A stretch of 64,000 bases of DNA, taken from the NCBI RefSeq assembly GCF_040536835.1, contig NZ_CP159578.1, positions 1,488,001 through 1,552,000 of the forward strand. The letters are read 5' to 3'. Below, one piece after another: positions 1-64,000 of the stretch; within the stretch, counting starts at the first letter, position 1, and every line of letters starts with the position of its first letter. The stretch is from Salinicola endophyticus (GTDB lineage Bacteria; Pseudomonadota; Gammaproteobacteria; Pseudomonadales; Halomonadaceae). The translations under genes were made by a program, and so were the position numbers. Under the pieces are notes generated by a model, which worked only from the letters and a program-made list of their open reading frames with translations, was not told the DNA's origin and ran no database searches.

Positions 1-373
1 CGGCGTATTTCACGCGCGGGCCGTTCTCGGCGACGCGGTCGCGCAGGCCGTACTGGTGGGTGCGTGCGATGCTGGCCACGCGGCCGAAAAATCCGACCTC
101 GGCGCCGCCCGCGCTGGTGCGGACGCGCAGGTATTTGGCCGTGCGCAGCTTCGCAAACATGGCCTTGCGCCGGATGGCGCCCTGGCGATCGCGCGAGCGG
201 CGGGGCGCGTAGTTGCTGCCGTCGGGGTTGCGCTGGGCTTTGATGCGTTCGCGCTGGGAGCGGCGCAGGTCGGTCGCGACCAGCCGGGCGAGCCGGCGGC
301 GTTCGTGCGCCTCGAGACGCGCGAGCAGGGGGGCGAGCCAGTCATCGAGCTGGCTGAGGTCGTCAGAGGCCAT
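1..373 (-). CDS. S: P2-like phage tail completion protein S (partial, runs off left edge)
   Basis: The ATG at 373 opens a frame that is still open at base 1, giving 124 visible codons that begin MASDDLSQLDDWLAPLLARL. It has the profile of the P2 S / phage virion morphogenesis family: an acidic helical N-terminus, a basic central region (ATDLRRSQRERIKAQ) and the phrase IARTHQYGLRD, typical of the family's conserved middle. In P2, S acts with R in tail completion and head-tail joining. The start lies inside the end of R (11-bp overlap), as expected for translationally coupled tail genes. The C-terminus lies outside the window. The family call rests on motif resemblance plus gene order. Confidence 0.85.
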   Translation of the reverse strand, partial: MASDDLSQLDDWLAPLLARLEAHERRRLARLVATDLRRSQRERIKAQRNPDGSNYAPRRSRDRQGAIRRKAMFAKLRTAKYLRVRTSAGGAEVGFFGRVASIARTHQYGLRDRVAENGPRVKYA

Positions 374-860
374 CGCGTGGCCCGTCCCATTCTGCAATCA
401 GGGTGTAGTCGCCGCCGGCGTCGGCGTCTCGCAGCAGTAGCTGCCAGCGCTCGGCGGGGCATTCCTCGGTGTCTAATCGGGGCATGCGGTGTTCGGCGAG
501 AATCTGGCCGGTGGCACAGTCGCGGCGGGCGACGACGCGCTCGCTGAGCTGGACGCGCAGCGCGACATCGACGGCGCTGTTGCTGAGGATTTCCGCCTCG
601 AACGAGACGGCCTGTTCATGGGGCAGGTCGGGTTGATACGCCGCGAGCCAGTCGAGTAGCGGGATCATGATGGCGTCGATGGCGTCGGCGTAGTCGGTCA
701 GCACAAGCTGGGCGGTGTAGCTGTAGCCGTGGCTGAGATTGCCGCCGCGCGCGAATTCGATAGAGCCGTCCTCGACGAATGTCAGTAGGCGGCCGGGGTC
801 GTGCTGTAGGGCGGGTACGGCGTCAATCAGGTGTTGACGCAGGGCGTTGAGCTTGCGCAT
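363..860 (-). CDS. R: P2-like phage tail completion protein R
   Basis: A 165-residue protein starting MRKLNALRQHLIDAVPAL, with the P2 R signature of an N-terminal short helix followed by a region reading FARGGNLSHGYSYTAQLVLT, and then LLDWLAAYQPDLP. P2 R is about 155 residues, so the length fits. R and S are needed for tail maturation and joining of tails to heads. The gene overlaps the outer-membrane spanin gene upstream by 38 bp and S downstream by 11 bp, so it sits in one compact late operon running leftward. Nothing suggests decay. Confidence 0.88.
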   Translation of the reverse strand: MRKLNALRQHLIDAVPALQHDPGRLLTFVEDGSIEFARGGNLSHGYSYTAQLVLTDYADAIDAIMIPLLDWLAAYQPDLPHEQAVSFEAEILSNSAVDVALRVQLSERVVARRDCATGQILAEHRMPRLDTEECPAERWQLLLRDADAGGDYTLIAEWDGPRDGL

Positions 861-1098
861 TCAGGGTCTCCACCAGTCCGTTATGCCGGGTTGCGCAGTC
901 GTGGTACTGCGCGGCCCAGTCGCGCAGGGTCAGCACCACGGTGGCGCCGGTGCCGTCAGCCAGCGCCGGCAGCGTCTCCGGGCAGCGGGTCAGCAGCGTC
1001 TGCTGGATCGGGGGCGCGGCCGGCGGCGGCGTCGTTGAGCAGGCGCACAGCGTCAGGCTCAAGGCAGACGCGGCGGTAAATCGGTTTCTGGATCTCAC
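823..1098 (-). CDS. lysC: Rz1-like outer-membrane spanin lipoprotein (LysC)
   Basis: A 91-residue protein with a basic N-terminus (MRSRNRF), a hydrophobic h-region and a lipobox around residues 15-20 (LTLCAC; cleavage probably before the second Cys). A proline-rich stretch follows (TTPPPAAPP). A signal-peptidase-II lipoprotein that is proline-rich and whose start is nested in another frame of the inner-membrane spanin gene is the classic Rz1 arrangement. It would join the LysB product to span the periplasm and fuse inner and outer membranes at the end of lysis. At 91 residues it is longer than lambda Rz1 because the frame continues past the end of the i-spanin gene. There are extra Cys residues at positions 39 and 68. 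Confidence 0.85.
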   Translation of the reverse strand: MRSRNRFTAASALSLTLCACSTTPPPAAPPIQQTLLTRCPETLPALADGTGATVVLTLRDWAAQYHDCATRHNGLVETLNAQAQRPASTPD

Positions 1099-1324
1099 GA
1101 ATCACTCCGCGGTCGATGACCCGTTGATTGGCGTCGAGGGTGGCAAGCCGCGCCTCGACCACGCCGGCGATGACGGACTCCCGCGCCAGCGCCTGGCTGG
1201 CCGCCGCCTGGGCGGCTTCGAGGGCGGTGAGGCGCTGAGCATCCTCGAACCAGCCGCGGCTGAGCCAGCCACCGCCGGCGGCGATGACCAGCACGATGAC
1301 CAGGGCGAGCGTGCGCGCCGTCAT
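956..1324 (-). CDS. lysB: Rz-like inner-membrane spanin (LysB)
   Basis: Start chosen at the ATG at 1324, which overlaps the endolysin stop by 4 bp (ATGA); the same frame stays open upstream through the endolysin gene but has no coding character there. The 122-residue product begins MTARTLALVIVLVIAAGGGW, a single N-terminal membrane anchor (N-in, C-out). A helical, coiled-coil-prone periplasmic region rich in Ala, Leu and Glu follows, up to about residue 75. This is the topology of Rz-type i-spanins. The Rz1-like gene is embedded in its 3' part in a different frame, so 143 bp encode two proteins. Confidence 0.85.
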   Translation of the reverse strand: MTARTLALVIVLVIAAGGGWLSRGWFEDAQRLTALEAAQAAASQALARESVIAGVVEARLATLDANQRVIDRGVIREIQKPIYRRVCLEPDAVRLLNDAAAGRAPDPADAADPLPGDAAGAG

Positions 1325-1821
1325 TCCAGCCCCGCCAGACACAGCTCGCGTTCTGCCGCCCGGCGCTTGACCAGGCCGGCGAGCTTCCGGCCACCGGCGT
1401 AGACCCAGCGCGAGAGCTGATCGCAGGCGGCGCGCGTGTCGCCGGCGTTCAGCCTGGCCAGCAGGGTCGAGTCGCGGAACGCCCCGGCGCCGACGTTGAA
1501 GATGAACGAGGCCAGCGCCGCCCGGCGGGTCGGCGGCATCGTGGCGTTGATCTCCGGGGCGACGTTGCGGTCGATGGCCTCGAACGCCTCGCCCAGGTCG
1601 CCGGCGAGCAGTGCCTCGCACTCTTGGGTGGTCCGGGTCTGGTTCAGCTCGACCGTCGGGCCGGTGTGGCCGGTGCAGATCGTCGGGATGCCGACGGGGT
1701 CGGGATACGCTTGCAGCTCGGTGCCTTCGTAGTGCTTCACCACGTTGATCGAGAGCGACAGCGCCAGGCCGCAGGCGCCGCCGATGCCGGCGCCGCCCAT
1801 CCACCGCTTCCAGTTTTTCAT
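1321..1821 (-). CDS. phage endolysin, GH24-type lysozyme with N-terminal signal-anchor-release segment
   Basis: Start at the ATG at 1821, overlapping the holin stop (TGATG); the frame could extend to 1848 but the overlap argues for 1821. The 166-residue product has the T4/P1/P21 lysozyme catalytic triad with exact spacing: Glu in KHYEG, Asp 9 residues later in YPDPV, Thr 6 residues after that (E-x8-D-x5-T). The N-terminus (MKNWKRWMGGAGIGGACGLA) is weakly hydrophobic and Gly/Ala-rich, as in SAR endolysins that are exported by the host Sec system and held in the membrane until released. The product is a muramidase acting on peptidoglycan during lysis. It lies between the holin and spanin genes. 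Confidence 0.9.
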   Translation of the reverse strand: MKNWKRWMGGAGIGGACGLALSLSINVVKHYEGTELQAYPDPVGIPTICTGHTGPTVELNQTRTTQECEALLAGDLGEAFEAIDRNVAPEINATMPPTRRAALASFIFNVGAGAFRDSTLLARLNAGDTRAACDQLSRWVYAGGRKLAGLVKRRAAERELCLAGLE

Positions 1822-2123
1822 CAGTCGCGCCCCCGGATGCGGTCCCACCAGTCGCGCAGGTTGCCGAGATACTTGGGCAGGATCAGCCCGATCTGCAGCG
1901 CGAGATACGCCAGCGTCAGGACGGTTACCCAGTCGGACGGCGTCATGCCGCCGGCGTGTAGCAGCGAGACGAGCGCGGGCGGCGTGGTCTTGATCGCTTC
2001 GGTGGTGATGCTGAGTTGCTGGGCCATGTTCGTCCCTGCGTAGACGATGAGTAGCGTGATCAGCACGATCATCGGATCGGGCGTGCGGTTGTTGTGCCTG
2101 CTGTGTCGTTGAGTCGTTCGCAT
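1821..2123 (-). CDS. phage holin / lysis membrane protein
   Basis: A 100-residue protein with two clear hydrophobic segments: MIVLITLLIVYAGTNMA near residues 18-34 and VTVLTLAYLALQIGLILP near residues 64-82. It has a polar basic N-terminus and a basic C-terminus (WDRIRGRD). ATG at 2123 was chosen because it lies 4 bp after the stop of gene X; an internal ATG at 2072 would remove the basic leader but has no visible ribosome site. Its place directly before the endolysin is the P2 Y (holin) position. It would make membrane lesions or depolarise the membrane to activate the SAR endolysin. No single holin family was recognised. Confidence 0.75.
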   Translation of the reverse strand: MRTTQRHSRHNNRTPDPMIVLITLLIVYAGTNMAQQLSITTEAIKTTPPALVSLLHAGGMTPSDWVTVLTLAYLALQIGLILPKYLGNLRDWWDRIRGRD

Positions 2124-2127
2124 GGCA

Positions 2128-2340
2128 TCAGTCCCAGAGCTGGACGGTTGCGGTGCTGGGCGACTGGGTGGCGATGTCGGGCAGCGCGACGACCGTCGCG
2201 CTTGGGAGCACCGGGCCGAGGTCGGCAATGCCGGGGTTGGCTTCTAGCACCTGCTCGGTGATGCCAGCGGTCTGGCCATAGACCCGGTGACAGATGCGGT
2301 CGAGCGTGTCGCCCTGGACGCTGCGAATCGTGCGCGGCAT
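2128..2340 (-). CDS. X: P2-like tail protein X
   Basis: A 70-residue protein beginning MPRTIRSVQGDTLDRICHR with a LysM-like fold signature (GDTLDRICHRVYG, then a conserved LEANPGIA turn and ALPD). This is the gpX family of tailed phages, usually 65-70 residues, thought to act in tail assembly. It sits between head-completion gene L and the holin, exactly as in P2. The stop is followed within a few bases by the holin ATG. Confidence 0.9.
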   Translation of the reverse strand: MPRTIRSVQGDTLDRICHRVYGQTAGITEQVLEANPGIADLGPVLPSATVVALPDIATQSPSTATVQLWD

Positions 2341-2413
2341 CAGACCAATCCTCCCGGAGAGGATTGGAACAGCGCGCAGCGCTGGCCCGTAGGGTGGACG
2401 ACAGGGATGTCGT

Positions 2414-2884
2414 TCATATCAGCTCGACCGTCACATTGGGCCGGCCGCAAATCTGGCTCACCGCCCAACGGGCGTCGCGCCTGTAGGTGCCGGCGGTGTC
2501 TTCGTGCAGGTCTCCGCGGTCCCGGGTCGCGGCGGTGGCGTCATAGTCCCGGTAGCGCTCGAGCAACTGCGCGTGCGCTTCGGCGAATACCGCGCGCTGA
2601 TATAGCGCCGGGTAGATGCCCGCCGGCTGCCAGTCCGGGGCTGGCACGGCATCGATGACCGGATAGCCGGCCTCGACCTGCCGGGCCTGCCACTCGCGCA
2701 GCACGCGGTTGGTCGCGGCGATCGCGGTCAGCAGCACGTCGGCGATGCGCTGGGGCGTGACCGTGCCGTCGATGCGGTGGGCATCGCGGAAGGCGGCCGG
2801 GTCGATGTCAGGGTAAAACGTCGCGTTGGGTATCGGTTCCGCCGGGGTGGCGCTGGCGTTGCCGGCGGCGACGAAGCTGGACAT
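2414..2884 (-). CDS. L: P2-like head completion/stabilisation protein L
   Basis: Start set at the ATG at 2884 (MSSFVAAGN) because a GAGG motif lies 6 bases upstream; a start 12 bp further up is possible. The 156-residue product contains FYPDIDPAAFRDAHRIDGTV near the N-terminus, ending with a conserved domain containing QLLERYRDYD and RWAVSQICGRP. This matches the P2 gpL family, which finishes the head so that tails can attach. It is followed by a 73-bp gap before X. Confidence 0.88.
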   Translation of the reverse strand: MSSFVAAGNASATPAEPIPNATFYPDIDPAAFRDAHRIDGTVTPQRIADVLLTAIAATNRVLREWQARQVEAGYPVIDAVPAPDWQPAGIYPALYQRAVFAEAHAQLLERYRDYDATAATRDRGDLHEDTAGTYRRDARWAVSQICGRPNVTVELI

Positions 2885-2980
2885 AGCGCACCTCATAAAT
2901 CAGGGGGTGGACGACGGATGCGGGAGAGCCTGGGCTTTCCGTCTCCGTCGTGCCCCCTGGCGTCGGCGGTCGACTCGGTG

Positions 2981-3739
2981 TCAGCCGGTGGCGTCAGGCG
3001 CCTGGCTGGTATTGGTTTGCGTCTCGGCGGTCGCGCCGCTGTTGGGCTCGGTCGACGGCGTGTTGCTGTCGGGCTCGGTCGCGGGCGTGGCGTTCTTGAG
3101 TTCGCGTTCCAGGCGTTCGATGTCTTTCTTCACGCCCACTCGCTCATTCAGCTCCCGGGCGCGCTGGTATTCGGCGATGGCCTCGGGCAGCTCGCCGCGG
3201 GCGCGGTGCCCGTTGCCCAGTGCCTTGTGCAGCTTGGCGCGGATCTGGTCGTGCATGTCCGCACCCTGGGTGAGGGTGTCGATCTCACGCAGCGTATCCA
3301 GCAGCGAATCATCATCGTCGGCCAGGGCGAGCGCCTGGTCGGCGGACTCTTCGACGAGAATCGCCGCCGTCGGCCGCTTGAACTCCTCGCCGGGGTCGAG
3401 CTTGTGCTTGATCGCATAGCGGGCGATGTCCAGCGCGCCAGCGATGTCGCCGACGTCGATACGCCACAGCATCACGCGCATGATGACTTCATCCTGCGCA
3501 CCCTGGCCGGTCTCGAGCACGCCGGCGACGTACTCGGCGTAATTCGGCAGGATCTCGCGCTTGACCTCGATCTTGCGCTCGACCGACTGAATCGATTTCA
3601 GCCGGCGATAGTCCTCGAAATACTGCGCCATCTTCAGCTCATACTCGGCGCCCTGCATCGGCGCCTCGCCCGCATCGGCCGCCGCTTGGGCGGCCGATAC
3701 GCGCTCGAAGTGCTTACGGATCGAGCTGACCATGATCAT
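2981..3739 (-). CDS. M: phage terminase small (endonuclease) subunit M
   Basis: A 252-residue protein. The start ATG at 3739 shares bases with the stop of the capsid gene (TGATG). P2 gpM is about 247 residues. The protein is helical, with segments LKMAQYFEDYRRLKSIQSVE, KREILPNYAEYV and MLWRIDVGDI characteristic of gpM, and a tetratricopeptide-like C-terminal third before a low-complexity Thr/Pro/Asn/Glu tail. In P2, gpM is the terminase subunit that cuts cos with ATPase subunit P. The tail after about residue 225 (rich in TEPNS) is probably disordered. Confidence 0.88.
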   Translation of the reverse strand: MIMVSSIRKHFERVSAAQAAADAGEAPMQGAEYELKMAQYFEDYRRLKSIQSVERKIEVKREILPNYAEYVAGVLETGQGAQDEVIMRVMLWRIDVGDIAGALDIARYAIKHKLDPGEEFKRPTAAILVEESADQALALADDDDSLLDTLREIDTLTQGADMHDQIRAKLHKALGNGHRARGELPEAIAEYQRARELNERVGVKKDIERLERELKNATPATEPDSNTPSTEPNSGATAETQTNTSQAPDATG

Positions 3740-4764
3740 CAGGCTCCGGCGGTGGCGTCGTCGGCGGCTGCGTCGGCGTCTTCGAAAGTGATGCCTTCGA
3801 TCAGGCAGCCGAACCCGTAATCCTCGATGACGTAGGCGTCATTGCTGGATTCGTAGTTGACGATGCGCTTGCGTTCCGGCTTGTCGATCAGGTGGCGACG
3901 ACGTGACCCCTCTTGCCAGTAGATCGACAGGTTGTCGGTCGACGTGATGAAGATCGCGTTCTCCGGCATGAACGGCACCTGCATCGCGGTCTGTCCACCC
4001 ATGCGCTTGGCCGCCATGATCAGGTCCAGGGCGCGGGCCTCGGTGGGCTGCTCCCATTCGTTGATCTTGGGCAGGTACTTCTCGGTCATCATCGAGCGGC
4101 CGACCAGCGCGACCAGGTCGGTGTTCTCGCGGTACCAGGGGTCGATCAGCGAGTTGACGGCCTCGTAGATCAGGGCATCGAGGTTCTGGAATTCCTGGCC
4201 CTTGCCGATCGTCATGCCGTCGATCACCCGCGCGCTGGCGTTGTCGCGGTACTGTTGCAGCCAGCCGATGTTGACGTCCTCGAGCATCGGGTTGGCGACG
4301 CGGTCGGTTTGCTTGGCGGCAGTCTTGCCATGGAATCCGATCATGATGCGGTCCAGCGCCTGCTGGCGAACGATGGCGTCGCGCACGCGGGCCTGGAAAT
4401 CCGGGAATTTCGACCAGGCGTCGAGCTTGGCCCAGGTGATGAAGGTGTCGAACTCGGTGGAGTGACACTCGTAGTCCTGCGGCTCGAGGTTGGTGGGGTC
4501 GACCGGGACACGATCGCGCTGGCTGACGTCGGTGCGGCCGGCGATGGGGCCACTGATGCCAAGGCCGAGTTTCTGCCCCTTGAGGTCACGCACGCCGGTC
4601 ATGTTGATGCGGTTCAGGAACTCGCTCGATTCCTGAATCTTGGTCTCGAGTGTCTGTTGAACCGTCGGATCAACCTCGAACTGAGCGAACGCGTCGGCGG
4701 TGCCGTTGATCTGAGCGAGCCGCGCGGCGTAGGCGTTTAGCTGCTTTCGGGTGTCGTTGCGCAT
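3739..4764 (-). CDS. N: P2-like major capsid protein N
   Basis: Start at the ATG at 4764 (MRNDTRKQLNAYAARLAQ), preceded by GAGAG 6-8 bases upstream; an in-frame ATG 15 bp earlier is less likely. The 341-residue product matches P2 gpN in length (357) and in landmarks: LNRINMTGVRDLKGQKLGLG, the SGPIAGRTD loop, DFQARVRDAIVRQQALDRIM and the GWLQQYR segment. The P2 capsid protein is cleaved near its N-terminus by the protease activity of O during maturation. The gene lies between the scaffold and small terminase genes. Confidence 0.93.
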   Translation of the reverse strand: MRNDTRKQLNAYAARLAQINGTADAFAQFEVDPTVQQTLETKIQESSEFLNRINMTGVRDLKGQKLGLGISGPIAGRTDVSQRDRVPVDPTNLEPQDYECHSTEFDTFITWAKLDAWSKFPDFQARVRDAIVRQQALDRIMIGFHGKTAAKQTDRVANPMLEDVNIGWLQQYRDNASARVIDGMTIGKGQEFQNLDALIYEAVNSLIDPWYRENTDLVALVGRSMMTEKYLPKINEWEQPTEARALDLIMAAKRMGGQTAMQVPFMPENAIFITSTDNLSIYWQEGSRRRHLIDKPERKRIVNYESSNDAYVIEDYGFGCLIEGITFEDADAAADDATAGA

Positions 4765-4772
4765 GGTCTCTC

Positions 4773-5582
4773 TCAGCAATCCGTTTCGATGGAATCGTTA
4801 CCGCCGGTGGACTCTTGGCGGCGCTGGTGTCGGGGTGTGGTGTCGAGCTTGGTGTAAAGCGCGTCGAACTTGGCCTGCAGATCGTCGTGCGCCGTCTTCA
4901 GCTCGGTGAAGGCAGCGGCGGTGGGGCGCGCGGCGAGGTCGGCGGCCATCTCCTGATGGCGCTGCATGAACATGCCGAGGGTTTCCTCGAGGTCGGTGCG
5001 GAATGCCGCGAAACCGGCCTCGGTCTTGGCGTCGTTCTTGGCGAACATTGAGCGGAATTTCTCGGCCAGCGAGGGGCCTTTCGGCGTCTCTTCGGAGAAA
5101 TCGAACTCGGTCTCGACCGCTTCGGAGAACAGGTTCTCCGGGCGCTGCTTGCGATCGCGCAGCGGTGAAGCGTCACCCGCGCCTGCCGCGAATTGGAGCA
5201 TCGACGTCCCGAGAGAGGCGGGGGAGTCGGTCACGGCCAGGCCGACGAGATACGCCTCACCGGTGTCCGCGAACTCGGGATCGACTTCCATCGAGGTGTA
5301 GACCTTCTGGCGCTGCTTGTTGAGCGCCTTCAGCTCGTCGGTCGGGTCGATCTCGGCGAGCAACTGCACTTTGCCGTCGGCGTTCTTCTCGGTCTTGAGC
5401 GCCGTCACATCGCCGTAACTCTTGAACGGGCTATCCGGCAGTACGCCGCGGATGTGCTCGAGATTGACCCGGCAGCCGTATTTCTCGGGGTCGAAATTGG
5501 CGGCCATCTGTTCGAGCCAGGCGGCGCTGATTTTGCGGCCATCGGTGGTGGCGCCTTCGGTGGCGATGCGGTGCCAGGGCAT
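4773..5582 (-). CDS. O: P2-like capsid scaffolding protease O
   Basis: A 269-residue protein in the P2 gpO family (284 in P2). The N-terminal half is the serine-protease domain: candidate His in RVNLEHIRG around residue 43, and candidate Ser in the TDSPASLGTS segment around residue 120. The C-terminal part (about 165-255) is a helical scaffold rich in Glu, Lys and Ala, ending in a basic tail. It shapes the procapsid and processes the capsid and portal. It is divergently oriented from terminase gene P with a 151-bp gap that should hold the two late promoters. Confidence 0.9.
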   Translation of the reverse strand: MPWHRIATEGATTDGRKISAAWLEQMAANFDPEKYGCRVNLEHIRGVLPDSPFKSYGDVTALKTEKNADGKVQLLAEIDPTDELKALNKQRQKVYTSMEVDPEFADTGEAYLVGLAVTDSPASLGTSMLQFAAGAGDASPLRDRKQRPENLFSEAVETEFDFSEETPKGPSLAEKFRSMFAKNDAKTEAGFAAFRTDLEETLGMFMQRHQEMAADLAARPTAAAFTELKTAHDDLQAKFDALYTKLDTTPRHQRRQESTGGNDSIETDC

Positions 5583-5667
5583 TGAGCGTTCTCCGGGGAG
5601 CGGGCGGGCTGACTACTGTATGGGCGTCAGGTTCCGCGTCCCGGCGGGGACTCTCAACGAATCCGCG

Positions 5668-5688
5668 TTGTAGAACGGGTGATAACAA
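5668..5688. promoter_or_regulatory. candidate Ogr/Delta-type late activator site between O and P
   Basis: The divergent gap between the P2-like O and P genes contains the dyad TTGT-N13-ACAA. Late promoters of P2-family phages are activated by Ogr at dyads of the TGT-N12-ACA type upstream of the start. The match is close but the spacer is one base longer, and only one such dyad was noticed for two divergent promoters. The location is right; the assignment is tentative. Confidence 0.35.
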
Positions 5689-5733
5689 GTCGTGCCCAGA
5701 TAATGGCGCTCGGCGCGCCGGTACGCTGGCCGC

Positions 5734-7551
5734 ATGAAAACACCGCCGACACCCGCCCCCGACTCGCCCGCCGCCATCGACGCTACGCTCGATATTGTCG
5801 ATGGTAACCGCGCTAGCGCCCGCCACCTCTACTGGATGGGGTGGCGCATCTCGCGTATCGCCGAATTTCTCGATCAGCCCCGCGCCACGATTCAGAGCTG
5901 GAAACAGCGCGAGAAATGGGACGAGGCCAGCCCGACGCAACGGGTCGAGGGCGCGCTCGAGGCGCGCATGGTTCAACTGATCACGAAAGACGCCAAGGAA
6001 GGGCGGGATTTCAAGGAAATCGACCTGCTCGGCCGACAGATCGAGCGCTTGGCCCGGGTTCACAAGTACCAGGGCAGCGGCAGCGAATCGGACCTCAACC
6101 CGAATATCGAGCGGCGCAACGCTGGCGAGAAGCGCAAGCCCAAACGGAACGACGTCGGCGAAGAGGGCGTGATTCAGATCGTCGAGGCTTTCGAGGCGTC
6201 GCTGTTCCTCTACCAGCGGCACTGGTATCGCGCCGGGCAGCATGAGCGCATCCGAAACATCCTCAAGTCTCGCCAGATCGGGGCGACCTGGTTTTTCGCG
6301 CGCGAGGCCATCGCCGACGCGCTCGAGACCGGCAAGAACAAGATTTTTATGTCCGCTTCGAAGGCCCAGGCGCACATTTTCCGCAACTACATCGTTCAGT
6401 TCGTGAAAGAGACCACCGGGGTAGAGCTGAAGGGCGACCCGATCGTCCTGGCCAATGGCGCTGAGCTGCATTTTCTCGGCACCAACGCCAAGACCGCCCA
6501 GGGCTACCACGGCGACACCTACCTCGACGAATATTTCTGGATCGTTGGTTTCGAGCAGTTCCGCAAGGTCACGTCGGGCATGGCGATGCACAAGAAGTGG
6601 CGCCAAACCTATTTCAGCACCCCGTCATCCGTGGCTCATGAGGCGTATCCGTTCTGGACCGGCGAGCGATTCAACAAGCGCCGCGCGAAAGCCAAGCGAG
6701 TCGAGATCGACGTGAGCCATTCCGCGCTTTCCGGTGGGGCTCGCTGCGCCGATGGGCAGTGGCGACAGATCGTGACGATCGAGGATGCCATCGCCGGCGG
6801 CTGCGATCTTTTCGACCTCGATCAGCTCCAGCTCGAATATTCGGACGACGAGTTCGCGAACCTGCTGATGTGCGAGTTCGTCGACGACAGTCAGTCGGCG
6901 TTCCCGATGATGACCATGCAGCGTTGCATGGTGGATAGCTGGGATCTGTGGCGCGACTGGAAACCGTTTGCGGCGCGGCCCTTCGGTCAGGCGCCGGTAT
7001 GGATCGGCTATGACCCGTCGGGCGACGGCGTGAATAGCGACGGCGCTGGCCTTGTGGTGCTGGCCCCCGCGAAGAACCGCAACGACCGTCACCGAATCCT
7101 CGAGCAGACCCGTATCAAGGGCAGCGACTACGAGGAACAGGCCGATTTCATCAAGACCGTCGCCAGCCGCTACAACGTCCAGCACATCGACATCGACACC
7201 ACCGGCATGGGCGAGGCGGTCGCGCAGCTCGTCGCACGCTGGTTCCCGCGCGTCACACGTCATCGCTACACCCTTGACAGCAAAGCCGCGCTGGTTCGCC
7301 AGGCGCAGCACATCATCAGCCACGGCCGGCTTGAGTTCGACGCCCGTGACGTGATCGTCGCGCAGTCGTTTTCGGCGATCCGGCGCGAGCTGACGGCCAG
7401 CGGCGGCCAGCTCACCTACTCCGGTGGCCGCAACGCCACCACCGGCCACGCGGATCTCGCGTGGGCGACGATGCATGCCCTCAGCAATGAGCCGATCGAC
7501 GTTCTCGCCGCCGGCGAGCGCGGCGGCTCGACTATGGAGATCAACCGATGA
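5734..7551 (+). CDS. P: P2-like terminase large (ATPase) subunit P
   Basis: A 605-residue protein. The N-terminus (about 25-70) has a helix-turn-helix region (MGWRISRIAEFLDQPRATIQ). It is followed by an ATPase core with a Walker A-like segment KSRQIGATW near residue 180 and an acidic Walker B-type TYLDEYFW near 265. The C-terminal nuclease-like region (about 420-590) has the acidic clusters WIGYDPSGDG and IDIDTTGMG and ends with TGHADLAWATMHAL. P2 gpP is about 590 residues. It translocates DNA into the procapsid. It is the only head gene besides Q transcribed rightward, as in P2, and overlaps Q by 4 bp. Confidence 0.93.
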   Translation: MKTPPTPAPDSPAAIDATLDIVDGNRASARHLYWMGWRISRIAEFLDQPRATIQSWKQREKWDEASPTQRVEGALEARMVQLITKDAKEGRDFKEIDLLGRQIERLARVHKYQGSGSESDLNPNIERRNAGEKRKPKRNDVGEEGVIQIVEAFEASLFLYQRHWYRAGQHERIRNILKSRQIGATWFFAREAIADALETGKNKIFMSASKAQAHIFRNYIVQFVKETTGVELKGDPIVLANGAELHFLGTNAKTAQGYHGDTYLDEYFWIVGFEQFRKVTSGMAMHKKWRQTYFSTPSSVAHEAYPFWTGERFNKRRAKAKRVEIDVSHSALSGGARCADGQWRQIVTIEDAIAGGCDLFDLDQLQLEYSDDEFANLLMCEFVDDSQSAFPMMTMQRCMVDSWDLWRDWKPFAARPFGQAPVWIGYDPSGDGVNSDGAGLVVLAPAKNRNDRHRILEQTRIKGSDYEEQADFIKTVASRYNVQHIDIDTTGMGEAVAQLVARWFPRVTRHRYTLDSKAALVRQAQHIISHGRLEFDARDVIVAQSFSAIRRELTASGGQLTYSGGRNATTGHADLAWATMHALSNEPIDVLAAGERGGSTMEINR

Positions 7552-8621
7552 CAGCAACGGCGGATAAACCGCGCGTTAGGGTTCCAGCAACGCTATCCGC
7601 ACAGGCACCAGCACCGGCACCAGCGCCGGCACGCGCCCAGGCATTTACATTCGGAGACCCGGTGCCGGTCATCGACATGCAGGATTTCCTATATACCGGC
7701 TGCTGGATGCTGGGTTCGCGCTGGTATGAGCCACCGATTGACCTGCCGGCGCTGGCACGGACTTACCGCGCGACCGCACATCACGGCAGTAGCCTGCAGG
7801 TGAAGCGCAACATCTTGACTCGTTCATTTATCCCGCACCCGCTGCTGAGTCGGAAGGCGTTCCGGGCGTTAGTCAACGACTATCTAATTTTCGGCAACGC
7901 CTACCCCGAGCAGGTCTATGGCCGGCTTGGGCGGCTGCTCGAGATCCGCCCCGCTCAGGCGCGGTACGTTCGACGTGGGGTCGAGCCGGGGCAGTATTGG
8001 TGGGCTTGCGACTGGCGTCAGCCGGTGGAGTTCGAGCGCGACTCGATCATTCATCTCATGGAGCCCGACATCAATCAGGAACTCTACGGCGTGCCGGATT
8101 ATCTCGGTGCGTTGCAGTCGATCCTGCTCAATGAAAACGCCACGCTGTTTCGCCGGCGCTACTACCTCAATGGCTCACATGCGGGTTTCATCATGTACGT
8201 GAGCGACCCGAACGTGAATCAGGATGACGTCGACGCCATGCGCTCGGCACTGAAGGACAGCCGCGGCATGGGCAACTTCCGCAACCTGTTCATGCACTCG
8301 CCGGATGGCAAGAAAGACGGTATTCAGGTAATCCCGCTGAGCGAGGTCGCTGCCAAGGACGAGTTCGCCGGCATCAAGAAAACGACCCGCGACGACGCGC
8401 TCGCCGGCCATCGCGTACCGCCCCAGCTCATGGGCGTGATGCCTGACAACGTCGGCGGCTTCGGGGACGTGGAGAAAGCGGCGCGGGTGTTTGTCGTCAA
8501 CGAACTCGAACCGCTTCAAGCGGTGTTCTTCGAGATTAACGACCTCGTGGGTGAAGAGGTGGTGAAGTTCCGGCCGTATGAGCTGGGCTCTACCGCGCAG
8601 GAATCACCGCCGCTGGTCTGA
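7548..8621 (+). CDS. Q: P2-like portal protein Q
   Basis: A 357-residue protein of the PBSX/P2 portal family (P2 gpQ 344). An N-terminal Ala/Pro-rich tail (residues 8-32) precedes the conserved core: RNILTRSFIPHPLLSRKAFR, the DYLIFGNAYPE phrase, LMEPDINQELYGVPDYLGAL, and the C-terminal HRVPPQLMGVMPDN motif. The ATG overlaps the terminase stop (ATGA). A strong intrinsic terminator follows 19 bp after the stop. It forms the dodecameric DNA entry ring of the head. Confidence 0.93.
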   Translation: MTATADKPRVRVPATLSAQAPAPAPAPARAQAFTFGDPVPVIDMQDFLYTGCWMLGSRWYEPPIDLPALARTYRATAHHGSSLQVKRNILTRSFIPHPLLSRKAFRALVNDYLIFGNAYPEQVYGRLGRLLEIRPAQARYVRRGVEPGQYWWACDWRQPVEFERDSIIHLMEPDINQELYGVPDYLGALQSILLNENATLFRRRYYLNGSHAGFIMYVSDPNVNQDDVDAMRSALKDSRGMGNFRNLFMHSPDGKKDGIQVIPLSEVAAKDEFAGIKKTTRDDALAGHRVPPQLMGVMPDNVGGFGDVEKAARVFVVNELEPLQAVFFEINDLVGEEVVKFRPYELGSTAQESPPLV

Positions 8622-8640
8622 CCTGACACCGTGTCGATCG

Positions 8641-8665
8641 AGCCGCCCACCTGGGCGGCTTTTTT
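8641..8665 (+). terminator. intrinsic terminator after portal gene Q
   Basis: AGCCGCCCA and TGGGCGGCT form a 9-base perfect inverted repeat directly followed by a run of T residues. It lies just beyond the Q stop, ending the P-Q operon. Confidence 0.85.
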
Positions 8666-9408
8666 ACGCCCATGGCATGTATCGCTGTTGATACGCATTA
8701 GCTTTAGCATCCGCATTTGTAGACGCTACGCGGCCAACGCGCTCGCTTACGCCTCGCTGCCGCTCGACGGTCACCGGGTCGCATTCATGCCGCGCGCCCT
8801 TCACGCGGTCCCGCTGACCCCCTGCCGGCCCCTTTCTCCCCCTCGGCGCGCCGTCGACTCCCCGCCCCGCCTGCGCGCTAAATGGGTCGGTTTTATTGCA
8901 GCGTTGCAGGCGGTCCCATGCCGCGCTACTGCTGGTCTGCGCGGTGGTTATAAGGCGACGTTTTTTGATGCGGAATGTTGCATTTTGAACGAGGATACGC
9001 GGCGGCGGGGGCGGGGACGTGTGCTTTTACTGATTTTTGGTCGTGCTGTACCGCTAGTGTACCAAGCAGGCTACAAAGCCCGCGGCTGTGGGGCTTGTTG
9101 TCCCATCCATCATGGGCGCCACTGAAAAGCGGCGGGCGCAGTCTGCGGGGCTTTGAGTCGGCATATCGGCTGGGTGAATCAGGTTGGCTGAGCCTGGCGG
9201 CTCGGTCTCGGCGGGGCATGTCGGCCCCGCCCGATGGCAGTGGCGCGCATTGTACGGAAGAACGTGCAGGGTTCCCAGCTCGTGGCTTCGACTGCGGTAA
9301 GCTGTGCATGCCCAGCCCCGCTCGCGAATCGACGTGGGATGACGGGTCGAGACACCGACGGCGGGCGTTGCTGGCCCGCCGGGGTGACACCGGCACTTCA
9401 GCAGAAGA
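8666..9408. other. gap between the phage structural module and the tRNA cluster, no convincing gene
   Basis: About 740 bp without a protein I can support. Several frames are open on both strands (for example 8975-9637 plus and 8926-9396 minus) but their translations are Arg/Ser/Pro-rich and match no family I recognise. The stretch holds the cos-like sequence described separately and a GC hairpin around 9210-9235. In a complete P2-type prophage the replication and lysogeny genes would be expected beyond Q; none is visible here, so this may be a prophage scar or an unusual phage end. Confidence 0.5.
8853..8871 (-). other. candidate P2-like cohesive-end (cos) sequence
   Basis: Read on the minus strand, this 19-base stretch matches the 19-base P2 cohesive end as I remember it at about 14 of 19 positions, including a GGCG-x-GGCGGGGA core. 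It lies some 230 bp beyond the Q stop, on the side of Q where cos is found in P2 phages. GC-rich sequence can match by chance, so this needs comparison with related phages. Confidence 0.35.
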
Positions 9409-9708
9409 TCAGCAGAAGAAGAGTGGCATCGAAGTGCTGCCCGCGGACTGGCGATGGTTGCTCCAGGAGGCGGCGGCCATCATCGAGTGGTCCAGCTCGA
9501 GACGGTGCTTGAGCGTGCGGTTCTCCGCTGCCAGCGCCGCCAGCCGCGCCTCGGCAGTGTCTTGCCTGTCGAGCGCTTCACCAAGCAGGGCGTTGGAGGC
9601 CGACAGGCGTGTCTCCAGTATCCGCTTGGTACGCTGATGCGCCAGGCGCTCTTCGGCGATTGCGGCCTGGAGTGCCTCGAGTTCGGTCAGGTAGTTTTCT
9701 TTGTTCAT
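9409..9708 (-). CDS. small predicted coiled-coil protein, function unknown
   Basis: A 99-residue protein beginning MNKENYLTELEALQAAIAEE. A nearly uninterrupted heptad-like helix runs from residue 5 to about 73 (Leu/Ala/Glu/Arg-rich), then a short Ser-rich tail ends in FFC. A strong ribosome site (GGGGGAG) lies about 7 bases before the ATG at 9708, which is the main reason to believe it is expressed. It lies between the prophage remnant and the tRNA cluster, so it may be phage cargo or host. I recognise no family. Confidence 0.55.
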   Translation of the reverse strand: MNKENYLTELEALQAAIAEERLAHQRTKRILETRLSASNALLGEALDRQDTAEARLAALAAENRTLKHRLELDHSMMAAASWSNHRQSAGSTSMPLFFC

Positions 9709-9942
9709 GTAGTACTCCCCCGCGTCCTTGGGTGGTCCGCTAAGTATACCTCGGATTATATCGCGAGTTTTGCCGTTTGTGGGGGGAGTTCACAAAGGTT
9801 CACGTTCGCGGTGTGTCAGCGCCTGAGCGATAGGCGTCTGGGCTCAATCATCCAGAAGGAGAAGGGGGCTGCGTCCTGCCACTATGACTGGACTCTGTAG
9901 GCAACGTGCCTTGGTTCTGGGAAGGGGGGGCAAGCTGAGATA

Positions 9943-10029
9943 TGGTGCCCGGAGCCGGGCTCGAACCGGCACGGTGTTGCCACCGAGGGATTTTAAGTCC
10001 CTTGCGTCTACCAATTTCGCCATCCGGGC
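9943..10029 (-). tRNA. leuZ: tRNA-Leu (anticodon TAA)
   Basis: The minus strand folds as an 87-base class II tRNA including encoded CCA. The acceptor stem is GCCCGGA/TCCGGGC, the anticodon loop CTTAAAA reads TAA, there is a long variable arm, and the T loop is GGTTCGAGCC. It is the last gene of a Gly-Cys-Leu operon equivalent to E. coli glyW-cysT-leuZ. The 3' end of leuZ is a known integration hot spot, and prophage genes lie just downstream. Confidence 0.97.
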
Positions 10030-10087
10030 CGACGACGTAGGGAGATACAGGAGGTCAACAAACCGAGGGGGTCTGAAGCTCGGGAAG

Positions 10088-10161
10088 TGGAGGCTGGAGT
10101 CGGAATCGAACCGGCGTACACGGAGTTGCAGTCCGCTGCATAACCACTCTGCCATCCAGCC
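10088..10161 (-). tRNA. cysT: tRNA-Cys (anticodon GCA)
   Basis: A 74-base cloverleaf including CCA, with acceptor stem GGCTGGA/TCCAGCC, anticodon loop CTGCAAC and T loop GGTTCGATTCC. It is the middle gene of the Gly-Cys-Leu operon on the minus strand. Confidence 0.97.
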
Positions 10162-10279
10162 TTACAGATTCGGAAGCGATGCGAATGTTCCGAAAAATCG
10201 AGTCATTGAGTGGGAAGGAGATCGATCGAACCGGCGTTCCGGCTACTACTCTCGATCCTACCGACAACTCTGCGAGTTA

Positions 10280-10354
10280 TGGAGCGGGAAAGGAGATTCG
10301 AACTCCCGACCCTCGCCTTGGCAAGGCGATGCTCTACCACTGAGCTATTCCCGC
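10280..10354 (-). tRNA. glyW: tRNA-Gly (anticodon GCC)
   Basis: A 75-base cloverleaf including CCA, with acceptor stem GCGGGAA/TTCCCGC, anticodon loop TTGCCAA and T loop GAGTTCGAATC. It is the first gene of the operon, 15 bp after the -10 box of a near-consensus promoter. Confidence 0.97.
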
Positions 10355-10369
10355 TCAACTCGCCGACGC

Positions 10370-10397
10370 ATTATAAGGATAAGTCCGTAACTGTCAA
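10370..10397 (-). promoter_or_regulatory. sigma-70 promoter of the tRNA Gly-Cys-Leu operon
   Basis: On the minus strand, TTGACA and TATAAT hexamers (both perfect) are separated by 16 bases. A GC-rich stretch follows the -10 (GCGTCGGCG), the type of discriminator seen at stringently controlled stable-RNA promoters. It points directly into tRNA-Gly. Confidence 0.9.
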
Positions 10398-10418
10398 ACG
10401 CTTATAGCATTTTTTTGC

Positions 10419-10967
10419 TCACATGGAGCGCGTCAGCTCGGGCCAGGCCGCGCGCAGATACTGCATCATCGACCACAACGTGAGCACGGCGGCGGCGTAG
10501 AGCAGCACCACGCCGAGAGCCGCAATGTGGGTGCCGGGGTGGAAGCCGAGCAGCAGCACCAATGCGATCATCTGCAGCGTGGTCTTGGACTTGCCGATCC
10601 AGGAGACCGCCACGCGCTTGCGCTGGCCGATCTCGGCCATCCACTCGCGCAGCGCCGAGATGACGATCTCGCGACCGATGATGACCAGTGCCGGCAGGGT
10701 CAGCCAGAAGACTTCGTAGCGCTCGATCAACAGGGCCAGGGCAACGCCGACCATCACCTTGTCGGCGACCGGGTCGAGGAAGGCGCCGAACGGCGTGCTC
10801 TGGTTCCAGCGCCGGGCCAGGTAGCCGTCCAGCCAGTCGGTGATCGCCGCCAGGCCGAACAGGCCGGCAGTCACCGGTAAACTCCAGCTGTAGGGCAGGT
10901 AGAACAGCACCACCAGCAGCGGTATGAACACGATTCTTGCCAGAGTGAGCATGTTGGGGATGTTCAT
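10419..10967 (-). CDS. pgsA: CDP-diacylglycerol--glycerol-3-phosphate 3-phosphatidyltransferase
   Basis: A 182-residue inner-membrane enzyme making phosphatidylglycerol phosphate, the committed step of PG and cardiolipin synthesis. The CDP-alcohol phosphotransferase signature D-G-x2-A-R-x8-G-x3-D-x3-D is complete at residues 44-69 ([12 protein letters not shown], then [11 protein letters not shown]). Hydrophobic segments follow the usual six-helix pattern. Length equals that of E. coli PgsA (182). The gene lies downstream of uvrC on the same strand and upstream of the tRNA operon, the order conserved in E. coli (uvrY-uvrC-pgsA-glyW). Confidence 0.97.
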
Positions 10968-11028
10968 CGAGCCGCTAGCATCCTTGCTTGAGGTGAAGGT
11001 GGGGGCATTTTACGCCGCTCGGCAACGC

Positions 11029-12870
11029 TCATCCATGTAGAGCCTGGTGAATGGTCGTCGCCATCTGTTCATTGATTCCCGGCACACGTGCCAGATCGTC
11101 GCGGGTGGCCTTGCGCACCCCCTGCAGACCGCCGAAGAAGCGTAGCAGCTCGCGGCGGCGTTTGGGGCCGACACCGGGAATGTCCTGCAGCGACGAAGTG
11201 CGGCGCTGCTTGTCTCGGCGTTGGCGGTGCCCGGTGATGGCGAAACGGTGGGCTTCGTCACGAATATGCTGGATCAGGTGCAGCGCCGGCGAGCTGGTGT
11301 CGAGATCGAGGGTGCGGTCGACGGTCTCGATGAACAGCGTCTCGAGCCCCGCCTTGCGGGTGGTGCCCTTGGCCACCCCGATCAGGGTTACGCCGATGAC
11401 TTCGAGCTCGGCGATCACTTCCCGCGCCATGTTGAGCTGGCCCTTACCGCCGTCGACGATCAGGATGTCCGGCAGCTTGCCTTCGCCTTTCTGCAGCCGC
11501 TTGAAACGTCGTGTGAGCGCCTGGCGCATGGCGGCGTAGTCGTCGCCCGCGGCGACACCCTCGATATTGAAGCGGCGATAGTCCGACTTGACCGGGCCAT
11601 CGCCGTCGAACACCACGCAGGAAGCGACCGTCGCCTCGCCGTGGCTGTGACTGATGTCGAAGCACTCCAGCCGGGCTGGGGGGCTCTCCAGCGAGAGCGC
11701 CTCACGCAGGGACTCGAAGCGCCGGCTGAGCTGGCTGCGGTTGGCCAGCTGCGTTGCCAGGTGCTGTTCGGCGTTGGTCAGCGCCAGGCGCTGCCACTGG
11801 GCGCGATGGCCGCGGACCTGGGCGGTGACACGCACGCGGCGTCCGGCGCGTTCGCTCAGCGCGCTCTGCACCAGCTCGCTGTCGGCCAGCGGGTGGGAGG
11901 TGATGACCTCCTGCGGAATCTCTTTCGACTGCCCCAGGTAGAACTGGCTGACGAACTCGCTGATGAGCTCTTCGGTGCCCAGATCGAGGCCGTTCTGGGG
12001 TTGGTGATGACGCGCGCCGAGCATGCGGCCCTGGCGGATCGCCAGCACGCTGATGCAGAGCCCCCCCGGCTGCTGAGCGAGGGCGAAGACATCGGCGTCG
12101 CCCTCGGCATTGTCGACGAACTGCTTTTCCTGCAGCCGTCGCAACTGCTGGATCTGATCGCGGAGTCGTGCGGCCTCTTCGAAATCGAGTGTCTGGCTCG
12201 CCTGTTCCATGGCCTCGGTCAACTGCTGGGTGACCTGTTCGCTGCGCCCCTCGAGACACATCACGGCGTGTTCGATGTCACGCTGGTAATCCGCCTGACT
12301 GATGTAGTCGACGCAGGGTGCGCTGCAGCGCTTGATCTGGTACTGCAGACAGGGCCGCTGGCGATGGGCGAAGACGCTGTCCTCGCAGTTGCGGATACGG
12401 AAGATCTTCTGCATCAGCGAGAGGCTCTCGCGCACCGCGGTGGCGCTGGGGTAGGGGCCCAGGTAGCGCCCGTCGGCACGCTTCTGGCGCGCGCGCTTGA
12501 ACTCCAGCGCCGGATAGGGGTGGCGGTCGGTGACGAAGACGTAAGGGTAGGATTTGTCGTCGCGCAGCAGAATGTTGTAGGGCGGACGCAGCTCCTTGAT
12601 CAGCGTCTGCTCGAGCAGCAGCGCTTCCGTCTCGCTGCGGGTGATGGTCACCTGGACGTCCTGGATGCGTGCCACCAGCGCCTGGGTCTTGGTATTCAGC
12701 GCGCCACGGAAGTAGCTGGCCAGGCGCGCCTTGAGACGCTTCGCCTTGCCGACGTAGAGCACGTTGGCCTGGGCGTCGAGCATGCGGTACACGCCGGGCG
12801 ACTCGGAGACGGATTTGAGAAAGTGCTTGGCATCGAAGGGTGCCGGGGAATCGCTGGGGCTATCACTCAT
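11029..12870 (-). CDS. uvrC: excinuclease ABC subunit C
   Basis: A 613-residue protein making both incisions in nucleotide excision repair after UvrAB damage recognition. It has a GIY-YIG nuclease at residues about 18-100 (GVYRMLDAQANVLYVGKAK) and a Cys-containing stretch (CEDSVFAHRQRPCLQYQIKR). A UVR/UvrB-interaction motif lies at about 205-240 (LDFEEAARLRDQIQQLRRLQ), and the RNase H-like 5' nuclease begins near 385 (LECFDISHSHGEATVASCVV). Tandem helix-hairpin-helix motifs lie at the C-terminus (DIPGVGPKRRRELLRFFGG and ARVPGINEQMA). Length is standard. It follows gacA by 60 bp and probably shares its transcript. Confidence 0.98.
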   Translation of the reverse strand: MSDSPSDSPAPFDAKHFLKSVSESPGVYRMLDAQANVLYVGKAKRLKARLASYFRGALNTKTQALVARIQDVQVTITRSETEALLLEQTLIKELRPPYNILLRDDKSYPYVFVTDRHPYPALEFKRARQKRADGRYLGPYPSATAVRESLSLMQKIFRIRNCEDSVFAHRQRPCLQYQIKRCSAPCVDYISQADYQRDIEHAVMCLEGRSEQVTQQLTEAMEQASQTLDFEEAARLRDQIQQLRRLQEKQFVDNAEGDADVFALAQQPGGLCISVLAIRQGRMLGARHHQPQNGLDLGTEELISEFVSQFYLGQSKEIPQEVITSHPLADSELVQSALSERAGRRVRVTAQVRGHRAQWQRLALTNAEQHLATQLANRSQLSRRFESLREALSLESPPARLECFDISHSHGEATVASCVVFDGDGPVKSDYRRFNIEGVAAGDDYAAMRQALTRRFKRLQKGEGKLPDILIVDGGKGQLNMAREVIAELEVIGVTLIGVAKGTTRKAGLETLFIETVDRTLDLDTSSPALHLIQHIRDEAHRFAITGHRQRRDKQRRTSSLQDIPGVGPKRRRELLRFFGGLQGVRKATRDDLARVPGINEQMATTIHQALHG

Positions 12871-12930
12871 GCCGAGAGTATATCAAAAACCCGCCGGCGC
12901 ACCGTGATTCGGGTGCCGGCCGGCGATGCT

Positions 12931-13575
12931 TCAATGCGTGTCGAAACCGTCGACCAGGCCGTGCTTGAGACCCAGGTGGGTGAGTTCGACGTCGGACTGA
13001 ACCTTGAGCTTGTCGAAGATGCGATAGCGGTAGGTGTTGACCGTCTTGGAGCTGAGCCCGAGCTGCTGGGAGATCAGGCTGACGCGTTGGCAGTTGATGA
13101 TCATCAGTGCGATCTGCAGCTCGCGGTGGGAGAGCTGGTCGAACGGATTGCCTTCGCCCTCGCGACGAGCCAGTACCACGCGCTGGGCGATATCGGGGCT
13201 GATGAAGCGCTCGCCGGCGGCGACCCGCCTGACCGCTTCGATCATCTGGTCGAGTGGCGTGCCCTTGCTGATGAATCCTGCCACGCCGGCATCGATCAGA
13301 CGCTGTGCCGTGGTTTCCTCGACCTGGCCGGTCAGTACCACGATGCTGACCTGGGGCTGTTCACGGAGGAGCTTGAGGATCGCCTCGAGCCCGCCCATGC
13401 CGGGCATGCGAATATCCATCAGTGCGATGTCGGGGAGCCGGTTACGGCAGGCACTCAGCGCCGCTTCGCCGCTATCGACCTCAGCGACGATCTCGATGTC
13501 GGACTCCTCGTCCAGTACGCGGGCGATACTGGTGCGAACCAGATGATGATCATCGGCTAGCAATACCTTGATCAA
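12931..13575 (-). CDS. gacA: GacA/UvrY-family response regulator
   Basis: A 214-residue NarL/FixJ-type regulator. The receiver domain occupies residues 1-120 with acidic pocket D8-D9, phospho-acceptor D54 in ALMDIRMPG and Lys in GFISKGTP. The LuxR-type HTH occupies about 148-205 (LSHRELQIALMIINC, then LGLSSKTVNTYRYRIF). Position next to uvrC and the sequence near the phosphorylation site identify the GacA/UvrY orthologue, partner of the BarA/GacS kinase, which is not in this window. In gammaproteobacteria it activates CsrB/RsmZ-type RNAs that titrate CsrA/RsmA; two candidate RNAs of that type lie near 52.4 and 53.3 kb here. Confidence 0.95.
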   Translation of the reverse strand: MIKVLLADDHHLVRTSIARVLDEESDIEIVAEVDSGEAALSACRNRLPDIALMDIRMPGMGGLEAILKLLREQPQVSIVVLTGQVEETTAQRLIDAGVAGFISKGTPLDQMIEAVRRVAAGERFISPDIAQRVVLARREGEGNPFDQLSHRELQIALMIINCQRVSLISQQLGLSSKTVNTYRYRIFDKLKVQSDVELTHLGLKHGLVDGFDTH

Positions 13576-13819
13576 GACGACTCCTGCCCTCTGCCCTCAC
13601 GTATCGGCCGGATCAGCGACCGCCTGGGTGCTGCCGGTATATCCGTAGCGGGAGCGTCGACCAACCCTGGTCGATCACGCCCCACGCCTGTTGCGTCCGC
13701 ATGTTAACAGACACGATGCGCCGAGTTGACAAGAATCTTGCCACCGGCAAACCCGCGCGGTGCGTGTTGGCGAGGGAGTGCGGTGAGAGCGCTGCTTGGC
13801 ACTAAATCGACGAAAAACG

Positions 13820-13848
13820 TTGACAGTCTTCGCATTCGTCCGTAAATT
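13820..13848 (+). promoter_or_regulatory. sigma-70 promoter of tRNA-Ala
   Basis: TTGACA and TAAATT are separated by 17 bases, followed by a GC-rich discriminator (ACGCCGCG), 28 bp before tRNA-Ala. Confidence 0.8.
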
Positions 13849-13876
13849 ACGCCGCGTTCCTTGGCGAACACGGTAC

Positions 13877-13952
13877 GGGGCCTTAGCTCAGCTGGGAGAG
13901 CGCAACACTGGCAGTGTTGAGGTCAGCGGTTCGATCCCGCTAGGCTCCACCA
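13877..13952 (+). tRNA. tRNA-Ala (anticodon GGC)
   Basis: A 76-base cloverleaf including CCA, with acceptor stem GGGGCCT/AGGCTCC (one G-U pair), anticodon GGC within ACTGGCAGT, T loop GGTTCGATCCC and discriminator A. It is a single-gene unit with its own promoter and terminator. Confidence 0.97.
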
Positions 13953-13968
13953 ATCTTTATCCTGGAAG

Positions 13969-14004
13969 AAGCCGCCTGGCGCACTTTGTGCCGGCGGCTT
14001 TTTT
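13969..14004 (+). terminator. intrinsic terminator of tRNA-Ala
   Basis: The 8-bp outer stem AAGCCGCC/GGCGGCTT, with an inner GCAC/GTGC hairpin, is followed by six T residues. It lies 16 bp after the tRNA 3' end. Confidence 0.9.
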
Positions 14005-14251
14005 CATGCCTGCAAACTGTTCTGTTCATGGCCCTCGTTCACAAACTGCTAGCGTGGAGCAGCTCCGGTGTCGGCATGCGCATGTCGGTGGCTGTGCTGT
14101 CGTGATGCCCGTTTCGCCCGGGCCGAGACGCCCGATCAGCGACCAAGGTCGCATGGTGGTGGCAAATTTTTTGTACAAGTATTTATGACGTGTACAGCTT
14201 TTATGCAGGGTTGGTTCTGCATTTTAGTGACCATCTGGCCAGGGAGGCGGT

Positions 14252-14551
14252 ATGCGATACACAGAACTTGTACAGCTTCTCGGTGAAGGTCGCGTGACCG
14301 AGCTCCAGGTGGAGTCGCTCGATTCGCAGACGTTCTCCTATCGGGTGGTCATGGGGGAGTGTGCCGAGGTGCTCGAGGGGGAAGATGGGCAGCCCGTGCG
14401 CCTGCGCTCGCTGGGGCACGCGAGGCAGTACTTGCCGCCGCGAGGAGGTGTCGAGGTGCCACTCTTTCTGGTGACGCAGCCGCCTGGCAGCACGATCGTC
14501 GGCTCGCAGGTCTATGCCACGTCGCACAAGACGCGCCTGGGTCAGAGCTGA
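14252..14551 (+). CDS. DUF6482-like small protein
   Basis: A 99-residue protein beginning MRYTELVQLLGEGRVTELQV, containing the phrase QPVRLRSLGHARQYL and a C-terminal FLVTQPPGSTIVG. This pattern (short N-terminal helix, strand-rich middle, xLRSxxHAR motif) is what I recall for DUF6482 proteins of Halomonas, Pseudomonas and relatives. Their function is unknown. The ATG is preceded by GGGAGGCGGT. Stand-alone gene; cytosolic, with no signal peptide or membrane segment. Confidence 0.75.
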   Translation: MRYTELVQLLGEGRVTELQVESLDSQTFSYRVVMGECAEVLEGEDGQPVRLRSLGHARQYLPPRGGVEVPLFLVTQPPGSTIVGSQVYATSHKTRLGQS

Positions 14552-14570
14552 AGCGGTGCCGGTTCGGGTG

Positions 14571-14750
14571 TCAATGCTGGCGCTGGTTCAGCTTCTCCGC
14601 CAGTTTACGTGCCGCTTCCTGACCCGCGTGGTGACTGATGATGCCGGGGGCGCCATCGCCTTCCCGGGTGGGTGCGGTATCTACCACGATCCACTCCGCA
14701 CCGGCGCCATCGTTGGAGGGGGTGAGGGGTCTGGCCACAAAACGTGTCAT
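14571..14750 (-). CDS. 59-residue conserved-looking hypothetical protein
   Basis: A short frame starting ATG at 14750 (MTRFVARPLTPSNDGAGAEW) and ending at 14571. The translation has ordinary composition (EWIVVDTAP, GIISHHAGQEAARKLAEKLN) with a predicted strand followed by a C-terminal helix, unlike the Arg/Pro-rich shadows around it. GGAG lies 9 bases before the ATG. It is convergent with the DUF6482 gene. No family recognised; the opposite strand shows no better frame over this span. Confidence 0.6.
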   Translation of the reverse strand: MTRFVARPLTPSNDGAGAEWIVVDTAPTREGDGAPGIISHHAGQEAARKLAEKLNQRQH

Positions 14751-14933
14751 CGCGCGCTACTCCGTGCAGTTCGGCGAGGTTGTGCACCCGGTCACTGGTG
14801 CCGCCTCACTTGCAGCCTAGCCGATAATCGGGGAGCGGAGATACCCCGACCATCGGTAGTGGATTCGGGTTACGCAGGTGTGACACAGAGCCGCTAAACT
14901 TGACATGATGTCACCGAAAAGAAGGAGTGGATC

Positions 14934-15167
14934 ATGTGTGCAGAGACTACCCAGTGCCCGCGCTGCGGCCACGATCAGACTGACGCACCGGCCAATGCCG
15001 GGGGCGTCGAGCGGTGTCCGCAGTGCGACGCCAAGCGTGACGCGCATTCGCCCACGGCGCAGGAATTACTGGAGCGTGAAGAGGCTTACGTCAGCCACGC
15101 CATCGACGAGACGATCGAGCGTGAGCTCTCCCGCCACCACGACGAGCACGGGAAGCCCAGGCGGTGA
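14934..15167 (+). CDS. small zinc-ribbon-like protein, function unknown
   Basis: A 77-residue protein starting MCAETTQCPRCGHDQTDAP. Two Cys pairs (CPRCG at residues 8-12 and CPQC at 28-31) form a probable zinc ribbon in the first 35 residues. A charged helix follows (ELLEREEAYVSHAIDETIER) and a His/Lys-rich tail. AAGGAG lies 8 bases before the ATG. It may bind nucleic acid or protein. No named family recognised. Confidence 0.7.
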   Translation: MCAETTQCPRCGHDQTDAPANAGGVERCPQCDAKRDAHSPTAQELLEREEAYVSHAIDETIERELSRHHDEHGKPRR

Positions 15168-15199
15168 GTCCTGCTCTTAGTGGCCGATGCGGCCGCGTA

Positions 15200-15433
15200 T
15201 CAGTGGTCGTCGGCGCGGGGTCTGCCCTGGGGCCCGACGGGGCGACTCAGGGCGATTTCGATGGCCCGCTCGCGGGTGATTCCTCGCGCCATCAAGGTCC
15301 TGATGCGCGTCTTGAGGGTGCTCAGGGGAATACCCGACTGGCGCGACAGGGAGTTGAGGCTATCGGCGCGCAGCACTCTCTGCTCGCGTCGCTTCATCAG
15401 GGGAGTTTCCTTTCCCCGTTTGGTCAATTTCAT
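15200..15433 (-). CDS. small basic helix-turn-helix-like hypothetical protein
   Basis: Start at the ATG at 15433 (MKLTKRGKETPLMKRREQRV), preceded by GGAG 6 bases upstream; the frame is open to 15571 but the upstream part has no coding character. The 77-residue product is basic. Residues 25-60 (LNSLSRQSGIPLSTLKTRIR, then RGITRERAIEIAL) look like a tri-helical HTH of the kind found in small DNA-binding or phage-type proteins. Function unknown. Confidence 0.6.
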   Translation of the reverse strand: MKLTKRGKETPLMKRREQRVLRADSLNSLSRQSGIPLSTLKTRIRTLMARGITRERAIEIALSRPVGPQGRPRADDH

Positions 15434-15542
15434 GCAGCTCTCCACGATCGTTGGCATTATCCACGCGATCGCTCGTGACAAGCAGTATGACGTTCGATGC
15501 CGAGATACCTTCCATGAATCCGCCGACCCTACACTAAGTTTC

Positions 15543-15734
15543 ATGAAGCTGTCGCCTACGCCGCGCGGCAATCATGGCCATAAATGGCCCTGGCTGGTCG
15601 TACTATTCGGTCCTTTGGTGGCCTGGCTCGCGGTCACAATGCCGCTGTGGCGGTGGCGCGCGTGGTTTGCTCTCCAGGCGCAACGGGTTAAGCGGGGCGC
15701 AATGGGCAAGAGGGCGAACGATGGCGAGGGCTAG
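15543..15734 (+). CDS. possible small membrane protein
   Basis: A 63-residue frame from ATG 15543 (MKLSPTPRGNHGHKWPWLVV) with one hydrophobic segment (WLVVLFGPLVAWLAVTMPLW, residues 17-36) followed by a basic tail. There is no clear ribosome site, so expression is uncertain. It ends 12 bp before the HicB-like gene and could be its operon partner. Confidence 0.35.
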   Translation: MKLSPTPRGNHGHKWPWLVVLFGPLVAWLAVTMPLWRWRAWFALQAQRVKRGAMGKRANDGEG

Positions 15735-15746
15735 ACGAGAAAACAG

Positions 15747-16118
15747 ATGCCGATGAACGAGCGTATCTTCGATGTCGCGATTCGTCCCCGGGCCGGTGAT
15801 GCGCGGTGGGAGGCCTTCGCGCCGGCGCTGCCGGCACTTCTTGCGGTGGGGGAGAGCGACCTCGACGCTGCTGCTCGGCTGGCCGAGACGATCGTGCCGC
15901 ATCTGGCCGCGCGCCTGCAGCAGGGGCTGGCCATTCCGGAGCAGCCCCGCGCCGGCGTCTACTTGCAGGATCATGGTCTGGTGCTGTGGCAGTTCCTGTG
16001 CGTGCGCCTGGGTCCGCTCAAGGCAGGGCAGTGTGCCGTCGAGGTGATCTTTCCCGATATCGAGACGCTGTTCGACGTCGAGGTCGCGGGGGGCGATGAG
16101 TCGCTGCTCGACGTTTGA
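15747..16118 (+). CDS. HicB-like fold hypothetical protein
   Basis: A 123-residue protein. Residues 1-60 (FDVAIRPRAGDARWEAFAPA, then ALLAVGESDLDAAARLAETI) follow the HicB/UPF0150 pattern: two strands, a gap, a third strand with a P-x-L-P-x-x-x-x-x-G-x-S/T turn, then an amphipathic helix ending in an xGxxIPEP-like phrase (QGLAIPEQPR). HicB proteins are antitoxins of HicA RNases, but no HicA partner is seen next to it and the C-terminal DNA-binding domain is replaced by a different region. The distant resemblance makes the role uncertain. Start ATG 15747 or 15753. Confidence 0.6.
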   Translation: MPMNERIFDVAIRPRAGDARWEAFAPALPALLAVGESDLDAAARLAETIVPHLAARLQQGLAIPEQPRAGVYLQDHGLVLWQFLCVRLGPLKAGQCAVEVIFPDIETLFDVEVAGGDESLLDV

Positions 16119-16163
16119 GCGCGGCCGCTTGACAGCTATCGTCACCAAACGCAGACTGGCGAC

Positions 16164-16211
16164 ATGAAGATTCCGACGTACAGACCGATCCAGTGGTGGT
16201 GGCGCCTTTGA
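16164..16211 (+). CDS. trpL: trp operon leader peptide
   Basis: A 15-codon frame, MKIPTYRPIQWWWRL followed by TGA, with three consecutive UGG codons just before the first attenuator hairpin. A TTGACA hexamer lies at 16129-16134, but no good -10 or ribosome site was seen, so the transcript start is unclear. Ribosome stalling at the Trp codons when charged tRNA-Trp is scarce would favour the antiterminator and expression of trpGDC. Confidence 0.85.
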   Translation: MKIPTYRPIQWWWRL

Positions 16212-16269
16212 TTCAAGGGCGGCCTGCTGACGTCTGTAGAAGATGCCGCCCCACGGGGCGGCATTTTTT
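16203..16269 (+). promoter_or_regulatory. trp attenuator (pause hairpin, antiterminator, terminator)
   Basis: All three alternative structures can be drawn. The 1:2 pause hairpin at 16203-16221 is an 8-bp stem CGCCTTTG/CAAGGGCG (one G-T pair) around a 3-base loop. The 2:3 antiterminator pairs GGGCGGC (16217-16223) with GCCGCCC (16245-16251), 7 bp without mismatch. The 3:4 terminator at 16243-16264 is a 9-bp stem ATGCCGCCC/GGGCGGCAT, followed by TTTTTT. It precedes trpG by 110 bp. Confidence 0.88.
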
Positions 16270-16378
16270 CGTTTGAGCGATGGCTCCGTGAGGCTGGCAC
16301 AGACCCGGACCTAGCCCGGCTGGGGCAGGGAACCACAGTCATGACGCGATCACGTATGAACATCAGGAGCTTATTGCC

Positions 16379-17002
16379 ATGCCAGTCCTCATGATCGATA
16401 ACTACGACAGTTTTACCTTCAATATCGTCCAGTATCTGGGCGAATTGGGGGCCGATGTCGTCACCCTGCGCAATGACGAGATAGACTTGGCCGGGCTCGA
16501 ACGCCATGCGCCCTCGCACCTTGTCGTCTCGCCCGGCCCCTGCACGCCCAACGAGGCGGGGATTTCGATGGCCGCCATTCGTCATTTCGCCGGGCGTATC
16601 CCGATTCTCGGCGTCTGTCTGGGGCATCAGGCGATTGGTCAGGTCTATGGCGGCCAGGTGATTCGTGCGCCGCAGGTGATGCATGGCAAGACCTCACGTA
16701 TCCGTCACGCCGGCCAGGGCGTTTTCGCCGGTCTCGAGGATCCGCTGGAGGTGACGCGCTACCACTCTCTGGTGGTGGACGCTGCGACCCTGCCGGAGTG
16801 CCTGGAAGTGACCGCCTATACCGACGAGAGCGACGTCACGCCGGGGCTGATCATGGGGCTCCGACACCGTACCCTGGACATCGAGGGCGTGCAGTTCCAC
16901 CCCGAGTCGATCCTGTCGCGCCAGGGCCACGAGCTGCTGGACAATTTCCTCAAGCGCCAAACCGCGTCGCAACCGCAGGGAGAGACACATGCAAATGCGT
17001 GA
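16379..17002 (+). CDS. trpG: anthranilate synthase component II (glutamine amidotransferase)
   Basis: A 207-residue class I glutaminase supplying ammonia to the TrpE component for anthranilate synthesis; it may also serve PabB in 4-amino-4-deoxychorismate synthesis. It has the oxyanion-loop motif [13 protein letters not shown], nucleophile C80 in [11 protein letters not shown], and the His/Glu pair H174 and E176 in VQFHPESIL. trpE is not adjacent, as in Pseudomonas, where trpE and trpGDC are separate attenuated operons. The gene overlaps trpD by 14 bp. Confidence 0.96.
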
Positions 17003-18008
17003 GGCGATCGGAGCGCTGCTGCGCCACGAGAATCTGAGCTACGACCATACCCACGCGATCATGCAGACGATCATGACCGGCGAGGCCACCGATGCCCAGA
17101 TCGCCGGCTTTCTGATCGCATTGGCGATGAAGGGCGAGACCGCCGAGGAGATCACCGCTGCGGCGCAGGTCATGCGTGAGCTGATGCAGCCGGTGGTGCT
17201 CGAGTGTGACAACGTGGTCGATATCGTCGGCACCGGGGGCGATGGTGCCAACCTGTTCAATGTCTCCACGGCATCGAGCTTCGTCGTCGCTGCCGCCGGT
17301 GGGCACGTGGCCAAGCATGGCAATCGCGGTGTTTCGTCGTCGGCGGGCAGCGCTGATCTGTTCGATGTCGCTGGCATCTATCTCGACCTGGATGCCGCCA
17401 CGATCGCGCGCTGTATCGAACAGGTCGGTGTCGGCTTCATGTTCGCGCCGCGCCACCATCAGGCGATGCGCCACGCCATCGGCCCGCGTCGTGAGATGGG
17501 CGTGCGCACGGTGTTCAATATCCTGGGGCCGCTGACCAACCCCGCCGGCGCGCCCAACCAGCTGCTCGGCGTCTATGCGCCGCATCTGGTGCCGCTGGTG
17601 GCGGAGTCGCTGCGCAAGCTCGGCAGTCGCCATGTGCTGGTGGTGCACGCCGAGGATGGTCTCGACGAGATCTCGCTGGCGGCGCCGACCCGGGTGGCTG
17701 AGCTGCGTGACGGTGAAATTCGCGAGTACACGCTGACCCCCGAGTCGCTGGGCATCGAACGCCAGGCGCTGGCGCCACTCAAGGTAGTGACCGCCGAAGA
17801 TAGCCTCAAGCTGGTCAAGGAGGCGCTGGTCGGCAAGGGCGCGGCGGGTGATATCGTGGCGTTGAATGCCGGCGCTGCGCTCTATGCGTCGGGTGTCTCC
17901 GATTCGCTGCAGGAGGGGGTGCTGATGGCGCAGGATGCCCAGGCCTCCAAGCTGCCGCTGGAGAAGCTCAAGGAGCTGGCCGACTTCACGCGGGTCTTCG
18001 CTGACTGA
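16989..18008 (+). CDS. trpD: anthranilate phosphoribosyltransferase
   Basis: A 339-residue enzyme transferring the phosphoribosyl group of PRPP to anthranilate. The glycine-rich PRPP loop [18 protein letters not shown] lies near residues 79-97, followed by [17 protein letters not shown] and the conserved [13 protein letters not shown]. An alpha-helical N-terminal domain occupies residues 1-70. Standard length. It is translationally coupled to trpG and separated from trpC by 78 bp. Confidence 0.97.
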
Positions 18009-18086
18009 TCCTGGCTGGGTGGCACGTTTCACCTCGACATCCATTCACCCCGATATCCCTTCATCCCGACACCGAGAGCTCCGCGC

Positions 18087-18899
18087 ATGAGTGAATCACA
18101 GGACAAGGCGTTGCCGACCATTCTGGCCAAGATTCTGGCGCGCAAGCGCGAGGAAATCAGCGAGCGCCGCCCGCGCACCAGCGAGCAGGCGTGGCTGCAG
18201 CGCGCTCAGGCGCAGAGCGCGCCGCGGGGCTTCGTCGCCGCGCTCAGGCGCTGCATCGAGGGAGGCGACCCGGCGGTGATCGCCGAGATCAAGAAGGCAT
18301 CGCCCTCGAAGGGCGTGATCCGCGAGGATTTCCGCCCGGCCGAGATCGCCGCCGACTATGCCGCCGCCGGCGCCAGCTGCCTGTCGGTGCTGACCGATGC
18401 CGACTACTTCCAGGGCGATGAGTCCTACTTGATCGCTGCGCGCGAGGCCTGCGCGCTGCCGGTGATCCGCAAGGACTTCATCATCGATGGCTATCAGATT
18501 GCCGAAGCGCGCGGCATCGGTGCCGACTGCATTCTGCTGATCGTGGCAGCGCTGGATGACGTCCAGCTCAAGGACCTCTACCGCCAGGCGCGGGAGCTGG
18601 GGATGGACGTGCTGGTCGAGGTCCACGATGTGTTCGAGCTGGAGCGCGCGCTGACGCTCGATCTGCCGCTGGTGGGTATCAACAACCGCGACCTGCACAC
18701 CTTCGCCACGTCGCTGGATACCACCTTCGAGCTGCTCAAGCGGGTGCCGGCTGGGGTGACCGTGGTCACCGAGTCGGGCATCCATACCCGCGACGACGTC
18801 GAACGCATGCGCGAGTACGACGTCAACGCCTTCCTGGTCGGCGAGGCGTTCATGCGTGAAGCCGAGCCGGGCAGCGCGCTGCGCCGTCTGTTCTTCTGA
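18087..18899 (+). CDS. trpC: indole-3-glycerol-phosphate synthase
   Basis: A 270-residue single-domain (beta/alpha)8 enzyme forming indole-3-glycerol phosphate. Conserved blocks are [12 protein letters not shown] (catalytic Lys), [22 protein letters not shown] (catalytic Lys), GINNRDL and [12 protein letters not shown]. It is not fused to TrpF, unlike the E. coli enzyme. It is the last gene of the attenuator-controlled trpGDC operon; a long perfect hairpin follows. Confidence 0.97.
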
Positions 18900-18934
18900 G
18901 CCCGCCGCTCGAGCGCCCCGGCAGGCAACGCCTG

Positions 18935-18981
18935 CCCTGAACGACGAACACCGCCCTCGAGGCGGTGTTCGTCGTTCAGGG
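18935..18981. terminator. long perfect hairpin between convergent trpC and the antiporter gene
   Basis: Two 21-base arms (left 18935-18955, right 18961-18981) are exact reverse complements around a 5-base loop CTCGA. Only a weak T-rich stretch follows on the plus strand (TCTATTT). The position between convergent stop codons fits a bidirectional terminator. Confidence 0.7.
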
Positions 18982-19042
18982 TCTATTTCCGTCATTCAAA
19001 GGCGCTGTTCGCGGCGTCTCAGAGCGCTGGTCAGAGCTCTGG

Positions 19043-20842
19043 TCAGAACTCCGGCGAGTCGGGGAAGATCAGGCTGATCAGGGTGTCTCCCGCCTTGGGC
19101 ATCAGTGGCTTCTCCGCGGTCGCGGTGCGGATACGGCCGTTGGCGGAGAGGGTGAACAGGGTCAGCAGGCGATCCTGATGGATGCGCCGATAGTCCTCGA
19201 TGTCGAAGTTCTCGCTGATCTTGGCCTGGCGCAACACCGCGCCCTGGCCGATCAGGCTCGACAGCCGGGTGAAGCTGGTGTTGCCGTCGAACAGCAGCGG
19301 CAGATGAGCGAGGGCCTGCTGGTGGTGGCGCTTGGCGCTGCGGCTGGACTCCACGGCCAGGCGGAATACCTTGCCGTGCCCGAGGATGTGCTCGAAGTGC
19401 AGTGCGGCGAGATTGTTCAGCTCGCGGTAGGGCGACAGCGGTAGCAGATGGCCGATACCGGTGAGCTCCAGATGCTGGGCGGCGTGCTCCGACAGTGGGT
19501 TGCCGTAGTAGGTGGGCAGGTTGGCCATGCGGGCTTCCTGCACCGCATCCCAGTTGTGGTCGCACAGGCGGACCACGAAGCCGGCCTCCTGCAGTACCTG
19601 GCCGAAGGCGCGGGCAACCGGGTTGGCGCCGATGATCAGAAAGCCCGACGGTGTCGGTTCGCTGACCCGCAGCAGGCGTGCCAGGGGGCGCGAGAAGAGG
19701 CTTTGCACCACCACCGTGCTGATGATCACCAGGAAGGTCACCGGCACCAGCAGCTCGGCCCCCGGCACCTCCAGCGTCTCCAGGCGGATGGCGAACAGCG
19801 AGGCCACCGCCGCGGCGACGATGCCGCGCGGCGAAAGCCAGGCCAGCAGCGCCTTCTCGCGCCAGTTGAGCGAACTACCCAGGGTGCACAGCCACACCGT
19901 CAGCGGCCGCGCGACCCACACCAGAATGGCGAGGAAGGCCCACGCCTCCCACGACAGCAGACCCAGCTGTTCCAGACTCAGGCGTGCCGCGAGCAGGATG
20001 AACAGGCCCGAGATCAAGAGGATCGACAGCGTCTCCTTGAACTCCAGAATCGGCTGGGTCGGTACCCCGCGCATGTTGGCCATCCACACGCCCATCACCG
20101 TCACCGTGAGCAGCCCCGACTCATGGAAAAGCAGGTTGGAGAGCGTGAACAGGGTGAGCATGACCATCAGCGTGCCGAAGCTGTGCAGCCGCTGCGGCAG
20201 CCAGTGGTGGCGCAGCACGCTGCCCCAGAGATAGCCTCCGGCGATACCTAGACCGAAGCCGATCACCGCGGTCTGGGCAAAGCTGATCAGGGTATGGGTG
20301 GCGGCGCCGTTGGAGGCGCCCAGCGCCACGAACTCATAGACCAGAACCGCGCCGATGGCGCCGATCGGGTCGATCAGGATCCCCTCCCAGCGCAGGATCT
20401 GGCTGACGTGCTCGCGGGCGCGCAGGGTCTGCAGCAGCGGCAGTACCACGGTGGGGCCGGTGACCACCAGCAGCGCGCCGAGCACGCTGGACATCTCCCA
20501 CGATAGCCCCAGCACCAGGTGTGCCGCAGCGATCCCGATCAGCGCGGTGATCAGTGCGCCCCAGGTGACCAGTCGGCTGACCGTGCGTCCGTGGCCGCGC
20601 AGTTCGCGGAAGTCGAGCGTCAGGCTGCCCTCGAACAGGATCACCGCCACCGCCAGTGAGACCAGCGGGAACAGCAGATCGCCCAACACGGCGTCCGGCT
20701 GCAGCCAACCGGTGATGGGGCCGACGAGCACGCCGCCGAGCAGCAACGGCAGGATGGCGGGCAGGCGCAACTGCCATGCCAGCCACTGACAGATCAGTGC
20801 CAGCAGACCGATGCCGGTCAGGGCAAGGGCAGCGTTTTCCAT
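19043..20842 (-). CDS. CPA1-type cation/proton antiporter with cytosolic NAD-binding-like domain
   Basis: Start at the ATG at 20842 (MENAALALTGIGLLALICQW), with GGAG 9 bases upstream; the frame is open 111 bp further but that part is not coding-like. The 599-residue product has about 12 membrane segments in residues 1-385 with the Na+/H+ exchanger core: LFEGSLTLDFRELRGHG, GALLVVTGPTVVLPLLQ and EGILIDPIGAIGA. From about 395 a cytosolic region starts with a Rossmann-like nucleotide site (GFLIIGANPVARAFGQVLQ), followed by a TrkA-C-like end. It likely exports Na+ or K+ in exchange for protons. The ion is inferred from family only. Confidence 0.9.
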   Translation of the reverse strand: MENAALALTGIGLLALICQWLAWQLRLPAILPLLLGGVLVGPITGWLQPDAVLGDLLFPLVSLAVAVILFEGSLTLDFRELRGHGRTVSRLVTWGALITALIGIAAAHLVLGLSWEMSSVLGALLVVTGPTVVLPLLQTLRAREHVSQILRWEGILIDPIGAIGAVLVYEFVALGASNGAATHTLISFAQTAVIGFGLGIAGGYLWGSVLRHHWLPQRLHSFGTLMVMLTLFTLSNLLFHESGLLTVTVMGVWMANMRGVPTQPILEFKETLSILLISGLFILLAARLSLEQLGLLSWEAWAFLAILVWVARPLTVWLCTLGSSLNWREKALLAWLSPRGIVAAAVASLFAIRLETLEVPGAELLVPVTFLVIISTVVVQSLFSRPLARLLRVSEPTPSGFLIIGANPVARAFGQVLQEAGFVVRLCDHNWDAVQEARMANLPTYYGNPLSEHAAQHLELTGIGHLLPLSPYRELNNLAALHFEHILGHGKVFRLAVESSRSAKRHHQQALAHLPLLFDGNTSFTRLSSLIGQGAVLRQAKISENFDIEDYRRIHQDRLLTLFTLSANGRIRTATAEKPLMPKAGDTLISLIFPDSPEF

Positions 20843-20995
20843 GGCCAGGCTCTCCGAGGCGATTCCAGTGGCGGTTCGAAAGGCGCGCAGACTAGCGGCG
20901 CCGAGGCGGCGATGCAATGCCTGCGACACCGCTGCGTGCGGGTCGCAGAGCATAGGCCATGTGGCGTCGTCTTGCGCGGTGGGCCTTGGTGCGTC

Positions 20996-25971
<4,976 letters not shown>

Positions 25972-26310
25972 CGACTCGATACCGCCCGTGATCGCCTGCC
26001 CCGGCAGGCGCCGCGGGGCAGGCGGCTGGGCGGGTTGCAGGGCCATGGTTCCTGGGTTCCGGCCCGGGGACGCTGGCGGTCGGTGACTGGCCGCCGCTTG
26101 CCACGTGGATCGTCGGCGATGATATGGCAAGTTGGTTATAACGCTACAAGAAAGCGTTCCTTCGGGATCCTTCGAGGCACCCCTAGAATTTGGCTATAAG
26201 CATTGGGGTCAAATGGTGTGTCCGGTTCTAAGGCGCTGCGGCGCCGGCTGAACGGAGCCGCGCCGACCCCGGCCATCCTGGCCCGGCTCCACTCGACCCG
26301 ACGGTGATTC
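25972..26310. other. serS-cysG intergenic region with two TTGG(T/C)TATAA elements
   Basis: No gene seen in 339 bp. Two similar 11-base elements occur in direct orientation, TTGGTTATAAC at 26132 and TTGGCTATAAG at 26190, upstream of cysG. Sulfur-assimilation genes are usually under the LysR regulator CysB, whose sites are loosely AT-rich, so these are candidate operator or promoter elements. No reliable -35/-10 pair was assigned. Confidence 0.4.
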
Positions 26311-27507
26311 GTGACGCCCTCTCTGACGCTCCAGTTAGATCCCTCCCAGTTGACGCTACGCCTGATCGGTGGCGGCAGCGAGGCGCTCGCACTCGCCCGC
26401 CAGGTGGCCGGCAGCGGCGTGGGCCTGACGCTGCACGCCGCCGCGCCGATGCCGGCGTTGGCCGCGCTGTGCGCGCAGCAGGATTGGTCTCACGCGGCGG
26501 CGGTGCCGGCACCGGCGGCGGGAGAGCTGTGGCTGATCGCCTCCGGCGAGCATGCCCTGGATCGTCAGCTCGCCGAGGCGGCACGGGCGGCCGGGGCGCT
26601 GGTCCACGTGCGTGGCTGGCCGGCGCTCTCCAGTGCGCGGCTGCCGCCGCGCATCGATGTCGACGCCGTCGCCGAGCATCGGGCGGACGTGCCCTGGGGG
26701 CGCGGTCGGGTGGCGCTGGTGGGGGCGGGTCCGGGTGACCCGGAGCTTCTGACCCTGCGCGCGCTCAAGCGTCTGCAGCGCGCCAGCGTGATCGTCCACG
26801 ATCGGCTGGTGAGCCAGGAGATTCTGGCGCTGGCCAACCCCGAGGCGCGGCGCTTCTACGTGGGCAAGGCGCGTTCGCGGCACAGCGTGCCCCAGGAGGG
26901 GATCAATCAAGCGCTGGTCGAGTGGGCGCAGGCGGGGCACGAGGTGGTGCGTCTCAAGGGGGGCGATCCGTTCATCTTCGGTCGCGGCGGCGAGGAACTC
27001 GAGACGCTGGCCGAGGCCGGGATCGACTTCGAGGTGGTGCCCGGCATCACCGCGGCTTCGGGCTGTGCCGCCTACGCCGGCATTCCGCTGACCCACCGCG
27101 ACCATGCCCAGTCGGTGCGCTTCGTCACCGGCCATCTCAAGAACGGCAGCTGCGATCTCGACTGGCCGGCGCTGGCCCGCGGTGATCAGACACTGGTGTT
27201 CTACATGGGCCTGGGCGCCCTCGATCTGATCCGCCATCAGCTCATCGCCCACGGTCTCGACGCCCAGACCCCGTTGGCGCTGGTCGAGCAGGGCACCACT
27301 GCCAGCCAGCGCGTGCACCTGGGCACTCTGCATAGCCTGCCGGTGAGCCTCGCCGACGACCCGCCGCGCCCGCCGACGCTGATCGTGATCGGCAGCGTGG
27401 TCACGCTGGCGTCGCGCCTCGCCTGGTTCCAGCCCACCGCCAGCGGTGCCCTGGGTTGGGTCGAGGGCAAGCATCCGACACCGCTCTCCCGCGCGGACAG
27501 CGCCTGA
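26311..27507 (+). CDS. cysG: siroheme-synthase-like uroporphyrinogen-III C-methyltransferase with reduced N-terminal domain
   Basis: A 398-residue protein with a GTG start. Residues about 130-375 form a complete SAM-dependent methyltransferase: [66 protein letters not shown] and the conserved VTGHLKNG. This makes precorrin-2 for siroheme. The N-terminal 125 residues keep only a Rossmann-like opening ([16 protein letters not shown]), and the CysG dimerisation/ferrochelatase segment (residues 113-215 of E. coli CysG, 457 residues in total) is largely missing. It may therefore act only as the methyltransferase. Location after serS is as in Pseudomonas. Confidence 0.9.
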
Positions 27508-27511
27508 GAGC

Positions 27512-27660
27512 GTATTCACAAAATGACTGCGCTCGACGATACGGCGTTGAAATCGACCTCGTACGCGAGCCCGGTCAAAATACTCATTTACCCCGTGTAA
27601 ACTCCGCGTTTTCGGTCGATTTCGCCTTGTCTCGGCTTCGCTCGTCGAATTTGTAAATAC
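27512..27660. repeat. interspersed palindromic element (MITE/REP-like)
   Basis: This 149-bp intergenic block is an imperfect long inverted repeat. It begins GTATTCACAAA and ends TTTGTAAATAC; inner arms contain GAAATCGACC (27550) and GGTCGATTTC (27614); the centre is TTTACCCCGTGTAAA. The core phrase CGCGGAGTTTACAC...GTAAATGAG (minus strand) resembles a widespread gammaproteobacterial intergenic repeat I have seen before but cannot name with certainty. It lies between cysG and the CBS/NTase gene. Confidence 0.55.
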
Positions 27661-27757
27661 CCTCTGAGCCACCGGGCCATCGGCCACTGCGCGTTGACGC
27701 CACTGCCCGGCGCTTCGAAAATGCAGACAGTCGACGTTGTTGGGCCGGGAGGCCGCC

Positions 27758-29698
27758 ATGAATATCGAGCAGTTGGACATCCGCGGCCATCTGGCACAGT
27801 TCGCGCCCTTCGATCATCTCTCGGACGATCTGCTCGACCGTATCGCCGGATCGATCGAGATTCGCTATTTCCAGGCCGGCAGCGAGCTGCTCTCCAAGGA
27901 TCAGCCGATCGATTCGCTGTGGTATATCCGCAGCGGCGCGGTGGAGATGTACCAGCGCAGCGGGCGGCTGTTCAACCGGCTGGGCGAGGGTGACATCTTC
28001 GGTTACTCGGATCTGCTGCATCAGCGCCGGGTGCGCTATCCGGTGCGGGCGATCGAGGATACCCTGATCTACTTCGTGCCGGCGGATATCTTCGACGAGA
28101 TCTGCGAGGTGGATGACGACTTCTCCGAGTTCGTCGACACCGGTGGGCGGCTCAAGGTAACGGTGCAGCAGCAGCGCGACGACAGTGGCCTCATGACCAC
28201 CCGCGTGCGCAAGCTGATCACGCGCCAGCCGCAGATGGTGGAGGCCGACACCACGCTGCAGGCAGCGGCTCAGCGCATGCGTGACGAGAACACCACCTGC
28301 GTGCTGGTGGTGGACCTCACCGAATCGCAATCGCCGTATACCTTCGTCGGCCGCGACGGTCGTCACTGGAAGCTCAACGGTATCCTCACCGACCGCGATT
28401 TCTGCACCCGCGTGCTGGCCGAGGGCAAGTCGCCACAGACGCCGGTGGGCGAGGTGATGTCGTCGCGGCCGATCGTGATCCAGTCCGACGAGTCGGTCTA
28501 CGAGGCGATGCTGTGCATGTTGCGCAACCAGGTGCACCACCTGCCGGTGCTGCACCGCCGCCAGCCCATGGGCATCCTGCACCTCTCGGACATCGTGCGC
28601 CACGAAACCCACAGCAGCCTGTTCCTGGTCAACAATATCTTCGTCCAGAACACCCCGACCCAGCTCTCCCGACTCTCCACCGAGGTGCGCAACGGCTTCG
28701 TGCGCATGGTCGCCGATGGCGCCAACTCCGAGATGATCAGCCGCGCCCTGGCGACCATCGGGCGCGGTTTCACCCAGCGTCTGCTGGAGCTCGCCGAGGC
28801 CGAGCTGGGGCCGCCGCCGGTGCCTTACTGCTTCATGGTGCTGGGGTCGATGGCGCGGGAAGAGCCGACCATCAACGCCGACCAGGACAACGCCCTGGTG
28901 CTCGACGACGCCTACGATCCCGAGCAGCACGGCGACTATTTCGAAGCGCTGGCCAAGTTCGTCTGCGACGGTCTCGCCGGCTGTGGCTACGCCTACTGCA
29001 AGGGCGACGTCATGGCCACAAACCCGCGCTGGCGCCAGCCGCTGGCGGTGTGGAAGCGCTATTTCGAGAAGTGGATGCGCGAGCCCAACCCGGAGCGTCT
29101 GCTGCACAGTTCGATCTTCTTCGACCTGGCGCCGGTCCACGGTGAGTCACCGATGGTCGAGGCGCTGCAGGATCTGATCGCCGAGCAGGCGCCGCGCAGC
29201 GAGCTGTTCCTCGCCGCGCTGGCGCGCAACGCCAAGAACCGCACGCCGCCGCTGGGCTTCTTCCGCAAGTTCGTGATGGAGCAGGATGGCGAGCATCGCA
29301 AATCGATCAACTTGAAGCGTCGTGGCACCGCGCCGCTGACCGATCTGGTGCGCGTGCACGCGCTGGCCTGCGGTTCCAAGGCCCAGAACACCTTTGCCCG
29401 TCTCGACGATATCGCTGCTACCAAGCTGGTGGGACAGGGGGTCGCCGAACGGCTGCGCTACGCCTTCGAGTTCCTGTCGATGGTGCGTATCCGGCATCAG
29501 GCCGAGGCGATCGAGCACGGGCAGGAGCCGGACAACAGCGTCGATCCCGAGCACGTGGGCAGCCGCGAGCGTCACCACCTCAAGGACGCCTTCGAAGCGA
29601 TCAGCCACGCCCAGAAGTTTCTCTCCTTCCGCTATACCCTGCCCGGCAAGGGGGCGTCGCGGAGTCAGGGTAACGAGCGCGGCGAGAGCGCATCGTGA
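27758..29698 (+). CDS. cyclic-nucleotide-binding / CBS / DUF294 nucleotidyltransferase-like protein
   Basis: A 646-residue protein; start ATG 27758 with GGGAGG 5 bases upstream. A cNMP-binding domain occupies about 10-125 (YFQAGSELLSKDQPIDSLWY), then two CBS motifs at about 150-285 (ending HLPVLHRRQPMGILHLSDIV). A DUF294 putative nucleotidyltransferase is at about 320-440, with LGSMAREEPTINADQDNALV, the G-S...D-x-D pattern of GlnD-like transferases. A C-terminal DUF294 helical domain occupies about 470-620. Such proteins are signal-responsive modules often next to acetate or solute transport genes, with an exonuclease-like gene downstream as here. The substrate is unknown. Confidence 0.92.
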   Translation: MNIEQLDIRGHLAQFAPFDHLSDDLLDRIAGSIEIRYFQAGSELLSKDQPIDSLWYIRSGAVEMYQRSGRLFNRLGEGDIFGYSDLLHQRRVRYPVRAIEDTLIYFVPADIFDEICEVDDDFSEFVDTGGRLKVTVQQQRDDSGLMTTRVRKLITRQPQMVEADTTLQAAAQRMRDENTTCVLVVDLTESQSPYTFVGRDGRHWKLNGILTDRDFCTRVLAEGKSPQTPVGEVMSSRPIVIQSDESVYEAMLCMLRNQVHHLPVLHRRQPMGILHLSDIVRHETHSSLFLVNNIFVQNTPTQLSRLSTEVRNGFVRMVADGANSEMISRALATIGRGFTQRLLELAEAELGPPPVPYCFMVLGSMAREEPTINADQDNALVLDDAYDPEQHGDYFEALAKFVCDGLAGCGYAYCKGDVMATNPRWRQPLAVWKRYFEKWMREPNPERLLHSSIFFDLAPVHGESPMVEALQDLIAEQAPRSELFLAALARNAKNRTPPLGFFRKFVMEQDGEHRKSINLKRRGTAPLTDLVRVHALACGSKAQNTFARLDDIAATKLVGQGVAERLRYAFEFLSMVRIRHQAEAIEHGQEPDNSVDPEHVGSRERHHLKDAFEAISHAQKFLSFRYTLPGKGASRSQGNERGESAS

Positions 29699-30420
29699 GG
29701 CGGGTGCCGAAGGTGCGCCGCCGCCAGCTCGAAGCCTGGCCACGCTACCTCGCCGCGCGCGCTGCCGAGGCCAAGGATGCGCGCCTGGCAGGCTTTTTCG
29801 CCGGCGGTGGACTCGACCCCGAGATGCCGATCGGCGAGGCGCCGCTGGTGGCCATGGACTTCGAGACCACCGGGCTCGACGCAGGGCGCCACGATATCGT
29901 CAGTGTCGGCGTGGTGCCGTTCACGCTGGCGCGGATCCGACCCGCCCAGGGGCGCTACTGGGTGCTGTCGCCACGGCGGCGGCTGAGTGACGAGTCGGTG
30001 ACCTTCCACCATATCACCCACGCTGAAGTGGAGAACGCGCCCGACTTCTCCGCCATCATCGACGAGCTGCTGGCGGCGCTTCACGGGCGGCTGGTGGTAG
30101 TGCACTACCGCCAGCTCGAACGCAGCTTCCTCGATGCCGCGATCCGAGAACGCCTCGGCGAAGGGCTGCTGTTTCCGATGCTCGATACCATGTCGCTGGA
30201 GGCGCGCATCCATCGCCAGTCATGGTGGGCGCGTCTGCGCCGCTGGGCGGGACGCCCGGTGGCCTCGATCCGCCTGCACGAGAGCCGTCAGCGCTACAAT
30301 CTGCCGGCGTATACCGGTCACCATGCGCTGATCGATTCGCTGGCCACGGCGGAGCTGCTGCAGGCACAGATTCTCTATCACTACAGCTGGGAGACGCCGG
30401 TCGGTGCGCTCTGGCGATGA
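29695..30420 (+). CDS. DnaQ-like DEDDh 3'-5' exonuclease family protein
   Basis: A 241-residue protein with GTG start overlapping the upstream stop (GTGA). Exo I is AMDFETTGLD (D55, E57). Exo II lies in the region around LVVVHYRQLERSFLD. Exo III is YTGHHALIDSLATAELL with the DEDDh His and Asp. A basic N-terminal extension of 45 residues precedes the fold. It is not the polymerase epsilon subunit proper but the paralogue usually paired with CBS/DUF294 proteins. The tight overlap implies co-expression with that gene. Confidence 0.88.
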   Translation: MRRVPKVRRRQLEAWPRYLAARAAEAKDARLAGFFAGGGLDPEMPIGEAPLVAMDFETTGLDAGRHDIVSVGVVPFTLARIRPAQGRYWVLSPRRRLSDESVTFHHITHAEVENAPDFSAIIDELLAALHGRLVVVHYRQLERSFLDAAIRERLGEGLLFPMLDTMSLEARIHRQSWWARLRRWAGRPVASIRLHESRQRYNLPAYTGHHALIDSLATAELLQAQILYHYSWETPVGALWR

Positions 30421-30578
30421 ATGACGTGTGGTGAGATGACGTGTGGGGCGGTGAAGCCTGTGTCGGGGAAACCTAGGCGGGTGCAGTGCAGGACGGTGAC
30501 GGCGGGTAGAGCGGGACAGGTGCGGTGAGGCGAAGCGTTCTTTCGTCGGCCGGAAACGGCAAAGGAGTAGCAGAACGA

Positions 30579-30606
30579 CAACGAGCGGCCCTTGGGCCGC
30601 TCGTTG
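30579..30606. terminator. bidirectional-type hairpin between exonuclease and BCCT genes
   Basis: A 13-bp perfect stem CAACGAGCGGCCC/GGGCCGCTCGTTG around TT lies between the convergent exonuclease and transporter genes. Weak T tract. Confidence 0.7.
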
Positions 30607-30623
30607 CGTTTACAGCACTGGCT

Positions 30624-32258
30624 TCAGGTGCGCGGTTCGGAGCGCAGACCCTGGATGATGGCGTAGCACGCCGCCAGCAAGACGATGGTGAAGGGTAGGC
30701 CGGTAGTGATCACCGCCGCCTGCAGTGCGGTCAGACCGCCGCCCAGCAGCAGGGCGATGGCGATCGCGCCTTCGATCAGTGCCCAGAACACGCGCTGCGG
30801 CTTGGGCGCGTCGACCTTGCCGCCGGCAGTGATCGAGTCGATCACCAGCGACCCGGAGTCGGAGGAGGTGATGAAGAACACCATCACCAGCACGATGCCG
30901 AGGAACGAGGTGATCGCGGTCAGCGGCAGTTGGCCCAGCATGGTGAAGAGCTGCAGCTCCAGTGCCGCATCCTTGACCCCCTGGAAGCCATCGCCGACCA
31001 GCTGATGGATGGCGGTATCGCCGAAGGCGGTCATCCAGATCACCGAGACCAGCGTGGGCACCAGCAGTACCGCGATCAGGAATTCGCGCACGGTGCGGCC
31101 GCGGCTGACGCGGGCGATGAACATGCCGACGAACGGCGACCAGGAGATCCACCAGGCCCAGTAGAAGGCGGTCCAGCCGTGGACGAAGTTGGTGTCTTCG
31201 CGGCCGAACGGATTGGACAGTGCCGGCAGATACTTCAGGTAGGAGACGATGTTCTCGACGAAGCCGGTGGCGAGCAGCAGGGTCGGGCCGACGAAGATCA
31301 CGAACACCAGCAGAATGAAGGCCAGCGCCATGTTGATCTGCGACAGCCGCTGCACGCCCTTGTCCACGCCCAGCATGACCGAACCCAGTGCCACCAGGGT
31401 GATACCGATGATCAGCAGGACCATGGTCACGTTGGTGTTGGGCACGTCGAACAGATAGTGCAGACCGGCGGCCGCCTGGGAGGCGCCCAGACCCAGCGAG
31501 GTGGCCAGGCCGAACAGCGTGGCGAAGACCGCCAGGATGTCGATGATATGGCCGGGCCAGCCCCAGATGCGCTCACCCAGGATCGGGTAGAAGATCGAAC
31601 GCATGGTCAGCGGCAGCCCCTTGTTGAAGGAGAACAGCGCCAGCGACAGCGCGACCACCGCGTAGATGCCCCAGGGGTGCAGGCCCCAGTGGAAGATCGT
31701 CGCGGCCATGGCCAGCGACTGGGAGGCAGCGTCGTTACCCGCGGCGCCGCCCAGCGGCGCCCAGGAGTCGCCGGCCAGCGAGGTGCCGAAGTGGGTGATC
31801 GGTTCGGAGACGCCATAGAACATCAGGCCGATGCCCATGCCCGCGGCGAACAGCATCGCGAACCAGCCGGCATAGCTGAAGTCGGGCTTGGCGTGCATAC
31901 CGCCGATGCGCACCTTGCCCAGGGGGGTGAAGATCAGCCCCACCGAGACCAGTACGAAGACGTTGGCGGCTAACAGGAACAGCCAGCTCAGGTTGTCGGT
32001 GAGAAAGCTCCTTGCCCCGTTGAAGATCGGCCCCATCTGCTCTGGCAGGGCCAGAGTGATGATGACGAAGAACAGGATCATCAGCGACGAGATCGAGAAG
32101 ACCTTGCCGTGCAGGTCGACGTCGAAGCCGAATTTGTTGGTCCTGATGTTGTCCTGACCGATCACGTAGTCGGTATCGATCAGATTGGAGGGTCCCTCGG
32201 GGGCCGGTACGCCTTCCTGCGGCGCGGCCGGCTGGTTGTTAGGATCTTCTTGAGCCAC
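30624..32258 (-). CDS. BCCT-family betaine/choline/carnitine transporter
   Basis: A 544-residue carrier with GTG start at 32258, with GGGAG 7-8 bases upstream. Twelve membrane segments are preceded by a cytosolic Pro/Glu-rich N-terminus of about 45 residues. The sodium-coupled BCCT signature GMGIGLMFYGVSEPITH lies in TM3, and WAWWISWSPFVGMFIARVSR lies in the substrate aromatic-box region of TM8. The Na+-type GxGxG motif points to betaine-like uptake driven by Na+. The C-terminal tail is short (IIQGLRSEPRT), unlike the long osmosensing tail of BetP. Probably used for compatible-solute uptake. Confidence 0.92.
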   Translation of the reverse strand: MAQEDPNNQPAAPQEGVPAPEGPSNLIDTDYVIGQDNIRTNKFGFDVDLHGKVFSISSLMILFFVIITLALPEQMGPIFNGARSFLTDNLSWLFLLAANVFVLVSVGLIFTPLGKVRIGGMHAKPDFSYAGWFAMLFAAGMGIGLMFYGVSEPITHFGTSLAGDSWAPLGGAAGNDAASQSLAMAATIFHWGLHPWGIYAVVALSLALFSFNKGLPLTMRSIFYPILGERIWGWPGHIIDILAVFATLFGLATSLGLGASQAAAGLHYLFDVPNTNVTMVLLIIGITLVALGSVMLGVDKGVQRLSQINMALAFILLVFVIFVGPTLLLATGFVENIVSYLKYLPALSNPFGREDTNFVHGWTAFYWAWWISWSPFVGMFIARVSRGRTVREFLIAVLLVPTLVSVIWMTAFGDTAIHQLVGDGFQGVKDAALELQLFTMLGQLPLTAITSFLGIVLVMVFFITSSDSGSLVIDSITAGGKVDAPKPQRVFWALIEGAIAIALLLGGGLTALQAAVITTGLPFTIVLLAACYAIIQGLRSEPRT

Positions 32259-32608
32259 TAGCCGTCTCCCTAATGATTACCACATGACGGACCAGGCCGC
32301 GCCTTCAGGGCGTGGCGAGATCGCGTCCCGTTATTGACTTGCTGGCGGTGGTGGCGATGCGCCATTGCGCCTCTAGTCTGGCGTATCGTCACGAACGTGC
32401 AAGTTTTGTAATTATCCTGAATCAAGTCGGTGCTTCCAACCGTCCCCGGCGCGCGCGCGACGTATCTGCCCGCGACGCCGGGCCGCACAGCGTCTATACC
32501 AAGGTCGCAGGGCGTGTGGAACGAGCCCGCGATTGTCTGGATAGCGGCGCTCGCGCAGCCTGCTAGACCAAGGTCAGAGTGCACGTCGGGCGGCATTCGA
32601 CGTATATT
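32259..32608. other. divergent intergenic region, no gene seen
   Basis: About 350 bp between the BCCT gene (minus) and the acyl-CoA dehydrogenase gene (plus). No frame with coding character was found. It should hold promoters for both genes. TATATT at 32603-32608, directly before the PsrA-like box, is a plausible -10 for the rightward gene. Confidence 0.5.
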
Positions 32609-32622
32609 GAAACGAACGTTTG
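32609..32622 (+). promoter_or_regulatory. PsrA-like operator upstream of the acyl-CoA dehydrogenase
   Basis: GAAAC-GAAC-GTTTG fits the G/CAAAC-N2-4-GTTTG/C consensus of PsrA, the TetR-type long-chain fatty-acid sensor of Pseudomonas and relatives. It overlaps or directly follows a TATATT hexamer, a position suited to repression, 38 bp before the start codon. Confidence 0.6.
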
Positions 32623-32659
32623 AAAATGGCTGCATTCGACATTCGCCGCAGGAGAGGTC

Positions 32660-34459
32660 ATGGCACACTATCGAGCCCCGCTGAACGATCTGCGTTTCGT
32701 GCGTGAAGAGGTCTTCGCCGCCGAGCGTGAATGGGCGGCGATGCCGGCCACCGCCGAGCTCAACGCCGAACTCGCCGACGCGGTGATGGAAGAAGCCGGG
32801 AGGCTGGTCAGCGCCGAGCTGCTGCCGCTCAATGCCAGCGGCGATGCCGAGGGTTGTCAGTTCGACGGCGCCCGGGTGACCACGCCGGCGGGCTTCCGCG
32901 AGGCATTCGCCGAGTTCGCCGAGGGCGGCTGGTGCGGGCTCGCCGGTGACCCGGCGCTGGGCGGTCAGGGCCTGCCCAAGCTGCTCACGCTGGCCTTCGA
33001 CGAGATGCTCTACGCCAGCAACTCGAGTTTTGCGCTCTATCTGGCGCTCAATAACGGCGCCGCGCTGCTGCTCGACCAGTACGCCGACGAAGCGACTCGA
33101 GCGCGCTACCTGCCGCGACTCTACGCCGGCGAATGGCTGGGCACGATGTGCTTGACGGAGCCCCACTGCGGCACCGACCTGGGGCTGATCAAGACCCGCG
33201 CGACCCCCAACGACGACGGCAGCTACGCCATCACCGGCAGCAAGATCTGGATCACCGGCGGCGAGCACGATCTCACCGACAACATCGTTCACCTGGTGCT
33301 GGCCAAGCTGCCCGACGCGCCACCGGGCGCCAAGGGCATCTCGCTGTTTCTGGTGCCCAAGCGCGTGGTCGATGACGAGGGGCAGGCCGGCGAGGCCAAC
33401 GGTGTGGTGTGCGGCGGTCTCGAACACAAGATGGGGATCAAGGCCAGCGCCACCTGCGTGATGCACTTCGAGGCGGCACGGGGCGAGCTGATCGGCGAGC
33501 CGCACCAGGGTCTGGCGACGATGTTCACGATGATGAACTACGAGCGGCTGTCGATCGGTATGCAGGGTCTGGGCCTTGGCGAGATCGCCTACCAGAGCGC
33601 GATCGACTTCGCTCGCGAGCGCCTGCAGAGCCGTGCCCCCGGCGGCGCGGCGGCGCCGGAGAAGCCCGCCGACCCGATTCTGGTACACCCGGACGTGCGC
33701 CGCATGGCGCTGGACGTGCGCGCCTGGAACGAGGGCGGACGGCTATTCGCGGCCTTCGTCGCCCGCGAGCTCGACCGCGCGCGCTACCATCCGGAGGCCG
33801 AGACCCGCGCCGGTGCCGAGGAGATGGTCGCGCTGCTGACCCCGGTAGCCAAGGCCTTTCTGACCGACCGCGGCTTCGAGGCCACGGTGGAGGCCCAGCA
33901 GCTCTACGGCGGCAGCGGCTACTGCGTCGAGTGGGGCGCCGAGCAGTTCGTGCGCGATGCGCGTATCGCCATGATCTATGAAGGCACCAACGGCATCCAG
34001 GCGATGGACCTGGTCGGGCGCAAGCTGGTGCGTAACGGCGGCGCCTATGTCGAGCGTCTGCTGGCACGTCTGCGCGCGGACCTGGAGGATGGCGCCGCCG
34101 ATGACACGCGCCTGCGGCCCTTCCATGCCGCTGCCGAGGCTGCCGCAACGCGGCTGGAACAGGCGACCCGTCAACTGCTCGAGCGCGCGGCGCAGGATCC
34201 GGCCGAGGCCGGCGCGGCGGCCCACGACTACCTGCAATTGACCGGGCTCAGCGTCTACGCCTGGATGTGGTGGAAGGCGGCACGCGCGGCGGTGCGTGGG
34301 CTCGATCAAGACGGGGCTCTGGGGGAGGCCGACTATCGCGACAAGCTGATCGTGGGGCAGCACTTCCTCGAGCGTCTTCTGCCGCGCAGCGAGGCCCACG
34401 CGCGCCAGCTCGAGGCGGCGGCGACTGGGTTGATGGCCATGGATGAACTGCGTTTTTGA
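32660..34459 (+). CDS. acyl-CoA dehydrogenase, DmdC / long C-terminal-extension type
   Basis: A 599-residue FAD enzyme; start ATG with AGGAGAGG directly upstream. Acyl-CoA dehydrogenase core: CLTEPHCGTDLGLIKTRA, KIWITGGEHDL, and the catalytic Glu in MIYEGTNGIQAMDLVGRK near residue 445. The extra C-terminal domain of about 120 residues is typical of the DmdC family. These enzymes act on methylthiopropionyl-CoA or on medium/long acyl-CoAs; no other DMSP gene is nearby, so general beta-oxidation use is more likely. The PsrA-like box supports fatty-acid control. Confidence 0.93.
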   Translation: MAHYRAPLNDLRFVREEVFAAEREWAAMPATAELNAELADAVMEEAGRLVSAELLPLNASGDAEGCQFDGARVTTPAGFREAFAEFAEGGWCGLAGDPALGGQGLPKLLTLAFDEMLYASNSSFALYLALNNGAALLLDQYADEATRARYLPRLYAGEWLGTMCLTEPHCGTDLGLIKTRATPNDDGSYAITGSKIWITGGEHDLTDNIVHLVLAKLPDAPPGAKGISLFLVPKRVVDDEGQAGEANGVVCGGLEHKMGIKASATCVMHFEAARGELIGEPHQGLATMFTMMNYERLSIGMQGLGLGEIAYQSAIDFARERLQSRAPGGAAAPEKPADPILVHPDVRRMALDVRAWNEGGRLFAAFVARELDRARYHPEAETRAGAEEMVALLTPVAKAFLTDRGFEATVEAQQLYGGSGYCVEWGAEQFVRDARIAMIYEGTNGIQAMDLVGRKLVRNGGAYVERLLARLRADLEDGAADDTRLRPFHAAAEAAATRLEQATRQLLERAAQDPAEAGAAAHDYLQLTGLSVYAWMWWKAARAAVRGLDQDGALGEADYRDKLIVGQHFLERLLPRSEAHARQLEAAATGLMAMDELRF

Positions 34460-34513
34460 TGAACTGGCGAGGTGACGTCAGCGAGTTTCGATCGGTGGTT
34501 TGCACGCTTTTGG

Positions 34514-34541
34514 GGCGCCCGTGACACGGGCGCCTTTTTTT
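34514..34541 (+). terminator. intrinsic terminator after the acyl-CoA dehydrogenase
   Basis: A 10-base perfect inverted repeat GGCGCCCGTG/CACGGGCGCC is followed by seven T residues, 55 bp after the stop. Confidence 0.9.
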
Positions 34542-34818
34542 GTATCCATTCTGGTGCATGTCCATCTACGTCGGGTGGCGACCCCAACGTCTTGACCTGG
34601 CTCATGAATCTAATACCGAAGCGGACGTTACGTGCTCAACTGAGCCTCTCGGAGCGCGTCCTGCGTGGCCGCGGCGCGCGCTGGCGGTGCGATAAGGGTG
34701 GTTTTTTGTATACAAAGACCCGGGCTCGATTAAAAAGGGCACGAAAAATGCATGAGGGCTAGGGAGGGGTGCGCCGGCGGCGCCGGACACCCACCCAGGG
34801 ATTCTTCAGGAGCGTCTC
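34542..34818 (+). promoter_or_regulatory. urtA upstream region with TTTGTATACAAA palindrome
   Basis: No gene in about 280 bp. The perfect 12-bp palindrome TTTGTATACAAA at 34705-34716 lies about 100 bp before urtA and resembles GntR/FCD-type operators (TTGTATACAA). No convincing sigma-54 promoter was found, although urea genes are often nitrogen-regulated. A purine-rich AGGAGCG precedes the urtA ATG. Confidence 0.45.
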
Positions 34819-36126
34819 ATGACAACAACAGCCCTACGCAAACTGATCGCAGCATCCGTGCTCACCACCACGCTGGCGGGGGTCTCGGCGCCGCTGCTGG
34901 CCGCCGACGATGGCCCGATCCGCGTCGGTATCCTTCACTCCCTCTCCGGCACCATGGCGATCAGCGAATCGACGCTGAAAGACGAGATGCTGATGCTGAT
35001 CGATCAGCAGAACAAGGCCGGCGGTCTGCTCGGGCGCCAGCTGGAGCCGGTGGTGATGGATCCGGCCTCTGACTGGTCGCGCTACGCCGAGCAGGCGCGC
35101 ACCCTGCTCACCGGTGACCAGCGGGTCGACGTCATCTTCGGCAACTGGACCTCGGCCTCGCGCAAGGCGGTGCTGCCGGTGGTCGAGGAGCTCGATGGAC
35201 TGCTGTTCTATCCGGTGCAGTATGAGGGTCAGGAATCCTCCGAGAACATCTTCTACACCGGCGCCGCGCCCAACCAGCAGGCGATCCCCGCGGTCGACTA
35301 TCTAATGGGGCAGGGGGTCGAGCGCTGGGCGCTGCTGGGTACCGACTACGTCTATCCGCGCACCACCAACGAGATCCTCGAGGCCTATCTCAAGGCTCAC
35401 GGCGTGGCGGACGACGACATCATGGTCAACTACACCCCGTTCGGCTTCAGCGACTGGCAGTCGATCGTCTCCCGGGTCAAGGATTTCGGTAGTCAGGGCA
35501 AGAAGACCGCGGTGGTCTCGACCATCAATGGCGATGCCAACGTGCCGTTCTACAACGAGCTCGCCAACCAGGGGGTCAAGGCTGCCGACATTCCGGTGGT
35601 GGCGTTCTCGGTCGGCGAGCAGGAGCTGACCGGGATCGACACCGCGCCGCTGGTCGGTCATCTGGCGGCCTGGAACTACTTCATGAGTGTCGACAGCGAC
35701 GCCAACTACGACTTCATCGATGCCTGGGTCGCCTACACCGGCAATCAGGATGCAGTGGTCAACGACCCCATGGAAGCCCACTACATCGGCTTCAACATGT
35801 GGCTCAAGGCGGTCGAGGAGGCCGGTACCACCGACGTCGATGCGGTCAAGGACGCGATCATCGGCGTGACCGTGCCCAATCTCTCCGGCGGTGCGGCGAC
35901 GATGATGCCCAACCACCACATCACCAAGCCGGTGATGATCGGCGAGATCCAGGATGACGGTCAGTTCAGCGTGGTGTGGCAGACCCCGACCACGGTAGCC
36001 GGTGACGCCTGGTCCGACTATCTGCCGGCGTCGCAGCACCTGATCAGCGATTGGCGCGCGCCGCTGCGCTGCGGAAAGCTCGATGTCGAGCGCATGGTCT
36101 GCGAAGACGGCGCAGGAACGAACTGA
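34819..36126 (+). CDS. urtA: urea ABC transporter substrate-binding protein
   Basis: A 435-residue periplasmic protein with a Sec signal peptide (MTTTALRKLIAASVLTTTLA, cleavage near residue 29 after PLLAA). The Leu/Ile/Val-binding-type fold has the UrtA hallmarks IRVGILHSLSGTMAISE, IFGNWTSASRKAVLPVVE and LLFYPVQYEGQESS. It delivers urea (or short amides) to UrtBC. The urease genes that follow make urea the likely substrate. It is first in a 12-kb unit; a GC hairpin separates it from urtB, which can raise its relative expression. Confidence 0.96.
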   Translation: MTTTALRKLIAASVLTTTLAGVSAPLLAADDGPIRVGILHSLSGTMAISESTLKDEMLMLIDQQNKAGGLLGRQLEPVVMDPASDWSRYAEQARTLLTGDQRVDVIFGNWTSASRKAVLPVVEELDGLLFYPVQYEGQESSENIFYTGAAPNQQAIPAVDYLMGQGVERWALLGTDYVYPRTTNEILEAYLKAHGVADDDIMVNYTPFGFSDWQSIVSRVKDFGSQGKKTAVVSTINGDANVPFYNELANQGVKAADIPVVAFSVGEQELTGIDTAPLVGHLAAWNYFMSVDSDANYDFIDAWVAYTGNQDAVVNDPMEAHYIGFNMWLKAVEEAGTTDVDAVKDAIIGVTVPNLSGGAATMMPNHHITKPVMIGEIQDDGQFSVVWQTPTTVAGDAWSDYLPASQHLISDWRAPLRCGKLDVERMVCEDGAGTN

Positions 36127-36131
36127 TCGGT

Positions 36132-36173
36132 GGGCGGTGCCTGGCCGCGGCCATGCCGCGGCGCTCACCGCCC
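36132..36173 (+). promoter_or_regulatory. urtA-urtB intercistronic hairpin
   Basis: GGGCGGTG (36132-36139) pairs with CACCGCCC (36166-36173), and an inner CCGCGG/CCGCGG pair extends the fold. No T tract follows. Such structures behind a binding-protein gene typically stabilise its mRNA or reduce read-through into the permease genes. Confidence 0.6.
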
Positions 36174-36240
36174 GAGCACGTGCCCGCGCCGCCGAGCGGA
36201 TGGCGCGGGGCCAACGGCAACGCAGCATGAGCGTTCCATC

Positions 36241-37872
36241 ATGATGATGCATTCCCACGCCGGAGGCTGCCAGTGCGCCCGCCGGCTCAGGCACGGGTTG
36301 TTGTTCGGCCTGCTGCTGATCTGCGCCGCGCTGGCCACCCCGGCCTCGGCGGCGGTCAGCGAGCCCCAGGCCAGAGCGCTGTTGCAGGCGCTGGATACGC
36401 GCAGTTTCGCGGCCAAGGGCGAGGCCGCCCAGGCGATCGCCGACAGCCAGGCAAGTCAGAAGACGCGCTGGCTTCAGGCGCTGCTCGATGGCCGTCTGGG
36501 CAAGGCGCGCCGCGGCGAGCAGTTCTATATCGTCACCGACGACAGCGGTCGTGAGTGGCCGCTGATCGATGCGATCACCTTCGCCGAGGCTGGCAGCGGT
36601 TCCCGGCGCACGGTGGATATCTTCAAGATCAACAACGATCTGCGCACCCAGCTCCAGGGCATGATCGCCTCGCTCTCGCTGGCCGAGGGTGACGCGGGTG
36701 CACGTCTAGCGGCTGCGGATCGGCTGATCGGAGAGGTGAACGCCGACAATGTCGCGAGCGTACGCGCCAGCCGCGAGCAGGAAGAGAGCTCTGAGGTGCG
36801 TGACCACCTCGACGTGGCGCTGGCGCTGTATGCCGCGCAGCAGGGCGACGCCGAGGCCCTCGACACCCTCGCCGGCAATCTCGACACGCGAGTGCGCAAT
36901 GGCCTGACCACGCTGGCGGCGGGTGACGGCGAACTCGCTGCCCAGGCACAGCGTGTGCTCGACGGCATCGAGCGCAAGCGCGCCTGGTACGACCGCGCGC
37001 AGACCCTGTTCTTCGGCTTGAGCGCGGGCTCGATCCTGGTGCTGGCGGCGATCGGTCTGGCGATCACCTTCGGCGTCATGGGGGTAATCAACATGGCCCA
37101 CGGTGAGCTGATCATGCTCGGTGCCTACACCACCTGGCTGATCCAGCAGGCGCTGCCGGGGCAGCCGGGGCTGGCGCTGCTGCTGGCGATCCCCGGCGGC
37201 TTCCTGGTGGCCGCGGCCTTCGGCATCGTCATCGAGCGCTGCGTGATCCGCTTCCTCAAGGGGCGGCCGCTGGAGACGCTGCTGGCGACCTTCGGCCTGA
37301 GCCTGATCCTGCAGCAGCTGGTGCGCACGCTGTTCTCGCCGCTCAACCGACGGGTGGAGTCGCCGGCGTGGCTGCAGGGTGCCTGGCAGATCAACGATGC
37401 GCTGTCGCTGACCCTGAATCGTCTCGGCGTGCTCGGCTTCTGTCTGCTGGTGTTCGCCGCGCTGTGGGCGCTGATGCGCTACACCCGGCTCGGCCTGGAG
37501 GTGCGCGCAGTGACCCAGAACCGCGCCATGGCGCGGGCCATGGGCGTGCGCGCGGCGCGGGTCGACATGCTCACCTTCGGGCTCGGTGCCGGGGTCGCGG
37601 GGCTCGCCGGGGTGGCGCTGTCGCAGCTCACCAACGTGGGGCCGAACCTGGGCCAGGGCTATATCGTCGACTCCTTCCTGGTGGTGGTGTTCGGCGGCGT
37701 CGGCAATCTGTGGGGTACCCTGGTCGCCGGCATGTCGCTGGGGGTGATCAATCAGGTGCTGCAGCCGTGGGTCGGGGCGGTGCTGGCCAAGATCATCGTG
37801 CTGGTCGGGGTGATCCTGTTCATCCAGAAGCGCCCGCAGGGGATCTTCGCGCCCAAGGGGAGGGTGTCATGA
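36241..37872 (+). CDS. urtB: urea ABC transporter permease UrtB
   Basis: About 543 residues from the ATG at 36241 (three ATG codons at 36241, 36244 and 36247 compete). A signal-like hydrophobic segment is followed by an extra-membrane domain of about 210 residues, peculiar to UrtB among LIV-H permeases. The LivH-like membrane domain runs from about residue 260 (GVMGVINMAHGELIMLGAYT) to the end (VVFGGVGNLWGTLVAGMSLG). It forms the channel with UrtC. The stop overlaps the urtC ATG (ATGA). Confidence 0.95.
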   Translation: MMMHSHAGGCQCARRLRHGLLFGLLLICAALATPASAAVSEPQARALLQALDTRSFAAKGEAAQAIADSQASQKTRWLQALLDGRLGKARRGEQFYIVTDDSGREWPLIDAITFAEAGSGSRRTVDIFKINNDLRTQLQGMIASLSLAEGDAGARLAAADRLIGEVNADNVASVRASREQEESSEVRDHLDVALALYAAQQGDAEALDTLAGNLDTRVRNGLTTLAAGDGELAAQAQRVLDGIERKRAWYDRAQTLFFGLSAGSILVLAAIGLAITFGVMGVINMAHGELIMLGAYTTWLIQQALPGQPGLALLLAIPGGFLVAAAFGIVIERCVIRFLKGRPLETLLATFGLSLILQQLVRTLFSPLNRRVESPAWLQGAWQINDALSLTLNRLGVLGFCLLVFAALWALMRYTRLGLEVRAVTQNRAMARAMGVRAARVDMLTFGLGAGVAGLAGVALSQLTNVGPNLGQGYIVDSFLVVVFGGVGNLWGTLVAGMSLGVINQVLQPWVGAVLAKIIVLVGVILFIQKRPQGIFAPKGRVS

Positions 37873-38926
37873 GCCACGCAACCCTCGACCCCAACCGGGA
37901 TCGCTCGGGCCAGGCGTTTCTCTCCCGCGCCACGCTGATCACCTCGGCGCTGCTGATCGTCGGCATGGCGCTGGTGCTGGTCCTGCATGCGCTGCCCATG
38001 GCCCATCCGCTGCATGTGAGCGGTGCCACGGTGGCACTGCTGGGCAAGTACTTCACCTACATGCTGCTGGCGCTGGCGGTGGATCTGATCTGGGGCTACC
38101 TGGGCATCTTGAGTCTCGGCCACGGTGCCTTCTTCGCCCTCGGCGGCTACGCCATGGGGCTCTATCTCAATGCCCAGGGCACGGCGCTGCCCGGCTGGCA
38201 AGGGCTGCTGGCGAGCTTCCCGCTGGCGGCGCTGGCGGTGGTGCTGGCGCCGGGGTTATTGGCACTGGCGTTCGGCTGGCTCGCCTTCCGCTCCCGGGTG
38301 ACCGGGGTCTACTTCTCGATCATCACCCAGGCGCTGACCTTTGCCCTGATGCTGGCATTCAACCGCAACGAGATGGGGATGGGCGGCAGCACCGGACTGA
38401 CGCGCTTCAGCGAGCTGCTCGGTTTTCGGCTGGCCAGTGACGGCATGACCGTGGCGCTGTTCCTGGCCTCCGGTATTGCCGTACTGCTGGCGTTCTGGCT
38501 GTGTCGGGCGATCGTGGTCTCACGGCTGGGGCGGGTCGCCGTGGCGACCCGTGACGCCGAGGCGCGGGTGCGCTTTCTCGGTTATCGGGTCGAGCACGTC
38601 AAGCTGTCGCTGTTCGTGGTCTCGGCGATGCTCGCCGGGGTCGCCGGGGCGCTCTACGTGCCGCAGGTCGGGATCATCAACCCCAGCACCTTCGCGCCGC
38701 TGTTCTCGATCGAGGTGGTGGTGTGGGTGGCGCTGGGCGGACGCGCCACGCTGTTCGGTGCGCTGCTCGGGGCGCTGGTGGTCAACTATCTCAAGACCGT
38801 GCTCACCGGCGCGATGCCGGACGCCTGGCTGTTCCTGCTCGGCGGCCTGTTCGTGGTGTTGACCATGGCGCTGCCGCGGGGGATCGCCGGCGTGCTGGCA
38901 TGGCGGCGTCGGCAGGAGGGCGCGAC

Positions 38927-38930
<4 letters not shown>
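37869..38930 (+). CDS. urtC: urea ABC transporter permease UrtC
   Basis: A 353-residue LivM-like permease starting MSHATLDPNRDRSGQAFLSR. Start fixed by the ATGA overlap with urtB. Hydrophobic helices carry the LivM/UrtC phrases DLIWGYLGILSLGHGAFFAL, YFSIITQALTFALMLAFNRN and GYRVEHVKLSLFVVSAMLAG. It pairs with UrtB in the inner membrane. The stop overlaps the start of urtD by 4 bp. Confidence 0.95.
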
Positions 38931-39783
<853 letters not shown>

Positions 39784-39790
<7 letters not shown>

Positions 39791-40479
39791 GCGTGGACAA
39801 CCTCGATCAGTACTACGGCGAGAGCCATATCCTGCGCGGCCTGTCGCTGACGGTGCCGGCCGGGCGCTGCACCTGCGTGATGGGGCGCAACGGGGTCGGC
39901 AAGACCACGCTGTTGAAGACCATCATGGGGGAGGTGAGCGCCCGCGCCGGCACCATCCACTTCGACGGTGAGCCGCTGCTGCCCAAGCGCGCCGAGGCGC
40001 GTGCCGGTCTGGGGATCGGCTATGTGCCCCAGGGGCGGCAAATCTTCGCCACGCTCACAGTGGAGGAGAATCTGCGCATCGGCTTGCCGGCACGGCGCGA
40101 TCGCCAGCGGCGCATTCCCGAGCGCATCTATGAACTGTTCCCGGTGCTGCGCGAGATGCGCTATCGTCGCGGAGGCGACCTCTCCGGCGGCCAGCAGCAG
40201 CAGCTGGCGATCGGGCGCGCGCTGGTGCTCGACCCGCGGCTGCTGATTCTCGACGAGCCGGGGGAGGGCATCCAGCCCAATATCGTGGCCCAGATCGGCG
40301 AGGTGATCCGGCGGCTCAACCGCGAGGCCGGGCTGACCGTACTGCTGGTCGAGCAGAAACTGCCGTTCGCGCGCCGCTACGCCGACGGCTTCATGATCAT
40401 GGATCGGGGCCAGGCCGTGGCCAACGGCGACATCTCCGATCTCGACGACGACCTGATTCGGCGACATCTCACGGTATGA
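39784..40479 (+). CDS. urtE: urea ABC transporter ATP-binding protein UrtE
   Basis: A 231-residue LivF-type ATPase, overlapping urtD by 7 bp. It has Walker A MGRNGVGKTTLLKT, Q-loop region GYVPQGRQIF, signature LSGGQQQQLAIGRAL and Walker B LLILDEPGEGIQPN. Its stop overlaps the ureD ATG (ATGA), joining the transporter genes to the urease genes in one transcript. Confidence 0.96.
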
Positions 40480-41393
40480 GCGCAGACCCCGCACCGCCAA
40501 GCCATCCGCCCCCCGCGGACTCCGGTCACCGTTTCGACGCCGGGCGCCGCTGGGAGGCGCGGCTGGCGCTCGCCTTCGACCGCCGCGAGACCGCCCATGC
40601 CGGGCGTACCCGTTTGACCCGGGCGCACCACAGCGGGCCGCTGCGGGTGCAGCGGCCGTTCTACCCCGAGCCGCTGCAGCCGGCGCTGGTCGAGCCCTGC
40701 CACGTCTATCTGCTGCACCCGCCGGGCGGGCTGGTCAGCGGTGACGCCCTGGCGCTGGAGATCGCGGTGGAGGCCGACGCCCACGCGCTGTTGACCACGC
40801 CGGCGGCGACCAAGCTCTACCGCGCCGACAGCCAGGGCGTGACCTGGCAGCAGCGCAATCACCTGCAGGTGGACGCTGGCGGTCTGCTCGAGTGGCTGCC
40901 CCAGGAGACCATCGCCTTCGACGGCTCGCGCGGGGCGCAGAGCACCACGGTCGAGCTCACTGGCGATGCCCGCTGCCTGGGGTGGGAGGTGATGGCGCTG
41001 GGGCGTCCGGTGGGCGCGCTGCCGTTCGTCAGCGGTGCCATCGAGCAGCGCTTTCGGCTGACCCGCGACGGCCGCCCGCTGTGGCTCGAGCGCCAGCCGC
41101 TCGACCCACATCACGCGCGCTTCCAGGGTCGCTGGGGGCAGGGCGGGGCGAGCGTCCAGGCGACCCTGTGGGCGGCCGGGCTAGCGGCCCCCGAGGTGGC
41201 GGTGGCGGCGCTGCGCGAGGCGCTGCCGGCGGCCCCGCAGTGGGCCGTCACCCAGCGTCTCGGCGTATTGCTGCTGCGCTATCTGGGCGATTCGCGCAAT
41301 CAGGCCTGGGACTACTGCCAGGCCGCCTGGCACACGCTGCGCCCGCTGCTGGCCGAGCGCGAGGCGTGCGAGCCGCGCATCTGGCGCACCTGA
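40476..41393 (+). CDS. ureD: urease accessory protein UreD
   Basis: A 305-residue member of the UreD/UreH family, which docks on the apo-urease trimer and forms the path for nickel and CO2 delivery with UreF and UreG. Landmarks are the conserved LLHPPGGLVSGD turn, LLTTPAATKLYR, and LEWLPQETIAFDG. The N-terminal 18 residues are Pro-rich and likely disordered. ATG fixed by the 4-bp overlap with urtE. Confidence 0.95.
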   Translation: MSADPAPPSHPPPADSGHRFDAGRRWEARLALAFDRRETAHAGRTRLTRAHHSGPLRVQRPFYPEPLQPALVEPCHVYLLHPPGGLVSGDALALEIAVEADAHALLTTPAATKLYRADSQGVTWQQRNHLQVDAGGLLEWLPQETIAFDGSRGAQSTTVELTGDARCLGWEVMALGRPVGALPFVSGAIEQRFRLTRDGRPLWLERQPLDPHHARFQGRWGQGGASVQATLWAAGLAAPEVAVAALREALPAAPQWAVTQRLGVLLLRYLGDSRNQAWDYCQAAWHTLRPLLAEREACEPRIWRT

Positions 41394-41441
41394 GACAACG
41401 ATCAAGGGCGCCCGGCGCCCGCAAGCCCAGGAGACGAGGCG

Positions 41442-41744
41442 ATGGAACTGACACCCCGAGACAAAGACAAGCTGCTGCTGTTCTCCGCCGCCCAGTTGGC
41501 CGAGCGCCGCCGCGCGCGCGGGCTCAAGCTCAACTACCCGGAAGCGGTGGCGCTGATCAGCTTCGAGATCCTCGAAGGCGCCCGCGACGGGCGCAGCGTG
41601 GCCGAGCTGATGGGCTACGGTCGCGAGATCCTGACCCGCGACGACGTGATGGAGGGGGTCGCCGAGATGATCCCCGAGGTGCAGGTTGAGGCGACCTTTC
41701 CCGACGGCACCAAGCTGGTGACCGTGCATTCACCCATCGTATGA
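41442..41744 (+). CDS. ureA: urease gamma subunit
   Basis: 100 residues, the standard length, starting [20 protein letters not shown]. It contains [13 protein letters not shown] and [18 protein letters not shown], hallmarks of UreA. Preceded by AGGAGACGAGGCG. It assembles with UreB and UreC as the (alpha-beta-gamma)3 urease in the cytosol. Confidence 0.98.
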
Positions 41745-41753
41745 GGGGCGGCC

Positions 41754-42079
41754 ATGATTCCCGGTGAATACCAGTTGCAGGACGGCGAGATCGAGCTCAA
41801 CGCAGGGGGCGACACGATCACCCTGACGGTGGGCAACCGCGGCGACCGCCCGATCCAGGTCGGCTCGCACTACCACTTCGCCGAGACCAACCCGGCGCTC
41901 GAGTTCGATCGTGGCGCCGCGCGAGGTTACCGGCTCGACGTTCCGGCGGGCTCGGCGATCCGTTTCGAGCCGGGTCAGCGCCGGGCGGTGACGCTGGTGC
42001 CGTTTGCCGGCCGGCGGCACGTCTACGGCTTCCGCGGCGAAGTCATGGGTGGGCTGGATGATGCCGTGGAGGATGAAGC

Positions 42080-42083
<4 letters not shown>
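41754..42083 (+). CDS. ureB: urease beta subunit
   Basis: 109 residues starting [18 protein letters not shown], with [37 protein letters not shown] and the C-terminal [10 protein letters not shown]. Normal length. Nine bp after ureA; overlaps ureC by 4 bp. Confidence 0.98.
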
Positions 42084-43783
<1,700 letters not shown>

Positions 43784-43822
43784 CAGGCGGTTTGTTCTGA
43801 TGAGAATGAGAAGGACGACACG

Positions 43823-44398
43823 ATGTTGAAGTTGATCGAGCGCCTCGACGCGGCCTGCGACATGACCGCCGACGATAGCGTCACGCTCCCCTTCGAGCTG
43901 CGCTGCCGCGGGCGCCTCAAGGCCACCAGCGATGGCGGGCGCGAGCTGGGGCTGTTTCTCGACCGCGGCCCGGTGCTGCGCCACGGTGCGCTGCTGCGCG
44001 CGGAGAGCGGTGAGGTGATCGCGGTGCGCGCCGCCGACGAGCCGGTGGTCACCGCTCGGGTCGAGGGCAGCCTGGCGCTGGCTCGGCTCTGCTACCACCT
44101 GGGCAACCGCCATGTGCAGCTGGCGCTGGGTGCCGAGGGCGAGCGCGGCTGGGTGCGCTTTCCCCCCGATCACGTGCTGGAGGCACTGGCGACCCGATTG
44201 GGGGCGACACTGGAGCGTCACCGTGCGCCCTTCGACCCCGAGTCCGGCGCCTATGCCGAGGGGCACGTCCATGGCCACGGTCACAGCCATGGACATGGGC
44301 ATGGACATGAACACGGCCACACGCACGCTCACGCGTCCGAGCGCGGGGGCGCCCTGGTCTACGACTTCGTGCCGCGCGGTCGCGGTCACGAGGATTGA
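43823..44398 (+). CDS. ureE: urease accessory protein UreE with His-rich nickel-binding tail
   Basis: A 191-residue metallochaperone. N-terminal UreE domain followed by the metal-binding domain (CYHLGNRHVQLALG and FDPESGAYAEG). A long C-terminal stretch from about residue 149 alternates His with Gly, Ser and Glu (about 13 His within 27 residues), a nickel store. It donates nickel to UreG. Another 17 residues follow the tail, ending with GRGHED. The 4 bp around the stop nearly abut ureF. Confidence 0.95.
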   Translation: MLKLIERLDAACDMTADDSVTLPFELRCRGRLKATSDGGRELGLFLDRGPVLRHGALLRAESGEVIAVRAADEPVVTARVEGSLALARLCYHLGNRHVQLALGAEGERGWVRFPPDHVLEALATRLGATLERHRAPFDPESGAYAEGHVHGHGHSHGHGHGHEHGHTHAHASERGGALVYDFVPRGRGHED

Positions 44399-44400
44399 GC

Positions 44401-45087
44401 ATGGAGGGGGAGTCGACACGCTCGCCGCTGGCGTTGCTGGGTCTGATGCAGTTGGTGAGCCCGGCGCTGCCGATCGGCGCCTTCGCCTGGTCGCAGGGGC
44501 TGGAGAGTGCCTTCGAGCTCGGCTGGGTGACGGACGAAGCAACCCTCGGCGCCTGGCTCGACGGTGTCCTCGATGACGGCCTGACCCGCTGTGAGCTGCC
44601 GCTGCTCGAACGCCTGTGGCAGGCCTGGGAGCGCGGGGATCGCGCGGCGCTGGCGGCCTGGAACGACTGGCTGCTGGCCAACCGCGAGACCCATGAGCTG
44701 GCCGAGGAGGATCTGCGTCTGGGGCAGTCGCTGGCGCGCCTGCTCGGCGACCTGGGGCTGCTGCCGGAAGATGGCTGGCTGCCGCCGACGCCCACCTACG
44801 TCACGCTGTTCGCCTGGGCGGCGCAGCGGCGCGGTATCGCGCTGACGGATGCCCAACTGGGATTCGCCTGGGCCTGGCTCGAGAACCAGCTGGCGGCGGC
44901 GTGCAAGGCGCTACCGCTGGGGCAGACCGCGGCCCAGCGGCTGGTGGAGCGGCTGCGTCCGGCGCTGGCGGTCGCGGTGACGCGCGCCGCCGAGCTCGAC
45001 GACGAGGATTTGGGCCCGGCGCTGCCGGGGCTGGCCCTGGCCAGTGCGCTGCACGAGACGCAGTACTCGCGGCTGTTTCGCAGCTGA
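44401..45087 (+). CDS. ureF: urease accessory protein UreF
   Basis: 228 residues from ATG 44401 (a TTG two codons earlier is possible). The conserved N-terminal segment MQLVSPALPIGAFAWSQGLE is diagnostic, and the C-terminal ASALHETQYSRLFRS is typical. UreF forms the UreD-UreF-UreG pre-activation complex and controls UreG GTPase use. It starts 2 bp after the ureE stop. Confidence 0.95.
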   Translation: MEGESTRSPLALLGLMQLVSPALPIGAFAWSQGLESAFELGWVTDEATLGAWLDGVLDDGLTRCELPLLERLWQAWERGDRAALAAWNDWLLANRETHELAEEDLRLGQSLARLLGDLGLLPEDGWLPPTPTYVTLFAWAAQRRGIALTDAQLGFAWAWLENQLAAACKALPLGQTAAQRLVERLRPALAVAVTRAAELDDEDLGPALPGLALASALHETQYSRLFRS

Positions 45088-45212
45088 CCGGTGGACGTGA
45101 CGGCATCATCGCCGAGCGAGACCGATGACAGCGCCACACTGAGCTTTCATACGCAATAGGCATCCGCGCCGGGGCGGGATCGGTCGGCGCGAAGACGAAA
45201 GGAGAGAGGGAT

Positions 45213-45875
45213 ATGCAACACTGTCTGCGAGTGGGCGTCGGCGGCCCGGTCGGGTCCGGCAAGACCGCTCTGCTCAAGCAGCTCTGCCTGGCGCTGCGCG
45301 AGCACTACGATATCGCGGTGGTCACCAACGACATCTATACCCGCGAGGACGCGGACTTCCTGCTGCGCCACGACGCGCTGGATGCCGACCGCATCATCGG
45401 CGTCGAGACCGGTGGCTGCCCGCACACCGCGATCCGCGAGGACGCCTCGATGAATCTGGCGGCGATCGACGACCTCCATGCGCGGCACCCGACGCTGGAG
45501 CTGGTGCTGGTGGAGTCGGGGGGCGACAACCTCGCCGCGACCTTCAGCCCCGAGCTCTCCGACCTGACCCTCTACGTGATCGATGTCTCCGCCGGTGACA
45601 AGATTCCGCGCAAGGGCGGGCCGGGGATCACCAAGTCGGATCTGCTGATCATCAACAAGATCGATATCGCCGAGCGCGTCCACGCCTCGCTCGAGGTCAT
45701 GGAACGCGACGCCAAGATGATGCGCGGCCCGCGCCCCTTCGTCTTCGCCAACCTCTATGACGGGGTCGGCGTCGAGACCATCGTGCGCTTCATCCTCGAC
45801 CGCGGGATGCTGCCGGAGCGCCGCGGCGAGGCGCAGCGAGCGCGGGCCGATCAGGCGCTGCTGTGTGCCGAGTGA
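45213..45875 (+). CDS. ureG: urease accessory GTPase UreG
   Basis: A 220-residue SIMIBI GTPase. P-loop [15 protein letters not shown], metal-binding CPH in [30 protein letters not shown] and base-recognition NKIDIA. It carries nickel to the urease complex. Preceded by AAAGGAGAGAGGG. A 125-bp gap separates it from ureF, the largest in the urease part of the operon. Confidence 0.98.
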
Positions 45876-45959
45876 ATCGGTCCTGTTCACACTGATATCG
45901 ACGCTTTCACATCCAAGCCGCTACCCATCACCCACCATCCACCACCCAAGGAGTACACC

Positions 45960-46571
45960 ATGCAAGCTCGACCCTCTCGTCGCACCGCACGCCGTCTGGC
46001 CTGGCTCGGCGCCCCGCTGGCGCTGCTGCTGGCCTCGGCGGCCTACGCTCACCCGGGGCAGCTGCCGCATACCCATGGCGGCAGTTTTCTGGCCGGCCTG
46101 ATGCACCCGCTGACCGGGCTCGACCATCTGCTGGCGATGCTGGCGATCGGGCTGTGGAGCTGCCGCCAGGCGCCCACGCTGCGCCGGGCGATGCCTGCGC
46201 TGATCGCGCTGGGCATGGTCTGCGGTGCTGGCCTGGCCTGGGCCGGGGTGCCGCTGCTGGGGGTGGAGTTCGGCATCGCCTCCAGCGTGCTGCTGGCGGG
46301 GGTGCTGCTGGCGACGCTGGTCAAGCTGCCCAGCGCGGTGGGTGGCACACTGGTGTTCGCCTTCATCCTGCTGCACGGTCACGCTCACGGCAGCGAACTG
46401 GCGCCGGGCGCCTCGGCGCTGCTCTATGCGCTGGGCTTCGTGGTCACCAGCGTGGCGATCACCCTTGTCGGGCGCCACGCCGGTGCCTGGCTGGCCCAGC
46501 GTGACAGCCGCTGGCTGCGCGGCATCGGTGCCGCCATCGCTGCGGCCGGCGGGGCGCTGATGCTGGGCTGA
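45960..46571 (+). CDS. ureJ: HupE/UreJ-family nickel permease or accessory membrane protein
   Basis: 203 residues with a cleavable-looking signal (RLAWLGAPLALLLASAAYAH, cleavage near residue 30) and about six membrane helices. The HupE/UreJ His motifs are HPGQLPHTHGG, HPLTGLDHLLAML and LLHGHAHGSE. Members are thought to help nickel uptake for urease or hydrogenase; the place after ureG supports urease. A terminator follows. Confidence 0.92.
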   Translation: MQARPSRRTARRLAWLGAPLALLLASAAYAHPGQLPHTHGGSFLAGLMHPLTGLDHLLAMLAIGLWSCRQAPTLRRAMPALIALGMVCGAGLAWAGVPLLGVEFGIASSVLLAGVLLATLVKLPSAVGGTLVFAFILLHGHAHGSELAPGASALLYALGFVVTSVAITLVGRHAGAWLAQRDSRWLRGIGAAIAAAGGALMLG

Positions 46572-46726
46572 GTTCTCCGCCCCGTCAGCTCTCTTGCGCA
46601 TCCGGCTCGGTATCGGCTGCGTACCTTGGTTACCTGCCGGCGCTGCATGGCCGGGCAGGTGACTCGGCGCTGCGGCCCTGATCGCGGCGCCGGCTGGTTC
46701 TGCCGGTGCGCTGTTACGATCCTTCC

Positions 46727-46749
46727 AGGCCGCTTCCACGGCCTTTTTT
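46727..46749 (+). terminator. intrinsic terminator of the urt-ure unit
   Basis: Stem AGGCCG/CGGCCT (6 bp) followed by TTTTT, about 155 bp after the ureJ stop. Confidence 0.7.
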
Positions 46750-46820
46750 GGGTTTCGTCGAAGGTCAGCTTTCGGGGGCTTGGGGCTCGCACAAGGCCAG
46801 TATCGGGGCCTCATATACGC

Positions 46821-47636
46821 TCAGCGCGGATGGCGCACGCGGCGATAGCCCGCATTGATGAAGCAGTAGCCGCCGTAGGCGATCAGGCCGCAGGCGACCC
46901 CGCCCAGCAGGAAGTCGCCGTAGGGCTGGTGGGCCAGCAGATCGAGGGCGCCGCCCAGACCCTGGGTCTGGCTGGGCGAGAGCTGCCAGGCGGCCAGGCC
47001 GAGCAGGCCGCCGATCAGGATGAAGGTCACGCCGCGGGCGGCCAGCCCGACTCTGGCGATGCCCTCGAGCAGCGGCAGCGGTGGGTTGGGGCGCTGGTCG
47101 AGATGCCAGTTCTTGCGGTAGGCGCGCCGCCAGGCGCGCACGAGCTGATGCACGCCCACCGCGACGAAGCCCAATCCCACCGCCAGCAGCAGCCAGCGCC
47201 CGCCCGGGATACCCAGCAGCCACTCGGTGCGACGGCTGTTATCCTCCTGGGATGAGCTCGATACGCTGTGCAGCAGCAGGGTCGCGCACTGCCACGCCAG
47301 GGTGGCGTAGAGGCCAGCGCTGAGGGCGAACCCCAGCCGCTGCAGCCAACCCTTCCAGTCGTTACCCTTGTGCTCGGTGTCCCAGATCGCCTGGCCCAGG
47401 CGCCAGGCGACATAGGCGACCAGGCCCAGGCCGAGCAGCACCAGCAGCACGCTGCCGAAGGGCCACAGCGCGATCTTGCGGATCACCTCGCTGGTGCCAC
47501 TCTCGCTGCCGCCCAGACCAATGGTGGTGAGCAGGGCGAGCCAGCCCACCGCGACATAGATCAGGCCCTTGGCGGTATAGCCGACGGATGCGCTGAAGCG
47601 CAGCCCGTCGCGGAGTCGAGAGTGTCGTGGCGGCAT
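46821..47636 (-). CDS. DUF1206 membrane protein
   Basis: Start at ATG 47636 (MPPRHSRLRDGLRFSASVGY) with AAGGAC upstream; the frame extends further but without coding signal. The 271-residue product has six hydrophobic helices arranged as three repeated pairs. Each repeat begins with an aromatic/Gly-rich phrase such as GYTAKGLIYVAVGWLAL, GFALSAGLYATLAWQC and GLAARGVTFILIGGLL, the DUF1206 triplication. Function unknown. Convergent with the urease operon. Confidence 0.88.
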   Translation of the reverse strand: MPPRHSRLRDGLRFSASVGYTAKGLIYVAVGWLALLTTIGLGGSESGTSEVIRKIALWPFGSVLLVLLGLGLVAYVAWRLGQAIWDTEHKGNDWKGWLQRLGFALSAGLYATLAWQCATLLLHSVSSSSQEDNSRRTEWLLGIPGGRWLLLAVGLGFVAVGVHQLVRAWRRAYRKNWHLDQRPNPPLPLLEGIARVGLAARGVTFILIGGLLGLAAWQLSPSQTQGLGGALDLLAHQPYGDFLLGGVACGLIAYGGYCFINAGYRRVRHPR

Positions 47637-47784
47637 GGAGGTCCTTGAACGCGAGTGATCCCTGCAGCCTAGCAGCTCGCCGGGTTCGGCGCCGATGCCC
47701 AATGCGATACGCTATCCTGTCGCTGGTCGCCGGGTGGGGCGGTGAAAACTCGTGAAGCACGCGTGACATACTGTGGGAATATCG

Positions 47785-48018
47785 ATGAAGCATTTCGTGG
47801 TACGCCCGCGTTCGGCGGCGGGCTGGGGGCTGTTGCTGCTGTTCCTGGGCCTGATCGGTATGGGCCTGTGGCCGGTGGTGGCCGGCGTCAATCGGGCGCG
47901 GCTGGCGTTCGGGCTGCCGTGGCTGGCGCTGTGGGCCTATGCGATCGTGGCCGGCTGCTGGGTCGCCATGCTGCTGGGCAACCGCTGGCTGGCGCGGCGG
48001 GGGCGCGGCGATGAGTGA
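47785..48018 (+). CDS. DUF3311-like small membrane protein, symporter partner
   Basis: 77 residues from ATG 47785 (MKHFVVRPRSAAGWGLLLLF); a GTG 12 bp upstream is an alternative. Two membrane helices (WGLLLLFLGLIGMGLWPVV and LPWLALWAYAIVAGCWVAML) and a basic tail. Small two-helix proteins of this kind directly precede sodium/solute symporter genes, like DUF3311 and DUF485 proteins. Overlaps the symporter start by 8 bp. Confidence 0.8.
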   Translation: MKHFVVRPRSAAGWGLLLLFLGLIGMGLWPVVAGVNRARLAFGLPWLALWAYAIVAGCWVAMLLGNRWLARRGRGDE

Positions 48019-49498
48019 ACTCGCGACGCGCAGCCTGATGCCTTTGTGGATCACCCTGGGCTATGTCGCGGTGGCGCTGGTGATCGGCCTGCGCGCGCGC
48101 CGTGGCCGCATCATGGACAGCTTGGAGGAGTGGGGCGTGGCCGGGCGCAGCATGGGCGGCGTGACGCTCTATCTGCTGATCGCCGCCGGCAGCATCAGCG
48201 CCTATACCTTCATGGGGGCGCCCGGCTGGGCCTACAGCAAGGGGGTCGCGGTCTTCTACGTGGTGATCTATCTCTCCTACCTGGCGCTGGTGGCGTGGTA
48301 TTGCGGGCCGCGGGTGTGGGAGTTCGGCCGGCGCTTTGGTCACGTCACCCAGGGGGCGGCCATTGCCGACCGTTACCAGAGTCCGCTGCTGGGTGGCCTG
48401 GCGGCGCTGGTGATGTCGATCGGCTCACTGGCCTACGCGGTGCTGCAGACCATGGGGTCGGCCTACATTCTGGCGGTGATGAGCGGCGGGCGTATTCCGG
48501 TCTGGGCGGGCGTGATCCTGATCCTGGCGGCGATGGCGCTCTATCTCTACGTCAGCGGGCAGCACGCCATCGGCCTGACCAACGCCTTCCAGGGCGTACT
48601 GATGCTGGTGGTGGCGTGGAGTGTCGGGCTGTGGTCGGCCCACACCGCCAGCGGCGAACTGGGTTTCGGCGCCATCTTCGCGCGCCTGCAGGCCGAGCGC
48701 CCCGACTTCCTGACCCTGCCGGGGGCGGGCGGCGACATGAGCTTCGCCTTCTGGACCACCTCGATCATCGTCTCGATGCTCTCTTTCATGCCGCCGGTGT
48801 GGAGCCAGTGGATGAGCGCTCGCTCCGCCGACACCATCCGCCGCAGCGCGACCTGGCTGCCGACCTACTACATCGTGGTGCTGCCGATGGTGGTGGTAGG
48901 CTTCATCGGCATCCTGGCGCTGCCACAGCTCGAACGCGCCGACACCGTGGCCCTGAGCTACGCCCTCGGCCATCTGCCGGTGTGGCTGGTGGGACTGCTG
49001 GGGGCGGGCACCCTGGCGGCGGCGATGTCCTCGTGCGAGCCGTTTCTGCACTCGGTGGCGATGGCCTATGCGCGGGATATCGCCCAGCCGCTATGGCGCC
49101 TGGGCGACCGCGCCACGGCGCGTCTGGCGCGGTGCCTGCTGATCCCGATCATGGCGCTGATCGTGGCCCCGGTGGCGATCAGCGAACCCAGCAACCTGGT
49201 GATGATCCTGCTGGTGGGGCTCGGCTTCGCCACTCAGGTGCTGCCGGCCTTCATCGGCATGTTCGTGTGGACCCGCGCCTCCACCGCCGGGGTGATCGCC
49301 GGCATTGTCGCCGGCTTCTGCGTGACCCTTGCCTTCACCCTGATCTGGCGCAACCCCCTCGGCGTGCATGCCGGCTTCTGGGGGCTGCTGGTCAACCTGC
49401 CGCTGTTCGTGGGCGTGTCGCTGCTGACGCGGCCGGTGCGCGACGACGTGGTCGAGCGCTTCTTCGCCGTCAGCGCGCCGGGCCGCGATCGCGGCTGA
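48011..49498 (+). CDS. sodium:solute symporter (SSS family)
   Basis: 495 residues from ATG 48011 (MSELATRSLMPLWITLGYVA). About 13 membrane helices; SSS hallmarks VAGRSMGGVTLYLLIAAGSI, AYTFMGAPGWAYSKG and the core LLGAGTLAAAMSSCEPFLHS. It resembles the solute symporters paired with DUF3311 proteins, which usually carry organic acids or similar anions. The substrate is not visible in the sequence. Confidence 0.9.
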   Translation: MSELATRSLMPLWITLGYVAVALVIGLRARRGRIMDSLEEWGVAGRSMGGVTLYLLIAAGSISAYTFMGAPGWAYSKGVAVFYVVIYLSYLALVAWYCGPRVWEFGRRFGHVTQGAAIADRYQSPLLGGLAALVMSIGSLAYAVLQTMGSAYILAVMSGGRIPVWAGVILILAAMALYLYVSGQHAIGLTNAFQGVLMLVVAWSVGLWSAHTASGELGFGAIFARLQAERPDFLTLPGAGGDMSFAFWTTSIIVSMLSFMPPVWSQWMSARSADTIRRSATWLPTYYIVVLPMVVVGFIGILALPQLERADTVALSYALGHLPVWLVGLLGAGTLAAAMSSCEPFLHSVAMAYARDIAQPLWRLGDRATARLARCLLIPIMALIVAPVAISEPSNLVMILLVGLGFATQVLPAFIGMFVWTRASTAGVIAGIVAGFCVTLAFTLIWRNPLGVHAGFWGLLVNLPLFVGVSLLTRPVRDDVVERFFAVSAPGRDRG

Positions 49499-49511
49499 TG
49501 TGCGGGCGGGC

Positions 49512-50258
49512 TCAGCCGGGGTTGGCGGCGAGGATCTTCTTCAGGAAGCGCTGGGTGCGCTCGTCGCGGGGCTGGCTGAACAGCGTCGCCGGCGGCCCCT
49601 GCTCGATGATCCGCCCCTCGTCCATGAATACCACGCGGTCGGCGACTTCGCGGGCGAACTGCATCTCGTGAGTCACTACGATCATGGTCTGGTGCTCCGC
49701 CGCGAGCTGCTTCATCAGTCCCAGCACCTCCTCGACCCATTGCGGGTCGAGGGCCGAGGTCGGCTCATCGAACAGGATCACTTCGGCGTTGGCCGCCATG
49801 GCTCGGCCGATACCGACGCGCTGCTGCTGCCCCCCCGAGAGCGAGGCGGGATAGGCATCGGCTTTGTCGGCCAGGCCGATGCGCTCGAGGATCTTGCGCG
49901 CCCGGGCATGCGCCTCGCGCTTGGAGAGACCGTCGACGACGATCATGCCCTCGGCGATGTTCTGAAGCGCGGTCTTGTTGGCGAACAGGGCGTAGTTCTG
50001 GAAGACGAAGGCGGTGCGTCGGCGCAGGGCGAGAATCTGCGCCTGGGTAGCGCGAGTGGCATCGACCTGGAGATCGCCCACCGTGAGCTGGCCGGCATCC
50101 GGGTGCTCGAGGAAGTTGATGCAGCGCAGCAGGGTCGACTTGCCGGTGCCGGAGGGGCCGACCACGACGATGATCTCGCCGCGCTCGAGTTTCAAGTCGA
50201 TGGCGTCGAAGACCACCTGGTCGCCGAACTGCTTGCGGATACCCTTGAGTTCGATCAT
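49512..50258 (-). CDS. polar amino-acid ABC transporter ATP-binding protein
   Basis: 248 residues starting MIELKGIRKQFGDQVVFDAI; start fixed by ATGA overlap with the permease gene. Walker A VVVGPSGTGKSTLLRCIN, signature LSGGQQQRVGIGRAM, Walker B VILFDEPTSALDP, switch His VVTHEMQFA. Closest in character to the GlnQ/TcyN (YecC) group. The frame continues upstream through the permease without coding meaning. Confidence 0.95.
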   Translation of the reverse strand: MIELKGIRKQFGDQVVFDAIDLKLERGEIIVVVGPSGTGKSTLLRCINFLEHPDAGQLTVGDLQVDATRATQAQILALRRRTAFVFQNYALFANKTALQNIAEGMIVVDGLSKREAHARARKILERIGLADKADAYPASLSGGQQQRVGIGRAMAANAEVILFDEPTSALDPQWVEEVLGLMKQLAAEHQTMIVVTHEMQFAREVADRVVFMDEGRIIEQGPPATLFSQPRDERTQRFLKKILAANPG

Positions 50259-50929
50259 CGCTGATAGGCCCGGTTGAGTCGTTGCTCCAGCCATTTCTGT
50301 ACCCACGACAGGGCTTCCACCACGACCCAGTAGATCACGGCGACGACCAGAAAGGCTTCGAAGTAGAGAAAGCTGCTGGCGGCTTCCTTCTGAGTCGCTC
50401 CCATCAGCTCGGTGACACCCAGGGTGAAGGCGAGCGAGGTCGACTTGATCATGTCGATGAAGTAGTTCATCAGCGTCGGCGTGGCGACGCGGGTCGCCTG
50501 GGGCAGCACGATGCGCCGCATCAGCTGGCCCTGGGTCATGCCCACCGAGAGCGCGGCTTCGGTCTGGCTGCGGTCGATCCCGACGATGGCGGCGCGGATC
50601 GACTCCGCCATGTAGGCCGAGAAGTGCAGCGTCAGACCGAGAATGGTGGCGGTGATGCCGTTGATCGAGACCAGGAAGGTGAGTACCTGCGGCAGCCCGT
50701 AGTAGAACAGAAACAGCTGCACCAGCAGCGGCGTGCCGCGGAAGAACGAGATGAACAGCAGGGCGAAAGCGTTGAGCCCGGGTAGCTGGGTCACCCGGAT
50801 CACCGCCAGCAGCGAAGCCAGGAGCAGGGCGCACAGCATGCCTGCGGCGGCCATGCCCAGGGTCAACGGCAGGTAGCCCAGAAGAATGGGCACCAGGCCC
50901 AGCATGTAGTCGACATTGAGTGCGTGCAT
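50255..50929 (-). CDS. polar amino-acid ABC transporter permease
   Basis: 224 residues from ATG 50929 (MHALNVDYMLGLVPILLGYL); a GTG at 50938 is an alternative. Five membrane helices of the His/Glu/Gln/Arg permease type, with ISFFRGTPLLVQLFLFYYGL and the EAA loop EAALSVGMTQGQLMRRIVLP. One permease gene only, so it probably works as a homodimer, as for TcyL. Confidence 0.93.
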   Translation of the reverse strand: MHALNVDYMLGLVPILLGYLPLTLGMAAAGMLCALLLASLLAVIRVTQLPGLNAFALLFISFFRGTPLLVQLFLFYYGLPQVLTFLVSINGITATILGLTLHFSAYMAESIRAAIVGIDRSQTEAALSVGMTQGQLMRRIVLPQATRVATPTLMNYFIDMIKSTSLAFTLGVTELMGATQKEAASSFLYFEAFLVVAVIYWVVVEALSWVQKWLEQRLNRAYQR

Positions 50930-51070
50930 AGAGGTCACTACGCCGCGCAGCGCGGCCGTGGATAACAGAAAGGCCCATGAAGCCGGCGAGCGTCATGGGC
51001 CGTGTCGCCCCGGCGCAGCCCTGCGTGCAGGACGCAGGGCAAGACCCGAGGGCGGCGTGGGATCAGAGTA

Positions 51071-51853
51071 TCAGGGTTGGGTGATATCGGTACCGAACCA
51101 CTTCTCGGAGATCGCCTTCAGCTTGCCGCTATCACGCAGCTTGGCCAGCGCCGCGTTGACACGATCACGCAGGGCTGCGCCGGCTTCGTCGTCGCGGAAG
51201 GGGTAGGCGTTCTGGATCTGCGAGAAGGGCTGGCCGGCAAGCTCGAGCGGCAGCGGCTTGTCCTTGATCACCTGGGTCGCGCTGACACGGTCCATGACGA
51301 AGGCATCGGCACGGCCGAGGGCCACGTCCTGCTCGATATTGGAGTCGTAGGTCTTGATATTGATCTGATCGGCGTAGGGCAGCTCCTCGAGCAGCGCCTC
51401 GTAGTTGGAGCCGAGGTTGACCGCGACGGTCTTGCCTTTTAGATCTTCGACGCCGTGAATGGTGTCGTTGCCCTTGCGCACCACGACCTGGGCGCCGTCA
51501 TAGACGTAGGGCGTGCTGAACAGATATTTCTTCTCACGCTCAGGGGTGATGGTGATCTGGTTGGCGATGGTGTCGATGCGCCCGGAGTCGAGCATCCCGG
51601 CAAGCCCGGAGAAACTGGCGGTGACGAAATCGATGTCATCGCCGGTCTCTTCGCCGATGGCGTTCATCAGATCGACCTCGAAGCCCTTGAGCACGTCATG
51701 GTCGACGAAGGTGAACGGATAGTAGCCGCCGGACATGCCCACGCGCAGCGTATCGGCGTGCGCCATACCGCCCAGCGAAACCAGTCCAAGACCCAGGGCC
51801 AGGGCGCCACTGCGCAGCATACGGCCAGCCAGAGAGTGTGCGTATCGAGCCAT
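51071..51853 (-). CDS. polar amino-acid ABC transporter substrate-binding protein
   Basis: 260 residues from ATG 51853 (MARYAHSLAGRMLRSGALAL) with GAGGAG 9 bases upstream. Signal peptide ending near MAHA (residue 33). Periplasmic SBP family 3 fold: LRVGMSGGYYPFTFVDHDVL, GFEVDLMNAIGEETGDDIDF, and SGKLKAISEKWFG at the end. The three-gene set resembles E. coli tcyJ-tcyL-tcyN (cystine), but the ligand is not certain. A 130-bp gap with a weak dyad separates it from the permease gene. Confidence 0.92.
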   Translation of the reverse strand: MARYAHSLAGRMLRSGALALGLGLVSLGGMAHADTLRVGMSGGYYPFTFVDHDVLKGFEVDLMNAIGEETGDDIDFVTASFSGLAGMLDSGRIDTIANQITITPEREKKYLFSTPYVYDGAQVVVRKGNDTIHGVEDLKGKTVAVNLGSNYEALLEELPYADQINIKTYDSNIEQDVALGRADAFVMDRVSATQVIKDKPLPLELAGQPFSQIQNAYPFRDDEAGAALRDRVNAALAKLRDSGKLKAISEKWFGTDITQP

Positions 51854-52378
51854 GCGGTTGATCTCCTCGTCGATAGGGTCAGCGCGGGGTCCGGCCGCGC
51901 TATCGTGAATGGGTGTAGCATAGCGCAAAATTTTTTGCCGGAATAAGAGAAAAATTTTATATGCCATTTTGTTTGGGGCTATGGCGTCGTCGCTAGCGAC
52001 GAGCTCGCCGATACCTGGCAGACGGCGGAATATTTTGTACGAGCCTTTGTCGTTTGTAATGTATTGATCTAACATCGGCTCGATTCTCTTCGTGAAGGCT
52101 GCCGCAGGGACGTGACCAAGGGACTTGCGTGATGCGCTGGTTAGCGGCATGGCCAGGGAACGGGCCGATAGGCTCAGGTACCGTTGAGAGTCGAGAGCGA
52201 GTCGCGTTCTGGGCGCTATCGGCGTTGCTCTCGCAGCCCCGGCAGACGGGCTGGAGCGCATCCTGCTTTCGGGGAGTCGATGTCCTTCCATCGTCTCCCT
52301 TTCCTCATTTCATGGCGCACCTGCCGGTTATGGCGTCGCTGGCGGTGGCATCAGGTATCGCTCATGCACGGCAGACGC
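51854..52378. other. long intergenic region, no gene seen
   Basis: About 525 bp. The first 120 bp upstream of the transporter genes are AT-rich (AAATTTTTTGCC, AAAAATTTTATAT) and should carry its promoter. A frame at 52129-52404 shows no coding character. A weak dyad TGTAAT-N8-CTAACA at 52055-52074 recalls a GacA box but has the wrong spacer. Confidence 0.5.
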
Positions 52379-52405
52379 TTGACCTAGAGAAAGGTTTTGT
52401 ATAAC
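52379..52405 (+). promoter_or_regulatory. candidate promoter of the first GGA-rich small RNA
   Basis: TTGACC (52379-52384) and TATAAC (52400-52405) with a 15-base spacer, placing a start near 52412, just before the first hairpin of the candidate RNA. Confidence 0.5.
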
Positions 52406-52411
52406 TTTGCA

Positions 52412-52638
52412 CTCGTTGGTCGATTCACCGGCTTCAAGGATGGAGTCTAGGGACAACAGGTGAATCTTGGCTGCGATCATGGAAGATCGTATGGCTGCAT
52501 GGCACCAGGAAAGTGACCTTGTGGCTTGATTGCACAGCACCGCACGCCGGCAGGGGTCAGGATGACTCTTTTCAGGACAGGAAGTCCCCGGCGCAGGCGG
52601 ACCTGACAAAGGCGGGCCCTCGGGCTCGCCTTTCGTGT
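52412..52638 (+). ncRNA. candidate CsrB/RsmZ-type small RNA (copy 1)
   Basis: A non-coding stretch of about 225 bases with nine GGA motifs. The 8-bp stem GATTCACC/GGTGAATC (52422-52466) encloses two small GGA hairpins. CGATC-ATGGAA-GATCG is at 52474-52489. CAC-CAGGAAA-GTG is at 52503-52515. GGGTC-AGGAT-GACTC is at 52554-52568. GGAC-AGGAA-GTCC is at 52575-52587. A terminator-like hairpin AAAGGCG(G)GCCC/GGGC(T)CGCCTTT ends it at 52608-52633. GGA in hexa- or pentaloops is the binding signature for CsrA/RsmA. Ends are estimates. Confidence 0.7.
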
Positions 52639-52831
52639 TTCTGGCCTCTCCTCATGGCTATCTACGTCTGACCCGGCTTGACGTGTCGATGGTGATACCG
52701 GCCGTGAATGTCGAAGCGGCGACATCCCCGCCCCCGTAGGCAGGCAGAAAGCGCCATTTGCGCTATGCTGAAGAAACGCCATGCGCCCGAGGCGCAGCGT
52801 GTCTGTCAACCAAAGAGACAAGGGACTTGCC

Positions 52832-53176
52832 ATGAAAAAAGGTATTGCAGTCGTCACCGCTACCGCTCTTATGCTGCTCGGCGGGGCGGGCATGGTCTAT
52901 GCCGACAGCGCCGCGATGAAGGAAGCCGAGCAGGCCAACCAGGAGCCGCTCAAGAAAGGTGACGGCGTGACCGAGTCGCAGCAGGACATGATGAGCGGCG
53001 AAAGCGAGCATCAGGGCATGGATGAAAGCGGTCACAGCGCGGCGACCGATGATGCCATCGATGCCATGCAAGAGGAGACCGATGGCAAGACCGATATCAA
53101 GAATGCCGAGGATCTCGACTCGATCAACGCTCAGGGCCAGAGCGACGCTGCTGCGGACGCACAGAAGTCCCAGTGA
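52832..53176 (+). CDS. small secreted acidic protein, function unknown
   Basis: A 114-residue protein starting MKKGIAVVTATALMLLGGAG, a Sec signal peptide probably cleaved after VYA (residue 24). The mature part is very acidic and low in hydrophobic residues (MKEAEQANQEPLKKGDGVTE, then DDAIDAMQEETDGKTDIKNA), probably disordered and periplasmic. The ribosome site is AAGGGA 7 bases before the ATG, containing AGGGA, a potential RsmA/CsrA site. It lies between two candidate RsmZ-type RNAs. No family recognised. Confidence 0.8.
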   Translation: MKKGIAVVTATALMLLGGAGMVYADSAAMKEAEQANQEPLKKGDGVTESQQDMMSGESEHQGMDESGHSAATDDAIDAMQEETDGKTDIKNAEDLDSINAQGQSDAAADAQKSQ

Positions 53177-53196
53177 TAGGCGAACAGTCTCTCTCG

Positions 53197-53222
53197 AAAA
53201 GCGCCCTGCGGGGCGCTTTTTT
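53197..53222 (+). terminator. intrinsic terminator of the secreted acidic protein gene
   Basis: AAAAGCGCCCTGCGGGGCGCTTTT stem (about 10 bp) followed by TT, 20 bp after the stop. Confidence 0.9.
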
Positions 53223-53304
53223 GTGGCATGACACCGTCTCTTCGGCAGCGTCTGGATACATAACGATACAATTACTTTGGTACTTCTTCACCTGTATCAA
53301 ATTA

Positions 53305-53466
53305 TCTGATCCGTCAGGGGTCCACAGTGTGCATGTCGTCAGGGAGACGACATCAGGAAGCGAGGCCGCAGGAAGCGGCCGGCACAGGGAGGTTTGGCAG
53401 GACGCCATGGCATTCGGCAGGAAGCCGTCACCGATTAGGGGGTTCGTACGCGGACCCTCTATTTTT
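53305..53466 (+). ncRNA. candidate RsmY/RsmZ-type small RNA (copy 2)
   Basis: About 160 bases packed with AGGA/AGGGA loops on perfect stems. ATGTCGTC-AGGGA-GACGACAT is at 53333-53353 (8 bp). GGCCGC-AGGAA-GCGGCC is at 53364-53380 (6 bp). TGGC-AGGAC-GCCA is at 53395-53407. CGGC-AGGAA-GCCG is at 53415-53427. Single-stranded AGGA and AGGGA lie between stems, and a 5' hairpin GATCC/GGGTC lies at 53308-53322. A terminator at 53437-53458 is followed by ATTTTT. This is the architecture of Pseudomonas RsmY/RsmZ. The 5' end is an estimate; TATCAA at 53295 could be the -10. Confidence 0.8.
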
Positions 53467-53612
53467 GTGTCGCCCATGACGCCATCTTTGTGTCATCCAC
53501 TCCCGCATTTTGTGCAGCCCATGAATAGCGACGCTCGGCCCTGGGCGTCGGGGCGAGATGCCTCCGGAGGCGATCCCGCGTCGTTCCGGTATGGCAGGGG
53601 CCGGATAGCGAA

Positions 53613-53640
53613 TTGACTTTGGGGCGCTCGTCCGTAAAAT
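53613..53640 (+). promoter_or_regulatory. sigma-70 promoter of tRNA-Leu
   Basis: TTGACT and TAAAAT separated by 16 bases, followed by a GC-rich discriminator (GAGCGCG), 18 bp before the tRNA. Confidence 0.8.
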
Positions 53641-53658
53641 GAGCGCGCTCTTCATCCG

Positions 53659-53743
53659 GCGGATGTGGTGGAATTGGTAGACACGCTAGATTTAGGTTCT
53701 AGTGCCGCAAGGCGTGGGAGTTCGAGTCTCCCCATCCGCACCA
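53659..53743 (+). tRNA. tRNA-Leu (anticodon TAG)
   Basis: An 85-base class II tRNA including CCA, with acceptor stem GCGGATG/CATCCGC, anticodon loop ATTTAGGT reading TAG, a long variable arm and T loop AGTTCGAGTCT. No repeat of its 3' end was noticed downstream. Confidence 0.96.
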
Positions 53744-53906
53744 GCTTGATTCACGACGCCTTCGGCTATTGGTGAATCGCTTCGGTCGATCCTCCTGATT
53801 GTCCAGTGTGGCCATAGCGTGGCCTCTGAATACCTCGATCGTCTCTCGTGGCCCCGGGAAGAGGCCAGTGCGCGATCAGCCCAAACCTCCTCCTCTGTGT
53901 CGTCAG

Positions 53907-54626
53907 CTAAGGTTCGTAGGCGACACGATGCAGTCTGATCACCACGTTCTCGATGAACGACTTGCAGCGGGTCGCATAGTGCGGATGGATCTGTCTTATA
54001 TGCCCTTCGGGATCGCGGTCGCCTTCGTAGGTGATCTGGTTGCGTCTCTGGATCAGTACGTCGAGTTTCTGCTTGATGTCGGTGGGAGTGCAGGCGGGCC
54101 CCGGCCAGATGGCGGCAATCGATTCGATGATATCGGCATGCCCCAGTAGACGATAAGCGGCAATCAGTTCCTCCGGTGACTTGAAGGAAAGCGACGTGCG
54201 GCCGCTGGGCTTGGAGGGGTCTATCCAGGTTCGCGTGCCGCGGTGCGTGTCGCTGGTCGGTTGGCGATGCATGCACAAGCCTGATTCCATGGTGCTGACC
54301 GGCTGCTCGAGCACGTTCTTCATCGGCACGTAGAGCGAAATGCAGGCGCGATAATCTCCCAACTTGTCGGTGACGACTTCGTCGACGTAGGCATCCATGG
54401 CCGCCAGCGAGAAGGCAACCGCCGAGCGCGGTAGCCAGAGCAGGTCGCTGTGTGCCTCGTCCAGCCGTCCGCGAGGCAGAATGCCGCGTGCGCTGCACAG
54501 CTCCCTGTACATGTTCACAAGCTTGTCGACAGCCGACATTCGGCTCTGAAAACGCTCGTAGAGTGACATGTTGTTCGTATGGCTCCCGGAAATGATGGAC
54601 GGTGAAATGGCATCGATGAGCTGCAT
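53907..54626 (-). CDS. HEPN-like protein with Tyr in place of the motif His
   Basis: About 239 residues from ATG 54626; 54569 (MSLYERFQSRMSAVDKLVNM) is an alternative start and may be better by domain boundary. Helical N-terminal half (LPRSAVAFSLAAMDAYVDEV). Near the C-terminus LDVLIQRRNQITYEGDRDPE resembles the RiboL-PSP/HEPN phrase R-N-x-x-x-H-E-G-D-R-D, but the catalytic His is Tyr here. HEPN proteins are often RNases of defence or toxin systems; the substitution may abolish activity. No partner gene is adjacent. Accessory in character: next to a tRNA and an AT-rich gap. Confidence 0.6.
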   Translation of the reverse strand: MQLIDAISPSIISGSHTNNMSLYERFQSRMSAVDKLVNMYRELCSARGILPRGRLDEAHSDLLWLPRSAVAFSLAAMDAYVDEVVTDKLGDYRACISLYVPMKNVLEQPVSTMESGLCMHRQPTSDTHRGTRTWIDPSKPSGRTSLSFKSPEELIAAYRLLGHADIIESIAAIWPGPACTPTDIKQKLDVLIQRRNQITYEGDRDPEGHIRQIHPHYATRCKSFIENVVIRLHRVAYEP

Positions 54627-55286
54627 CGATCCCGCCGTAGATGTGCTCTGATAGACGTGCAATCGGCGCGATCTTCCCTTGCGGTGCGATGATTATCGGT
54701 GAATTTTTCTTTTCTTATCAAAGCTGATATTTATTTTAGATGTATCTAATGTAATTGGGTTTATTTTGCCCCATGAATTGATGATGGGCTCTATGTTTGC
54801 GGCCTCTGGAGCCAGGTCTTCACAGGGATGATGATCTAAAAAGCCTTTTTGTTAGCGTTCTTTGGGTTTTTATTTCTCTGGTGTAAGTGGTTTCTAGGGG
54901 GCGTATGAGTCGAGTAAGAGGAGGAGGATTTTTCTGAGTTTTTTATGTTAGATTTTTTTGATATTAGGCCTGTGTGAGCTTTATGCCATGAGGCTAATAT
55001 CGTGTTCGAAAGCATGCGCTGTACGTTTCCGGCAGGATGAGAAGTGATTCAACGTGTCGTGGACGTTCATGTTTCGAAGAGGAGACTGATGGCCCCAGAG
55101 AATCAATCAAGATGGACGACTGCGAGGTAGCGCGAGAAGGTATGAAGGCGTCATGGGCTGGGGAAGCCGATGCGGCCAGGTGATAGGCATCTGGTCGAGC
55201 GTCGGATGGCGGATGTCTGTACCCGGGTTCGGGCCTGTACGAAGGCGAGACCGCATGGGCAGCCGGTTTTGCTGGTGAAGCTGCCG
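54627..55286. other. AT-rich non-coding stretch
   Basis: About 660 bp. The part 54700-55020 is far poorer in G+C than the rest of the window, with runs such as AATTTTTCTTTTCTTATC. No frame longer than a few codons with a ribosome site was found. Composition suggests acquired DNA or a regulatory region upstream of the HEPN-like gene. Confidence 0.6.
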
Positions 55287-55571
55287 CTATAGATAGATGC
55301 GCTTTTCTGCTTTGATCTCATCCCCCTGTGGCCATCTCTCACAGGGGACACCGAAGCGATTCTCTGCTTCGGAGCGTAGCAGGTCGATGCGTCTAATCAG
55401 CGTGCGACGATTGCTGCAGATACTCATGGGAATGGTACGCACGAAGGCGCCGCGATCATGGCTCACTCTGACGCTGACGTGGGGTGATGCCTCCTTGAAA
55501 GAGGCGCGCACGCGATACGGTTTCAATCCTGCTTCCAGTAGCTGTGCAGCTTCCTGTTCGGCCAGTGGCAT
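55287..55571 (-). CDS. hypothetical protein of 94 residues
   Basis: Starts MPLAEQEAAQLLEAGLKPYR at ATG 55571, with a strong GAGGAGG ribosome site 8 bases upstream. Predicted alpha/beta order: helix, strand (YRVRASF), strand (VSVRVSHD), strand (FVRTIPMSIC), helix (RRTLIRRIDLLRSEAENRFG). Basic C-terminus. No membrane or signal segment and no family recognised. Isolated between the AT-rich gap and comF. Confidence 0.7.
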   Translation of the reverse strand: MPLAEQEAAQLLEAGLKPYRVRASFKEASPHVSVRVSHDRGAFVRTIPMSICSNRRTLIRRIDLLRSEAENRFGVPCERWPQGDEIKAEKRIYL

Positions 55572-55803
55572 CGCAAACGCCTCCTCGATCAGATACGGGG
55601 ACAGGCCGGAGTGAGGGCACCCAGCGGCCGTGGCAGGCCCTCTTTCCGGTATGTCGGCGGATCGATCTCAGTGTAGCCAAGGTTGACGAGGGCGGCGTGA
55701 CGGCGTTCAAGCCAGCGGCGCTGGCCGCCGATCTCCCTGTGGGGGCGTGCCGGCGTGGCGCATGCCGGGAGAGAGCTGAGCGGAAGCGCGGAGGAGTAGG
55801 AGC

Positions 55804-56550
55804 ATGTTCATGCGTTGCGCCTTGGGCCGAGTGATCGCAGGTGGTGGGCTACGCTGGCAGCTCGAGCGCTGGCTGCGCCGGGCGTTGCCCGGCTACTGCG
55901 CGTTCTGCTATGCCCGTCTCGCCGGCGATCTCCCCTGGTGCCCCGACTGCGATGGCGAGCTGCCGTGGAACGTCGCGGCCTGTGAGCGCTGCGCCGAACC
56001 CATGCCCGACGCGGGCGGTAACCATCTCTGCGGGCGTTGCCTGCGGCGCCCTCCGGCATTCGATGCGGCCTGGGTACCGCTGCGTTACGAAGGATCGCTG
56101 ATACGGCTGATGCAGCGCTTCAAGTTCTCCGCAGACCCGCGCGCCGGGACGCTGCTGGTGGAGCTGTTGATCCATGCTATGGGCACCACCGCGCCGTGCG
56201 GCGAGTTGCTGATCGGTGTTCCCGGGTCATGGACACGCACCCGCGAGCGGGGGTTCGATCCCGTCGCCTGGCTGGGCAGCTCGCTCGCCGCGCGCTGGCA
56301 GTTGCCGCAGCGGGCAGCGCTACGCCAGCGCGACTCGTCGAGCCAGCGCGGGCTCGATCGCGCCGCGCGCCAGCGTAACGTCAAGAACGCCTTCGGGATC
56401 GAGGGGCCGCTGCCCGGGTCGGTGCTGCTGCTGGATGACGTCATGACCACCGGCGCCACCCTGGAGTCGCTGGCCCTGGCCTGCCGTCGTGCCGGTGCAC
56501 GCCATATCGGGGTGGTGGCGCTGGCCCGCACGCCAGCGGGCCGAATCTGA
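55804..56550 (+). CDS. comF: ComF-family amidophosphoribosyltransferase-like protein
   Basis: 248 residues. Residues 30-85 carry Cys pairs of a zinc ribbon (CAFCYARL, CPDCDGE, CERCAEPMP, CGRCLRRPP). The PRTase-like domain follows with LMQRFKFSADPRAG, VPGSWTRTRERGFDP and the PRPP loop SVLLLDDVMTTGATLES. ComF proteins are needed for natural transformation in several bacteria, acting in the cytosol on incoming single strands; GntX in E. coli is the relative. Stand-alone gene here; bio genes, often next to it, are absent. Confidence 0.93.
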   Translation: MFMRCALGRVIAGGGLRWQLERWLRRALPGYCAFCYARLAGDLPWCPDCDGELPWNVAACERCAEPMPDAGGNHLCGRCLRRPPAFDAAWVPLRYEGSLIRLMQRFKFSADPRAGTLLVELLIHAMGTTAPCGELLIGVPGSWTRTRERGFDPVAWLGSSLAARWQLPQRAALRQRDSSSQRGLDRAARQRNVKNAFGIEGPLPGSVLLLDDVMTTGATLESLALACRRAGARHIGVVALARTPAGRI

Positions 56551-56590
56551 TAGCATGCGCCGCCATAGCCTTCGTCTGTCGAGGTAAGCC

Positions 56591-57577
56591 ATGAGTGCCG
56601 CAACGCCGCATCCGTTCGAGACCCTGACGCCCCAACGCGTGGTCGAAGCGGTCGAATCCCAGGGCTTCTGGCTGCCGGGCGAGCCGTTCGCGCTCAACAG
56701 TTACGAGAACCGGGTCTATGCCTTGAGCGACGATGAGCGCCAGCGCTGGGTCGCCAAGTTCTACCGCCCCGAGCGCTTGAGCACGGCGCAGATTCTCGAG
56801 GAGCACGCCTTTCTGGGTGAACTCGCCGCCGCCGAGGTCGCGGTCGGCGCGCCGTGGCAGAACGCCCAGGGTGAGACGCTGTTCGAGGCGGGGGGCTTTC
56901 GCTTTGCGCTGTTCGCCCACGTGCCGGGGCAGGCGCCGGAGCTCGACAATCCCGCGCATCTCTTTGCCCTTGGCCAGCTGATCGGGCAGGTGCATGCCGT
57001 CGGCCGGCGGCATGCCTTCCAGCACCGGCCGGTGTTCGAGCCGCTGCGGCTGGTCGAGGAGAGCCGCGAGCGCGTGCTCGCCGCCCCCTGGATGAGCGCG
57101 CGGCAGCAGAGCGCCTATACCCGCGTGACCGACGCCCTGCTGGGGCTGCTCGCCGAGCACGCCTGGCCGCATCAGGCGCTGCAGCGCGTTCACGGCGACT
57201 GCCACCTGGGCAACATGCTCGGCCGCGACGACCACTTCGCCCTGGTCGACTTCGACGACTGTGCCATGGCACCGGCGGTGCAGGATCTGTGGATGCTGCT
57301 CACCGCGCAGTCGCCGGGGGAGTGGCAGATGCAGCTCTCCGAGGTGATCGATGGCTACGAGGAGTCGCTCGACTTCGATCGGCGCCAGCTCGAGTGGATC
57401 GAAGTGCTACGCACGCTGCGCCTGGTCCGCCATAGCGCCTGGCTGGCCAACCGCTGGCAGGATCCGGCGTTCCCGCGCGCGTTCCCCTACGTGGCCGACA
57501 GCGGCTACTGGGACCAGCACATCCGCACCCTGGAGCAGCAGCGGTTGGCACTGGACTCGCCGCGCTGGCTGGCCTGA
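56591..57577 (+). CDS. srkA: stress response kinase A (YihE/SrkA, Ser/Thr kinase)
   Basis: 328 residues (E. coli SrkA 328). It has an aminoglycoside-phosphotransferase-like fold with NSYENRVYAL in the glycine-loop position, WVAKFYRPERLS (ATP-binding Lys), catalytic VHGDCHLGNML and metal-binding LVDFDDC. It counters stress-induced cell death in E. coli. It follows comF by 40 bp on the same strand and may share its promoter. Confidence 0.94.
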   Translation: MSAATPHPFETLTPQRVVEAVESQGFWLPGEPFALNSYENRVYALSDDERQRWVAKFYRPERLSTAQILEEHAFLGELAAAEVAVGAPWQNAQGETLFEAGGFRFALFAHVPGQAPELDNPAHLFALGQLIGQVHAVGRRHAFQHRPVFEPLRLVEESRERVLAAPWMSARQQSAYTRVTDALLGLLAEHAWPHQALQRVHGDCHLGNMLGRDDHFALVDFDDCAMAPAVQDLWMLLTAQSPGEWQMQLSEVIDGYEESLDFDRRQLEWIEVLRTLRLVRHSAWLANRWQDPAFPRAFPYVADSGYWDQHIRTLEQQRLALDSPRWLA

Positions 57578-57759
57578 GGGCGGCGGGCGCGGGCACGCCC
57601 GGTGCGCGGCGGCGATAGAGCGCGGGGGCGAGTTTCGCTAGAATCCCCATTCAGCGTGCGTCGGCTTTCGCGGCCTGCGTCTTCCTCTTCCCATCAGCGC
57701 GGTGCCGGTGACCGGTATTCGGCGTCAGCGCCCGCAAGCGACAGGATCAAGGCAGCATC

Positions 57760-58317
57760 ATGACAGAGCAATTGGCAGGCCATTTTCGCGGCATTCTCGA
57801 ACACCTGGGAGAGGACCCCCAGCGCGAGGGGCTGCGCAATACGCCGCAGCGGGCCGCCAAAGCGATGCAGTTTCTGACCCAGGGTTACCATCAGTCTCTG
57901 GAAGAACTGGTCAACGGCGCCGTGTTCGCCTCCGACACCGACGAAATGGTGCTGGTCAAGGACATCGAGATGTACTCGATGTGCGAGCACCATGTGCTGC
58001 CGTTCATCGGCAAGTGCCATATCGCCTACCTGCCCCAGGGCCGGGTGCTGGGACTGTCCAAGTTCGCCCGCATCGTCGACATGTACGCCCGGCGGCTGCA
58101 GATTCAGGAGAACCTCACCCGGGAGATCGCCGAAGCGGTAATGCAAGTGACCGGCGCCCGCGGCGTCGGTGTGGTGGTCGAGGCCCAGCACATGTGCATG
58201 ATGATGCGCGGGGTCGAGAAGCAGAACTCGTGCATGAAGACGTCGGTGATGCTCGGCAGCTTCCGCAAGAACCAGACCACGCGGCAGGAGTTCCTGATGC
58301 TGGTCAACGGCCGCTGA
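57760..58317 (+). CDS. folE: GTP cyclohydrolase I, FolE type
   Basis: 185 residues. Zinc ligands and active site: [20 protein letters not shown] and [18 protein letters not shown]; also [14 protein letters not shown] near the N-terminus. It makes dihydroneopterin triphosphate for folate. ATG preceded by a purine-rich AAGGCAGCATC. The next gene follows 16 bp later. Confidence 0.97.
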
Positions 58318-58333
58318 GGCAGGAGCGCGATAC

Positions 58334-58789
58334 ATGGATGGCCGACTCGACAGCTTCGATGACGACACCCAGCGCGGCGAGATCGTGGGACAGGATGGCC
58401 AGCGCTACGCCTTCGAATTCGGTCAGTGGCGCGGGCGCGGTCTGCCGGCGGCGGGCCAGGCGGTGCGCTTCGACGTGGTCGAGGGGCGCGCGGTGCGCGT
58501 GTTCAATCGTCCCGAGGCGCAAAAGCCCGCGCGCAGCACCCGCGATGCCAGTGGCAAGGTGCAGCGCAAGCAGCTGTCGCACTGGGCGCTGGCGGCCTTC
58601 GTGGTGGCCTGTGCCGGTGTCGGCGCCGGGCGCTATGCACCGGTGGTCGAGGTGGTCGCGCTGGTGCTCGCCTGGCTGGGCCTGCGCCATGTGCATCGCG
58701 CGCCGCAGCGCTTCAACGGCCAGGTGGTGGCGGCACTGGCTCTGGTGATCGCGGTCGGCGTGACGCTCTGGTCCCAGGGCGTGGTGTAA
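58334..58789 (+). CDS. OB-like domain membrane protein, function unknown
   Basis: 151 residues. Residues 1-60 (GRLDSFDDDTQRGEIVGQDG, then QAVRFDVVEGRAVRVFN) resemble a cold-shock/OB strand pattern. Residues about 80-150 contain three hydrophobic helices (LAAFVVACAGVGAGRYA, VVEVVALVLAWLGLRHV, VVAALALVIAVGVTLW). The combination recalls CSD-DUF1294 proteins but the C-terminal motif is not clearly that family. 16 bp after folE, likely co-transcribed. Confidence 0.7.
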   Translation: MDGRLDSFDDDTQRGEIVGQDGQRYAFEFGQWRGRGLPAAGQAVRFDVVEGRAVRVFNRPEAQKPARSTRDASGKVQRKQLSHWALAAFVVACAGVGAGRYAPVVEVVALVLAWLGLRHVHRAPQRFNGQVVAALALVIAVGVTLWSQGVV

Positions 58790-58988
58790 CCGGCTGCGGC
58801 GGTTTGGCGCCCCGGCTGCTGTCATACCGATTGTCACTGGCGCCAACGCATCGAAAGCGCCATCCTTTCTTCCGACACCTTGCCCGTTTCAGACGCGTCG
58901 CCCGAGTCCTGGCGGCGCGCCGGCAATCACCGTCGGCCGCGCGGTTTCGGCGCGGTCGACGGCAGGCACATCAAGGAAGGAGTGACTC

Positions 58989-60458
58989 ATGCAATCCGTC
59001 AAAGAGAGCGCGCTGTTCAGGCCCTATGCCTATATCGATGGCAACTGGGTGGCCGCCGACAGCGGTGAACAGATCGACGTCGACAACCCCGCCAGCGGCG
59101 AGATCCTGGGGCGCATGCCGCGCCTCGGTCGCGCCGAGACCGAGCGCGCGATCGAGGCCGCCGAGGCGGCACTGCCGGGCTGGCGCAACCATACCGCGCT
59201 GGAACGTGCCGACATACTGATGAAGTGGTACGAGCTGATGCTCGAGCACAAGGATGAGCTGGCCGCGATCATGACCGCCGAGCAGGGCAAGCCGGTCAAG
59301 GAAGCAGCGGGGGAGATCGTCTACGCCGCGAGCTTCATGCGCTGGTTCGCCGAGGAAGCGCGGCGTATCTACGGTGATACCATCCCGGCGGCCAGCAGTC
59401 AGCAGCGTATCGTGGTGACCAAGCAGCCGGTGGGCGTGGTCGGGGCGATCACGCCATGGAACTTCCCCTCCTCGATGATCACGCGCAAGGCCGCGGCGGC
59501 GCTCGCCGCCGGCTGCACCATCGTGATCAAGCCGGCCAGCCAGACACCGTTCTCGGCCACTGCACTGGCGGCGCTGGCCGAGCAGGCCGGGGTGCCGCGT
59601 GGCGTGTTCAACGTGGTGCCGGGCAAGGCCAGCGAGATCGCCAAGGCGATGACCGAATCGCCGGTAGTGCGCAAGGTCACCTTCACCGGGTCCACCGAAG
59701 TCGGTAGTTCGCTGATGGCCGGCGCCGCCCAGCACATTCAGAAGATTTCGCTGGAGCTCGGCGGCAACGCGCCCTTCCTGGTGTTCGAGGACGCCGACCT
59801 GGACGCCGCGGTCGAGGGTGCCATCGCTTCCAAGTTCCGCAATGCCGGCCAGACCTGTGTCTGCACCAACCGTTTTCTGGTCCAGTCGAGCGTGATCAAC
59901 GCCTTCAGCGAGAAGCTCGCGGCGGCGATGAACAGCGAGCTGAAGGTCGGCGACGGCTTCCAGGACGGCGTCAATATCGGGCCGCTGATCGATGAGGATG
60001 CGGTGGCCAAGGTGAGCGAGCACGTCAAGGACGCCACCGACAAGGGGGCCCAGCTGCTGCTCGGCGGTCACGAGCACTCCCTGGGCGGGCGCTTCTTCTC
60101 GCCGACGCTGATCAGCCATGCGACGCCGGAGATGAAGGTGGCGAGCGAGGAAACCTTCGGTCCGCTGGCGGCGGTGTTCCCGTTCGAGACCGAAGAGGAA
60201 GCGGTGCGCCTGGCCAATGACACCCAGTTCGGGCTGGCCTCGTACTTCTACTCGCGGGATCTGGGGCGTGTCTGGCGGGTGGCGGAAGCGCTCGAGTACG
60301 GCATGGTCGGCATCAACACCGGGCTGATCTCCAATGCCAGTGCGCCCTTCGGCGGCGTCAAGGCGTCCGGGCTGGGGCGTGAAGGCTCCAAGTACGGTCT
60401 CGACGAGTATCTCGAGGTCAAGTATCTGTGCATCGACCTGGGTCAGGCGCAGGCATGA
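58989..60458 (+). CDS. gabD: NAD(P)-dependent succinate-semialdehyde dehydrogenase family protein
   Basis: 489 residues, start ATG with AAGGAG 6 bases upstream. Aldehyde dehydrogenase landmarks: TPWNFPSSMITRKAAAALAA (NAD(P)), FTGSTEVG, general base LELGGNAPFLVF, nucleophile NAGQTCVCTNRF with adjacent second Cys, and ETFGPLAAVFPF. The GabD-type C-terminus (SAPFGGVKASGLGREGSKYG) favours succinate semialdehyde as substrate. GabT is not nearby. Terminator follows. Confidence 0.9.
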   Translation: MQSVKESALFRPYAYIDGNWVAADSGEQIDVDNPASGEILGRMPRLGRAETERAIEAAEAALPGWRNHTALERADILMKWYELMLEHKDELAAIMTAEQGKPVKEAAGEIVYAASFMRWFAEEARRIYGDTIPAASSQQRIVVTKQPVGVVGAITPWNFPSSMITRKAAAALAAGCTIVIKPASQTPFSATALAALAEQAGVPRGVFNVVPGKASEIAKAMTESPVVRKVTFTGSTEVGSSLMAGAAQHIQKISLELGGNAPFLVFEDADLDAAVEGAIASKFRNAGQTCVCTNRFLVQSSVINAFSEKLAAAMNSELKVGDGFQDGVNIGPLIDEDAVAKVSEHVKDATDKGAQLLLGGHEHSLGGRFFSPTLISHATPEMKVASEETFGPLAAVFPFETEEEAVRLANDTQFGLASYFYSRDLGRVWRVAEALEYGMVGINTGLISNASAPFGGVKASGLGREGSKYGLDEYLEVKYLCIDLGQAQA

Positions 60459-60496
60459 TTCACCCGGGCAGCTGAGTTCCACCGCCGCCCGGCATC

Positions 60497-60534
60497 GAAA
60501 AAGCCCACGACAGACGCTGTCGTGGGCTTTTTTT
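60497..60534. terminator. bidirectional intrinsic terminator between gabD and purH
   Basis: Stem AGCCCACGACAG/CTGTCGTGGGCT with an A run before and a T run after, so it can end both the rightward gabD and the leftward purH transcripts. Confidence 0.92.
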
Positions 60535-60555
60535 GCGTGGCCGGGGGAGCCGTAT

Positions 60556-62169
<1,614 letters not shown>

Positions 62170-62272
62170 GCCAATCCACTCTTGTCGGTCGATCGAACGC
62201 GCGCTGGAGGGCTTGAGAGTCCGAGCGGCGGGCGTTCGGTGGTGCCCCGCATGGGCGAGGCGAGGGGGAGAA

Positions 62273-62581
62273 TCAGATCAGATCGTACTGCTTGAGCTTC
62301 TTGCGCAGGGTGCCTCGGTTGAGGCCCAGCAGCTCGGCGGCGCGGGTCTGGTTACCTTCGACATGGCGCATCACGACGTCGAGCAGCGGCGCCTCTACCT
62401 CGGCCAGTACCATGGTGTAGAGATGCGACACCGATTCACCCTCGAGGTGGGTGAAGTAGCGCTCCATCACTTGCTCGACGCACTCGCGCAGCGTGACTTG
62501 GGAGCTCTGCTCGGCCATGTGAAGGGATTCGACCTCCAGCGGCGCATTGCCGTCGAGGTCCAGAGGCTGCCGACTGTTCAT
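62273..62581 (-). CDS. fis: nucleoid-associated regulator Fis
   Basis: 102 residues (E. coli 98). The C-terminal HTH is intact: [20 protein letters not shown] followed by [13 protein letters not shown]. The N-terminal region with the beta-hairpin arms is more variable. It binds DNA as a dimer and activates rRNA/tRNA promoters. ATG overlaps the dusB stop by 4 bp, as in the dusB-fis operon of E. coli. Confidence 0.97.
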
Positions 62582-63609
62582 GCTGCGTGAATTCCGTTGT
62601 CGATCGCGGTGTCGCCACGAAAGAGTTCATGAAGAAAAGCGAACTGCTCCGCGCTCTGCTCGAGCCGGTTGAATCGCGCGCGATGCTCGCGCCGCGGATC
62701 GCGGGCGGCGAGGTACCAGCCGATATGCTTGCGCGCCACGCGGACCCCGAGATAGTCGCCGTAGTGGGCGTGCAGCGCGGTCAGATGCCGGCGCATGGTG
62801 CTCTCGACTTCCGCGAGGCTGGGTGGCGCATGCTCGCGACCGGTGCGCAGGTAGTGCTCGATCTCGCGAAACAGCCACGGGTTGCCCTGGGCGCCGCGGC
62901 CGATCATCACCGCGTCGGCGCCGGTATAGGCGAGCACCTCGGCGGCGCGCTGCGGCGTGGTAATATCGCCGTTGGCGAACACCGGGATCGATACCTGCTG
63001 CTTGATCGCGGCGATGGTGTCGTACTCGGCACTGCCGCTGTAGCGCTGCTCGCGGGTCCGCCCGTGGACTGCCAGGGCGGCGATGCCGGCGTTCTCGGCC
63101 AGGCGCGCGACATGCAGCGCATTGCGGCTCTGCTCACACCAGCCGGTGCGGATCTTGAGCGTCACCGGAATCTCCACCGCGGCGACCACCGCAGCGAGAA
63201 TCTCGCCGACCAGGCGCTCGTCGCGCAGCAGGGCCGAGCCGGCCGCCTTGTTGCACACCTTCTTCGCCGGGCAGCCCATGTTGATATCGATGATCTCGGC
63301 CCCGGCCTCGGCGTTCATGCGCGCGGCCTCGGCTAGCATCTGCGGATCGCCGCCGGCGATCTGGACCGAACGCGGGCCGGGCTCGCCACGGTGGATCAGG
63401 CGCTGACGCGACTTGCGGGTGTGCCAGAGCCGGCTGTCCGAGGTCACCATTTCCGACACCACCAGACCTGCGCCGAGCTCGCGACAGAGCTGGCGGAAGG
63501 GGCGATCGGTCACGCCGGCCATGGGCGCCAGAATGACCCGGTTGGGCAGTGTGTGGCAGCCGATGCGGGGCAACGCACGCTCGGGCTGCGCGGACACGGC
63601 TTCACGCAT
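62578..63609 (-). CDS. dusB: tRNA-dihydrouridine synthase B
   Basis: 343 residues. FMN-dependent TIM barrel with NRVILAPMAGVTDRPFRQLC, the catalytic Cys in NMGCPAKKVCNKAAGSAL, VTLKIRTGW and VHGRTREQRYSG. It reduces uridine in the D-loop of tRNAs. First gene before fis in the usual operon; 142 bp from the prmA stop. Confidence 0.97.
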   Translation of the reverse strand: MREAVSAQPERALPRIGCHTLPNRVILAPMAGVTDRPFRQLCRELGAGLVVSEMVTSDSRLWHTRKSRQRLIHRGEPGPRSVQIAGGDPQMLAEAARMNAEAGAEIIDINMGCPAKKVCNKAAGSALLRDERLVGEILAAVVAAVEIPVTLKIRTGWCEQSRNALHVARLAENAGIAALAVHGRTREQRYSGSAEYDTIAAIKQQVSIPVFANGDITTPQRAAEVLAYTGADAVMIGRGAQGNPWLFREIEHYLRTGREHAPPSLAEVESTMRRHLTALHAHYGDYLGVRVARKHIGWYLAARDPRREHRARFNRLEQSAEQFAFLHELFRGDTAIDNGIHAA

Positions 63610-63751
63610 GGTTACAGAGGCTCGGGGAAAACGGGAAGCTATGATACCGGGCGCTCCGGCTTTGTTGAAGCGCTGTTTGGTCGCACAAACGCGGCAGAAG
63701 GGCGTCGGCGGCGGGGCCCGGGCCTCGCCGCCGTTGCTCAGACGGTGGGGC

Positions 63752-64000
63752 TCAGGCGGCGGGGCGCTCGCCGCTCAGCAGCACCCAGCCCTCTTTCTCC
63801 TGTGGCGGAGCCATGCGCAGGCCCTGGTCGCGATAGGCGTCGAGCACGCTCTCGGCCTGGGCGGCGAGAATGCCGGAGAGCGCCAGGCGCCCACCGGGCG
63901 CGACGCGGCCGGCGATCTCGGCGGCGAGCTCGATCAGCGGGCCGGCGAGGATATTGGCCACGACCACTTCGAAGCGGCCCTGGCCGAGGCGCTCCGGGTA
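63752..64000 (-). CDS. prmA: ribosomal protein L11 methyltransferase (3' part, runs off right edge)
   Basis: The last 82 codons are visible, entering at the right edge. The frame reads GRFEVVVANILAGPLIELAA, the PrmA motif VxANILAxPL, then GRLALSGILAAQAESVLDAY. The C-terminus EKEGWVLLSGERPAA is typical. It trimethylates ribosomal protein L11. Order prmA-dusB-fis-purH is the conserved gammaproteobacterial one. Confidence 0.93.
   Translation of the reverse strand, partial: YPERLGQGRFEVVVANILAGPLIELAAEIAGRVAPGGRLALSGILAAQAESVLDAYRDQGLRMAPPQEKEGWVLLSGERPAA

Follow-up and report, generated by a model that had tools for sequence, protein, structure and literature searches.

Upstream of a tRNA-Leu gene of Salinicola endophyticus lies a stretch of DNA that, taken as a whole, is best explained as the gene of a CsrA-antagonising non-coding RNA of ~132 nt (53333-53466), a reading to which we assign a probability of roughly 90%. 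Coordinates refer to the window, i.e. the whole 64-kb stretch of DNA that was analysed, which spans C1:1488001-1552000 of the genome G000, unless a contig or locus is named. Judging from its sequence, the locus most likely encodes a CsrA/RsmA-sequestering sRNA of the RsmZ/CsrB functional class, and the RNA is a new member of this known class that falls outside the Rfam families at their thresholds. An earlier, sequence-only reading of this DNA had proposed that the RNA works like RsmY/RsmZ. This is supported by an architecture that does not arise by chance, by covariation of stems that carry conserved GGA loops, and by model matches in 18 of 18 Salinicola genomes; further support comes from the single CsrA gene of the genome, a GacA homologue in a gacA-uvrC-pgsA cluster, and the GacA boxes that precede relatives from other genera. 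From these features, we infer transcription of the window RNA, its start site, its binding to CsrA and the stoichiometry thereof, and the resulting sequestration.

An array of GGA hairpins with its own terminator

The sequence-only reading described four perfect stems that close exact AGGGA, AGGAA or AGGAC pentaloops, additional AGGA/AGGGA motifs between these stems, and a terminal hairpin followed by a T tract. All four stems are present within 53333-53427 on the plus strand (with AGGGA, AGGAA, AGGAC and AGGAA as successive loops), two unpaired motifs lie between them, and a terminator-like hairpin with a T tract follows (Table 1). The start that had been given to the element, 53305, is ~28 nt too early: the RNA probably begins near 53333, and 53305-53332 is probably promoter.

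Table 1. Coordinates of the predicted RNA, its promoter-like elements and associated features (window positions unless a locus is named).
Feature	Position	Strand	Details
GacA/UvrY-type response regulator, predicted activator of such sRNAs	12931-13575	-	Response_reg + GerE
Putative upstream activating element	53255-53270	+	direct repeat GATACA-N4-GATACA, 10-bp period
14-bp dyad	53287-53300	+	TTCAC-CTGT-ATCAA; centre ~-41.5 from predicted start
Putative -10 hexamer	53323-53328	+	CACAGT; 22 nt after dyad
Predicted sRNA, ~132-134 nt	53333-53466	+	start placed near 53335; fold z -3.57; R1 match
Hairpin 1	53333-53353	+	ATGTCGTC[AGGGA]GACGACAT, 8 bp; stem covaries
Unpaired motif	53354-53360	+	CAGGAAG; between hairpins 1 and 2
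Hairpin 2	53364-53380	+	GGCCGC[AGGAA]GCGGCC, 6 bp; stem covaries
Unpaired motif	53383-53390	+	CACAGGGA; CACA + GGA invariant in A1 (14 sequences)
Hairpin 3	53395-53407	+	TGGC[AGGAC]GCCA, 4 bp; stem covaries
Hairpin 4	53415-53427	+	CGGC[AGGAA]GCCG, 4 bp; present in all four short tRNA-Leu-linked copies
Intrinsic terminator	53436-53466 (hairpin + T tract 53436-53461)	+	11-bp stem + T tract; terminator scan
tRNA-Leu (anticodon TAG), neighbouring gene	53659-53743	+	
Long sponge-like RNA	L054:1391-1698		17 GGA; tRNA-Leu(TAG) site
Long sponge-like RNA	L058:1430-1716		16 GGA; tRNA-Leu(TAG) site

The count took in every stem with at least 4 Watson-Crick pairs and no mismatch whose 5-nt loop has the form ANGGA or AGGAN. 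By this rule, the whole 64 kb contains five such hairpins on the plus strand, four of them at the sRNA locus, and one on the minus strand. When the 162-mer was shuffled 20,000 times with its dinucleotides preserved, 192 shuffles carried one such hairpin and none carried two or more. Together, the shuffles and the 64-kb count exclude a chance origin of the cluster. The predicted sRNA has the GGA-motif content of a CsrA sponge, with seven GGA in 134 nt, four of them inside perfect hairpin loops. It folds at -54.9 kcal/mol, which none of 200 shuffles reached; the wider interval 53290-53470, folded as the sequence-only reading had suggested, gave a z of -2.73, with one of 200 shuffles as low.

GGA in stem-closed loops is the recognition pattern of CsrA. 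With GGA pentaloops on four hairpins and AGGRA in two unpaired motifs, the RNA could bind up to about three CsrA dimers, which would take CsrA away from its mRNA targets and thereby relieve CsrA repression, and the strong terminator would end the RNA before tRNA-Leu. Alternatively, the GGA-containing loops could serve as seeds of a base-pairing (Hfq-type) sRNA, but we find this hardly credible, as a single seed would not need GGA to be repeated in the loops of covarying stems and in many copies.

As the sequence-only reading had claimed, protein coding does not account for the conservation of the region. Both ORFs that cover it were ruled out as the cause: one (53124-53477) lies on the opposite, minus strand and the other (53173-53616, plus strand) crosses the terminator. 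Moreover, in two of four orthologues the spacer from hairpin 4 to the terminator has one nucleotide less, which counts against coding. The locus had also been placed in an otherwise empty gap between a terminator and tRNA-Leu. The upstream terminator stood, in the form of a terminator-like hairpin seen by eye at ~53198-53222 and absent from the list of the terminator scan; the emptiness did not, because conserved promoter-like elements fill 53255-53332, just upstream of the RNA.

These surroundings also bear on whether the RNA is a free sRNA. CsrA also binds mRNA leaders, and the position of the locus between a small secreted-protein-like ORF and tRNA-Leu would allow the element to belong to a neighbouring gene, as a 5′ leader or 3′ UTR bound by CsrA. 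This is very improbable in view of the terminator-like hairpin upstream (seen by eye and unlisted by the scan), of the terminator and conserved promoter-like module that the RNA has of its own, and of homologues at other loci without tRNA-Leu nearby. The small ORF itself (52832-53176, plus strand) encodes a protein with a signal-peptide-like start (by eye) and without a Pfam match; the four closest species show the 3′ end of this ORF upstream of the RNA.

Relatives and compensatory changes in Salinicola

A DNA search of 58 relatives resulted in matches in 12 genomes, all of them Salinicola. In four of these (G000, which is the genome of the window, G004, G013 and G015) the copy adjoins tRNA-Leu(TAG), and in the remaining eight no tRNA was found in the flanks examined around the match. 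A core-pattern search of the genome collection gave 67 stretches: 27 from Salinicola, one on a contig of G015, and 39 in many other taxa. We then refer to two covariance models, of which R1 describes the RNA core and was built from 14 training sequences of 12 of the 18 Salinicola genomes, the window copy among them (G001, G003, G009, G012, G014 and G016 supplied none). R1 matches all 18 Salinicola genomes (E<=1.5e-13), partly by construction in the training genomes, because these supplied the training sequences; the same applies to the window copy, itself a training sequence, which scores 90.1 bits over 53324-53410. At the loose limit of E<=1, R1 matches 52 of 87 genomes. Scanning five of the 39 non-Salinicola pattern stretches with R1 gave 28.2 (L122), 24.1 (L140), 23.7 (L127) and 20.8 bits (L093), and no match in the fifth (L137). 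Several other R1 matches were discarded: a third match in the own genome (C1:2782202, E 0.27) has no sponge architecture by eye, and of the matches from other genera, L039 and L041-L044 resemble coding sequence or chance similarity, or show one GGA hairpin. Plasmid copies of the RNA were not found at the sensitivity of the search used.

The sequence-only reading would have been undone by stems that do not covary among relatives, and compensatory changes were found in two alignments, with the GGA loops conserved as in a CsrA sponge. In the MAFFT alignment of the 14 sequences (A1), 92.7% of cells are paired, both partners have changed in 9 of 17 pairs, and covariation scores 0.403 versus 0.237 for shuffled alignments. 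Two of the five A1 measures are weak, as the counts of both-side-changed pairs and of pair types are equalled by 46 and 83 of 500 shuffles, respectively. Every sequence of A1 has the GGA in hairpins 2 and 3 and the CACA-N-GGA linker, and the loop of hairpin 1 is variable. In the second alignment (A4; 24 sequences, including five rows from other genera), 92.1% of cells are paired, 14 of 17 pairs are changed on both sides, the score is 0.501 versus 0.189 shuffled, and all five measures lie above every one of 500 shuffles; because A4 was fitted to the model, its pair counts are inflated.

The tRNA-Leu(TAG) locus, which was found in 17 of 18 Salinicola genomes, hosts RNAs of two sizes. Six of the 17 carry a promoter module and GGA hairpins just upstream of the tRNA, four of them with a short and two with a long RNA. 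The long RNAs stand under the same promoter module and hold 17 GGA in 308 nt (G014) and 16 GGA in 287 nt (G009). No such module lies just upstream of the tRNA in the other 11, one of which (L209, from G012) has scattered GGA hairpins 480-812 nt upstream. The 12 Salinicola genomes without a copy found at the tRNA-Leu site all match elsewhere.

Two further observations concern additional RNAs. The own genome contains a second, different GGA-hairpin RNA candidate (G000:C1:996980-997320, or L049:1481-1821; R1 27.2 bits, E 0.0017) with a -10-like TATCAT and a terminator-like hairpin, both seen by eye; its DNA relatives occur in 4 of 18 Salinicola genomes, the same four that have the short tRNA-Leu copy. 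In addition, strong copies of the RNA come in pairs in Salinicola socius (L115) and S. salarius (L118), at distances of ~1.4 kb and ~0.5 kb; the arrangement is tandem-like, and L115 has a third, weaker match.

Putative promoter module and regulators

A scan for sigma-70 promoters listed no consensus promoter before the RNA. In a gap-free alignment of 28 of 30 Salinicola copies, we find a dyad of the form TTNAY-N4-RTNAA, then exactly 22 nt, and then YANNGT. The pattern by which these promoters were selected (and which L106 and L083 failed) already required parts of the right half of the dyad and the form of the -10, and the columns of both are therefore circular. An equivalent dyad is found in other genera. 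Independent tests come from two other sets of loci. The first set consists of five loci from four other genera that R1 had found without the promoter; with the dyads placed by eye, the hexamers 22 nt past them read GAAGGT, GAGGGT, GAGGGT, TACAGT and CAGACT, keeping the A at position 2 and the T at position 6. The second set comprises 36 of 40 matches in the genomes G208, G212 and G168 (three of G212 were left out, as was L181, which lies 32 nt from L171). Here, NANNNT occurs at spacing 22 in 19 loci and at the next commonest spacing in 7, with the best-scoring dyad picked automatically and plainly misplaced in several. If the hexamer is a -10 element, the dyad is centred at about -41.5, which is the position of class II activators, and the RNA starts at about its first hairpin.

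We consider it rather doubtful that the RNA starts further upstream, at ~53310, which would turn GGTCCACAGTGTG into a transcribed, paired 5′ segment instead of a -10 region. A GATCC/GGGTC hairpin at 53312-53326 is indeed retained in four close orthologues with one G-U change, and the invariant CAC of CACAGGGA is a possible partner of the GTG at 53327-53329. Conservation of that pairing is confined to three pairs, the flanking positions being paired in 6, 17, 10 and 13 of 27 sequences (in this set, row L132 was anchored at the wrong place, no linker was found for L134_236, and two rows lacked a promoter match), and a long-range GTG-CAC helix that closes the RNA is thus unsupported next to these three pairs. 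The constant distance of 22 nt between the dyad and NANNNT agrees better with a -10 element.

The upstream part of the module differs between lineages. The ACA of the direct repeat is present at both half-sites in 19 of the 28 aligned Salinicola promoters and at the nearer one in 21 of 28. Upstream of relatives in the genera g19 and g20, GacA boxes are found, with TGTAAG-N6-CTTACA being the UvrY sequence given in the accessible part of PMC4682653: 4 of 36 loci have a perfect box and 13 of 36 match at least 10 of 12 positions, which only 38 of 7,200 mononucleotide shuffles did. The window copy has no recognisable GacA box (its best, 7 of 12, is at chance level), and the repeat at 53255-53270 is not a GacA-box match. 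Because the window copy reaches only 7 of 12, we infer its GacA control from the relatives, by analogy. As for the dyad, several Salinicola copies read TTGAT-N4-ATCAA, and we rejected an FNR/ANR site as its established identity, as no FNR homologue in the genome scores over the cut-off (55.9 versus 228) and the dyad in other genera reads more like GTAAC-N4-GTTAC, which counts against FNR/ANR. The two Crp/Fnr-family proteins found in the genome presumably lack the FNR recognition helix.

The genome encodes one CsrA (C1:3402756-3402911), whose residues 1-58 are nearly identical to CsrA/RsmA chains of solved structures, and CsrA is present in 38 of 38 genomes searched. The GacA homologue of the window lies in the classical gacA-uvrC-pgsA cluster, with uvrC at 11029-12870 and pgsA at 10419-10967, followed by tRNA-Gly, -Cys and -Leu. 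Its best-scoring family among the 24 NCBIfam families listed for it is NF007018, at 251.9 bits in the genome search and 250.9 in the protein search, below the curated cut-off of 280. For GacS, nothing in the genome scores over the cut-off (best 265 versus 890), and a hybrid kinase with HisKA, HATPase, receiver and Hpt domains (C1:2054014-2056422) is a candidate only, by its domains. Transcription of the window RNA would probably be switched on via GacS/GacA together with a second factor at the dyad near -41.5.

Known sponge RNAs and distribution in Halomonadaceae

In the Rfam sense, the identity of the RNA as RsmY, RsmZ or CsrB did not hold. A covariance search with the RsmX, RsmY, RsmZ, CsrB and CsrC families gave no gathering-level match in the 64-kb window, nor in sets of 14 and 20 loci that comprise the window copy and relatives. 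The best score was 24.9 bits for RsmX against a gathering score of 56 (E 0.0078 on 341 bases). As no gathering score was reached, we do not file the RNA in any Rfam family. This weak RsmX score does not stand out within the genome: a search of the own genome with RsmX gave 19 sub-threshold places, the best at 30.3 bits elsewhere, without the window locus among them. CsrB had no match in the genome at E<=10. Rfam also reported 5_ureB_sRNA (RF02514; 98.1 bits) at 42228-42507 on the minus strand, antisense inside an ORF at 42080-43783 (plus strand); since this ORF reads like a urease alpha subunit, the match is probably coding-sequence homology and not an sRNA.

Each of the known sponges shares some features with the window RNA. 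It resembles RsmX (RF02144, clan CL00106) in its small size, its GGA pentaloop hairpins with unpaired AGGRA in between, and its 3′ terminator, but its score is under half of the RsmX gathering score, and many consensus pairs of the model are unformed in the alignment to the window. RsmY and RsmZ of Pseudomonas, which we take to be RF00195 and RF00166, are of the same size class and have the same repeated AGGA loops, and a further likeness is the GacA box that precedes many relatives from other genera; neither family gave a listed match to the window RNA, and Salinicola promoters mostly have ACA direct repeats and a dyad near -41.5. With CsrB (RF00018) it shares the sponge logic, and the long homologues of G014 and G009 come closer to it in their GGA number, whereas the window RNA has seven GGA in ~132 nt. 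The many copies per genome described below resemble Azotobacter vinelandii with its RsmZ1-7 and RsmY1-2, nine named RNAs according to the accessible part of PMC7366521 and the largest number that we found named in a paper, versus 17 model matches in G208, which are candidate RNAs only. A CsrB-like RNA of 456 nt with 30 GGA, 14 of them in hairpin loops, was seen just upstream of tRNA-Thr in G043, a genome of the same order (L055:1540-1995), and is reported by no Rfam family at gathering.

The second covariance model, R2, was trained on 24 sequences from Salinicola and from G028, G030, G035, G071 and G075, after one weak row (L130:3556) had been dropped. At E<=0.001, it matches 122 of 275 Halomonadaceae genomes in 10 of 24 genera, in the training genomes partly by construction, and 153 of 275 have no match at this limit. 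The own genome has two R2 matches. Copy number is far higher in some relatives: the 4.5-Mb halomonad genome G208 has 17 matches at E<=0.01 (L169, L171, L174, L177, L181, L183, L186, L189, L193, L196 and L198-L204), 16 of them at E<=0.001, and G212 and G168 have 13 and 10. The neighbouring G208 matches L171 and L181 may be one RNA. Every one of the 17 holds 6 to 8 GGA in its first 110 nt, two or more GGA-loop hairpins occur in 15 (one each in L200 and L204), and 13 have a terminator-like site within ~330 nt, a count made without a chance control. Shortly downstream of a Csr-type RNA of G168, a Guanidine-II riboswitch match was seen (L180:1843-1893).

It is possible, though we hold this tentatively, that Halomonadaceae have a separate and strongly expanded lineage of Csr sponges, with the 17 model matches in one genome, one rigid promoter module, a second activator, and an RNA body that at the tRNA-Leu site switches between RsmZ and CsrB size under an unchanged module. 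This module would begin with an upstream element, which in most Salinicola copies is an ACA direct repeat and in other genera a GacA box, followed by the 14-bp dyad at -41.5, 22 nt, and a degenerate -10. Two features are more unexpected: the number of copies in some relatives, and a promoter whose spacing is fixed and which has a second site. If this reading is true, a second signal gates the sponge genes along with GacS/GacA.

In the accessible part of a comparative table of 2020, Halomonas anticariensis is listed with GacS-GacA, '[CsrA]' and an sRNA given as 'Unknown' (PMC7366521). A Csr sRNA of Halomonadaceae did not appear in the titles and abstracts found by our literature search, with most subscription papers out of reach, and the accessible part of PMC5568370 has no mention of halomonads that we found. 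The RNAs presented here supply candidates for the missing sRNA link between Gac and CsrA in Halomonadaceae, and the covariance models find them where the Rfam gathering thresholds do not, while the promoter hypothesis is concrete. Halomonads are used for the production of polyhydroxyalkanoates and ectoine, and storage polymers and exopolysaccharide are frequent targets of Csr control. Therefore, these RNAs may also be practical handles.
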